Position numbers and translations under genes: made by a program
Assembly (NCBI GenBank): GCA_027487395.1
Contig: JAIYDR010000238.1
Span: 1-41,679 of the forward strand
DNA length: 41,679 nt
DNA from: Rhodobacter sp.
Lineage (GTDB): Bacteria > Pseudomonadota > Alphaproteobacteria > Rhodobacterales > Rhodobacteraceae
Reading direction: 5' to 3'
Notes under the pieces: generated by a model
The model's input: the letters and a program-made list of their open reading frames with translations, nothing else
Database searches by the model: none
What the model was told of the DNA's origin: nothing
In this document: positions 1-41,679 of the stretch, one piece after another
Numbering within the stretch: the stretch's first letter is position 1
How the letters are laid out: every line of letters starts with the position of its first letter

Positions 1-209
1 CTGCCGCGACGCGCCTGCTGCCCGTGATTGCTGAGGTCCGCCGCGCGCTGTCAGCGCAACCGGGGTGCCTTTTGTCGCGGATGTCGGGCAGTGGGGCGAC
101 GTGCTTTGGCCTTTTCGCCGATCCGCTCAGCGCCAACGCAGCGGCCCGCGCTATAGGTGCGGCACAGCCTGCTTGGTGGGTTGCAGATGCGCCTGTTTTC
201 GCGGGCTAA
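1..209 (+). CDS. ispE: 4-diphosphocytidyl-2-C-methyl-D-erythritol kinase, C-terminal part
   Basis: This is the 3' end of a gene that begins before the window; the reading frame starts at base 3 and gives about 68 residues. The segment [12 protein letters not shown] is the C-terminal glycine-rich motif of GHMP kinases, in the form typical of IspE. IspE phosphorylates CDP-methylerythritol in the cytoplasmic MEP pathway, which supplies IPP and DMAPP. The gene converges on the polyprenyl diphosphate synthase at 306, which uses that product. Another GHMP kinase is possible, but the motif wording fits IspE best. Confidence 0.8.
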
Positions 210-305
210 ATCTCGCACCGGAGCCAAATGCTGAGGACGCCATGGCTGCGCAAACCCATGGACAGCGGGGTGTGAACCCACGGGCCTTTGGCACAGAAAG
301 CAACC

Positions 306-1307
306 TCAGTTGATCCGCGCCACGACGTAATCCGCCAAATCTGCCAGCATGTCGCGTAGATCATGCGAGGGCAGGGTGGTTAGCGCCGCCTTGGCTTGGG
401 CCACCCAATCCAGCGCCTCAAGCCGCGATGCCTCCATGGTGCCATGCCTTTGCATCAAGGCGATGGCATGGGCCAAATCGCCATCCTGCTGGTCGCCCTT
501 TTCGATCACGCGCGTCCAACAGGCGCGCTCTTCGGCATCCGCCTTGGCCACGGCCTTGATCACCGGCAGGGTCAGCTTGCGCTCGCGGAAATCGTCGCCG
601 GTGTTCTTGCCGATCACCGCATCCGATCCACCGTAATCCAGAAGGTCATCGACGATCTGGAACGCCACGCCCAAGGCATCGCCAAAGGTCCACAGGGCGC
701 GCACCTGATCTTCCGGCACGGCGGCGATCACGGCCCCCACCTCGGTTGCCGCGGAAAACAGCGCGGCGGTCTTGCCGCGCACGACTTTCAGATAAATCTC
801 TTCGGTCGTCCGCAAATCCTGTGCGGCGGTCAGTTGCAGCACTTCGCCTTCCGCAATCACCGCACTGGCATTGGCCAGAATATCCATCACCCGCAGCGAC
901 CCGGTTTCCACCATCAACTGGAAACTGCGGGCAAAGAGGTAATCCCCCACCAGAACCGAGGATTTGTTGTCCCACAGCAAGTTCGCCGTCGGACGTCCCC
1001 GGCGGCGCAGGCTTTCGTCCACCACATCATCGTGCAGCAGTGTGGCGGTGTGGATGAATTCCACCGTCGCGGCCAGCTTCACATGATTGTCACCCTGATA
1101 GCCGCACATCCGCGCGGCGGCGAGCGTTAGCAGCGGGCGCAGGCGCTTTCCGCCCGCCTCGATCAGATGCGCGGTCACTTCGGGAATGCGCGGCGCGTGT
1201 TCGCTGGCCATCCGCAGCCGAATCAGCGCATTCACCGCCGTCATGTCATCGGCCAGCCAATCGGCCAGACGTTCTTGCGGTTTGCGTGCGGCTTCGTCCA
1301 GACCCAT
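306..1307 (-). CDS. Long-chain (octa/deca-)prenyl diphosphate synthase
   Basis: An all-helical trans-prenyltransferase that extends allylic diphosphates with IPP to make the ubiquinone side chain. Visible motifs are GGKRLRP, the first Asp-rich motif DDVVD (residues 93-97 from this start) and the second Asp-rich motif DDLLD (220-224). At 333 aa it has the usual length. The ATG at 1307 opens the conserved MGLDEAARK-type N-terminus. A GTG at 1316 has a better spaced AGGAAGG upstream and is a real alternative. The frame stays open to 1349. Product chain length (C40 or C50) cannot be read from sequence, so no symbol is given (ispB, ddsA and sdsA are all used). Confidence 0.9.
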   Translation of the reverse strand: MGLDEAARKPQERLADWLADDMTAVNALIRLRMASEHAPRIPEVTAHLIEAGGKRLRPLLTLAAARMCGYQGDNHVKLAATVEFIHTATLLHDDVVDESLRRRGRPTANLLWDNKSSVLVGDYLFARSFQLMVETGSLRVMDILANASAVIAEGEVLQLTAAQDLRTTEEIYLKVVRGKTAALFSAATEVGAVIAAVPEDQVRALWTFGDALGVAFQIVDDLLDYGGSDAVIGKNTGDDFRERKLTLPVIKAVAKADAEERACWTRVIEKGDQQDGDLAHAIALMQRHGTMEASRLEALDWVAQAKAALTTLPSHDLRDMLADLADYVVARIN

Positions 1308-1366
1308 GCGCGTCACCTTCGCCTTCCTCTCGACAGCCGGGGCCTTCACCCCTTAAGTCTTTTTCC

Positions 1367-1582
1367 ATGAAAGAGCTTTTGCGCAGCACTGACCCGACGA
1401 TCATCGCCTTTGCTTCGGCACTTCTTGAGGGCGAGGGTATAGAGGTATTCGATCTGGACGTCCACACGAGCATCCTCGAAGGGTCCTTGGGCATCTTGCC
1501 GCGGCGACTGATGGTGCGCGATGCCGACCACTTCCTTGCCAGCGTCGTAATCCGGGACAATGGCATCCCGACGGGGCGTTAG
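1367..1582 (+). CDS. DUF2007 family small protein
   Basis: A 71-residue protein starting MKELLRSTDPTIIAFASALL. It matches the DUF2007 family (putative signal-transducing, PII-like ferredoxin fold), with the recurrent pattern of a start 'ellrtnD', a helix 'faqalLe.eGIe' and a strand ending in 'rv.v...d...A'. The family's function is unknown. It is divergent from the prenyl synthase, and its last codons overlap the likely start of the next gene at 1560, so the two are probably translated from one mRNA. Confidence 0.75.
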   Translation: MKELLRSTDPTIIAFASALLEGEGIEVFDLDVHTSILEGSLGILPRRLMVRDADHFLASVVIRDNGIPTGR

Positions 1583-2363
1583 AACGGGGGCGTTGGGCGT
1601 GGAGCGTTTTGTCGACACGGACTTGAGCGATGACAAGTTCCTGATGGGCCGCTTGCGCCTGTTGCAGCCGATGCGCGGCTATCGCGCGGCGACCGATCCG
1701 GTGCTGCTCGCCGCCGCTTGCCCGGCGGTGACGGGGCAGCGGGTGCTGGATTTGGGCTGTGGGGCAGGGGCGGCCAGCCTGTGCCTTGGCGTGCGGGTGC
1801 CGGCGTTGGCGCTGGCGGGGTTGGAGGTGCAGCCCGCCTATGCCGATCTGGCCCGCCGCAACGCCGACCGCAATGGGCAAGCGATGGAGGTGCATGAGGG
1901 CGACCTGACCACCATGCCTGCGCCTTTGCGCCGGGGGTTTGACCATGTGATCGCCAACCCGCCCTATTACCCAGGCGGAGGCACGCCCTCGCCTGTCACC
2001 GTCCGGGATCGCGCGCTGCGGGTTGACACCCCTATCGCCGCTTGGGTGGCCGCAGCAGCGGCGCGGCTGGATCCCGGCGGCTGGCTGACCATGATCTTCG
2101 CCACGCCCTGCTTGCCCGAGGCACTTTCTGCGCTGCCGCCCAAGATGGGCTCGGCCCTTGTGCTGCCGCTTGCGCCGCGTCAGGGGCGCGAAGCACCACG
2201 CGTTATCCTGCGCGCGCGCAAAGGAGGGCGGTCGCCGTTCCGCCTGTTGGCCGCCTTTGTCCTCCATGACGGTGCTGCTCATGACGGGGACCGCGAAAGC
2301 TATACGCCTGCTGCCAATGCGGTGTTGCGCGATGGCGCTGATCTTTCGGCCGCGTTTGGCTGA
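1560..2363 (+). CDS. tRNA1(Val) A37 N6-methyltransferase-like (TrmN6/YfiC family)
   Basis: A class I SAM-dependent methyltransferase of 267 residues. Motif I is VLDLGCGAGAASLCL (around residues 62-76), and the catalytic motif NPPYY (around 135-139) is the N6-adenine/amino type. The N-terminal 'LLQPMRGYRAATDPVLLAA' is typical of the YfiC/TrmN6 group (COG4123), which modifies A37 of tRNA1(Val) in E. coli. The substrate here is inferred. The ATG at 1560 overlaps the DUF2007 gene. A GTG at 1599, just before ERFVDTDLSDD, is a plausible alternative start. Confidence 0.8.
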   Translation: MASRRGVRTGALGVERFVDTDLSDDKFLMGRLRLLQPMRGYRAATDPVLLAAACPAVTGQRVLDLGCGAGAASLCLGVRVPALALAGLEVQPAYADLARRNADRNGQAMEVHEGDLTTMPAPLRRGFDHVIANPPYYPGGGTPSPVTVRDRALRVDTPIAAWVAAAAARLDPGGWLTMIFATPCLPEALSALPPKMGSALVLPLAPRQGREAPRVILRARKGGRSPFRLLAAFVLHDGAAHDGDRESYTPAANAVLRDGADLSAAFG

Positions 2364-2461
2364 TCGTTAAACCTGTCCTAAAGTCTGCACGACAATTTCG
2401 TGACACGACTCATATTCTGTGGTGCACTGGTCGAACGGACAGCAACCACAGGAGGATTAAA

Positions 2462-2626
2462 ATGACGGTCGCTTCGCATCTGCAGGAACTGCGTCGCAAG
2501 CACGAACACCTCTCTACACAGGTTGAGAAGGAGCAGCGCAGTCCCGCCGCGGATGCTCTGAAGATTGCCGAACTGAAAAAGCAAAAGCTGAAGCTCAAGG
2601 AAGAGATGGGTCGGTTGATGCAATAA
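2462..2626 (+). CDS. DUF465 (YdcH-like) small protein
   Basis: A 54-residue basic protein, MTVASHLQELRRKHEHLSTQ and onward, that should be one long helix or helical hairpin: xHLxELrrKHxxLs then a Lys-rich 'IAELKKQKLKLKEEM'. This is the DUF465/YdcH signature, common in Alphaproteobacteria, with no known biochemical role. An AGGAGG lies six bases before the ATG. It stands alone between the methyltransferase and the convergent exporter gene. Confidence 0.85.
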   Translation: MTVASHLQELRRKHEHLSTQVEKEQRSPAADALKIAELKKQKLKLKEEMGRLMQ

Positions 2627-2629
2627 GCA

Positions 2630-3487
2630 TCAGGTCTTTGCGCTGGCCCGTGCCGCCAGCGCCGCCCCCCCCGCGATCAGGACCGCCGCGATCAGCAGCG
2701 TCCAGCTTGGTGCCGTGAACCCTGCGAGGACCAGCGCCAGAGTTGATAAAAGCGGGGCAGCATAGGAGGCGACGCCCAGCAACTGGATGTCGCCTTTTTT
2801 CATGCCGATATCCCAAGTGAAAAAGGCCGCGCCGACCGGCCCGATGCCCAAGGCGATGACAGCCAGCCAACCGCTTGTGCCCTCTGGCCAGACGGTCTGC
2901 TCCAGCGCCAGATGGGCGGGCAGGGACAAGAGCGCGGTGCCAAGGCAATAGATCGTCACACTTTCCGTCGGCACATCGCCCAAACGGCGCGACAGCACCG
3001 AATAGGCGGCCCAGGTGACGGCGCACAGGAAACCGAGCCCTAGCCCGGTCAGGTTCACCGCCCCGCCAGCGCCGCGGTTCAACACGATCAGCGCCGCGCC
3101 CGCAAAGGCGACCAGTGCGCCGATGATATGGGCAGGGCGGATCGTCTCACCCGGTAGGAGGCCGGAAAAGAGCACGATGAACAGCGGCCAGAGATAGGCC
3201 ATCAAGCCGGTTTCCGCACTCGGGGCCACGCGAAAGGCGGTGAAATACAGCGCGTGATAGCCAAAGAGGCCAAGGATGCCAAAGGCATAGACCCGCCAAG
3301 ATATCCCCTTAAGCCGCGAAAGCCCGTTCCGCAGCGTCCAGATCAGGCCGAGCGTGCCGCCGATGCCGAAGGTCAGAACGTTGAGCAGGAAGGGCGGCAC
3401 GGGCGCAGAGCCGATGGTGAACAGCGCGAGCAGCGCCCACATCAGGATGGCGGTAAAGCCGATGGCGGTGGCGTGTTGGCGTGTCAT
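2630..3487 (-). CDS. DMT-superfamily (EamA) permease
   Basis: An inner-membrane protein of 285 residues with about ten hydrophobic segments and two EamA repeats, as in YddG/YedA-type drug/metabolite exporters. The second repeat includes the typical 'GFLCAVTWAAYSVLSRR' segment. The substrate is unknown; aromatic amino acid export is the best studied case for related proteins. The start at 3487 (MTRQHATAIG) is chosen because the open frame upstream to 3619 runs into the intergenic repeat. Its 3' end abuts the DUF465 stop. Confidence 0.85.
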   Translation of the reverse strand: MTRQHATAIGFTAILMWALLALFTIGSAPVPPFLLNVLTFGIGGTLGLIWTLRNGLSRLKGISWRVYAFGILGLFGYHALYFTAFRVAPSAETGLMAYLWPLFIVLFSGLLPGETIRPAHIIGALVAFAGAALIVLNRGAGGAVNLTGLGLGFLCAVTWAAYSVLSRRLGDVPTESVTIYCLGTALLSLPAHLALEQTVWPEGTSGWLAVIALGIGPVGAAFFTWDIGMKKGDIQLLGVASYAAPLLSTLALVLAGFTAPSWTLLIAAVLIAGGAALAARASAKT

Positions 3488-3542
3488 GGCGCTTCCTGCA
3501 AGGTCGGGTGCAGGTGTAGCGAAGGTGGTGAAAAAGGGAAGG

Positions 3543-3786
3543 GACCAGAGGACCGACGCGACAACGCGCCAGTGGCGCGGTTCGCCGGTCCGATTGCGGC
3601 TGCGGCAACGCAGTCGCAAGGGGTTGTCCGCAGTCCCAAGGTGTCAGGCACGGGGCACGACCGCCCGGCGGGTGCGATTTATCGCGCCCGCCCCCCGCAG
3701 GGCGGGCGCGGCCCGAGCGTGAGGCGCACGGGCGGGCTTGATGAACCGTGGTGATCCGCGCGGGTCACTTGCCCCGCGCGACTGTG
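3543..3786 (+). repeat. Structured intergenic repeat, copy A
   Basis: About 244 bp between the DMT permease start and the phaB stop. The first 71 bp (3543-3613) are identical, in inverted orientation, to 7669-7739. Further blocks are also shared: 'ACCGCCCGGCGGGTGCG', 'CGCCCGCCCCCCGCAGGGCG', and the terminal 'CCCCGCGCGACTGTG'. The unit is built from hairpins, for example CGCGCCAGTGGCGCG and GCGGCTGCGGCAACGCAGtC-GC (one mismatch in this copy). It has no coding capacity of its own. See copy B. Confidence 0.85.
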
Positions 3787-3808
3787 CTGGCCAAGGTTCT
3801 TCGGCCTA

Positions 3809-4534
3809 TCACACGAAGAACTGCCCGCCGTTCGCGCTGATGGTGGCGCCGGTGATGAAACCTGCATCCTCGGCCGCCAAGAACACCACGCAGCGCGCGA
3901 TTTCTTCGGGTTCGCCCAGACGGCCAACTGGGATTTGCGGGATTATGCGCTCGTTCAGCACTTTTTCATCAATCGCGCGGACCATTTCCGTGCCGATATA
4001 GCCCGGGCAGATCGCGTTGACGGTGATGCCCGCCCGCGCGCCTTCTTGTGCAAGCGCCTTGGTAAAGCCCAGATCGCCCGACTTGGCGGCGGAATAGTTG
4101 GCTTGCCCGGCCTGACCCTTTTGCCCATTGATCGACGAGATGTTGATCACGCGGCCAAACTTGCGGTCCCGCATGCCCGACCACAGCGGATGGGTCATGT
4201 TGAACAAGCCCGTAAGATTGGTGTCGATGACTTCTTTCCACTGGCCGGGGGTCATCTTGTGGAACATGGCGTCACGGGTGATGCCCGCATTGTTCACCAG
4301 CACATCGACCGGTCCAAGATCAGCCTCAACCTGCTTGATGCCCGCGGCGCAGGCATCGTAATCGGCCACGGACCATTTGTAAGTCGGGATGCCGGTCGAT
4401 GCGGTGAAAGCCGCTGCGGCTTCGTCATTGCCCGCGTAGTTTGCTGCGACGGTGTAGCCCGCCGCTTTCAACGCGACCGAGATCGCCGCCCCGATGCCGC
4501 GCGATCCGCCGGTCACCAATGCCACTCTTGCCAT
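3809..4534 (-). CDS. phaB: Acetoacetyl-CoA reductase
   Basis: An NADPH-dependent SDR that reduces acetoacetyl-CoA to (R)-3-hydroxybutyryl-CoA for polyhydroxybutyrate synthesis. Its 241 residues match the family length. Visible are the Rossmann motif TGGSRGIG (8-15), NNAG (81-84), Ser134, Tyr147 and Lys151 in YSAAK, and the PhaB-like IPVGRLGEPEEIA and C-terminal ISANGGQ. It lies 134 bp downstream of phaA on the same strand, the usual phaAB order. The synthase phaC is not in the window. Confidence 0.93.
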   Translation of the reverse strand: MARVALVTGGSRGIGAAISVALKAAGYTVAANYAGNDEAAAAFTASTGIPTYKWSVADYDACAAGIKQVEADLGPVDVLVNNAGITRDAMFHKMTPGQWKEVIDTNLTGLFNMTHPLWSGMRDRKFGRVINISSINGQKGQAGQANYSAAKSGDLGFTKALAQEGARAGITVNAICPGYIGTEMVRAIDEKVLNERIIPQIPVGRLGEPEEIARCVVFLAAEDAGFITGATISANGGQFFV

Positions 4535-4668
4535 GGATCATCCTCCTAGATGTCTTTCTCAGTATCTTTGAAATGGTGTTACTCAAATGAACGTAGGCGC
4601 GCAACATTATTGCGCGCCCATTTTGCATTTGCAGCAATTCGCCGCAGCGTCATCGCGCAGAGTGACGA

Positions 4669-5844
4669 TCAGCCGCGCTCAAGGCACATGGCGACGCCCA
4701 TGCCGCCACCGATGCAGAGCGTGGCCAGACCTTTGCTCACATCGCGGCGGGCCATTTCAAACAGCAGCGTGTTCAGGATGCGCGCGCCCGAGGCCCCGAT
4801 AGGGTGGCCGATGGCAATCGCGCCGCCGTTGACGTTCACGATGGCCGGGTCCCAGCCCATGTCCTTGTTCACGGCGCAGGCTTGGGCGGCGAAAGCCTCA
4901 TTCGCCTCAACCAGACCCAGATCGCCGACCGACCAACCGGCCTTGGCTAAGGCTTTGCGGCTGGCGTGGATCGGGCCGACGCCCATGATCGACGGGTCCA
5001 AACCGGCAGTGGCATAAGAGGCGATACGCGCAAGAACGGTCAGGCCGCGCTTGGCTGCTTCTTCTTCTGACATCAGCACAACCGCTGCCGCGCCATCATT
5101 CAGACCCGAGGCATTGCCTGCAGTGACAGAGCCATCCTTGGTGAAGGCGGGGCGCAGTTTGGCCATGCTGTCCAAGGTCGCGCCGTGGCGGATGTATTCG
5201 TCGGCATCGACGGTGGTGTCACCCTTGCGGGTCTTGATCACGAAGGGGATGATCTCATCCTTGAACTTGCCAGCCTTTTGCGCGGCTTCGGCCTTGTTCT
5301 GGCTGGCCAGCGCGAATTCGTCCTGCTGATCGCGCGAGATTTGCCACTGGTTGGCGACGTTCTCGGCGGTTTGGCCCATGTGATAGCCATTGAAGGCATC
5401 CCACAACCCGTCGCGAATCATCGAGTCGATGAAATTCAGATCACCCATTTTTTGTCCGGCGCGCAGATGCGCGACATGGGGGGACAGCGACATGTTTTCC
5501 TGACCACCTGCGACGATGATCTTGGCATCCCCCAGTTGCACATGCTGTGCGCCCAAGGCCACCGCGCGCAGACCCGAGCCGCAGACCTGATTGAGTGACC
5601 AAGCGCTGGCCTCTTTCGCCAGACCAGCGCGGATATGCGCCTGACGGGCGGGGTTTTGGCCCTGACCGGCGGTCAGCACTTGGCCGAGGATGGTTTCCTC
5701 GACCTCTGCCTTGTCGATGCCTGCGCGGGCCACGACCGCTTCGATCACCGCGGCGCCCAGTTCATGCGCAGGGGTGGCCGCGAACGACCCGTTGAAGCTG
5801 CCCACGGCGGTCCGCGCCGCCGCGACGATTACGACATTGGTCAT
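4669..5844 (-). CDS. phaA: Acetyl-CoA C-acetyltransferase (beta-ketothiolase)
   Basis: A biosynthetic thiolase of 391 residues that condenses two acetyl-CoA into acetoacetyl-CoA, the first step to PHB. The nucleophile is Cys88 in [10 protein letters not shown]. The C-terminal [17 protein letters not shown] and [10 protein letters not shown] carry the catalytic His and the second Cys. The start at 5844 ([15 protein letters not shown]) has AAAGGA upstream. The frame is open to 5877, but that part spans a leader hairpin. It is co-oriented with phaB. Confidence 0.93.
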
Positions 5845-5860
5845 GGCTGGTCCTTTTTCT

Positions 5861-5877
5861 ATGCCGGTTTCCGGCAT
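5861..5877 (-). promoter_or_regulatory. Hairpin in the phaA leader
   Basis: A perfect 7-bp inverted repeat with a 3-base loop (ATGCCGG TTT CCGGCAT) immediately upstream of the phaA ribosome-binding site. It could affect translation or be part of a protein site. No direct match to a named PHA regulator site is claimed. Confidence 0.35.
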
Positions 5878-5981
5878 GCCTAAAATTCATGCCGCCTTGC
5901 AGCATGACTAGGCGTGCGTCAAATCAAAAGCAACATTCTTGCGCGCCCAGATTGACGCAGGGGAAGATCGGATTTTCCAAA

Positions 5982-6869
5982 TCATGCCGGTTGTAACCGC
6001 GAGGGGCTGAGTGGGGATTTGCCCCGTGCCGCCTGCTGCTCTGGTCGGTGCCCCGGCAGCGACAGGTTTGGCGCGCCGAAGTGATAGCCTTGCAGACAAT
6101 CGAGGCCCAGCGCGCGCAGCCAAGCGGCCTCTGCCGCAGTCTCAACCCCTTGGGCGATGGTGACCATGTCGAATTGCCGCCCCACGGCCATCAGGGCGGC
6201 CATCAGCACCTGATTGTCCGGGTTCTTTTCGATACCACGGGTGAACTGCGCGTCGATCTTTAGGATATCAAAGGTCAATTCGCGCAGGTAGCGCAGCGCG
6301 CACATGCCGCCGCCAAAACCGTCAAGAGCAAAGCTGATGCCGTGGCGGCGCATTTCGGCCATGAAGGCGGCCACCACTTCGGGCATTTGCATGGCAGAGG
6401 ATTCGGCGATTTCAAAAATCAGCCGTTGTCCCAAATGCTCGCGCCCTGTCAGCCCCCTGCGCAAAATGCGCGTCCAGCGTGGATAGCCCATTGATCGCGC
6501 TGAAAGATTGACTGACAGCCGCAGGTCTGGGTCCTGCGCCAACGAATCCAGCCCGATCGCCAAGGCGACGCAGTCAATCTCACGGCCGGTGTCGCGCTCT
6601 TCCACCGCAGTTACGAACTCGCGCGCTGGAATCACCCGTCCGGTCGGGTCCAGCACCCGTACCAACCCTTCGAAAAAGCCGGTGCGCGACGGATCTCCCG
6701 CCACCACCACCGGCTGATAGGCCAGCCGGAGGCGGCGCGCGGCCACCGCTTCGGCCACCATGGCCGGAACATCCTGATCGCGCAATGCCAAGGCGACGCC
6801 CAACGCGGTGTCTTCGCCGATGCCCGGCCTAGATTGATCTTGCCTGTGTCGATGATCTGTTGCTTCCAT
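5982..6869 (-). CDS. EAL-domain protein, probably catalytically impaired
   Basis: Residues about 33-270 form an EAL (c-di-GMP phosphodiesterase) domain with no sensory partner and only a short polar N-terminus. Present: EGL (67-69) for EAL, Asn121, Glu153 in EIAES, Lys204 in LKID. Altered: the metal-binding DDFG(T/A)G reads LDGFGGG, so the second Asp is Gly184, and the AEGVE motif reads AQGVE, replacing the proposed general-base Glu with Gln240. By analogy with well-studied EAL enzymes these changes should abolish or sharply lower hydrolysis, so a c-di-GMP-binding role is possible. It is a single gene divergent from tag. Confidence 0.8.
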   Translation of the reverse strand: MEATDHRHRQDQSRPGIGEDTALGVALALRDQDVPAMVAEAVAARRLRLAYQPVVVAGDPSRTGFFEGLVRVLDPTGRVIPAREFVTAVEERDTGREIDCVALAIGLDSLAQDPDLRLSVNLSARSMGYPRWTRILRRGLTGREHLGQRLIFEIAESSAMQMPEVVAAFMAEMRRHGISFALDGFGGGMCALRYLRELTFDILKIDAQFTRGIEKNPDNQVLMAALMAVGRQFDMVTIAQGVETAAEAAWLRALGLDCLQGYHFGAPNLSLPGHRPEQQAARGKSPLSPSRLQPA

Positions 6870-6953
6870 GACTTACCCCCATGTTCGACCCACGCTCGAC
6901 AGCATGCCGCCGCAGGGTTTAAGACGAGGTAAAAAGGGGAATGGGGATTGGGC

Positions 6954-7511
6954 ATGGACGGACAACGTTGCCCATGGTGCGGGACCGATCCGCTGTATGT
7001 GGCCTATCATGACACGGAATGGGGCGTGCCAGAGTTTGACAGCCGCGCCTTGTGGGAAAAGCTGATCCTTGACGGATTTCAAGCGGGGCTAAGCTGGATC
7101 ACGATCCTGCGCAAACGCGACAGCTTTCGTGCGGCCTTTGCCGGGTTTGAGCCTGAGGTGATCGCAGGCTGGGGAGAGGCTGAGGTGTCGCGCCTGCTCG
7201 CCGATCCGGGGATCATCCGCCATCGCGGCAAGATTGAAGGCACGATCAAATCCGCCCGCGCCTATCTGAAGGTGCAAGACGGTGAGGGGTTTTCGGATTA
7301 CTTCTGGAAGCATCTGGACGGCGTGCCGCAGGACAACGCGCCTTTGGTTCCCGCCCATGTCCCGACGCAGACGCCGCTGTCTGTGGCGCTGTCGAAGCAG
7401 TTGAAAAAGGATGGCTTTACCTTTTGCGGGCCGACGATTGTTTACGCCTTCATGCAGGCGACGGGGATGGTGAATGACCATTTGCTAGGATGCCCGGCGC
7501 GACGGGGGTGA
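6954..7511 (+). CDS. tag: DNA-3-methyladenine glycosylase I
   Basis: A 185-residue HhH-family base-excision enzyme that removes 3-methyladenine from DNA. It carries the Tag zinc-site residues: the N-terminal Cys of RCPWCG, His in YHDTEWGVPE, and C-terminal NDHLLGC with His and Cys. QAGLSWITIL and GIIRHRGKI are diagnostic. The position of the E. coli base-recognising Glu38 reads Asp in ILDGFQAGLSW. The ATG at 6954 is preferred; a TTG at 6948 is in frame. The stop lies 12 bp before repeat copy B. Confidence 0.92.
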   Translation: MDGQRCPWCGTDPLYVAYHDTEWGVPEFDSRALWEKLILDGFQAGLSWITILRKRDSFRAAFAGFEPEVIAGWGEAEVSRLLADPGIIRHRGKIEGTIKSARAYLKVQDGEGFSDYFWKHLDGVPQDNAPLVPAHVPTQTPLSVALSKQLKKDGFTFCGPTIVYAFMQATGMVNDHLLGCPARRG

Positions 7512-7523
7512 GCGAAACAACGC

Positions 7524-7739
7524 CACAGTCGCGCGGGGCTAGTGGCCCGCGCGTATCGCAACAGGACCACCATGCCCGCCCTGCGGGGGGCGGGCGCGCA
7601 AAGGACGCACCCGCCGGGCGGTCACGCCCCGCGCCTGATGCGTCAAGTCGGTTTAAACCCCCTTGCGGCTGCGTTGCCGCAGCCGCAATCGGACCGGCGA
7701 ACCGCGCCACTGGCGCGTTGTCGCGTCGGTCCTCTGGTC
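7524..7739 (-). repeat. Structured intergenic repeat, copy B
   Basis: About 216 bp that fill the gap between the convergent tag and Sua5/TsaC genes. Read on the minus strand it aligns with copy A: 71 identical bases at its start, a diverged middle, then shared GC-rich palindromes and the same end. Here the GCGGCTGC/GCAGCCGC stem is perfect. The position between two 3' ends suggests it can act as a bidirectional transcript end, though there is no T-run. The family is not one I can name. Confidence 0.85.
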
Positions 7740-7743
7740 GCAC

Positions 7744-8754
7744 CTACCCCCTTGGCGCGGCCGCCCGTGACAGCCGGTCGTTGATCGCGCGGCCAAGGCC
7801 CATCATCGGGATCGGGGCGAAGGCGATGGTGCCGCCCTCGCCTGCCAAAGCATCGGCCTCGCGTAGGATGTGGAACAGGCGGGCGGCGGCCTCTATCTCA
7901 TCCCCGGTTTCAGAAAGCGACAGCGTCGCACCGGGACAGGGGCCGAAACCGACCCAAACCTCTCTGGCCAAAGGTGCCGCAACGTTCAGACACACCCGTG
8001 CACCGGGGGCATAGTGGCTGGCCAGTTGGCCCGGGGCGCTGGGCTTTGCCGCATCGCCGCCACTTGGCAAAACCATGCCCAAGGACGCCTCCAACGCCTC
8101 AAGGGCTACACCGCCGGGGCGGAGCAACGTGGGGTGGCCATCAAGGCCAAGGATGGTCGATTCGACTCCCACCTTGCAGGCGCCACCGTCCAACACGGCC
8201 TCAATCCGGCCCGACAGCCCCTCAAGCACATGCGCGGCACGGGTGGGCGATACCTTGCCCGAGGGATTGGCCGAGGGCGCGGCCAAAGGCCCGTCAAACG
8301 CCGCCAACAGCGCCCGCGCCACCGGATGCGCGGGCACCCGGATCGCCACCGTGGGCAATTCCGCCGTAACCAAGGCCGACAGCCCTGCATCGGCGCGCAG
8401 GGGCAGCACCAGCGTTAAAGGACCGGGCCAGAATTGCGCCGCCAAATCCTCGGCGCGGGCGTCAAACACCGCATAGCGCCGCGCGGTTTCCAAATCCGGG
8501 ACATGCACGATCAAGGGGTTGAACCGGGGCCGCGCCTTGGCCTGAAAAATGCGCGCCACGGCATGATCATCGCGGGCATCGCCGCCAAGGCCATAGACCG
8601 TCTCTGTCGGGAATGCGACAAGCCCGCCCGCGCGCAGGATATCTGCGGCGCGGATGATGCCCTGGGGTTTCGGCAGCAGGCTTTCGGTCGCGATCATGGT
8701 GACGCAGCGTTTGGGGTTGAGCCGGATGTGACTTGAGGTATCGCTTAGGGCCAT
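7744..8754 (-). CDS. L-threonylcarbamoyladenylate synthase (Sua5/YrdC)
   Basis: A 336-residue protein with an N-terminal YrdC domain (GGLVAFPTETVYGLGGDA, KARPRFNPL, the LAAPSANPSGKVSPT motif) and a C-terminal Sua5 domain after PSAPGQLASHYAPGA. It makes threonylcarbamoyl-AMP from threonine, bicarbonate and ATP for the universal t6A37 tRNA modification. The start at 8754 is supported by a GGGAGGG nine bases upstream; an internal Met at 8697 is the usual family start and cannot be excluded. Confidence 0.9.
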   Translation of the reverse strand: MALSDTSSHIRLNPKRCVTMIATESLLPKPQGIIRAADILRAGGLVAFPTETVYGLGGDARDDHAVARIFQAKARPRFNPLIVHVPDLETARRYAVFDARAEDLAAQFWPGPLTLVLPLRADAGLSALVTAELPTVAIRVPAHPVARALLAAFDGPLAAPSANPSGKVSPTRAAHVLEGLSGRIEAVLDGGACKVGVESTILGLDGHPTLLRPGGVALEALEASLGMVLPSGGDAAKPSAPGQLASHYAPGARVCLNVAAPLAREVWVGFGPCPGATLSLSETGDEIEAAARLFHILREADALAGEGGTIAFAPIPMMGLGRAINDRLSRAAAPRG

Positions 8755-8821
8755 AGCGTGTGACCCTCCCTTTGCCAAGCAACCCTGTTTTTCCGACTGA
8801 GTCTGACCAAAGGACCGACCG

Positions 8822-10528
8822 ATGCCCTATCATGCCCCCGTCAATGACCTGCGCTTCATTCTGGATCATGTCGCGGGGTTTGATCGGGTCGCCGCCACCG
8901 AGCGTTTCGCTGATGCCACCCCCGACACTGTCACCGCCATCCTGACCGAGGCGGGGCGCTTTGCCGAAGGTGTCATGGCCCCGCTGAACCGGGCCGGGGA
9001 CAAGAATCCTGCGCTGCTGGAAAATGGCGTCGTCCGCACCACACCCGGCTTTGCCGAGGCCTACCGGGCGTTGGCCGATGGCGGTTGGATCGGTCTTGCC
9101 GCCGATCCGGCACAGGGCGGTATGGGCCTGCCGCAGACCTTGGCCACTTGCGTGACGGATATGTTCTCTGGGGCCAATCTGGCGCTGCAATTGAACCCCT
9201 TGCTGTCGATCGGGCAGATTGAGGCGCTGGAGCATCATGCCTCAGACGCGCTGAAGGCGCTGTATCTGCGCAAGCTGATTTCTGGCGAATGGCAGGGGAC
9301 GATGAACCTGACCGAACCGCAGGCGGGCAGCGATCTGGGGGCGCTGACCACCCGCGCTGAGCCGTTGGCCGACGGCAGCTACGCGGTGAGCGGGCAAAAG
9401 ATCTATATCACATGGGGCGATGCAGATTTCGCGCGCAACATCTGTCATCTGGTGCTGGCGCGTCTGCCGGATGCGCCCAAGGGCTCGGCCGGGATCAGCC
9501 TGTTCTTGGTGCCGAAATTCCTGCCCGATGCGCTGGGCAACCCAGGCCCACGCAACAGCCTGTCCGTTGTGTCACTGGAGCATAAACTGGGCCTGCACGG
9601 CAGTCCGACTTGCGTGATGCAGTATGATGCCGCCAAGGGTTGGCTGGTGGGTGAGGCGAACCGTGGCCTTGCCGCCATGTTCACCATGATGAACAACGCC
9701 CGTCTCGGCGTGGCAATGCAGGGTGTCGGCGTGGCCGAGGCCGCACTGCAACAGGCGGTGGATTACGCGCTGAATCGCCGTCAGGGCCGCACGCTGGTGG
9801 AGGGCGCGGGCACGATCATCGATCACGCCGATGTGCGCCGGATGCTGGCCACCATGCGGGCCGAGGTGTTCTCTGCCCGCGCCATCGGCCTGTCCTGCGC
9901 GGTCGCCATCGACATGGCTCATGCCACTGGATCGGCAGAGTGGGCGGCACGGGCGGCGCTGCTGACCCCCATCGCAAAGGCCTATGGCACAGATGTCGGC
10001 ATGGCCGTCACCCAACAGGCTGTGCAGGTGCATGGGGGCATGGGGTTCATCGAAGATACCGGTGTGGCGCAATTCAGCCGCGATGTGCGCATCACCGCGA
10101 TTTACGAAGGCACCAATGGCATTCAGGCGATGGACCTTGTCGGTCGCAAGATGCAGGATGGCGGTGAAGCCGCGCTGCGCCTGATCGACGAGGTGCAAGC
10201 CGGGGCCGAAGCCGCCCGCACCGTGCTTCCCGATCTGGCAGGTGATGTCTGGTCGGCGGCAGAGGCGCTGCGCGACGCCACCGATGCGATGGTCAAGTCT
10301 GACATGAACGACCGTTTCGCCGGGGCTGTGCCATACCTGCGTGCCTTTGCGCTGGTGCTGGGGGGGCATTTCCACCTGCGCGCCGCGCTGGCCGGGGGGG
10401 GCAAACGCGCTGCCCTTGCCCATGTGGCGATCAAGCGGATCCTTCCCGCCTATGCCGCCGCTTTGGCCGAGGCGCTGGACGGCGCCGACAGCCTTTATGC
10501 CCTTTCGCCCGAGGATTTGGCAGCGTAG
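8822..10528 (+). CDS. Acyl-CoA dehydrogenase, long (C-terminally extended) type
   Basis: An FAD flavoprotein of 568 residues, longer than the 380-400 aa standard enzymes and like the DmdC/AidB-type group with an added C-terminal domain. Visible are the FAD/substrate segment MNLTEPQAGSDLGAL, the C-terminal 'QVHGGMGFIEDTGVAQFSRD' and the catalytic-Glu region IYEGTNGIQAMDLVGRK. This group includes 3-methylmercaptopropionyl-CoA dehydrogenase of DMSP demethylation, but the substrate cannot be fixed from sequence, and no dmd partners are seen. It is followed after 10 bp by an MBL hydrolase, so the two are probably one operon. Confidence 0.85.
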   Translation: MPYHAPVNDLRFILDHVAGFDRVAATERFADATPDTVTAILTEAGRFAEGVMAPLNRAGDKNPALLENGVVRTTPGFAEAYRALADGGWIGLAADPAQGGMGLPQTLATCVTDMFSGANLALQLNPLLSIGQIEALEHHASDALKALYLRKLISGEWQGTMNLTEPQAGSDLGALTTRAEPLADGSYAVSGQKIYITWGDADFARNICHLVLARLPDAPKGSAGISLFLVPKFLPDALGNPGPRNSLSVVSLEHKLGLHGSPTCVMQYDAAKGWLVGEANRGLAAMFTMMNNARLGVAMQGVGVAEAALQQAVDYALNRRQGRTLVEGAGTIIDHADVRRMLATMRAEVFSARAIGLSCAVAIDMAHATGSAEWAARAALLTPIAKAYGTDVGMAVTQQAVQVHGGMGFIEDTGVAQFSRDVRITAIYEGTNGIQAMDLVGRKMQDGGEAALRLIDEVQAGAEAARTVLPDLAGDVWSAAEALRDATDAMVKSDMNDRFAGAVPYLRAFALVLGGHFHLRAALAGGGKRAALAHVAIKRILPAYAAALAEALDGADSLYALSPEDLAA

Positions 10529-10538
10529 ACCCGCCTGC

Positions 10539-11567
10539 ATGGACGGTATCCGACACCCCTTCGACATTCCGCCCGCCGAGGGTGCCGCGACCGAGGTTGC
10601 GCCGGGCGTGCTCTGGCTGCGCCTGCCCTTGCCGATGGCGCTGGACCATGTGAACGTCTTCGCGTTGGACGATGGCGATGGCTGGACGCTTGTGGACACC
10701 GGTATGGACACAGGGCGCAGCCGCGCGGCGTGGCAGACCGCGCTGGATGGTCCGCTGGCGGGCAAACCCGTGAGCCGGGTGATCGTCACGCATTACCACC
10801 CCGATCATATCGGTCTGGCAGGCTGGTTTCAGGCGCAGGGGGCAGAACTGCTGACCACCCGCACCAGTTGGATCACGGCGCGGATGCTGGTCTTGGACCG
10901 GCAAAGCGAACATCCGCATGAAGCGATTCAGTTTTTCCGTCGCGCCGGGGTGTTGGGTGGTGCGTTGGCGGCAAAGGCGGCGGAAAAGCCCTTCAACTTT
11001 GCCGATGTCGTCTCACCTTTGCCGTTGGGCTTCACACGCCTGTCCGAAGGTGACACAGTCACAGCGGCGGGGCGGCGCTGGTTGGTCCGCTTTGGTCACG
11101 GCCATGCGCCGGATCATGCGACACTGTGGAGCATGGATGACCACCTGATCCTTGGCGGTGATCAGTTGCTGCCGGGGATTTCGGCCAATCTGGCGGTCTA
11201 TCCGACCGAGCCTGCCGCCGATCCCGTGACAGAATGGATGGACAGCGCCCGCGCGTTCCAGCCCCACGCACGGGAAGATCACCTCGTCCTTCCGGGTCAC
11301 AAATTGCCCTTCACCGGCCTGCCGCTGCGGCTGGTGCAGATGATCGACAACCACGTCGGCGCGCTGGACCGGTTGGTGGTGCATTTGGCCACCCCGCGCA
11401 CGGCGGTTGAGTGCTTCCTGCCGCTGTTCAAGCGCGAGATTGGCCCGACAGAATTTGGCTTTGCGCTGGTGGAATCGGTGGCGCATCTGAATTGCCTGTT
11501 GCGGCAACGGCGGGTGTCGCGGTCGCTCTCAGGCGACGGCGCGTGGCTGTGGCATGCGGCAGAGTGA
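10539..11567 (+). CDS. Metallo-beta-lactamase-fold hydrolase
   Basis: A 342-residue MBL-fold protein. The metal motif THYHPDHIG (HxHxDH) is near residues 82-90, GHGHAPDH gives a further His, and GHKLP near residue 250 supplies a late His. An N-terminal strand 'VNVFALDDGDGWTLVDTG' fits glyoxalase-II-like hydrolases, and the C-terminal 80 residues form the extra helical domain of thioesterase-like members. It starts 10 bp after the acyl-CoA dehydrogenase, so it may release or hydrolyse an acyl-CoA or thioester product. That role is inference. Confidence 0.8.
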   Translation: MDGIRHPFDIPPAEGAATEVAPGVLWLRLPLPMALDHVNVFALDDGDGWTLVDTGMDTGRSRAAWQTALDGPLAGKPVSRVIVTHYHPDHIGLAGWFQAQGAELLTTRTSWITARMLVLDRQSEHPHEAIQFFRRAGVLGGALAAKAAEKPFNFADVVSPLPLGFTRLSEGDTVTAAGRRWLVRFGHGHAPDHATLWSMDDHLILGGDQLLPGISANLAVYPTEPAADPVTEWMDSARAFQPHAREDHLVLPGHKLPFTGLPLRLVQMIDNHVGALDRLVVHLATPRTAVECFLPLFKREIGPTEFGFALVESVAHLNCLLRQRRVSRSLSGDGAWLWHAAE

Positions 11568-11682
11568 TGCAATGACCCTTTTCCCACCCCAATCTTACGC
11601 CAGGGCTTGCGTGGCAAGACGTGACAGCGCGTCGTGAATCGGGTAAAGCGCGGCCAAACGCTGATCACGAAAGGAACGCGAC

Positions 11683-11817
11683 ATGGCCGAACATAAGCAT
11701 GGCAGCATGGACACCTCCACGCAGGAGAAGACTTTCAACGGCTTCATCTCGATGACGAAATGGTCCGTTGTGGTGATCTTTGCGATTTTGATCTTCCTTG
11801 CTCTCAGCGGCACCTGA
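11683..11817 (+). CDS. aa3-type cytochrome c oxidase subunit IV
   Basis: A 44-residue protein with a polar N-terminus (MAEHKHGSMDTSTQEKTFNG) and a single membrane helix (about residues 27-42), ending in LALSGT. This matches the small subunit IV of the alphaproteobacterial aa3 oxidase, which caps the complex and is not needed for catalysis. An AAAGGA lies upstream. It is found away from the main cox genes, as is usual for this subunit. Confidence 0.85.
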   Translation: MAEHKHGSMDTSTQEKTFNGFISMTKWSVVVIFAILIFLALSGT

Positions 11818-11885
11818 TCTGATGCGAGCCGGCGCTGCTTTTGGACGCCGGTTTCCCATCGCCGCGCTTTAAGGGTTTCCCGTTC

Positions 11886-12500
11886 ATGTTCCGCATTCTT
11901 TCGATGCTTATTCTTGCCGTCAGCTTGGCGGCCTGTGTCGGGGGTGCCGAACCGAAATGGGCACCCGACGCGGATGTCACGGCCGCGCGCTTTGTGGCCG
12001 AAGGGCCGCCCTCGATCACGCTTTACACGGTGATCAACAACCGGTCGCAAGCGGGGGCACATTCGGGCCTGCTGATCAATGCGTCTGAGCGGATCTTGTT
12101 TGACCCGGCGGGGACATGGCATCATCCGCGGATCCCGGAACGCAATGACGTGCATTTTGGTATCACCGACAAGATCAAGAATTTCTACATAGACTACCAC
12201 GCGCGTGAGACGTTCCGCGTCGTGGAACAGACGCTCATTGTTTCGCCGCAGGTTGCTGAAATTGCGGCAACGCGGGCCAAGGCTTATGGCGCGGTGCCCA
12301 AAGCGCAATGCGCGCGCTCTGTCAGCTCGATCCTGTCGGGGGTGCCTGGGTTTGAAAGCATCAACTCAACATGGTTCCCAAAGGCGCTGATGGATGAGTT
12401 TGGGCAACTGCCGGGTGTGACAGGTCGGATCATCCGCGATGAGGATGCTGACAAGAACCATGGTGTCTTGTTGATACAGGCGGCAAATGCGCCAAACTGA
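11886..12500 (+). CDS. Lipoprotein with a possible permuted papain-like domain
   Basis: A 204-residue predicted lipoprotein: signal peptide with lipobox LAAC (Cys17). After it come 'TVINNRSQAGAHSGLLIN' with His59 and, much later, Cys142 in AQCARSVSSIL. A His-then-Cys order with a strand after the His resembles circularly permuted NlpC/P60 (YiiX-like) proteins. This assignment is by pattern only. It sits between cox subunit IV and the convergent azlD. Confidence 0.65.
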   Translation: MFRILSMLILAVSLAACVGGAEPKWAPDADVTAARFVAEGPPSITLYTVINNRSQAGAHSGLLINASERILFDPAGTWHHPRIPERNDVHFGITDKIKNFYIDYHARETFRVVEQTLIVSPQVAEIAATRAKAYGAVPKAQCARSVSSILSGVPGFESINSTWFPKALMDEFGQLPGVTGRIIRDEDADKNHGVLLIQAANAPN

Positions 12501-12506
12501 TGCGCT

Positions 12507-12833
12507 TTAGCCCATAAGCGCCAAACAGGCGTATAGCGTCACCGCTCCGCCGAGGATCGCACCCAGCACGCTGCGGGTGATGACCCCGACCAAAAGTGTC
12601 ATCCCTGCTGCCGCCAGTCGGGCCGGGTCGGGATGGCCACCCGTGGCTGCGGGCCAGAGCACACCGGGCGCGACCAGTCCGGGCAGCACCGCCACGGCGG
12701 TATAGCGCAACGCGCGGGTCAGCCATGCGGGCAAGGGGCGGTTGCCCAGCATCCCCAGAAAGGAAAACCGGATCAGATAGGTGCCCACTGCCAATAGCGG
12801 CATCACCGTCCAGAGTTGGCCTTTGTCAACCAT
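12507..12833 (-). CDS. azlD: AzlD-type branched-chain amino acid export subunit
   Basis: A 108-residue membrane protein with four hydrophobic segments and the AzlD pattern 'GTYLIRFSFL' near the N-terminus. AzlC plus AzlD form an LIV-E class exporter of branched-chain amino acids. Its start overlaps the last 8 bases of azlC, so translation is probably coupled. Confidence 0.85.
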   Translation of the reverse strand: MVDKGQLWTVMPLLAVGTYLIRFSFLGMLGNRPLPAWLTRALRYTAVAVLPGLVAPGVLWPAATGGHPDPARLAAAGMTLLVGVITRSVLGAILGGAVTLYACLALMG

Positions 12834-13536
12834 GGTGACGCCCCTGTTCCAGCCGCCAATCCAGGACGGCCCCTGCCGCCATCGCGCATGCGGCAGCGCC
12901 CAGAACCCCGGTCCCCCACGGCAGACCCGCCAGCAGCAACGACATCAGGATCGACACTCCGGCGGCCAAGATATGCGGCAGGCTGCGCAGCAAGGGGGCC
13001 ACCATCGCCAGAAAGGTGATCGGCAGCGCGAAATCCAAGGCATACTCCGGCGGGATTGCCCGACCCGCCAAGGCCCCACCCAACGAGGCCACATACCAGA
13101 CCGGCGCAACGGGCAAGAGCGCGCCGAAAAAGAATGCCACCTTGGCCATGATCGGCAGATCGGGATTGCGCTCATATTCGATCGACGACACGGCGAAACT
13201 TTGATCCACCAGAAAATAGGCCATCAGCGCCCGCCATCCCAAAGGCGCGCGTCCCAGATGCGGCGCAAGCGCCACGGAATACATCACCATCCGCAGGTTC
13301 ACCGCCAAGGCCGTCGCCAGCACGATCAGCGTCGGCGCATTGTCCTGCATCAGTTGCAGTGCGGCGAATTGCGACGCCCCGGCAAAGACCGTCACCGAAA
13401 ACATCATGGTTTCCAGAACGTTCAACCCGGCCTCGGTCGCCACGACGCCAAAGAGCATCGCAAAGGGGATCACGACGATGGTGAAGGGCAGGGAATGGCG
13501 TGCCCCGCGCCAGAATGCGGCGGATGTCTCGGTCAT
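12826..13536 (-). CDS. azlC: AzlC-type branched-chain amino acid exporter
   Basis: A 236-residue inner-membrane protein. The N-terminal 'GARHSLPFTIVVIPFAMLFG' and 'FAGASQFAALQLM' are the AzlC signature (COG1296). It exports branched-chain amino acids, or azaleucine, with AzlD. The start at 13536 (MTETSAAFWRGARH) is chosen because the long upstream extension overlaps the divergent mobA. Confidence 0.88.
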   Translation of the reverse strand: MTETSAAFWRGARHSLPFTIVVIPFAMLFGVVATEAGLNVLETMMFSVTVFAGASQFAALQLMQDNAPTLIVLATALAVNLRMVMYSVALAPHLGRAPLGWRALMAYFLVDQSFAVSSIEYERNPDLPIMAKVAFFFGALLPVAPVWYVASLGGALAGRAIPPEYALDFALPITFLAMVAPLLRSLPHILAAGVSILMSLLLAGLPWGTGVLGAAACAMAAGAVLDWRLEQGRHHG

Positions 13537-13626
13537 GCTGGGCTGTCTTTCCGCTGCGCGGCGTGTCTTTACCTGCCGCCTTGATGGCCTTAGGCAAAGG
13601 GAAGGGCAAGACAGGAGACACCACAG

Positions 13627-14214
13627 GTGCGGATTTTCGGTGTGATCCTCGCCGGGGGCGCGGGGCGGCGGATGGGCGGGGTGGACAAAGCCACGCTGCG
13701 CCTTGCCGGACGCAGCCTTGTCGCCCATGCCGTGGACCGCCTTGAACCACAGGTGGAGCGTTTGGCGATCAGCGCCAATGGCGATCCGGCGCGTCTGTCG
13801 GCGCTGGGCTTGCCGGTGCTTGCGGATGCGCAATCGCAAGGGCCGCTGTCTGGGGTGCTGGCCGCGTTGGATTGGGCCGCACCGTTCGGGGCGACGGCGG
13901 TGGTGACAGCGGCGGTGGATACGCCGTTCTTTCCCGGTGATCTGGTGCCACGGTTGATCATGGCCTCGGACCCCTCCGGCATTGCGCTGGCGCGGTCCGG
14001 CGGGAATGACCATCCGACCTTTGGCCTTTGGCCTGTGACGCTGCGCGACGAGCTGCGCGTCTTTCTGGACAGCGGGGTTAAGGCCTCCGTCCGAGCTTTT
14101 GCCGATGCGCGCGGCGCGGCGCGGGCGGATTTCCCGGATGACGGATCGTTCCTGAACCTGAACACTCCCGAGGACCTGTCCCGCGCGGAAGCCCTGATCC
14201 GGGGTGCGGCATGA
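13627..14214 (+). CDS. mobA: Molybdenum cofactor guanylyltransferase
   Basis: A 195-residue nucleotidyltransferase that adds GMP to molybdopterin to form MGD, the cofactor form used by DMSO reductase-family enzymes. The N-terminal GTP-binding motif is ILAGGAGRRMGGVDKA, and the metal-binding region AVDTPFFPGDLV and C-terminal LNLNTPEDL are typical. It starts with GTG. Its stop overlaps the next start (ATGA), so it is coupled to the mobB fusion. Confidence 0.92.
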   Translation: MRIFGVILAGGAGRRMGGVDKATLRLAGRSLVAHAVDRLEPQVERLAISANGDPARLSALGLPVLADAQSQGPLSGVLAALDWAAPFGATAVVTAAVDTPFFPGDLVPRLIMASDPSGIALARSGGNDHPTFGLWPVTLRDELRVFLDSGVKASVRAFADARGAARADFPDDGSFLNLNTPEDLSRAEALIRGAA

Positions 14215-15563
14215 GGGTATACGGCGTCATCGGCTGGAAAAACTCGGGCAAGACCGGGTTGATGGAACGTCTGGTGGCCGAGATCACGGGGCGGGGATTT
14301 TCCGTCTCGACCGTCAAACATGTCCATCACGATGTGGACCTTGATCACCCCGGCAAGGACACCTTTCGCCATCGTGCGGCGGGCGCGGTTGAGGTGGTTT
14401 TGGCATCCGCCCACCGCTATGCCATCTTGCACGAACATCGCGGGCCAGAGCCTGACTTGACGGCGGTTCTCTCGCGCCTGTCGCCTGTCGATCTGGTGCT
14501 GGTCGAAGGTTACAAGCGCGACAGCCACCCCAAGCTAGAGGTCTGGCGTCGGGAAACCGGTCATCAGATGATCCAACCGGGTGACCCTTTGGTCCGCGCC
14601 GTGGCGACTGATGCGGATGTGGGGGGGCTGCCCGTCCCAGTGCTGGATTTGAACGACACCGCAGCGGTCGCGGATTTTGTGCTGGCTGAGCTTGGATTGC
14701 CGGTAGGTGATACGGGTCTTGACACTGTGGCGGTGGTAGATTGGTCCTCCTCTGCCTCACCCTCACCTGCCAAACCTTCGGCCGATGCGATTTGGATTGG
14801 GGTCGCTTCGGCCTCAGGCGAAACCACCAGCTACCACCGCACCCGTGCCGATGCTGAAACCGCTTTGCGCGCGCTGATTGACACCGAACGCGCGGCAGGG
14901 CGACGTCTGCTGATCGGCTTTGATTTCCCGATGGGCTATCCCGCCGGTTTCGCGGCCCGCTTGACAGGCACGCCCCATGCCCGCGCGGTTTGGCACTGGC
15001 TGGCGGGGCGGATCACCGATGGGCCAGACAATGCCAACAACCGCTTTGCCGTGGCCGATGCGATCAACGCCAGTTTCGGCAGCGGGCCGTTCTGGGGGCG
15101 ACCCAACAGCCTGCCCTTGCCGCACCTGAGTGAAACCAAGACGGTGGATTACGCCCGTCTTGGCCTGCACGAACGCCGCTTGATCGATCAAGCCATCCCC
15201 AAAGCGCAACCGGTGTGGAAACTCTACACCACGGGGTCGGTGGGCGGGCAGGCGCTCATGGGTTTGCCGATGATTCACCGTCTGTCCAACCTTCCCGGCG
15301 TGGCGGTTTGGCCTTTTGACGCCCCAGACGCGCCGGTGGTGCTGGCCGAGGTTTACCCGTCGCTTCTTGGGGGCCGTGTGACCGCCGAAGGCGGGATCAA
15401 GGATCAAGCACAGGTGCGACTGCTTGCCCGTGCCCTGTGGCGACTGTCGACGGCGGGGAAACTCCCTGCGCTGTTTGCCACCCCGCAAGCGCCAGTTACA
15501 ACCGAGGAAGGCTGGGTTCTGGGCGCGGGGTTTGACACCCTGCTGGACGAGGCCGCTGGATGA
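14211..15563 (+). CDS. mobB: MobB fused to an RNase H-fold-like domain
   Basis: A 450-residue protein. Residues 1-165 are MobB, a P-loop GTPase (GWKNSGKTGLMERL at 8-21) that assists MobA in MGD synthesis; typical MobB is about 170 aa. Residues about 172-450 are a second domain with acidic motifs VAVVDWSS, LIGFDFPMGYPAGF and LAEVYPSLL, spaced as in RNase H-fold proteins of the DUF429 kind. The function of that half is not known to me. Overlaps of 4 bp with mobA and with the GNAT gene indicate one operon. Confidence 0.8.
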   Translation: MRVYGVIGWKNSGKTGLMERLVAEITGRGFSVSTVKHVHHDVDLDHPGKDTFRHRAAGAVEVVLASAHRYAILHEHRGPEPDLTAVLSRLSPVDLVLVEGYKRDSHPKLEVWRRETGHQMIQPGDPLVRAVATDADVGGLPVPVLDLNDTAAVADFVLAELGLPVGDTGLDTVAVVDWSSSASPSPAKPSADAIWIGVASASGETTSYHRTRADAETALRALIDTERAAGRRLLIGFDFPMGYPAGFAARLTGTPHARAVWHWLAGRITDGPDNANNRFAVADAINASFGSGPFWGRPNSLPLPHLSETKTVDYARLGLHERRLIDQAIPKAQPVWKLYTTGSVGGQALMGLPMIHRLSNLPGVAVWPFDAPDAPVVLAEVYPSLLGGRVTAEGGIKDQAQVRLLARALWRLSTAGKLPALFATPQAPVTTEEGWVLGAGFDTLLDEAAG

Positions 15564-16150
15564 CTGCCGCCTTTACCCTGAACCACGGTCTGCCTGCCGA
15601 TATGCGCGATCAGGCGGTGGCTTTGTATTGGCAGGCGTTTGGCCCCAAACTGGGCCGCGTTATGGGGCCCGAGGATAAGGCGCTGCGCTATCTCTCACGC
15701 GTCATGCGGTTGGAAAACGGCATCGGCGCGCTGGACGGGCAGGGGCGCTTGCTGGGGTTGGCGGGCTTTAAGACCGATCAGGGCAGCTTTGCCGGCGGCA
15801 CGATGGCGGACCTGGCCGAGGTTTATGGCCAAACCGGCAGCCTGTGGCGCGGCATGCTGTTGCGGACGCTGAGCGATGAGAGCGATCCCGAGATGTTCTT
15901 GCTAGATGGTCTGTGCGTCGCGGATGGCGCGCGCGGGCAGGGGGTCGGCACGGCGCTGGTGAATGCCATCTGCGATGAGGCGCGCCGCCGGGGCTATCAC
16001 GCCGTGCGGTTGGATGTCATCGAAGGCAATGACCGCGCCCGCGCCCTGTATGAACGCGCGGGCTTTTTGCTGGACCGCACCGCCCGCATCGGGGCGCTGC
16101 GCCATGTGTTCGGCTTTGCCGCCGCGCATGTGATGGTGCGGCGGCTGTAG
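15560..16150 (+). CDS. GNAT-family N-acetyltransferase
   Basis: A 196-residue acetyltransferase with the acetyl-CoA-binding motif A, 'ADGARGQGVGTALVNAICDE' (about residues 121-140), followed by the 'VIEGNDRARALYERAGF' motif B. The target is unknown. The ATG overlaps the stop of the mobB fusion by 4 bp, so it is part of the mob transcription unit, a connection with no evident biochemical reason. Confidence 0.85.
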   Translation: MTAAFTLNHGLPADMRDQAVALYWQAFGPKLGRVMGPEDKALRYLSRVMRLENGIGALDGQGRLLGLAGFKTDQGSFAGGTMADLAEVYGQTGSLWRGMLLRTLSDESDPEMFLLDGLCVADGARGQGVGTALVNAICDEARRRGYHAVRLDVIEGNDRARALYERAGFLLDRTARIGALRHVFGFAAAHVMVRRL

Positions 16151-16154
16151 TGGC

Positions 16155-16850
16155 TCAACCCGGAACCGCCAAACCACGCTGGACGGCGGGACGGGCGAGG
16201 AAGCGTTCCAGATAGCCCGGGACGTTTTGCAGCTCGGCATAGCCCACCAGATCGCCTGCCTTGTAGAAATCGCGCAAGGTGCGCAGCCATGGGGCGATAG
16301 CGATATCTGCAATGGAATAGTCGCCCACGATCCAGTCTTTGCCCTGCAATGCGGCATCTAGGACCTTGAGCAGACGCTCTACCTCGGCGCGGTAACGTTC
16401 TTTCGGGCGGGGGTCTTCAATGTCTTTCCCGGCGAAGGTGTGGAAGAACCCAAGCTGGCCAAACATCGGCCCAAGCCCCCCCATCTGCCATATCAGCCAT
16501 TGCAGGGTTTCATAGCGCTTGCCTTCGGGTATCAGTTTGCCGGTTTTCTCCGCCAGCCAGATCAGGATCGCGCCGGATTCAAACAGCGGCAGCGGTGCGC
16601 CATCCGGACCGTTCGGGTCAATCAGCGCCGGAATCTTGTTGTTGGGGTTCAGCGAGAGGAACTCGGGCGTCATCTGGTCATTGCTGGCGAAATTGACCTT
16701 ATGTGCCTCATAGGGCAGGCCCAACTCTTCCAGCGCGATCGAGACTTTGGTGCCATTCGGGGTGCCGAGGGTATAAAGCTGGATCACCTCGGGCCGTGAG
16801 GCAGGCCAACGGCGGGTGATGGCAAAGGCGTCAAGCGCAGATTGTGTCAT
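16155..16850 (-). CDS. Glutathione S-transferase, YfcG/YghU-like (Nu class)
   Basis: A 231-residue protein with an N-terminal thioredoxin-like domain and a C-terminal helical domain. The pattern TLGTPNGTKVSIALEELGLP with an Asn where many GSTs have Ser/Tyr/Cys, and NPNNKIPALIDPNG, mark the Nu-class disulfide-bond oxidoreductases of E. coli YfcG/YghU. The glutathione-contact ESGAILIWLAEKTGKL is present. The start at 16850 (MTQSALDAFAITRR) is preferred over the longer open frame. It converges on the GNAT gene with a 4-bp gap. Confidence 0.88.
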   Translation of the reverse strand: MTQSALDAFAITRRWPASRPEVIQLYTLGTPNGTKVSIALEELGLPYEAHKVNFASNDQMTPEFLSLNPNNKIPALIDPNGPDGAPLPLFESGAILIWLAEKTGKLIPEGKRYETLQWLIWQMGGLGPMFGQLGFFHTFAGKDIEDPRPKERYRAEVERLLKVLDAALQGKDWIVGDYSIADIAIAPWLRTLRDFYKAGDLVGYAELQNVPGYLERFLARPAVQRGLAVPG

Positions 16851-17020
16851 GGCAGGGGTTCCTTGGGGCCGGATCTTTGCGATCGGTCGGCAAATGCGTG
16901 ATGGTGTCAAACCAGCGCAAGATGCGACCGGACCGCAGCAAAGTCCAGTGCGGCCGTCCCCGGACCATCGGGCATCCTGTGCCGCAGGATCGTTTGGGCC
17001 ATGACTGGCGACGGGCAATC

Positions 17021-17082
17021 AAAAAAAGACCCTCTTCCCTAACCCTGCTCGACATCGTCGAAGCGGGTCACGGCAGAGGGCC
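17021..17082 (-). terminator. Rho-independent terminator of the puc operon
   Basis: Read on the minus strand, an outer 8-bp stem (GGCCCTCT with AGAGGGTC) encloses an inner stem built on CGAC/GTCG and ACCC/GGGT, and it is followed by TCTTTTTTT. It lies 75 bp past the stop of the PucE-like gene. This is the only clear T-tailed terminator noted in the window. Confidence 0.8.
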
Positions 17083-17156
17083 TTGGCTTTCGTCAACCGG
17101 ATGGCCGGTTCCGCAGCGGGGAGTGCGCCGAAGAACCGCCGGTTAACGAAGGGCGG

Positions 17157-17792
17157 TCAGCGCAGGATCGTCGGGTAATCTTCGCGCGACGACCAGTTCT
17201 TCGTCAGCAGCGGCAATCCGAACATCGACGAGACCAGCATCCCGCCGCCAATGGCCGAGTTGCCTTTCTTTGGTGTCGACACCAGTTTCATCGGCCAGAA
17301 CATTTTCGACATATACCCACCACCGCGCATGGCCGAGGTGCGGGGCTTGCTTTGCATAATCGGGTTGCTGCCCAAGATATGCCCATGTGACGACCGGCTG
17401 AACGAGTTCGACATCAAAAGCGGGTGGCTCTTCATGACGCTGTTGGCATGGCGGGCATCGGGATATTCGCGCAGATAGACGTCTTCATCTTCCAGACCGA
17501 CATTCAGCGCCGGGTGTTTGCGCAGAACCTTGATCGCGGCGCGGGCGGTGCCCACCGGGTTGAACGGCGCCTGAACCACCAAAAGCGCCTGACCGCCGGT
17601 CATTGCCGCCTGATAGGCCTTGGCCGAGAAGGCCGTGACGCGTGCGGACTTCATCGCGGCCGCAGCGCCGCCACTGACATCGGCGGTGATGATATGGATG
17701 ATGTCCTCATCCAGCCCATAGCTCAACAAGCTGGCCTTGGCCGCCGCTGCCGCGGAGGAGTCAGAATAAAGCCGCGTGATGATTGTCGTCAT
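17157..17792 (-). CDS. PucE-like LH2-associated protein
   Basis: Third gene after pucBA, starting 52 bp past pucC. The 211-residue protein has an N-terminal 'MTTIITRLYSDSSAAAAAKA', a fold-like region to about residue 105 that resembles the alpha/beta 'general stress' DUF1269-like pattern, then a polar, Met/Gly/Ser-rich C-terminal half (residues 115-211) with GGGYMSKMFWPMKLV and GGGMLVSSMFGLPLL. In Rhodobacter capsulatus the genes after pucC (pucD, pucE) encode small LH2-associated proteins, including a gamma subunit of about 14 kDa. The assignment here rests mainly on position, and this protein is longer. Confidence 0.55.
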   Translation of the reverse strand: MTTIITRLYSDSSAAAAAKASLLSYGLDEDIIHIITADVSGGAAAAMKSARVTAFSAKAYQAAMTGGQALLVVQAPFNPVGTARAAIKVLRKHPALNVGLEDEDVYLREYPDARHANSVMKSHPLLMSNSFSRSSHGHILGSNPIMQSKPRTSAMRGGGYMSKMFWPMKLVSTPKKGNSAIGGGMLVSSMFGLPLLTKNWSSREDYPTILR

Positions 17793-17844
17793 TTTGCACC
17801 TGTTGTCCTGATGGCCCGAAAGGACCGGTTCACATGTTTTTCAG

Positions 17845-19332
17845 TCAGCGTGTTCTTCCAGCCGCGAAGGTTTGCGGTGTTCTAGGCTGCGCTCCGTGCG
17901 GTTCCGTGCCACCCGAAAGATAGGTAGTTTGGACCGGATCGACATCAATGGGTCTGGATTCAGACTTGCCACGCAGTGGCAGGGCCAAAAGCAGTGCCAG
18001 TGCCAAGAGGCCAGCTTCGATCAGGAACACCGATGTATAGGGCGCTGCGGCGGACGCGCCCACGACCTCGGTCGCCACGATCGTATCGCGCACTGCACCC
18101 CCAATGGCGATGGCAAGCCCGGCCGATGTTGCCTGCACCGCACCCCAAGCGCCAAGCGACAGACCGATCTGATCGCGCGGCGCCGAGCGCATCGTGGCCG
18201 TCAAGGTGCCATGTCCGAACAGCCCGGCACCAAAGCCCGCCATCAGCGTGCCTGCCATCAGCATCGGCACCGACAGCACCGACGATGACCAGACAATCAG
18301 CCCAAAGGCCGGTAGCCCCACGGCTGCGCCAAACAACGCCATGTCGATGGGCCGCGTCCCCGCACCCAGCCAACGCGACGCCAGGACAAAGCCGACAAGG
18401 CTGCCGCAGGCCAGAAACACGGTCAGCCGCGTTGTGTCGGCAATGCTCATCATCAGGACTTGACCGCCAAACGGTTCCAACAACACGTCTGCCATGCCAA
18501 AGCCAGCCGTCCCAAGCCCGATGATCGCCAAAAGCCGGAACATGCCCTTGCGTTCGGTCAGACGGGCCCAGGCTTCGCCAAAGGTGACCTCTGGACCCTT
18601 CGGCGCAAGCGCCCGCATCCGGTCGCGTGCCTCTTGCTTCCACATCGCAAAGAAGTTCAGCGCGACAGTGATCACGGCCGAGCCTTGAATGACCTGAATC
18701 AGGCGGCCTGGTGTGTAATTCTGCAACAGTGCGCCATAGGTGAAGGCGCTGACGATCATGCCGACCAGCAGCATCACATACATCAGGCCCACGACCTTTG
18801 GCTGATCTTCTTCCGGCACCAGATCAGTGGCCAGCGCCAGCCCGATGGTTTGCACGATATGCACGCCCGCGCCGACCAGCAAGAATGCCAGCGCGGCAGA
18901 ACTGAGCCCAATCCAGCGCGGCGCATCAATCGCTTCGCCGTAACCAGACAGCACCAAAAGCGCGAAGGGCATGATGGCAAAGCCACCAAACTGCAGCATC
19001 GTGCCTTTGAAGATATAGGGCAGGCGCCGTAGTCCCAGCGCAGACTTTAGCCGATCAGAGCGAAAGCCGATCAAGGCGCGAAACGGGGCAAATACCAGTG
19101 GTAGCGCCAGCATCGCACCAACGAGGGTGGCTGGCACGCGCAATTCCACGATCATCACACGATTCAAGGTGCCGACCATCAAGACAAGCGCCATGCCGAC
19201 CGTCACTTGAAACAGGGACAGGCGCAGCAAGCGCGAAAGCGGCACCTCATCGGAAGCGGCGTCGGAAAAAGGCAAGAACCGGACCCCGACCCCCGAGATT
19301 TTGCGAAGCGCGAAACTCTTGTAGTTGAACAT
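17845..19332 (-). CDS. pucC: LH2 assembly / bacteriochlorophyll delivery MFS protein
   Basis: A 495-residue, twelve-helix member of the BCH family of the major facilitator superfamily (PucC, LhaA, bch2). Diagnostic stretches include LNRVMIVELRVPATLVG, 'PFRALIGFRSDRLKSALG', 'RRLPYIFKGTMLQFGGFAIM' and 'GLFGHGTLTATM'. PucC is needed to build the LH2 complex in Rhodobacter. It lies downstream of pucA, separated by a stem-loop, so it should be expressed at a lower level than pucBA. Confidence 0.93.
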   Translation of the reverse strand: MFNYKSFALRKISGVGVRFLPFSDAASDEVPLSRLLRLSLFQVTVGMALVLMVGTLNRVMIVELRVPATLVGAMLALPLVFAPFRALIGFRSDRLKSALGLRRLPYIFKGTMLQFGGFAIMPFALLVLSGYGEAIDAPRWIGLSSAALAFLLVGAGVHIVQTIGLALATDLVPEEDQPKVVGLMYVMLLVGMIVSAFTYGALLQNYTPGRLIQVIQGSAVITVALNFFAMWKQEARDRMRALAPKGPEVTFGEAWARLTERKGMFRLLAIIGLGTAGFGMADVLLEPFGGQVLMMSIADTTRLTVFLACGSLVGFVLASRWLGAGTRPIDMALFGAAVGLPAFGLIVWSSSVLSVPMLMAGTLMAGFGAGLFGHGTLTATMRSAPRDQIGLSLGAWGAVQATSAGLAIAIGGAVRDTIVATEVVGASAAAPYTSVFLIEAGLLALALLLALPLRGKSESRPIDVDPVQTTYLSGGTEPHGAQPRTPQTFAAGRTR

Positions 19333-19384
19333 CGGCTGGCCCGCTCATTCTTGGGAATTGAATCATCCCCTCGCGAGAGTTGAC

Positions 19385-19424
19385 GTGTGAGGCCCCCTGG
19401 CCGGAGGACAAGGGAGCCTCACAC
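19385..19424 (-). promoter_or_regulatory. pucA-pucC intergenic stem-loop
   Basis: A 9-bp perfect stem (GTGTGAGGC with GCCTCACAC), one mismatch, then 4 more bp, with no T-run after it in the direction of transcription. Stem-loops at this site in Rhodobacter puc and puf operons protect the upstream antenna mRNA from 3' decay and reduce read-through, so antenna subunits are made in excess over PucC. That role is inferred from position. Confidence 0.75.
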
Positions 19425-19459
19425 TTTCGCAGACCACCCTGCGTGGAGGGTGGATAAGC

Positions 19460-19765
19460 TTAGTTCGACGCCATCAGTTCAGGCCGCTTCAAGATCGCAA
19501 GGGCCGTCGTGCCATCCGGCATCGTGATCAGGACTTCCTGCCCTGCCGAAGCAGAGTAGGAGACTTTGGCTGCATCCTGCTCGGGCAGGACAAGCGAAGC
19601 CGCCGCCATGCCGCCAGCCGACTTGCCGGACAGGAAATCAGCAACCCAGGTCGTGTTGCTGAGAACGGCGACGTGGACGGCGAATGACCCCACGGCGACC
19701 GCACTCAGGAACAAAGGCACCCCAACGGTTGGCTTAACGACAAGCCACATTTTTGCGTTGTTCAT
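19460..19765 (-). CDS. pucA: LH2 antenna alpha subunit with Phe44-Leu45 and long C-terminal tail
   Basis: Membrane-spanning bacteriochlorophyll protein. [20 protein letters not shown] aligns without gaps to Rhodobacter PucA; His31 (in FAVHVAVL) is the B850 ligand and Trp40 is kept. Positions 44 and 45, which in B850 antennae are Tyr and Tyr/Trp and hydrogen-bond the B850 acetyl groups, are Phe44 and Leu45 here. At 101 residues it is about 45-50 longer than the usual alpha chain; residues about 52-101 form an Ala/Ser-rich linker and a strand-like '[18 protein letters not shown]'. The start at 19765 is set by homology and a GGTGAGGGG upstream. Confidence 0.93.
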
Positions 19766-19775
19766 GATGCGCCCC

Positions 19776-19931
19776 TCACCCAAGCCACGGTGTGGTAACA
19801 GCCACCAAGATATGCGCGATGAGGGCGATGACGCCGAACACGCGCGTACCGTCGATCAGGTAGCTGTGGACTTCTTCTGCTTCTCTCAAGGTCAGGCCAG
19901 TCGGCCACACCTTGTCAGGATCGTTGGACAT
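19776..19931 (-). CDS. pucB: LH2 antenna beta subunit
   Basis: A 51-residue antenna protein. It begins [20 protein letters not shown] and ends [12 protein letters not shown], and aligns without gaps to Rhodobacter PucB. His22 (EEVH) lies in the B800 region and His40 (LIAH) is the B850 magnesium ligand. GGAGGA lies six bases before the ATG. The stop is 10 bp from the pucA start, so the pair is co-translated from one mRNA. Confidence 0.95.
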
Positions 19932-19951
19932 ATGAGTTCCTCCGTGCCCTC

Positions 19952-19984
19952 GTCGTCACTTTCAGACAGGGGCAGAGTGACGAC
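19952..19984 (-). promoter_or_regulatory. pucBA leader hairpin, proximal
   Basis: A perfect 9-bp inverted repeat (GTCGTCACT with AGTGACGAC) around a 15-base loop, ending 20 bp upstream of the pucB start codon. In the mRNA it lies just above the ribosome-binding site and could protect the 5' end or control loading. Confidence 0.6.
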
Positions 19985-19998
19985 ATTGGCTCTGCCCA

Positions 19999-20037
19999 GT
20001 CCAGACAAGCGAACGACTCGCAGCCTGCTTGATGGAC
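19999..20037 (-). promoter_or_regulatory. pucBA leader hairpin, distal
   Basis: Two 5-bp stem blocks (GTCCA with TGGAC, CAAGC with GCTTG) joined by a small internal bulge, with a 16-base loop. It lies between the PpsR boxes and the proximal hairpin, so it is probably at or near the 5' end of the puc mRNA. Confidence 0.45.
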
Positions 20038-20048
20038 CTGTGCCAAGA

Positions 20049-20092
20049 TGTCACTACTGATTTACACTTTCAAGTGTCTATAATGATTGACA
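20049..20092 (-). promoter_or_regulatory. puc promoter: tandem PpsR/CrtJ boxes
   Basis: Two TGT-N12-ACA sites, at 20049-20066 and 20075-20092, 8 bp apart. The second is extended: AAGTGTC at 20072-20078 and GACACTT at 20089-20095, so it fits TGTC-N10-GACA exactly. An extra dyad, ACACTT-TC-AAGTGT (20064-20077), bridges them. PpsR/CrtJ represses bch, crt and puc promoters under oxygen by binding pairs of such sites. They lie 118-161 bp upstream of pucB on the correct side. I could not fix the -35/-10 elements. Confidence 0.8.
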
Positions 20093-20119
20093 CTTATTCA
20101 AGTTTTGTCGTAGTGAAAA

Positions 20120-20132
20120 GTGAATTATTCAC
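20120..20132. promoter_or_regulatory. Dyad upstream of the PpsR boxes
   Basis: A 13-bp palindrome, GTGAAT T ATTCAC, in an AT-rich stretch (20096-20160) that is unlike the surrounding DNA. It could be an activator or nucleoid-protein site for the puc promoter. No regulator can be named. Confidence 0.35.
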
Positions 20133-20160
20133 CCAAATATTCAGTAATAACAATATTTTA

Positions 20161-20460
20161 AACTGATGGCTCTGAGCCACAAGCTGTGCCTTGCAAAGGT
20201 GCATCCCGAAAGATGTGCAAGCAAAGTTGCCGAAATACGACTCCATCTCTCGATTGGCGACGATCGTCCGTTCGGACGGAACACAAAGAGTGTCAACCTT
20301 GCTGCTGCGGGAGGCGGTGGCGCGCCGGCGAAGGCCAACCCTGTCGTCGGGCGGCCATCATCGCAGCGCGATCGGGCGCCAGCGTCGTGTTGCGATCACC
20401 CATGGCCCCGGCGCCGTCACATAGGCGAAGACGGTGGCCAAGAGACACAGTGCCAAACGG
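20161..20460. other. Intergenic region between puc and the carbohydrate-type operon; possible gene remnant
   Basis: Three hundred bases with no convincing gene. Overlapping short plus-strand frames contain stretches that look protein-like, such as 'YDSISRLATIVRSDG' and 'GRQRRVAITHGPGAVT', but none has a good start, family match or consistent frame. This may be a decayed gene end; I cannot identify it. Confidence 0.3.
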
Positions 20461-21411
20461 TCAGACCGGAAGGGAGCATCCCAAATCGGTCAGCACTGAC
20501 CGGAACGCCGTAGTCCCCCGGATCAAGGCTTTGTGTTCCAGATCAACCAGTTGCTCAGGCGACAGCCGCGATTGGTCCAGTACAAGATAGCCCGGATCAA
20601 AGGGCGGATCGGCAAAAGCGAAGGCCCCTTGGCCCAGCGTCACACCCGCCAAAGGCGCGCGGCTTTCACGGATCGGTGCACTGTAGGCCCAGACGTTTTC
20701 AAACGTGATCCGTCTCAGCCCCTGATCCAGAAGGCGCTTGGTCAGTCGCGTCAGGGGCAGGACCCCATCACCAACGGCCACGCCAACCACCCTGAGCTGT
20801 CCTGCATGTTCGGGGCGCACCATGACGTGGTCTTTGAAATGGACGGAATGGACATGCGGCAAGACCGCATCCAAAGCGGCCTCGGGGTCTTCCAAGACCA
20901 TTTGTGAGTTGCCATAGTCATAGAGGATCTTCAGTGCAGGGTGCCCGACGGCCTCGACGATGCTGGCCAGTTCCGGGCCGGTAAAATCCTCGTGGTTTTC
21001 CAAGACGATGACGACACCAAGATCATGCGCAATTGGCGCTGCGGCGGTCAGGTCGCGGATGGTCGCCGCCATCATCTCTGCCGGGGTGCCGCTGTGCCGG
21101 GTGTAGGTGCGCAAGGACGTTGCCCCCATCCGCTGGGCCACACGGAGCAGTTCGGTCATATGGGAAGGCGCGGTTCCCGAGGTGTCCACTTCCAGACTGA
21201 AGCCAAGCCCCTCAAGATGCGTCCGCAGCCGATCCATCCGCCAGCTTTCCCGGCCACCAAGGTGGCGATAGTTCGGATTGTTCAAAGACAGGCTCAGGCC
21301 TTTGAACCCAAGGTCTGCCGCCAGGTCCGCAAAGGCGATGCAGTCAAAACCGGAGCTATGGGCAAAGTGATGCCACAGGCTAAAGCTATGAATTGTAGGC
21401 TCAATCTGCAT
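20461..21411 (-). CDS. Sugar phosphate isomerase/epimerase-like TIM-barrel protein
   Basis: A 316-residue xylose-isomerase-like TIM barrel (COG1082). Typical features are 'FADLAADLGFKGLSL' early on, VIVLENHEDFTG with a metal-ligand Glu near residue 148, 'LKILYDYGNSQMVLEDP' with Asp near 182, 'HVHSVHFKDH' with His near 210, and TFENVW with Glu near 258. These give the usual Glu-Asp-His-Glu metal set. The substrate is unknown. Its start overlaps the upstream kinase gene by 11 bp; it is the last gene of a three-gene operon. Confidence 0.82.
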   Translation of the reverse strand: MQIEPTIHSFSLWHHFAHSSGFDCIAFADLAADLGFKGLSLSLNNPNYRHLGGRESWRMDRLRTHLEGLGFSLEVDTSGTAPSHMTELLRVAQRMGATSLRTYTRHSGTPAEMMAATIRDLTAAAPIAHDLGVVIVLENHEDFTGPELASIVEAVGHPALKILYDYGNSQMVLEDPEAALDAVLPHVHSVHFKDHVMVRPEHAGQLRVVGVAVGDGVLPLTRLTKRLLDQGLRRITFENVWAYSAPIRESRAPLAGVTLGQGAFAFADPPFDPGYLVLDQSRLSPEQLVDLEHKALIRGTTAFRSVLTDLGCSLPV

Positions 21412-22255
21412 CGCATCGATCCATATCGGTCATTTCGGCGGCAAAGGCCGCGGCATAGCGATCCCGAACCTCGGCCTCGGCGCGGGTTTCCGAGCGCCAA
21501 AGGCAATAGGCTGCCATACGCCACGCATAAAACGGACGCAGCGCCAGATATCTTGCTTTTAGGTCGGGGCGGGCAAGGGCGTGCCAGAAGGCGGCGCGTT
21601 CGGAGGCGGTCAGAACCGCGTGTTCGCTGAGGATCTGGAAGGCGGGCGACAGAAAACTGTAGATGTCCTCGGCCAAGTCGCCGGCAGCGGGGCATTGCCA
21701 ATCAATGATCCGCACGTCTGTGCCTTGTGCGATCAGATTGCCGGGCCCAAGATCGGTGTGTATGAGCGAAAGCCGGGCAGGGGGGGCTATATCCTGCGGT
21801 GCAGGGCGCCGGGTGGGAGCGGATGTGCATAGAGCAAACAGGGCATCACCCTCAGCCAGAATATCTGCCGGATGCAAGGGTACGCGGCGAAAGCCCTTGG
21901 GGTCTGCCGCCTCTTTGCGCAACAGGATCCGGGCCACTTCGGCTGTTCCGGTCCGCCAAGGGTGGCCTTCGACATAGTCATAGATCATGACGGACGTCTC
22001 TGGCCAGTACTGCAAAAGCCGGGGGGCCACGTCCAATCCATCAAGTCGCTGCAAAGCGCGGGCTTCGTCATCTGGTCGATTTGGAAAGAGGGTTCCGGTC
22101 GTTTCGGGCGCGAAGCGTTTCAAGACCCGTTTGGCGGGTCCGGTCTGGATCAACAGCACCTCGTTCAAATAGCCACCCTTCAAGGGAAACAGTGCCACTG
22201 GTCCTTGCCAAAGCCCGGCCTCTTTCAACAAGGTCTCAACTAGTTCCTGGGTCAT
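21401..22255 (-). CDS. APH/choline kinase-family phosphotransferase
   Basis: A 284-residue kinase-like fold protein. The Brenner motif LSLIHTDLGPGNLI (catalytic Asp around residue 173) and the metal-binding IIDWQ (Asp about 191) are intact, and 'RVLKRFAPET' carries a likely ATP-contacting Lys. The family phosphorylates small hydroxylated substrates such as aminoglycosides, choline, homoserine or sugars. Its place between a TIM-barrel isomerase and an LDH2 dehydrogenase suggests a polyol or sugar-acid substrate rather than an antibiotic. That is inference. It overlaps both neighbours. Confidence 0.82.
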   Translation of the reverse strand: MTQELVETLLKEAGLWQGPVALFPLKGGYLNEVLLIQTGPAKRVLKRFAPETTGTLFPNRPDDEARALQRLDGLDVAPRLLQYWPETSVMIYDYVEGHPWRTGTAEVARILLRKEAADPKGFRRVPLHPADILAEGDALFALCTSAPTRRPAPQDIAPPARLSLIHTDLGPGNLIAQGTDVRIIDWQCPAAGDLAEDIYSFLSPAFQILSEHAVLTASERAAFWHALARPDLKARYLALRPFYAWRMAAYCLWRSETRAEAEVRDRYAAAFAAEMTDMDRCDAD

Positions 22256-23250
22256 TGATGCGCCTGCAACCGGGCCAGAAGTGCCGCTTCAATCTCCAGT
22301 CCCTCGACCGCCAAGCGCACCTTATTCGCCTCGCGCCGCGCATTGGGCAAGCGCGCGCCTTCCTGTTCGGTGATTGACGCCATCAAGTGCTGAATGCTGG
22401 TGTCGAAGCCGCCAGAGGAAAACCCCTGCGGGTCGATGGCGATAAAGAACTGGCCATTGTCGATGGGGACGCCGTCATTGTCGGTGAACGAGCCTTGCTC
22501 TAGCCCAAGCCTGCCCCCGGCCAAGGCGGCGCAAAGCACTTCCACCAGCAGGCCGATGGAGAATCCTTTGACCCCACCGGCTGGTGCCATTGACCCGGCA
22601 AGCCCCGCCTTGGCATCGGTCGTCGGTGCGCCTTTGGCGTCCAACGCCCAACCCAGAGGAATGGGTTGGCCTTCATCCGCGGCACGTTTGACGGCCGTCC
22701 AAGCAACGGCCGTGGCCGATTGATCGACCAAGAACGCAATCTGACCGCCGGGAGCGGGCACGGCATAGGAGATCGGGTTGGTCCCGATGATCGGGCGATG
22801 ACCGCCAACCGGGGCAACCGTCGGCACTGCATTTGTGGCCCCGATGGCCAAAAGACCTGCCCGCGCCAAAGTGCCGGTATGAAATCCCAATGTCGCGGCG
22901 TTGTAAGAGTTGAAGACCCCCATGGCCGCAATGCCTTGCGCTTTCGCTGCCGGAATAAGGTTGGAAAACCCTGCCTCGATCGCGGGGTGGGCAAATCCAT
23001 GGCGCGCATCCACGCGAAAACTGCTGGACGAAAGGGCGATCACCTCAGGCTCGACCGTCCCTTTCACCTTGCCACTGCGCAAATGCTGGCAATAGTAATC
23101 AAGCCAGTAGAAGCCGTGCCCCTCAAGCCCCGAGAGTTCGGTATCCAGAATGGCCTCTGTGAAGTAGGGTGCATGCCGTTCGGCAAGCCCGCTGCCTGTT
23201 AAGGCGGATCGGATCAATTCACGCGCAGAGGGTAGATCGAGAACCGGCAT
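22252..23250 (-). CDS. Malate/(S)-sulfolactate/ureidoglycolate-type dehydrogenase (LDH2 family)
   Basis: A 332-residue NAD(P)-dependent oxidoreductase of the LDH2/MDH2 family, which lacks a Rossmann fold. Signatures are 'GHGFYWLDYYCQHLRSGKVK', 'GFAHPAIEAGFSNLIPAAKA', 'RPIIGTNPISYAVPAPGG' and 'GVKGFSIGLLVEVL'. Members oxidise malate, lactate, sulfolactate, ureidoglycolate or sugar acids. The start at 23250 (MPVLDLPSARELIRSAL) is the family start. It is the first gene of the operon; its last bases overlap the kinase start (ATGA). Confidence 0.87.
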   Translation of the reverse strand: MPVLDLPSARELIRSALTGSGLAERHAPYFTEAILDTELSGLEGHGFYWLDYYCQHLRSGKVKGTVEPEVIALSSSSFRVDARHGFAHPAIEAGFSNLIPAAKAQGIAAMGVFNSYNAATLGFHTGTLARAGLLAIGATNAVPTVAPVGGHRPIIGTNPISYAVPAPGGQIAFLVDQSATAVAWTAVKRAADEGQPIPLGWALDAKGAPTTDAKAGLAGSMAPAGGVKGFSIGLLVEVLCAALAGGRLGLEQGSFTDNDGVPIDNGQFFIAIDPQGFSSGGFDTSIQHLMASITEQEGARLPNARREANKVRLAVEGLEIEAALLARLQAHQ

Positions 23251-23396
23251 TTTGGGGCCTTTGCGTCTGAAAAGACTTTGGTCGTTGGCCGAAGTCACTC
23301 GACAGAGCACCTCTCCGGGCGGAGCCGTCTATCATGCAAACGACGAGGTCCCCTTGAATGCGACCTGCACCGCCGTTCCATATGGCACGAGGCTCT

Positions 23397-23553
23397 TCAA
23401 GCCTTCGACTCCGCTGGGAAACCGTAAACTGTGACAAAGGGTGCTCCATTGGCAGATACCCCCAAGGCAGCATGGCAAAGTGAGGGACGCAAAAGCTCGC
23501 GAATGGACGCGGCCGTTTGTCCGAGGCCCGACAAGAGTGCGGCCAAAGAGTCC
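23397..23553 (-). pseudogene. 3' fragment of a gene truncated by the insertion sequence
   Basis: An open frame enters from the left end of the IS and runs 51 codons to a TGA. It reads DSLAALLSGLGQTAASIREL, then ends in GAPFVTVYGFPAESKA. It has the composition of a real C-terminus (helix, then strand) but no start codon context, because the upstream part is replaced by the IS. No continuation is seen on the other side of the IS. Family unknown. Confidence 0.45.
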
Positions 23554-24745
23554 CAGGGCTATCGCATTTGGCCGATGATGGATTTGGCGAAGTCGTCGGA
23601 CCATCCGGATCGTTTTCGCTTTCTTGAGATTGGGAGTTTCGGGCGCGCGGTTCGGAGCAGGTTGAGTGTGAGACGCCGGAGGATGGCGAGGTTTTGGGGT
23701 CCGTTGTCGGCGCGGTTTCTGGCGCGGTCCTCGTCGAATGTGACGTCGAGGACCCAGTGGAGAGAGTTCTCGATGGCCCAGTGGCTGCGGACGGCGCGCG
23801 CGAAGGCTTGTGGAGAGAGCCGAGCGGAAGAGAGGTAATAGCGGGTGGAGGGCGGGCCCTCATCGCGGGTTGCCGTGACAGCGGCCAGCATGGCGAGGCC
23901 GGGCATGGCGGGGGCACCCGGCTCGGCCCTGTCACCAAAGAGCCAATCTGTGGAATGGGTTACGCGGTGTTGGCGGGTCTCGATCCGACCGTGGTCGGCA
24001 TCGGTGGTCACGAAGGTCTCCAGCGCCTCGGGCGGGTCGGCGAAGAAGCGCTCGACCTCGGCCAGCATCGCCGGGCGATTGGCCTTCAGCGCGAAGAGGT
24101 AGTCGCCGCCCCGCTCGAGCACCAGTTGCGCCGTCTCGGTCTGGGCGTGGATCGCATCGCCGGTGACCAGCGCCCCGTCGAGCGCCAGCGTGGCCAAGAG
24201 CGCGCGGGCGGCGGTGATCTCGTTCTCGCCCGGCGCGACGGCCCGCTGCCCCAGGCTGACCCGCGCCTCTGCCCCGAAGGCCGTCACCACATGCAGCGCC
24301 GAGCGGCCAGCCGCGCGGTCGAAGGACCGCCGCAAGGTCTTGCCATCGATGGCGATGACCCCGGCACCATCGGCCCCCAGGTCGGTCAGGAACGCCTCGA
24401 AGGCCCGCCCAAAGGCCTGTGGGTCCAGCAGCCTGAACACCCGGCTGAACGTGTCGTGGCTCGGCAAGCCATTCTCCAGACGAAGAAACTCCCGCAAAAG
24501 CACCTCCCGGTCCTCGGCGAACTCGGCAAAGTCCACACAGCTTTCCGCGCCGCAGACCGAAGCCACCAGAGCAATCGCAAGGATGTCGAGAAGGTCATGC
24601 CGCTGCGCGTTGCCCGACCGCGGGTCAGGCAGGTCTCGGAAAATCGTCAGCAGCGAAGCCATCGGAAAACTCCCCAGCAGGAGAAACCCAAAGAATCCAC
24701 TTCAAACCGATAATCCAGACCAATTTCTCAAATGCGATTCCCCTG
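23554..24745 (-). mobile_element. ISAs1-family insertion sequence, 1192 bp
   Basis: Terminal inverted repeats of 17 bp with two mismatches: CAGGGCTATCGCATTTG at the left end (23554-23570) and, read inward, CAGGGGAATCGCATTTG at the right end (24729-24745). One transposase gene fills the element; its TAG stop lies inside the left repeat. The bases next to the two ends (AAGAGTCC and TGAGGGGG) do not match, so no target-site duplication is visible. Confidence 0.88.
23559..24662 (-). CDS. ISAs1-family (DDE) transposase
   Basis: A 367-residue intact transposase. The N-terminal 'FRDLPDPRSGNAQRHDLLDI' and 'LAIALVASVCGAESCVDFAE' are the ISAs1/H-repeat-associated signature. DDE residues are probably the Asp of VIAIDGKTLRRSFD, the Asp of LVTGDAIHAQTETA, and a late Glu in HWAIENSLHWVLDVTFDED. 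The gene has higher GC than its flanks and looks recently active: there is no frameshift. Confidence 0.92.
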   Translation of the reverse strand: MASLLTIFRDLPDPRSGNAQRHDLLDILAIALVASVCGAESCVDFAEFAEDREVLLREFLRLENGLPSHDTFSRVFRLLDPQAFGRAFEAFLTDLGADGAGVIAIDGKTLRRSFDRAAGRSALHVVTAFGAEARVSLGQRAVAPGENEITAARALLATLALDGALVTGDAIHAQTETAQLVLERGGDYLFALKANRPAMLAEVERFFADPPEALETFVTTDADHGRIETRQHRVTHSTDWLFGDRAEPGAPAMPGLAMLAAVTATRDEGPPSTRYYLSSARLSPQAFARAVRSHWAIENSLHWVLDVTFDEDRARNRADNGPQNLAILRRLTLNLLRTARPKLPISRKRKRSGWSDDFAKSIIGQMR

Positions 24746-24770
24746 TGAGGGGGGGGGGCGGGACGGCCGC

Positions 24771-24795
24771 GCCCCGATGCTTTGGGCATCGGGGC
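24771..24795. repeat. Perfect GC-rich hairpin beside the IS
   Basis: A 10-bp perfect stem, GCCCCGATGC with GCATCGGGGC, and a 5-base loop, 25 bp from the IS right end and just after a run of ten G. There is no T-run on either strand. It may be an old transcript end left beside the IS. Confidence 0.5.
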
Positions 24796-24913
24796 AACAC
24801 CAACTGTTGCGCCCCCAGGATAGCATTTCTCCCGGTTCTCCCTCTATCTCTCCCCGCTTGGCATCCCCCCCTCCTTCGTCATAGCCTCCCCGCAAAAGCC
24901 GAGGGGGGCCACC

Positions 24914-25744
24914 ATGCGGATCGACGCTCATCAACACCTGTGGGACCCGGCGCGCGGGGATTACGGCTGGATGCCGAAGGATGACCCGATCCTGTCCCGC
25001 CTCTACACGCCCGAGGAGTTGGAACCCCAACTCCGCGCCGCAGGGATCGATGCCACGGTCTTGGTTCAGGCCGCGCCGACGGTGGCGGAAACCGATTATA
25101 TGCTCGACCTCGCCGACCGCACCCCGTGGATCATGGGCGTGGTGGGCTGGGTGGATTTCGAAAGCCCTGCCTCCCTGCCCGTGATGCAGCGGCTGGCAAA
25201 GCATCCCAAATTCAAGGGCCTGCGCCCGATGATCCAAGATCTGCCGCAGGACGATTGGATGCTGCGCGAGGATGTGCAATGGGCCTTCCGCGCGCTCTGC
25301 GATCTCGGTCTGCGCTTTGACGCCTTGGGTTTTCCCCGCCATATCGCGCCGTTCCAGACCCTGCTGCGCCGCTATCCATCGATGCCCGTCGTGCTGGACC
25401 ATTTCCTGAAACCGCAAATCCACGGCCACCCCGAAGGCTTCCAATCTTGGGCCGATGGCATGTCCCGCTTGGCGGACGAGTCCTTTGCCTGCATCAAATT
25501 CTCGGCCCTGATCACCGAGGATATCCCCGACTGGAGCGTGGACCGCCTGCGTCCCTATGCCGATCACATCTTTGACCGCTTCGGGGCGGAACGCGTGATG
25601 TGGGGCTCTGACTGGCCGGTCTGCCGGTTGCGCGGCGAATACGCCGATTGGCACGCCGCCGCCGTGACCCTGACAGACGGGTTAAGCGAGATTGACCGCA
25701 CCCTGATCTTCGGCGGCACAGCGGCGGGCTTCTACGGCATCTGA
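24914..25744 (+). CDS. Amidohydrolase, sugar lactonase type (COG3618)
   Basis: A 276-residue metal-dependent TIM-barrel hydrolase of the amidohydrolase_2 family. N-terminal IDAHQHLWDPARGDYGW gives the HxH-like motif, 'MPVVLDHFLKP' a His, and the C-terminal 'RVMWGSDWPVCRL' the conserved Asp. Relatives hydrolyse L-fucono-, L-rhamnono- or similar lactones. An IS now separates it from the dehydrogenase/kinase/isomerase operon, which runs the opposite way, so the link is only suggestive. 'GAGGGGGGCCACC' precedes the ATG. Confidence 0.85.
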   Translation: MRIDAHQHLWDPARGDYGWMPKDDPILSRLYTPEELEPQLRAAGIDATVLVQAAPTVAETDYMLDLADRTPWIMGVVGWVDFESPASLPVMQRLAKHPKFKGLRPMIQDLPQDDWMLREDVQWAFRALCDLGLRFDALGFPRHIAPFQTLLRRYPSMPVVLDHFLKPQIHGHPEGFQSWADGMSRLADESFACIKFSALITEDIPDWSVDRLRPYADHIFDRFGAERVMWGSDWPVCRLRGEYADWHAAAVTLTDGLSEIDRTLIFGGTAAGFYGI

Positions 25745-25798
25745 TCCGGCACCGAAGAAACCCTTTCGTCACAAAACCTTCACTGGACTTCGCGCCGC

Positions 25799-25826
25799 AT
25801 TTCTATATTTCCCGAAATATGGAAAT
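25799..25826. promoter_or_regulatory. Palindromic operator across the arsRC start codon
   Basis: A 28-bp dyad: ATTTCTATATTT, a CCCG centre, then AAATATGGAAAT (11 of 12 positions complementary). It covers a likely -10 (TATATT, 25804-25809) and the ATG at 25819. An ArsR-family dimer bound here would block transcription directly, so autoregulation is likely. No Shine-Dalgarno lies upstream of the ATG. Confidence 0.65.
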
Positions 25827-26661
25827 GACAGCCGCCACCCAAGCCTTCGCCACCCTCGGCCATCCCGGTCGCCTTGCCGTGTTCCGGCTGTTGATGCGCT
25901 TTGCCCCGCAAGGCGTGCGGCCAACGGAAATCGCCGAGGCGCTGGGGCTGAAGCAAAACACGCTGTCGCACCATCTGGCGGACCTGACCGAGGCGGGCTT
26001 GGTGCAGGTCACCCGCCAAGGGCGATCGCTGTTCTATGCCATCGATCTGGCGGTGGCCGAGGCGATGATCGCCTATCTCGCGCTCGATGTTGGGCGGGCA
26101 CGCGCTGACCTTCTGACCACAGTTCACACCATGACAGGACACTCCACCATGCAAGCCTCTGGTTTCAATGTGCTGTTCGTTTGTACCGGCAACTCTGCCC
26201 GGTCGATCTTTGCCGAAGCGCTGTTGCGCGATTTGGGCAAAGGCAAGATCATCGCCCATTCCGCCGGAACCCGCCCCGGAACGGAGCTGAACCCCTTCGC
26301 GCTCGACGTGCTGCGCCGCAATGGCCACGCAGTGGGTGATCTGCGCTCCAAACACATCTCCGATTTTCAGCAACCAGACGCGCCGGTAATGGATTTCGTC
26401 TTCACCGTCTGCGACACGGCGGCGGGTGAGGACTGCCCGCCTTGGCCGGGCCAGCCGATCACTGGCCATTGGGGCCTGCCCGACCCGGTCAAGGCAACCG
26501 GGACCGAGGCCGAAAAGGCGCTCATCTTTTCCCAGACTTACGGGGCACTGCGCCGGCGGATCGCGGCCTTTGTCGAACTGCCCTTTGCCGAACTGAACCG
26601 CCTGTCGTTGCAAGCCCGCGTCGATGCCATCGGCACCGACACCTCTGATCTGAAAGGCTGA
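25819..26661 (+). CDS. ArsR repressor fused to ArsC-type (LMW-PTPase) arsenate reductase
   Basis: A 280-residue two-domain protein. Residues 1-105 are an ArsR/SmtB winged helix ([20 protein letters not shown] recognition helix, then '[12 protein letters not shown]' wing). Residues 116-280 are a low-molecular-weight phosphatase-like arsenate reductase with P-loop [10 protein letters not shown] (Cys122, Arg128) and [11 protein letters not shown]. ArsC reduces As(V) to As(III). The ArsR half contains no cysteine, so the classical As(III) site is absent. An in-frame ATG at 25825 is an alternative start. It lies 5 bp before the GAPDH gene. Confidence 0.88.
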
Positions 26662-26666
26662 CCCCC

Positions 26667-27674
26667 ATGACCCGCATCGCCCTGAACGGCCTTGGCCGCA
26701 TCGGCAAACTCGTCCTGCGCGATCTGATCGACACCGGCGCGGGCGGTGAGATTGTGCTTTTGAACGACCCGATGGGCGATGCTGAACAGCACGCCCTGCT
26801 GATGGAGTTTGACTCTGTCCACGGTCGCTGGCGCACCCCAGTTGGTCACACGGCGGATGCGCTGGTGCTGAACGGCCAGACCATCCGCCTGACGCATGAG
26901 AAAACCATTGAGGCGCTGCCCTTGGCCGAACTGGGCGTCGATCTGGTGATCGACTGTACCGGCGTGTTCAAGACCGGGGCCAAGGTCGCGCCCTATTTCG
27001 CAAGCGGCGTGAAAAAGGTCGTGGTCAGCGCGCTGGTCAAGGATGGCGGGGCGCTGAACATCGTTTACGGCGTCAACCATCATCTGTACGACGGCTCGCA
27101 AGCCCTTGTCACGGCAGCCTCTTGCACCACCAACTGCCTTGCGCCGGTGGTCAAGGTGATCCACGAAAACCTTGGCATTCGCCACGGATCGATCACCACC
27201 ATTCATGACGTCACAAACACCCAAACGATCGTGGACCGCCCGGCCAAGGACATGCGCCGCGCGCGCTCGGCCCTGCTGAATCTCATCCCCACCACCACTG
27301 GCAGCGCCACGGCGATTGCGCTGATCTACCCGGAACTCAAGGGCCGCCTGAACGGCCATGCCGTCCGCGTGCCGCTGCTGAATGGCTCGCTGACCGATTG
27401 CGTCTTTGAGGTGGAGCGTGCGACGACCGTGGAAGAGGTCAACGCCCTGTTCGCCGCCGCCGCCGCAGGACCGCTGGCGGGCATCTTGGGCTATGAAACG
27501 CGCCCCCTCGTGTCCTCGGATTTCACCAACGACCCGCGCTCGTCGATCATCGACGCGCAAAGCACGATGGTCACCGGCGGCACGCAGGTGAAGGTCTACG
27601 CGTGGTACGACAACGAATGGGGCTATTCCTGCCGCCTCGCCGACATCACCCGCATGGTCGCCCAAAGCCTCTGA
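26667..27674 (+). CDS. Glyceraldehyde-3-phosphate dehydrogenase of the ArsJ pathway
   Basis: A 335-residue type I GAPDH with N-terminal [14 protein letters not shown], the catalytic Cys in SCTTNCLAP, the His in [11 protein letters not shown] and C-terminal [11 protein letters not shown]. Next to arsJ such enzymes use arsenate in place of phosphate and give 1-arseno-3-phosphoglycerate, which ArsJ exports. It lacks the company of pgk or other glycolytic genes, which favours the arsenic role. A separate housekeeping GAPDH is expected elsewhere. Confidence 0.88.
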
Positions 27675-27748
27675 TCCCTTCCCCGTTGCTCAAATATCCC
27701 GGGGGGTCGTTCATCGGCTTCGCCATCGGTTCGAGAACTGATGGACGA

Positions 27749-27765
27749 CGGGGGCTGGCCCCCCG
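27749..27765. repeat. Hairpin between the GAPDH gene and arsJ
   Basis: CGGGGG and CCCCCG arms around a short loop, within the 118-bp gap. The gap also holds 'CAAATATCCCGGGGGG', a wording that recurs after genes in Rhodobacteraceae. There is no T-run; it may protect or attenuate the message before arsJ, whose ribosome site is CAGGAG. Confidence 0.4.
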
Positions 27766-27792
27766 CTCCTATCCGAAAAAACAGGAGCCTCC

Positions 27793-29040
27793 ATGTCTGT
27801 CGTAAACCCAATCCGCGCCTATGCCGCTGTCACTGCGGCCTATTGGGCCTTCATGCTGTCAGACGGGGCCTTGCGGATGCTGGTTCTGTTGCATTTCAAC
27901 GCCTTGGGATTTTCACCGGTGCAACTGGCGTGGCTGTTTCTGCTCTATGAGGTGGCGGGGATCGTGACCAACCTTGCCGCTGGCTGGCTGGCCGCCCGCT
28001 TTGGTCTGGCGGCAACGCTCTATGCCGGATTGGCCTTGCAAATCGGGGCCTTGGCGGCTTTGGCGCAGCTGGATCCGGCGTGGTCGGTTGCGGCTTCGGT
28101 GGTCTTTGTCATGGCGGTGCAGGGCGTGTCGGGGGTGGCCAAGGATTTGGCCAAGATGTCCTCGAAATCGGCGGTCAAACTGTTGGCCCCCACTGCCGAG
28201 GGCGGACTGTTCCGTTGGGTCGCCTGGCTGACCGGATCAAAGAACGCGGTCAAGGGTTTGGGCTTTTTCCTTGGTGCCGCACTTTTGGGGCTGGCTGGGT
28301 TCACAGCCGCAGTTTGGGGGATGGCGGCTGTGTTGACGGTCATCCTGATCGCGGTGCTCTTGTTCCTGCCGAAAGGTCTGCCCGGACGGATGAAAGCGGA
28401 GGAGGCATGGTCAGGCTGGCGCTCGCGCGATGTCCGCGTAAACCGACTGTCACTGGCACGGCTGTTTCTCTTCGGCGCACGCGATGTGTGGTTCGTCGTC
28501 GGTATCCCGATCTATTTCCAGATGGTGCTCTCGGATGGCACGGCCGAGAGCCGTCGCGCGGCGTTCTTCCTTGTCGGCGGTTTCATGGCGCTCTGGATCA
28601 TCGCCTATGGCGCGGTACAGGCCATGGCCCCGCGCATCCTTGGCGGCAAGGGGCAGTCTGAGGGCGCCATCACCCGCAAGGCAGTATCATGGGCCGGCGC
28701 CTTGGTTCCTATTCCCTTTGCGCTGGCGCTGGCGGCGACTTTGGCAGGGGGACCGACGCCTTGGCTGACGGGGCTTTTGGTGGCGGGATTGCTGCTGTTC
28801 GGCTTTGTCTTTGCGGTCAATTCCTCGGTCCATTCCTATCTGATCCTTGCCTTTGGACAGGCCGAGCGGATCACCCGCGATGTGGGGTTTTACTACATGG
28901 CCAATGCGGCGGGGCGACTCATCGGCACGCTGCTTTCCGGCCTGAGCTATCAATTCGGCGGTCTGTCCCTCTGCCTTGCCACCGCAGGTGCGATGGCACT
29001 GGCCAGTTGGATCGCAGCCCGACGCTTGCTGCCCGGCTAG
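27793..29040 (+). CDS. arsJ: Organoarsenical efflux permease
   Basis: A 415-residue, twelve-helix MFS permease of the ArsJ group. The N-terminal 'AYWAFMLSDGALRMLVLLHF' and the long cytoplasmic 'SGVAKDLAKMSSKSAVKLLA' are characteristic. ArsJ exports 1-arseno-3-phosphoglycerate, which breaks down outside to arsenate, so with the upstream GAPDH it forms an As(V) expulsion route. Its TAG stop overlaps the stop of the convergent GGDEF gene in a shared CTAG. Confidence 0.9.
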   Translation: MSVVNPIRAYAAVTAAYWAFMLSDGALRMLVLLHFNALGFSPVQLAWLFLLYEVAGIVTNLAAGWLAARFGLAATLYAGLALQIGALAALAQLDPAWSVAASVVFVMAVQGVSGVAKDLAKMSSKSAVKLLAPTAEGGLFRWVAWLTGSKNAVKGLGFFLGAALLGLAGFTAAVWGMAAVLTVILIAVLLFLPKGLPGRMKAEEAWSGWRSRDVRVNRLSLARLFLFGARDVWFVVGIPIYFQMVLSDGTAESRRAAFFLVGGFMALWIIAYGAVQAMAPRILGGKGQSEGAITRKAVSWAGALVPIPFALALAATLAGGPTPWLTGLLVAGLLLFGFVFAVNSSVHSYLILAFGQAERITRDVGFYYMANAAGRLIGTLLSGLSYQFGGLSLCLATAGAMALASWIAARRLLPG

Positions 29041-30017
29041 GCCAGAGGCTGCCACGCCTGCATCACAGTCTGCCCGCGCCCTGCCCGCTTGGCGGCGTAT
29101 AGGGCGGCATCGGCTTGCCTGAGCAAGGCATCGGGCTGCGGAAAGGCACGCGGCGGTGACAGGATCAAGCCGCCGCTGGCCCCGATGCGGCAGGGCTGAC
29201 CCTCAAACGGGATCGGACGTGCCAAGCGCCGCGTCACCCGCTCGGCCACCTGCATCGCCCGCGCGGCATCGGCCATGCCTGAGAGCAGCACCACGAACTC
29301 ATCCCCGCCCAAGCGCGCCAGCGTATCCCCGGCCCGCGTCTCCTGCGTCAACACGCGGGCCACTTCTGCCAGCACATGATCGCCCGCGGCATGGCCAAGG
29401 CTGTCATTGACCTGCTTGAACCGGTCCAAATCCAGTTGCAGCAGCGCGAAACCTTCGACCCCGGCGCAGTGATCGGCCAAAGCGCCCTCTAGCGCGCGGC
29501 GGTTGCGCAGGCCGGTCAAGGGATCGGTCAGCGCCTGTTCTTGCGCCACAGCCTGCGCGCCCTGCAAGCGGCGGTTCAGGCTGCGCAATTCGCTGGACAC
29601 GGCAGCATTCGCCTCAACCAGCCACAACAGGTCAACCGTGCGGTCGGTCGGGCCGAAATCGGCTTCGGTCAGCTCCAGATCCCGCACGGCGGAGGGCACA
29701 TCGACAAAGGCCAAGGCGAGCAGAAGCCCACCCCCCGGCACGGGCAGCGCAAGGCCCTGCATCGGATGGCGCGGATCACTGCGCAGCACCAGTTCCACCG
29801 GCCCCCCTTGCCACAGCGCGTCAAGATCAGTGGGACGGTGCAGGGTGAACAGGTCGGTGACCCCATGCTCCACCGCGCCCGCACCGATCAGACGCCGGAG
29901 TGTTGGGCCAAACCCGGTCACCCGCCCCTCTGCCGCCAGTGCCAGATGCAGGGGCATCAACCGCGCCAAAAGGCTTGCCGGAAACATCGTATCGGTCTGG
30001 GCGAAAGCGACGGTCAT
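29037..30017 (-). CDS. GGDEF diguanylate cyclase with HNOBA-like N-terminus
   Basis: A 326-residue protein. Residues 1-130 resemble the H-NOX-associated (HNOBA) signalling region ('FPASLLARLMPLHLALAAEG', 'GPTLRRLIGAG'); a coiled-coil-like linker follows (about 128-162); then GGDEF, starting 'DPLTGLRNRRALEGAL', with active site LARLGGDEFVVLL. An RxxD inhibitory site (RAGD) lies five residues before GGDEF, so product feedback is likely. It makes c-di-GMP. The start overlaps the H-NOX-like gene stop by 4 bp, so the pair should act together. Confidence 0.88.
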   Translation of the reverse strand: MTVAFAQTDTMFPASLLARLMPLHLALAAEGRVTGFGPTLRRLIGAGAVEHGVTDLFTLHRPTDLDALWQGGPVELVLRSDPRHPMQGLALPVPGGGLLLALAFVDVPSAVRDLELTEADFGPTDRTVDLLWLVEANAAVSSELRSLNRRLQGAQAVAQEQALTDPLTGLRNRRALEGALADHCAGVEGFALLQLDLDRFKQVNDSLGHAAGDHVLAEVARVLTQETRAGDTLARLGGDEFVVLLSGMADAARAMQVAERVTRRLARPIPFEGQPCRIGASGGLILSPPRAFPQPDALLRQADAALYAAKRAGRGQTVMQAWQPLA

Positions 30018-30604
30018 GCGGGGGCAGCCAGCCGAAAATCGCGGGCTAGGGCGTGGTGTCCGTCCAGCAGATCGATGCGGATGCAGGGCGTGCCCGCCTC
30101 GGCCTCGATCAGCACCAGGGCACCATGCTCATCCGCCATCGCCCGGATCAAGCCCACCAGCAGCGCGGCAAAGGGGGCCGACAGTATGTCCCCCTGCCCG
30201 CCCGCAACGGTCACACGAAAGCATTCCGGGGTCAGTGCCGAAACCTGCAGCGCGGGCAGGTGCAAATCAGGCACGGCCAATCGCACCCGCCCCGGCAAAT
30301 GGGTCAGCGAATGCACAAAATCAGGAAACCCAGCCCCGCCAAAACGCAACAGGCGCCGCACACCATCCCGCCTTGGGTGGGAGACAAGATAGGTCCCCAT
30401 ATCCTCCAGCAAGCTGTCGCGGCTGCGGTTCAGCCGTGTCGCCGCACGGTCCAGCAGCGCCATCGCCAAAGCGGGGTCATAGGTCAGCATTGCCTCAAAC
30501 CCCTGCGCGGGCAGGCGTAGGTCAGAGGCCACCGCCTGCCAGAACGCAGCACCCCAGATGTCGCGCAGAAAGGATTGAATCGCCCGAAGGATCAGCCCAT
30601 GCAT
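30014..30604 (-). CDS. H-NOX (heme NO-binding)-like protein lacking canonical heme residues
   Basis: A 196-residue protein with the H-NOX N-terminus 'MHGLILRAIQSFLRDIWGAA', the mid-region 'LEDMGTYLVSHP' and 'LRFGGAGFPDFVHSLTHLPG'. In canonical H-NOX the axial His follows this segment (as in DE(V/L)H); the aligned residue here is Pro104, with a His two residues earlier (His102). The YxSxR heme-propionate motif is not present where expected ('FRVTVAGGQG'). It may bind heme differently or not at all. It is coupled with the downstream GGDEF protein. The start at 30604 is by family alignment. Confidence 0.78.
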   Translation of the reverse strand: MHGLILRAIQSFLRDIWGAAFWQAVASDLRLPAQGFEAMLTYDPALAMALLDRAATRLNRSRDSLLEDMGTYLVSHPRRDGVRRLLRFGGAGFPDFVHSLTHLPGRVRLAVPDLHLPALQVSALTPECFRVTVAGGQGDILSAPFAALLVGLIRAMADEHGALVLIEAEAGTPCIRIDLLDGHHALARDFRLAAPA

Positions 30605-30659
30605 CACCCACCCCCTGTCACCTTGGGGGCAGATTAGGATGCGATCCTTAAGCCATTCC

Positions 30660-32390
30660 TTACGGCAGCAGCACCAAGCCGGTTTCCGCCCCCCCCAGAT
30701 CAATCCGATTGATCGGCGCAGGCGTCAGCGCGGGTGGCGCATTCTGCAGCGCCAGCAACAGTGCCTCGGCGGTGGCGAATTGCGGCAAGGCCCCGGTCAA
30801 GGACCCGACGGTGACAAACCGCGCCAAGCCGTCATCGCCCAAGGCCAGCCCGGAAAGCTCGACCCACCCCCCCGCGTCGCGGGTCACGACCAAACCCTCT
30901 TCGCCCGGCCAGCGCGGCAGGAAATCCCCCACCACAAAAACGCAGCCCGGACGCCCATCGGCAAAGGTGCTGCGACAGGCGGCAAGCCATATCTGCATCG
31001 TCTCTGGCAGGACGGCGGTCATCAGCAAGTCGCGCGTCGCTGTGGCCCCCGGCGGCTGCAAGGGCATCGCGGCGGTCAGATGGGCCAGCACCGCCGCTTG
31101 GGGCACAGGTTCGGGGACGATCGCCTCTTTTAACCGGCTGGCCAACGCCTCTTGCCCCGGTTGCTTGGCCATCTCTTCCAGGCTTGCGCGGGCGGCGGCC
31201 CCCGCCTTACCCCAGCTTTCCAGCGCCACGACATCCAGCGCCGCAATCGGGGTTTTTCCGGTCTCAAACCGGGCCATTTGATCCTTGGCCGAGATATCCT
31301 CGGCCGGGATCACTGCCAGCCACAGCGCCGCCAGCACGACCGTCACCAAGGCCATCCCGCTATTCGCGCTGCGGATGCGCGCCATCCAACGCGACCCCAA
31401 CGCAACCGATCCGGCATAGGCCAGACCGTACCCCAGCCCGAGCCCGGCCAAAAGCGCAATGAACAGCCTGTCCGGCGTCCAGCCATAGTCCTCCACCCGC
31501 AGCCAGACCGCCCAAGCCGCCAGCGCGGCAGGCAAGGGCAGCATCAAGGCCATCGCCTGCGTTGCGGTGCGCATCAGCTTGCCTTTGACGGCCTGCTCAT
31601 CCTCACGGTCAACAGCCGTGGTCACCAGCGTCGCGGCGGCGGCGGTCATGGCAAGCAGCGTTGCCGCCGCCGATAGCCCGCCAAAGCCCGCCATCCCGTT
31701 CAAGGGCAGCGCCATCAGAAACACCACCAGCACCACAAGCACCGGGATCAAAGGCAGCCTCAGCAACCCCAAGACCAGCGTGGGCGACAGTATCCCGGCC
31801 ATTTCGGCCACCACCGCCAAGGACAGGCCCAAAGCCGTCCCAATGATCAGCCACTTTATCGGATCAATCATCAGCAGGGTATCGATGACATCCAGCCCGA
31901 CCAAGCTAAACAAAAGATGCGACAGGCCGATCAGCGCCCAGACCAGCGCGGTAAAGATCAGCGCCGCCGTGATGCGCACCACCAAGGACCAGCTTTCGCG
32001 AAACAGGCTTGCGTAATCGCGCCACCCGGCCTTGCCTCCCGCCGCGATCAGAAAGGGCAAAGGCAGGAAGGCAACGGCAAAGCCAGACAAGATCGGCAAG
32101 CCGGTCGACAGGTAAGCCTCAGCCGTCGCATAGCGCTGCGCCCCCACCAGCATCAGCCCGGCCACAGCCACCCCCACGAGCAGCGCAGACAACGTTGCCC
32201 GGCCATAGCGCACCGGCCCCACCATCACCATCAACGCACCGGCAAAGACCGCCGCAAACACGGCACTTCCCAAGGCAATTTGGTCCGAGACCTGATCCCG
32301 TCTCAGCACCTCGGCCAACGCATACAGCCCTGCGCCGCAGAGCGCACCCGTGAGTGTCAGCGCCCCTCGCCGCCGCAGACGCCTGTCCAT
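30660..32390 (-). CDS. DUF4153 family membrane protein
   Basis: A 576-residue protein with about ten to twelve hydrophobic segments in residues 1-360 and a soluble C-terminal third (about 375-576). This matches the DUF4153 group, of unknown function. The C-terminal part includes 'WLAACRSTFADGRPGCVFVV' and 'VVTRDAGGWVELSGLALGDD'. It lies 55 bp upstream of the H-NOX-like gene on the same strand, so the three genes may form a unit. Confidence 0.75.
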   Translation of the reverse strand: MDRRLRRRGALTLTGALCGAGLYALAEVLRRDQVSDQIALGSAVFAAVFAGALMVMVGPVRYGRATLSALLVGVAVAGLMLVGAQRYATAEAYLSTGLPILSGFAVAFLPLPFLIAAGGKAGWRDYASLFRESWSLVVRITAALIFTALVWALIGLSHLLFSLVGLDVIDTLLMIDPIKWLIIGTALGLSLAVVAEMAGILSPTLVLGLLRLPLIPVLVVLVVFLMALPLNGMAGFGGLSAAATLLAMTAAAATLVTTAVDREDEQAVKGKLMRTATQAMALMLPLPAALAAWAVWLRVEDYGWTPDRLFIALLAGLGLGYGLAYAGSVALGSRWMARIRSANSGMALVTVVLAALWLAVIPAEDISAKDQMARFETGKTPIAALDVVALESWGKAGAAARASLEEMAKQPGQEALASRLKEAIVPEPVPQAAVLAHLTAAMPLQPPGATATRDLLMTAVLPETMQIWLAACRSTFADGRPGCVFVVGDFLPRWPGEEGLVVTRDAGGWVELSGLALGDDGLARFVTVGSLTGALPQFATAEALLLALQNAPPALTPAPINRIDLGGAETGLVLLP

Positions 32391-32520
32391 AATCGCCCCT
32401 CCTCAACCTACATGCGCCGAAGGCTATCCGCTGCTGTGCCGTCACGGAAGAGGGCGCAGAACGGGAACTGATGGCGCTAACGCGCGTTGTTTGCCGACGA
32501 TCCTGATCCAGAGGTTCACT

Positions 32521-32769
32521 ATGTCCCCCTTGTCCGCCGTGTCTGTCCTGAAAGAGGCCGCCATCCCGACCGTCTTTGGCGTGAATTGCTCTTTGGACGG
32601 GTTGCACTCCGTTCCAACGCCGCCGCCCAATCCTGATCCCGAGGATGACCCTCCCGAGGAAGACCCGGCAGAGGATGCGCCTTTCCCCGATGACGTTCCA
32701 CAAGAGATGCCGCCGAACGACGACCCGACTTGGGACATCCCAGATGAGATGGCGCTTTCGACCAATTGA
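32521..32769 (+). CDS. Small acidic, proline-rich protein
   Basis: An 82-residue open frame with AGAGG five bases before the ATG. It starts MSPLSAVSVLKEAAIPTVFG, contains one Cys, then becomes a Pro/Asp/Glu-rich tail (PNPDPEDDPPEEDPAEDAPF). The tail should be disordered and strongly acidic. I know no family for it. The frame is open upstream to 32350, but that part overlaps the DUF4153 promoter region on the other strand. It could be a non-coding region of odd composition. Confidence 0.45.
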   Translation: MSPLSAVSVLKEAAIPTVFGVNCSLDGLHSVPTPPPNPDPEDDPPEEDPAEDAPFPDDVPQEMPPNDDPTWDIPDEMALSTN

Positions 32770-32912
32770 CCGGCCCGAGCACTGCAAGATCAGACCGGCG
32801 GCCATCGCACCACGGCCAATCGGCCCGCGCAATTTCAGACTTGAGAAAGCCCAATGCCCGTGGCCGCGCGTCTGAAAACGGGCGTTGACCGATATCTTGT
32901 GCAGGCAAGGCG

Positions 32913-33530
32913 TCATTCGGCAGGAACGCGCACCCGTTCAACGGCAAATGCGGCAGTGCGGGCAAGATCGGACAGTGTCGCCTCCAGCGCCAGTTGGGCC
33001 TCGGCCAGCGCAGCAAGTTCATTCAGACAGGCCGTGACGTCGGTGGCATGACTCTGGCGCAGATGCTCTGAATAGCAGGCCAGCATCGCAACGGGTTGCT
33101 CCTCGTAATGAACCGCGACAGCGATCATGCTTTGATAGGCGGCAAATTTCCCATTGAAGCAGTTAATCCGGCCAAAGCCCGGCGAAAGGCGTGCTTCGGG
33201 AATGAAGATCAGTTTCCGATAAAGGTCCTTGATCGCAAATCCGCGGACATCGCGATCAGGCAGATGGCCGAAGCGGCTTGCAAAATACAAAAAGCGGTCA
33301 CCCATAAAGGCCAACCCTGCTGCGTGAGACTGGGTCACAAGACAGGCCACACGGCAAAGACCATCAAGACGAGGTTGATCCTGCGGGACAAGTTCACGCA
33401 ATTTTTGCAGGGCTGCAAGTCGCCGCAACTCCGCAGTGTGGTCCTCATCGCGCAGCATCGCCGCATTCGTCAAGGGTGATGTCGCGGCTTGCGCCGCATC
33501 GTCTTTCGATTTGTCTTGCGACTTCGGCAA
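32913..33530 (-). CDS. GAF-like domain protein
   Basis: A protein of about 205 residues if it starts at the TTG at 33530, which has GGAAGG seven bases before it; the open frame goes back to 33698. An N-terminal charged helix (AELRRLAALQKLRELV) leads into a GAF-like fold (LCRVACLVTQSHAAGLAFMG, 'DVRGFAIKDLYRKLIFIPEA', 'MIAVAVHYEEQPVAMLACYS') and ends in a helix. It carries no output domain. The ligand is unknown. It is a stand-alone sensor or scaffold by inference. Confidence 0.6.
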   Translation of the reverse strand: MPKSQDKSKDDAAQAATSPLTNAAMLRDEDHTAELRRLAALQKLRELVPQDQPRLDGLCRVACLVTQSHAAGLAFMGDRFLYFASRFGHLPDRDVRGFAIKDLYRKLIFIPEARLSPGFGRINCFNGKFAAYQSMIAVAVHYEEQPVAMLACYSEHLRQSHATDVTACLNELAALAEAQLALEATLSDLARTAAFAVERVRVPAE

Positions 33531-34186
33531 AGAGTATCCTTCCAATGGGTCAAGCCGTTTCACAACGCGGTATTCGGTTGTACACGGGGCCAAGCTATTG
33601 GCCTTACAAACCGTTCTGCACCAGAAACGGTCAAATCGGTTGATGCGGCGGCGATTTTGCGAGCATGTCCGGCGCAGCACGATGTCGCATGACAACATGC
33701 TGATCGTTCAAATTCGGGGGCCTTCGACACCTCACGACTTGCAGATTTTATGTGGTTTCAACTTTAGAACCATCCAGCACGCAAAAACTGTTTCATTGCC
33801 ATGATGTACATCGCGGAGGATGGGTTTCCAATCCTGCGGAAATAACGCGCCTCCGCAAAGTCGATTGCTTCCAAGGCATCTGCCATACTTATGGGCAGAT
33901 TGAATGCATCGCCGCCAAAGTTACGGTGCAATCTCTAAATGAAAAACGCAAGGCATTGCCCGCAAAGGCAGAGCGCCTGCCGTCTGGCAAGGCAGCTTGA
34001 ATTCAGGGCACCCTGTGGCGCCCGATTTGCTCCAATAGAAAATGTAAATTTTACAGCAACTTAAACAGAGTTTTTGATTGGACTAACCGCCCTTTGCGCG
34101 AAATGCCACCTCGGCACCTATTCTTTCGGACAGGCCATAGCCCAAGTCGGACGATGCGCGCAGGGCAATCGCCGCGCCTGACCGGA
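33531..34186. other. Long intergenic region with a perfect dyad
   Basis: 656 bp upstream of the GAF-like gene with no gene I can support. GC content is visibly lower than around it. It holds a perfect 13-bp palindrome, TGTAAA T TTTACA (34043-34055), and a plausible -35-like TTGACC near 33628 on the minus strand. A plus-strand frame at 33752-34000 (82 codons) has a GTG start, no ribosome site and unlike composition, so it is not called. Confidence 0.4.
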
Positions 34187-35743
34187 TCAGAAATCGGTGG
34201 GCGCGCCGCCTTCTTGTTTGCGGCGGGCAACAAAGCGGCGCAAATCCTCTTTGTGATCGCCGTTCATCGCGGGTTCTTCGAACTCAGCCAGGATCTGCTT
34301 GTAAAGCTGATGCGCCCGTTCGGCGGTCCAGGTAGAGCCGTCCAATTGCCACGCCTCATAGTTGCGCCAATCCGATACGAAGGGTGTGTAAAAAGCGGTG
34401 GTATAGCGGTCTTGCGTGTGCTGACAGCCAAAATAATGCCCACCGGGGCCGACCTCTTTTATCGCGTCAAAGGCAATGTCATCCTCACCGGTGGCAAAGG
34501 TCGCCTCTTCGAAATAGCGCTGGATCATCTGCAGCACTTCGCAATCCATGATGAACTTTTCAGGCGAGGCAATCAGACCGCCCTCCAGCCAGCCCGCCGC
34601 GTGATAGACCATGTTGGTCCCCGACTGCACCGCCGCCCAAAGGCTGTTTGAGGTTTCCCACATCGCCTGCCCGTCCGGCACGTTGGCAGCACAAACCCCG
34701 GAAGAGCGCATCGGCAACTTATAGTGCCGCACCAACTGCCCGGTCATCTGCGTCGCGCGCATGTATTCCGGCGTGCCAAAGGCCGGAGCCCCCGATTTCA
34801 TATCGACGTTCGACGTAAAGGTGCCAATCGCCACCGGGCAACCCGGCGCGATGTATTGTAGCAAGGCGATGGCCGACAACGCCTCGGCCAAGGACAGCGC
34901 CACGGCCCCCGCCATCGTGACCGGGGCCATCGCCCCGGCAAGGGTAAAGGGCGTCACAACAACCGGCTGCCCCCGCCGCGCCAGACGCATGGCACCATCC
35001 AGCATTGGATAGTCGTGCTTCAACGGCGAGACAGAGTTGATATTGGTGTACATGCGCGGCTTGGCGCGAAATTCCTCTTCGGACAAACCGCCCGCGATGC
35101 GGGTCATCTCCATGACGTCTTCGACACGCTCGGCCCCCAAGGAATAAGCGTGAACGACCTTGTCCGTCAGGGTCAGCTTTTCATAAAGGCAATCCAGATG
35201 CCGCACCGCAGGGTGAATATCAATCGGCTCTACGGGGTAGCCACCCGCAATGTGGATGCAGTTGAAATACTGCGTCAGCTTCATGAATTCCTTGAATGTC
35301 TCAAAGTCCCCGGACCGCTTGCCACGCTCCAGATCCCAAGCGTTCGGCGGCGACGAGACGTTGACAAACACCATATGCTTGCCGCCGATGATCAACTCCC
35401 GCTCAAGGTTGCGCGGGGTGATGGTGAATTCGGACGGGGCCTTGGCCACCATTTCCATAATGAAGTCCTCATCGAACTTCACATTGGTCCCATCAACCTT
35501 GCAGCCCGCCTGTTTCAGGATCGCCACGGCCTCTGGGTTCAGCATCTCGATGCCAAGCTCTTTCAGGATGCGCATTGCGCCCCGGTGAATCCGCTGCACG
35601 CCGTCGGCATCGAGGGGTTCCACCGGACGGTCAGGGTTGACCGGAATGCGCCAGGGCATCTGGTCGATGACGGCGGTTCCGGCGCGTTGCTTGTTGCCCG
35701 CGCGGCCCCCTGCGCGACGCTTGCGGCCCGGTTCTTCGGTCAT
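34187..35743 (-). CDS. Trimethylamine methyltransferase (MttB)-family protein, non-pyrrolysine
   Basis: A 518-residue TIM-barrel methyltransferase of the MttB superfamily. Recognisable stretches are 'MRILKELGIEMLNPEAVAIL', 'TLAGAMAPVTMAGAVALSLA', 'YHAAGWLEGGLIASPEKFIM' and 'EVGPGGHYFGCQHTQDRY'. There is no in-frame TAG, so this is the non-Pyl type, which includes glycine betaine:cobalamin methyltransferases. The substrate is a quaternary amine by family, not shown here. No corrinoid protein or reactivase gene is nearby. Confidence 0.87.
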   Translation of the reverse strand: MTEEPGRKRRAGGRAGNKQRAGTAVIDQMPWRIPVNPDRPVEPLDADGVQRIHRGAMRILKELGIEMLNPEAVAILKQAGCKVDGTNVKFDEDFIMEMVAKAPSEFTITPRNLERELIIGGKHMVFVNVSSPPNAWDLERGKRSGDFETFKEFMKLTQYFNCIHIAGGYPVEPIDIHPAVRHLDCLYEKLTLTDKVVHAYSLGAERVEDVMEMTRIAGGLSEEEFRAKPRMYTNINSVSPLKHDYPMLDGAMRLARRGQPVVVTPFTLAGAMAPVTMAGAVALSLAEALSAIALLQYIAPGCPVAIGTFTSNVDMKSGAPAFGTPEYMRATQMTGQLVRHYKLPMRSSGVCAANVPDGQAMWETSNSLWAAVQSGTNMVYHAAGWLEGGLIASPEKFIMDCEVLQMIQRYFEEATFATGEDDIAFDAIKEVGPGGHYFGCQHTQDRYTTAFYTPFVSDWRNYEAWQLDGSTWTAERAHQLYKQILAEFEEPAMNGDHKEDLRRFVARRKQEGGAPTDF

Positions 35744-35905
35744 GGCATCCCCTCCGTCTTGCAGGCCGCGTCCAGTGACTGTCGGGCCTTTGGTGCAAGA
35801 TGGACGAAAGCACAGGGGGAAGGACAGCCGAAGCGCGACGCAATCGCGTCGTTTTTCGCGCGCGTGTCCGGTTTAAGCGGGGCTTTCAGCGCGGCGGCCC
35901 TGCGG

Positions 35906-36601
35906 TCAGCCTGTGGTTCGGGTGTCGATCCAAGCCGCAAGCCCACCGATATCGGGCAAAACCGCATCCGCATGGGGCGCAAGGTCACGGGCGGTGGCGA
36001 TGCCCGTCAGGACGGCAATGCGGTGCATTCCGGCCGCATGCCCTGCCTCCAGATCATGGCGGCTGTCACCGACCATGGCGACGCGGGCCGGGGAAAGCCC
36101 TGTCGCGCGGCAAAAGGCCAAGAGCGGCCCCGGTGCCGGTTTCGCACCGTGCCCGGAATCGAAACCTGCGACAAAGGTGAACAGGTCAGAAATCCCCGCC
36201 GCCGCCAGATGGGCATGGGCAGGCGCTTCGGCGTCATTGGTGACAAGGCCCAGCGTCAGGCCGCGCGCGCGCAAATCGCCCAGCACGGCGCGCAGATCGA
36301 CGGCAGGCACCATCGGCGCAACAGCAGCAAGCCGATTGATCCGTGCCAACATCGCCATGCCATCCGCGCCGGGGAAGCAGGGCAACAAATCCTCGGCAAT
36401 CTCATCGGGCGTGCCCGCGATCACGGTGCTGTCCGGGGCGAATTCCCCCGTAACCGGATCAAAGCCAATGGCGCGACCCAGTTCGGCGCGGCGCTCTGGC
36501 GTTTGGGCCAACTCCTCCAAAAGCGAGGTCGCCCAAGCCCCCCAACTCAGGCGGAAATCAAAGAGCGTGCCGTCTTTGTCGAAAATGATGCCGTCGATCA
36601 T
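35906..36601 (-). CDS. HAD-superfamily hydrolase, phosphoglycolate phosphatase-like
   Basis: A 231-residue HAD phosphatase: motif I is FDKDGTLFDF (nucleophile Asp8), motif II is LVTNDAEAPAH, motif III has the Lys of HGAKPAPGPLLAF, and motif IV is MVGDSRHDLEAGHAAGM. A helical cap lies between motifs I and II, as in the Gph subfamily. The substrate is unknown; phosphoglycolate is one option. The start at 36601 (MIDGIIFDKDG) is set by the motif. Confidence 0.87.
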   Translation of the reverse strand: MIDGIIFDKDGTLFDFRLSWGAWATSLLEELAQTPERRAELGRAIGFDPVTGEFAPDSTVIAGTPDEIAEDLLPCFPGADGMAMLARINRLAAVAPMVPAVDLRAVLGDLRARGLTLGLVTNDAEAPAHAHLAAAGISDLFTFVAGFDSGHGAKPAPGPLLAFCRATGLSPARVAMVGDSRHDLEAGHAAGMHRIAVLTGIATARDLAPHADAVLPDIGGLAAWIDTRTTG

Positions 36602-36665
36602 CGCCCTGTCCCTCACCTTTGCGCCACACTGTCCGAGGCAGGGCTGGGAATCAAGCACGCGCCCT

Positions 36666-36950
36666 TTACGTCCAATGCGGTCCCGGCCCGCCCGGCAGCA
36701 TAGCCCGCGCCTGTAACGGGCGGTCATAGGGCAGGCCCGCCGCATCACAAAAACCGATGATCCATTGGTCATCCATCAGCAAAAAGTCGAGAACTGCGGC
36801 CAGGAACTCCGGCTCTGTCGCCCGTGCCGCGGCCTCTTGCGCCGAGGCTCCGGTCGCCCCGAGAAATGTCTGGAACAACTCATCTTGTGCTGCCAGCCAC
36901 CCCAGTGCCTGCAGTCCCAACGTCTCTGCGCTTGCCTGTGCTTTGGCCAT
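36666..36950 (-). CDS. DUF3572 family protein
   Basis: A 94-residue helical protein, MAKAQASAETLGLQALGWLA and 'LFQTFLGATGAS', then 'LDFLLMDDQWIIGFCDAAGL'. This is the DUF3572 pattern, found in Alphaproteobacteria and of unknown function. It is divergent from pleD, a neighbour arrangement that I believe is frequent in Rhodobacterales. GGGG lies four bases before the start. Confidence 0.75.
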   Translation of the reverse strand: MAKAQASAETLGLQALGWLAAQDELFQTFLGATGASAQEAAARATEPEFLAAVLDFLLMDDQWIIGFCDAAGLPYDRPLQARAMLPGGPGPHWT

Positions 36951-37095
36951 GGGGTCCCCCTTGCAAGTGTCGCTGTGCCCCCTGCGCATCTGTGATCCAT
37001 TCGTAAAGGAATGGGCAATCTTTTCTTAACCAGTTTCCCCGAGAAGGGGGAAGCCAAGACAGAAGGCGATCGGCAGAGGGGCAGACAGGGCGGCG

Positions 37096-38466
37096 ATGGT
37101 GGCGGGCAAAATCCTGGTCGTGGACGGTATCGCCACCAATCGCGTGGTGCTGAAGGTAAAGCTGGACGCAGCCTTTCACCTGACGCTGACCGCCTCGGAT
37201 GGCGCAGCCTGCCTTCGGATGGCGCAAGAGGAACGTCCAGACTTGATCTTGCTGGATCAATCGCTGTCCGATCAGTCGGGCCTGTCCGTGCTGCACCGCC
37301 TGCGTGCTGATCCCCGCACAGCGCAGGTGCCGGTCGTGCTTTTGGATCGCGCACCGAATGATGCGTTGCGACGCGCAGCCCTGACGGCGGGTGCGGTGGA
37401 TGTCATGGACAAGCGGGTGGACAACCAACTCCTGCTGGCCCGCATCCGCAACCTCCTGCGCCTCCGGGCAGAATTGCAAGACAGCGACCTGCCGCTGATC
37501 GGGCTGGCAGAGTCTGGTGCCGCCTATGTCGCGCCGGGGCGGGTGGCGCTGGTGTTTCAGCGCGCTGAGGTTGCGTTGAAGCTCCGGCGGATGCTGGCAG
37601 GGGTAATGTCGGATCGGATCCTCGCTTTGCGGCGCGACGCGGTGCTGGGGGTCGGGGATGATGCTTTCCCGCAGCCGGATGTGTTCGTGCTGGACGGCGG
37701 GCTCTTGCCGGGAGGAGGCTTGCGGTTGCTCTCGGAACTGCGCAGCCGGACCGAAACACGGTATGCAGGGGTCTGCCTGTGGCAAGGCTCAAGCGATACC
37801 GCTGAGGCGGCGCAGGCCTTTGATCTGGGCGCAGATGAAGTGTTCACACCCGATATGTCGGCTTCTGAACTGGCGCTGCGCCTCTCTGCCGTGATCGCCC
37901 GTCGGCGCCACGGGCAGCGGTTGCGGGGATTGCTGCGCAACGCGGCCCGATTGGCGGTGGTGGATGATCTGACGGGGCTGTGGAACCGCCGCTATGCATT
38001 GCCACACTTGGCCAGCATGGCCGATGCGGTGCAGGCCAAGGCGCAGGGGCTGGCTGTGATGGTGCTGGATATTGATCGTTTCAAATCGGTGAATGATCGT
38101 TACGGCCACGGCACCGGCAATGCAGTTTTGGTCGGGGTGGCGCAACGCCTGCGCGATATCCTTGATGCTTGGCCGGGCGACGCATCGCTGATCGCCCGAA
38201 TTGGCGGTGAGGAGTTCTTGGTCGCCTTGCCCTGCCCCACCGCGCTAGAGGCACGCCGCAGGGCAGAGGCTTTGTGCGACGGCATCCGCAGCCATGCCGT
38301 GACGCCTGAGGACGCGCCGCCGATCACGGTAACGATCTCGGTCGGGCTGGCCATGCTGGCGGGGCGGGAACCTGTGGCTGATGCGCTAGAACGCGCCGAC
38401 CGCGCGCTTTTGGCGGCGAAAGAACGTGGGCGTGACAGGGTAACCTTGGCGCGCAATGTGGCCTAA
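37096..38466 (+). CDS. pleD: PleD-type response regulator diguanylate cyclase
   Basis: A 456-residue protein with REC1 (1-125), a degenerate REC2 (150-272) and GGDEF (about 288-456). REC1 has the phospho-acceptor Asp54 (ILLDQSL), but its acidic pair reads VVDGIATN, so one acidic residue is Gly11. The active site is ARIGGEEFLVAL (GGEEF 370-374). The inhibitory RxxD site five residues upstream is absent (PGDAS). The domain order and DUF3572 neighbour fit PleD, the cell-cycle/attachment cyclase of Alphaproteobacteria. Confidence 0.88.
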   Translation: MVAGKILVVDGIATNRVVLKVKLDAAFHLTLTASDGAACLRMAQEERPDLILLDQSLSDQSGLSVLHRLRADPRTAQVPVVLLDRAPNDALRRAALTAGAVDVMDKRVDNQLLLARIRNLLRLRAELQDSDLPLIGLAESGAAYVAPGRVALVFQRAEVALKLRRMLAGVMSDRILALRRDAVLGVGDDAFPQPDVFVLDGGLLPGGGLRLLSELRSRTETRYAGVCLWQGSSDTAEAAQAFDLGADEVFTPDMSASELALRLSAVIARRRHGQRLRGLLRNAARLAVVDDLTGLWNRRYALPHLASMADAVQAKAQGLAVMVLDIDRFKSVNDRYGHGTGNAVLVGVAQRLRDILDAWPGDASLIARIGGEEFLVALPCPTALEARRRAEALCDGIRSHAVTPEDAPPITVTISVGLAMLAGREPVADALERADRALLAAKERGRDRVTLARNVA

Positions 38467-38619
38467 AGGGTGGTAGGCCCAACGCCGCGCAGGGCCAGAC
38501 AGCGAAGGTCAGGTGTTGCCATTCCCCCACCCGTGTGACCCCGCGGCCCTAGTGACCAAGGAATTGCTCCCGCCTTCTGCAAAGGTGACACAGACCAGCG
38601 CCGTCATCACCCGAACCGC

Positions 38620-39108
38620 TTAATCCCGTCCGCGCATCGGGTGCTGGAAGGCGCGTTCCAAACGGTCGGCGAAATTGCGGCGCTCTTGGGCTGACATGGC
38701 AGCGATGCGCTCTGCCACCAATTCGCGGCCCAGATTGATCCGGTCAAGCAAGCGCCCCTGCTGCGCCTGCATCAACGCGGTCAGTTTGGTCAGGTCAAGC
38801 GTCTCAGCCCGCAACAGCGCCACCAGCGCCGCGCCTTCGGACCGCATCTGGTCGCGCATGTCACGCATGTTCACGTCCCGCGACAGAAACGCGTCGCGCA
38901 TCGCCGCGCGGTCTATGGGCGAAAATGCCTCACTGTAGGGGCCGAAGTCCAACTCTCGGATATAGCGCCCGCGCGGACCGTCGCGCAGCAAAGCCCCCGC
39001 CACGATACCGGCAACCGCAAGGTTCAGCGCCACCGAAACAGCCAGCGCGATCCGCAACCCCTTACCATTCTTGGGCTTTGCGGCACTAGGCGAGGGAAGG
39101 TCGGTCAT
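38620..39108 (-). CDS. Periplasmic sensor-like protein (CnrX/Spy-type, heavy-metal-resistance family)
   Basis: A 162-residue protein: short cytoplasmic N-terminus, one membrane helix ('LRIALAVSVALNLAVAGIVA') and a helical periplasmic domain with 'FSPIDRAAMRDAFLSRDVNM' and 'MSAQERRNFADRLERAF'. This matches the 'periplasmic heavy metal sensor' group related to CnrX and Spy/CpxP. The start overlaps the anti-sigma-like gene stop (4 bp). It is the third gene of a sigma/anti-sigma/sensor set. Confidence 0.75.
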   Translation of the reverse strand: MTDLPSPSAAKPKNGKGLRIALAVSVALNLAVAGIVAGALLRDGPRGRYIRELDFGPYSEAFSPIDRAAMRDAFLSRDVNMRDMRDQMRSEGAALVALLRAETLDLTKLTALMQAQQGRLLDRINLGRELVAERIAAMSAQERRNFADRLERAFQHPMRGRD

Positions 39109-39476
39109 GGCGTCACCTCGGGGATCATATCTTCAAGGCTGGGCATCAGGGACAGGCTGTCAATTTGCCCACCGATCAATGCGGCAGAGAGGTCCGACAG
39201 GCCGGTGGGTTGGACAAAGCCGATCAACAGGCCAGCGGCGGCTGCACTGCCCATGCCTGCCAAGGCCCCAAAGCCGCCGAAAAACTCGATCACCCCGCGC
39301 CAAAGCCCAACCGGAGCCGGCGCGGCTGCGGCGACAAAAGCCGGGGACACGGGCTGCAAGGCCACAGCATCGGACAGCACCCGGCCCATCAGCGCCTCGG
39401 ACGGCTGGGCGGGACGGGCCCGCGCCGCGCTGAACAGCGCGTCAAGATCGTCAAATTCGGTGTCACGGTCCTGCAT
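39105..39476 (-). CDS. Putative anti-sigma factor (membrane-anchored)
   Basis: A 123-residue protein with an acidic N-terminus (DTEFDDLDALFSAARA) and one membrane segment (about residues 68-90, 'GGFGALAGMGSAAAAGLLIG'). No strong family motif is visible. The call rests on its place right after an ECF sigma gene (5-bp gap) and before a CnrX-like sensor, plus the short N-terminal helical arm that could bind sigma. Confidence 0.6.
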   Translation of the reverse strand: MQDRDTEFDDLDALFSAARARPAQPSEALMGRVLSDAVALQPVSPAFVAAAAPAPVGLWRGVIEFFGGFGALAGMGSAAAAGLLIGFVQPTGLSDLSAALIGGQIDSLSLMPSLEDMIPEVTP

Positions 39477-39481
39477 CTGCC

Positions 39482-40090
39482 TTACTCCTCATCCTCATAT
39501 CCCAGCGCGGCCTTCTGCCCCGACAGGATCGCGGCCAAAGACCGCTTGCCCCGCGCGGTCAGGCTTTCAACCGCCTCGGTTCCGATGTCCATGATGGCGG
39601 CGATTTCGGGGTTGGACATCCCCTCCAGATGGCGCAGCACCACCGCCTGTCGTTGCCGGTCGGGCAACTGGCCAAGAGCCGCATCCAGCGCGGCCATGCG
39701 GTCGGCCTCGATCATGCCGGCCACGGCCCCCCGGCCTTCGTCCGCAACTTCGGGCGCATCCTCCAGCGGGGTGGCGGCGCGGCGGGTCCGGGCGCGTTGA
39801 CGGTCGGTGACAAGGTTCGTCACCACCCGGTAAAGCCAGGTGGATACCTGTGCCTCACCGGCGCGCCAATCGGGCGCGATCTTCCACAGGCGCAGCATGG
39901 CTTCTTGGGTCACATCCTCGGCCTCAGCCCGGTCCGACAACAGACGCGCGGCGTAGCCCAGCACACGCGGCACCAACCGGCGTGTCAACGCCGTTGCGGC
40001 CAGGCGGTCGCCATTGGCGTAAAGCACCAAAAGCGCCTCATCGGGCGCATCGTCCAGTGCCTCTGTCGTGGTGTCGCGTGGCATGTCCAT
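39482..40090 (-). CDS. ECF-type RNA polymerase sigma factor
   Basis: A sigma70-family protein of about 202 residues. Region 2 covers 'LGYAARLLSDRAEAEDVTQE' and 'AQVSTWLYRVVTNLVTDRQR'; region 4 covers 'LPDRQRQAVVLRHLEGMSNP', 'IAAIMDIGTEAVESLTARGK'. An acidic linker lies between them. It lacks region 3, so it is ECF-type. Starts at 40090 and 40084 are both possible. It heads the set with the anti-sigma-like and sensor genes, and an EF-hand gene lies 82 bp upstream on the same strand. Confidence 0.88.
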   Translation of the reverse strand: MDMPRDTTTEALDDAPDEALLVLYANGDRLAATALTRRLVPRVLGYAARLLSDRAEAEDVTQEAMLRLWKIAPDWRAGEAQVSTWLYRVVTNLVTDRQRARTRRAATPLEDAPEVADEGRGAVAGMIEADRMAALDAALGQLPDRQRQAVVLRHLEGMSNPEIAAIMDIGTEAVESLTARGKRSLAAILSGQKAALGYEDEE

Positions 40091-40172
40091 CTTCGTCCGA
40101 TAGCCGGTTTCGGCGGCACTCGCAAATCCGCTCCGCCCCATAGCATCCGGGGCGGAGCAGCCTTGATTGCGA

Positions 40173-40712
40173 TCAGTTGCGCCAGAAGCGCCAGCCATGG
40201 CCGCCTTTGCCGCCGTGGCCGCGGCCTTCACCGCCGGGGCCTTCAGCGCGAATCGCGTCCAACTCGGCTTGCGTTACTGCGCCGTCGCCATCGGCATCGG
40301 CATGGTCGAACAGCATCGCAGGACCGGGACGCGCGGCCATTTCGGCAGCGGTCAGCAAGCTGTCGCCGTCGGTGTCAAGATTAGCCACCATCCGCGTCGC
40401 CATATCGGTCGCACGGGCGGTCATCTCGGCCACGCGGGCAGCGGTCAGTTCTTCGACTGAGAGTTTGCCATCCTTGTTGACGTCGATCTTGCCCGCCTCG
40501 GCGGCGCGCCAAGCGGTCAGTTCCGCCTCGGTCACCTTGCCATCCTTGTCGGCATCGACGGCGGCAAAGTCAAAGCGCGGTCCCGGACCCATACCCATTT
40601 CCATGCCTTGCATGTCGCCCTTGGGACCACGGTCGGCGAGTGCAGCCGAAGAAAAAGCGGCCCCGGTCACGGCGGCAAGGGCAAGGGCGGTCAGGATGTT
40701 TTGGTACTTCAT
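40173..40712 (-). CDS. Secreted EF-hand calcium-binding protein
   Basis: A 179-residue protein with a signal peptide (MKYQNILTALALAAVTGAAF, cut near ALA-DR) and four EF-hand loops: DADKDGKVTEAE, DVNKDGKLSVEE, DTDGDSLLTAAE and DADGDGAVTQAE, so up to four Ca2+ ions. A Met/Gly-rich segment (MQGMEMGMGPGP) follows the signal, and the C-terminus is Gly/His-rich (HGGKGGHGW), which could bind other metals. GAGGAGA lies upstream. It may be the target or partner of the adjacent sigma system; that is inference. Confidence 0.85.
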   Translation of the reverse strand: MKYQNILTALALAAVTGAAFSSAALADRGPKGDMQGMEMGMGPGPRFDFAAVDADKDGKVTEAELTAWRAAEAGKIDVNKDGKLSVEELTAARVAEMTARATDMATRMVANLDTDGDSLLTAAEMAARPGPAMLFDHADADGDGAVTQAELDAIRAEGPGGEGRGHGGKGGHGWRFWRN

Positions 40713-41014
40713 GATCTGTGTCTCCTCACAGGGCCGACGTCATGTCCGCCCATCTGCAAGGTGAAACGTGGTCTTTTCCACTTTCCGTCGCGGGGGATGC
40801 AAAAATTATCATCACGCAAACGCGCGTGAGGCATTTTACCGCCCCGCTGTTTCCAAGGGCGGAATTCCGCGCTGTGGCGTTCTGTCCCCTCAACATTTCC
40901 GCTCCAAACTTCTACTTACTGGCTTTAGTCTGACGTATCGTCCCCAAGACAAAGGGGGAGGGTGACCGCTTGTCGGGCTTTCAAGGCAAACCGGGACAAA
41001 GGCGGAAGGCACAT
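40713..41014. other. Divergent intergenic region
   Basis: About 300 bp between the EF-hand gene and the DUF983 gene, which point away from each other, so it should hold two promoters. There is no gene in it. The minus-strand side carries the ribosome site of the EF-hand gene. I see no clear operator. Confidence 0.4.
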
Positions 41015-41419
41015 ATGCCGGACGGGCAAGACATATTGCAGGGCGTGATCGACACCGACCGTCCGGTGAAACCCGCGATGTTGCGCGGGTGGCGCTGCCG
41101 TTGCCCCAATTGTGGCACGGGGCCAATGCTGCGCGGCTATCTGACCGTGCGCGACCATTGCCCAGTGTGTGGCGAGGCCCTGCACCATCAGCGCGCCGAT
41201 GACGGACCGGCCTATCTGACGATCCTCATCGTCGGGCATCTGCTGGCGCCGATCATGCTCTATGTCTTCACCAACTACCAACCTGACCCGCTGGTGGCCT
41301 CGTCGGTGTTTTCCGTCGGCGCGGTGGCCTTGTCGCTGTACCTGCTGCCGCGTCTGAAGGGGGCTTTGGTCGCCTTGCAATGGGCCAAGCGGATGCACGG
41401 CTTTGGGGAACGGGTGTGA
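41015..41419 (+). CDS. DUF983 family zinc-ribbon membrane protein
   Basis: A 134-residue protein with a zinc-ribbon-like pair, CRCPNCGTGPM and 'DHCPVCGEAL' (two CxxC), and two membrane helices ('YLTILIVGHLLAPIMLYVFT' and 'SSVFSVGAVALSLYLLPRL'). DUF983 is common in Alphaproteobacteria and often lies near oxidase genes; its function is not established. The ATG at 41015 has GGAAGG upstream. It overlaps the NUDIX start by 4 bp (GTGA). Confidence 0.85.
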   Translation: MPDGQDILQGVIDTDRPVKPAMLRGWRCRCPNCGTGPMLRGYLTVRDHCPVCGEALHHQRADDGPAYLTILIVGHLLAPIMLYVFTNYQPDPLVASSVFSVGAVALSLYLLPRLKGALVALQWAKRMHGFGERV

Positions 41420-41679
41420 GCGAAAACATTCGCCCTGCCGCAACGCTGGTGCTGTTGCGCCAAGGCCCGACGGGCCCGGAGGTGCTGATGGGTCTGCGCG
41501 GGGCGCAGGCGGTGTTCATGCCGTCGAAGTATGTGTTTCCCGGCGGTGGCGTCGATGCCGCTGACCATGCGGCGGGGCGGGTGGCGGGTCTGTCGGACCA
41601 GTGCCGTCATCGCCTGTCGCTGAACCTGCTGGAGGACTCCCCTGCCCCCGATGCGCTGGCCGCCGCAGGTCTGCGCGAA
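41416..41679 (+). CDS. NUDIX hydrolase, N-terminal part
   Basis: A partial gene that runs off the window; 88 codons are visible from a GTG start. 'RPAATLVLLRQGPTGPEVLM', then FMPSKYVFPGGGVDAADHAA is the N-terminal NUDIX segment with the Gly-rich turn before the Nudix box; the box itself lies beyond the end. It is coupled with DUF983. Relatives include acetyl-CoA/CoA pyrophosphatase-like and MBL-linked NUDIX proteins; the substrate is not known. Confidence 0.8.
   Translation, partial: MSENIRPAATLVLLRQGPTGPEVLMGLRGAQAVFMPSKYVFPGGGVDAADHAAGRVAGLSDQCRHRLSLNLLEDSPAPDALAAAGLRE

Follow-up and report, generated by a model that had tools for sequence, protein, structure and literature searches.

An ArsR-ArsC fusion without an arsenite site in a Rhodobacter arsenate-export operon: a possible enzyme-gated arsenate sensor

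Most characterised arsenic repressors sense arsenite, the reduction product. In the stretch of 41,679 nucleotides analysed here (Rhodobacter sp., contig JAIYDR010000238.1; hereafter the window), an ArsR repressor and an ArsC-type arsenate reductase are joined in one chain whose repressor half contains no cysteine. The question is what such a protein could sense. The gene and its relevant parts are as follows.

25819 to 26661, forward strand: arsRC, an ArsR-ArsC fusion of 280 residues (ArsC half of LMW-PTP fold, thioredoxin-type arsenate reductase)
25819 to 26100, forward strand: residues 1-94, the winged-helix repressor half (ArsR), with AfArsR (6j05) as its nearest solved fold
26089 to 26094, forward strand: Val-Gly at codons 91-92, which align with Cys95-Cys96 in AfArsR and with Cys91-Cys92 in related fusions; these As(III) ligands are lost
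26113 to 26115, forward strand: Leu at codon 99, where related fusions have their third As(III) ligand; this one too is lost
26182 to 26184, forward strand: codon 122, nucleophilic Cys in the P-loop CTGNSARS, from alignment with solved ArsC enzymes
26410 to 26412, forward strand: codon 198, first resolving Cys of the ArsC redox relay, from alignment to ArsC
26434 to 26436, forward strand: codon 206, second resolving Cys of the same relay, from alignment to ArsC

The open reading frame starts with ATG and runs through both domains in a single uninterrupted frame. Its only cysteines are at 122, 198 and 206, with none in residues 1-121; since homologues share the start Met, no Cys-bearing N-terminus has been overlooked. 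In profile searches, residues ~7-80 score 63.4 bits against NF033788, an ArsR metalloregulator subfamily (cut-off 55), and the same half exceeds the cut-offs of PF01022 and PF12840, which places it in the ArsR/SmtB metalloregulators. Residues 118-248 are above the cut-off of LMWPc (PF01451). The score against arsC_pI258 (TIGR02691) is 63.5 bits, below the equivalog cut-off of 174.3, and so we describe this half as a divergent ArsC-like domain rather than as a TIGR02691 member. It nevertheless has the sequence features of a thioredoxin-type ArsC: a CX5R P-loop, a DP motif, two resolving cysteines and the LMW-PTP fold. Alignment to the B. subtilis and Deinococcus enzymes identifies Cys122 as the nucleophile of the P-loop and Cys198 and Cys206 as the resolving pair. 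Every catalytic residue is kept, and reductase activity is predicted. The initial annotation had described a Cys-free sensor half, a first cysteine at 122 and a catalytic role for that residue; the frame, the cysteine positions and the alignment with solved ArsC enzymes bear this out.

By itself, the missing cysteine is unremarkable. Given a Cys content of 0.81% in nine neighbouring proteins, 121 residues would lack cysteine by chance with P = 0.37, which rules out significance for the absence alone; comparison with relatives is what gives it meaning. A scan for relatives found 573 encoding stretches, of which 80 loci were kept, nearly all from Rhodobacteraceae and nearly all with gapdh and arsJ next downstream. 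To these were added 30 loci around ArsJ-associated GAPDH genes. The alignment comprises 109 fusions, the window protein included, and one plasmid copy was added later.

The nearest solved fold to the window ArsR half, AfArsR (39% identity over 87 columns), has a Type 2 As(III) site made of Cys95-Cys96-Cys102 (PDB 6j05; PMC11868830). At the same place, 45 of the 109 fusions have the AfArsR-type site Cys91-Cys92-x6-Cys99, and 60, the window protein among them, have none of the three cysteines (61 with the added plasmid copy). Columns 91, 92 and 99 of those 61 read V or L, G, and mostly L. Unlike AfArsR, the window protein is fused to ArsC and has Val91, Gly92 and Leu99 in place of the ligands; tested at the positions known from R773, AfArsR and CgArsR (Types 1 to 3), it contains no three-Cys As(III) site. 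The earlier statement that the ArsR half lacks an arsenite site can thus be sharpened: an ancestral AfArsR-type triad has been lost at its exact positions. Other conserved cysteines in the sensor half were considered and rejected, as 46 of the 61 Cys-less rows have none and in the rest they are scattered. The remaining fusions keep one cysteine (three cases) or two (one case). Those with Cys91 alone left of the triad are L215 6001-6813 (Cereibacter sphaeroides 2.4.1 pDE), L078 and L080; judged by sequence, they are an intermediate state between the Cys-bearing and Cys-less forms. A Cys-less arsRC-gapdh-arsJ is also found in the laboratory strain R. capsulatus SB1003, on pRCB133, and the related strain DSM 1710 carries two loci for Cys-less arsRC.

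To read the direction of change, we left the trait columns out of the alignment and built a tree from the rest. Unfused arsR and arsC pairs from ACR3 operons (Azospirillum, Asticcacaulis, Pseudosulfitobacter) are all CCC, which puts the root on the Cys-bearing side. The deepest fusions are also CCC and the Cys-less rows are nested among them; thus, the Cys-less state is derived. A tree with all Cys-less rows as one clade scored higher and is not rejected (p-AU 0.83), and the same holds when the partly eroded rows are added (p-AU 0.57). Several independent losses, hinted at by a quick tree, are unsupported, as the single-clade trees scored higher. Loss of the As(III) site is therefore derived and clade-wide, and a single loss is compatible with the trees.

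If the site is gone, the ArsR half might simply be an autorepressor without an arsenic ligand, one that sets a basal level in an operon that is not arsenic-inducible. It has no recognisable ligand site, and the erosion intermediates (C91 only, or C91-C92) are what relaxed selection on sensing would leave. However, in the Cys-less clade dN/dS is 0.09 for loop 89-100, compared with 0.18 for the ArsR half and 0.17 for the ArsC half, so the ligand loop is not decaying. The former ligand loop is fixed there as LD-V/L-G-R-A/G-RPDL, with D90 and R95 invariant; it is more, not less, conserved, and H51 is invariant as well. Conservation and dN/dS together rule out relaxed selection on the sensor half. 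The DNA-binding half is unchanged in the Cys-less fusions, the operator described below is retained, and the costly expression of GAPDH and ArsJ is normally inducible, as in V. cholerae (PMC9601151). We consider this explanation quite unlikely.

The genes that follow arsRC, and the site in front of it, are these.

26667 to 27674, forward strand: gapdh, ArsJ-associated glyceraldehyde-3-phosphate dehydrogenase (NF033735, 532 bits, cut-off 450)
27793 to 29040, forward strand: arsJ, organoarsenical efflux MFS transporter (NF033734, 516 bits, cut-off 400)
25798 to 25827, no strand: operator, a 30-bp near-perfect palindrome, CATTTCTATATTTC-CC-GAAATATGGAAATG, spanning the arsRC start codon

The gapdh gene begins 5 bp past the arsRC stop and arsJ is next; with both profiles over their cut-offs in adjacent genes, the GAPDH-ArsJ arsenate export module is present, and from its gene content arsRC-gapdh-arsJ is a predicted arsenate-export operon. 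This context of the fusion was absent from the initial annotation. Where this pair has been described, 1-arseno-3-phosphoglycerate is the product of GAPDH, and either this compound or free arsenate is exported by ArsJ (PMC6205960, PMC9601151). Since the operon serves arsenate export, arsenate would be its natural inducer.

The palindrome has a single copy in the window genome, at arsRC, even with up to 3 mismatches allowed. An ArsR that regulates its own gene would be expected to have such an operator, and we infer binding from the sequence. Its consensus is identical ahead of Cys-less and Cys-bearing fusions. A search for a sigma-70 consensus promoter ahead of the operator found none. The operator includes the ATG and leaves little space for a ribosome-binding site; together with a TATATT at 25804-25809, this layout suggests that arsRC may be transcribed without a leader.

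Control of the promoter by a separate, Cys-containing ArsR, with the fused ArsR half as a relic, is the explanation that the initial annotation had named as fatal to its proposal. Such a protein was sought in the window genome (430 contigs, 91% complete) and no As(III)-type ArsR was found: the other ArsR-family proteins have neither CxC nor CC-x6-C motifs, and the operator occurs only at arsRC. Two of them have a Cys spacing that we take to be that of BigR/SqrR-type sulfur sensors. Some relatives do have linked CxC or CC ArsRs, usually beside acr3 or another permease. Against a separate regulator, the operator accompanies the fusion throughout the family and the ArsR half is under purifying selection, and we regard this explanation as barely credible.

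The same genome, at 91% completeness, yielded no ACR3, no ArsB and no glutaredoxin-type ArsC; its one other LMW-PTP protein resembles an ordinary tyrosine phosphatase. Missing arsenite pumps were considered as the reason for losing the As(III) site, and no clear difference was found. ACR3 is present in 22 of 32 Cys-less and 9 of 15 Cys-bearing named genomes and absent from 10 of 32 and 6 of 15, respectively, where ArsB over the family cut-off is also absent. With rates so similar, the arsenite site and arsenite export have not been lost in step. In the Cys-less genomes without ACR3 and ArsB, the ArsC half feeds no known pump of those two families, yet it is conserved. Within the operon itself, acr3 accompanies 13 of 44 Cys-bearing and 0 of 56 Cys-less fusions (Fisher 7e-6); as a correlation with Cys state this was dropped, because it rests on only 2 to 5 independent tree pairs.

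How, then, might the protein work? The conserved operator and the fold suggest that the ArsR half represses arsRC-gapdh-arsJ by binding to the palindrome that spans the arsRC start codon. At the dimerisation helix, its ancestors would have had an As(III) site of the AfArsR type, Cys-Cys-x6-Cys. The simplest reading of the Cys-bearing relatives is that the reductase supplies the arsenite which the sensor on the same chain detects: the attached ArsC could generate As(III) close by and pass it on to this site, so that a sensor of arsenite would come to report arsenate. The initial annotation had proposed, for the window protein, an inducer produced on the same chain. That idea suits the Cys-bearing relatives better, and the window protein fits it less well.

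The Cys-less clade has lost the As(III) site but retained all the catalytic residues of ArsC: C122, N125, R128, S129, C198, C206 and D222 are invariant in Cys-less and Cys-bearing groups alike. With the arsenite site erased, the reductase kept and the operon devoted to arsenate export, arsenate on the ArsC half is the likeliest signal. It would be sensed there either bound to Cys122 or covalently held at it; alternatively, the signal could be the Cys198-Cys206 disulfide left by turnover until thioredoxin resets it. Either signal would change the packing of the two halves and so lower operator affinity. We put at only just under even the chance that arsenate, or the redox state left on the ArsC half, relieves repression of this self-regulated operon, a view drawn from the sequences. 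The complete proposal falls somewhat short of even and is offered tentatively: a one-component, enzyme-gated arsenate sensor, its DNA binding set by substrate occupancy, a Cys122 adduct or the Cys198-Cys206 redox state, which evolved from an arsenite-sensing repressor by erasure of the metalloid site and controls an operon that exports arsenate without need of reduction. If this is true, the ArsC half is mainly a sensor.

The coupling of the two domains is a conjectural step. An AlphaFold2 monomer model (pLDDT 89, pTM 0.61, linker at low confidence) matches the ArsC structures 8p6m, 1jl3 and 1jf8 as well as AfArsR 6j05, and predicts no interdomain interface or confident domain packing. The spacing from D90 to C122 ranges from 23 to 43 residues among the fusions. 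A rigid lever acting through so variable a linker is unlikely, and an interdomain contact would have to carry the signal; given this linker and the model, coupling is something that we can only infer.

The three ArsC cysteines could instead bind As(III), which would then still be the inducer. Cys122, 198 and 206 are all invariant, and a structure of pI258 ArsC with arsenite exists (1lju). Nevertheless, their role in the reductase relay explains the conservation of the three, and arsenite would be an odd signal in a genome in which no dedicated arsenite pump was found; we judge this reading improbable.

A better contender, though still an unlikely one, is direct binding of another ligand by the ArsR half (arsenate, 1-arseno-3-phosphoglycerate or a phospho-sugar) through the conserved polar residues H51, R66, R69, D90, R93 and R95, with the ArsC half only a reductase. 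The invariance of H51, D90 and R95 in the Cys-less clade and the tight conservation of loop 89-100 agree with it, and arsenate-responsive ArsR/SmtB proteins without a fused reductase are known, namely TtSmtB (PMC5658604) and the V. cholerae var ArsR (PMC9601151). However, R93 and R95 are also present in Cys-bearing fusions and so are not new ligands, the residues match no known pocket, and TtSmtB retains its cysteines. Direct binding also leaves the continued fusion to a reductase unexplained.

Several elements of this picture are already known: ArsR-ArsC fusions, gapdh-arsJ and the Type 2 ArsR. Fusions are known from Leptospirillum ferriphilum, Microbacterium, Sinorhizobium and other Actinobacteria; like the window protein, they are single chains that combine ArsR with an ArsC domain and are encoded in an ars operon. 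The available portions of the sources raise arsenite sensing or detoxification as a possible use and mention neither a Cys-less sensor half nor a link to gapdh-arsJ (PMC6205960, PMC6514093). Arsenate efflux by gapdh-arsJ in P. aeruginosa DK2 involves the same GAPDH-ArsJ pair, and the review that covers it describes no ArsRC fusion there (PMC6205960). ArsRM of Brevundimonas sp. M20 is likewise a repressor fused to an arsenic enzyme and binds its own promoter, but the enzyme is a methyltransferase, not a reductase, and the chemistry is that of As(III) (PMC10190100). TtSmtB of Thermus thermophilus is a reported arsenate sensor of the ArsR/SmtB family; unlike the window protein, it is unfused and has three cysteines (PMC5658604).

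A close parallel is the V. cholerae var operon, arsR-varG-varH-arsJ, which shares ArsR, GAPDH and ArsJ with the window operon. Its promoter is induced by As(V), and because the As(III) motif of its ArsR is altered, the authors suggest that this ArsR senses As(V) (PMC9601151). Unlike the window protein, it is unfused, with the separate dual-specificity phosphatase VarH in place of the ArsC domain (PMC9601151). The switching-on of arsenate-export operons by arsenate was left open for V. cholerae (PMC9601151). The literature searched, which covered earlier functional work on ArsR-ArsC fusions in part, describes no Cys-less ArsRC clade and no enzyme-gated arsenate sensing. The clade is a natural experiment, in which operon, operator and reductase are shared while one branch has kept the arsenite site and another has lost it. 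It opens to experiment, in a laboratory strain, the idea that an enzyme-repressor chain senses arsenate directly. An arsenate-specific repressor, if that is what it is, would be useful for biosensors.

A gammaproteobacterial family (L158 8213-8977, reverse strand; L262-L281) has the fusion in reverse order, ArsC(N)-ArsR(C), in many cases directly upstream of gapdh-arsJ. Most of these have the R773-type CVC motif; L262 and L263 have CVY. An arsenate-handling enzyme thus seems to have been joined to ArsR upstream of gapdh-arsJ at least twice, and we count these reverse-order fusions, like the V. cholerae var operon, as a precedent for the arsenate sensing proposed here. Stand-alone ArsRs also occur beside gapdh-arsJ (L156 9015-9356; L157 8952-9293; L161 4429-4770, reverse strand). 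In L156 and L161 the R773-type CVC position reads SVG, and L157 is alike by its Cys positions. In L156 and L157, gapdh and arsJ are ~620-750 bp apart, which leaves room for a possible varH-like gene. VarH has been called rather exclusive to Vibrionaceae (PMC9601151). On Pseudoalteromonas shioyasakiensis plasmid p1 (L282 5043-9535), an arsR/ArsC-like gene, acr3, a dual-specificity phosphatase, gapdh and arsJ form an operon, and the phosphatase is possibly a VarH relative outside that family.

Two further features flank the operon in the window. At 23559-24662, reverse strand, an intact-length ISAs1-family transposase lies upstream, between Ldh_2 and amidohydrolase genes. At 29037-30703, also reverse strand, a haem-NO-binding (HNOB) gene overlaps a GGDEF diguanylate cyclase gene; the pair is convergent with arsJ, and the stop codons overlap.
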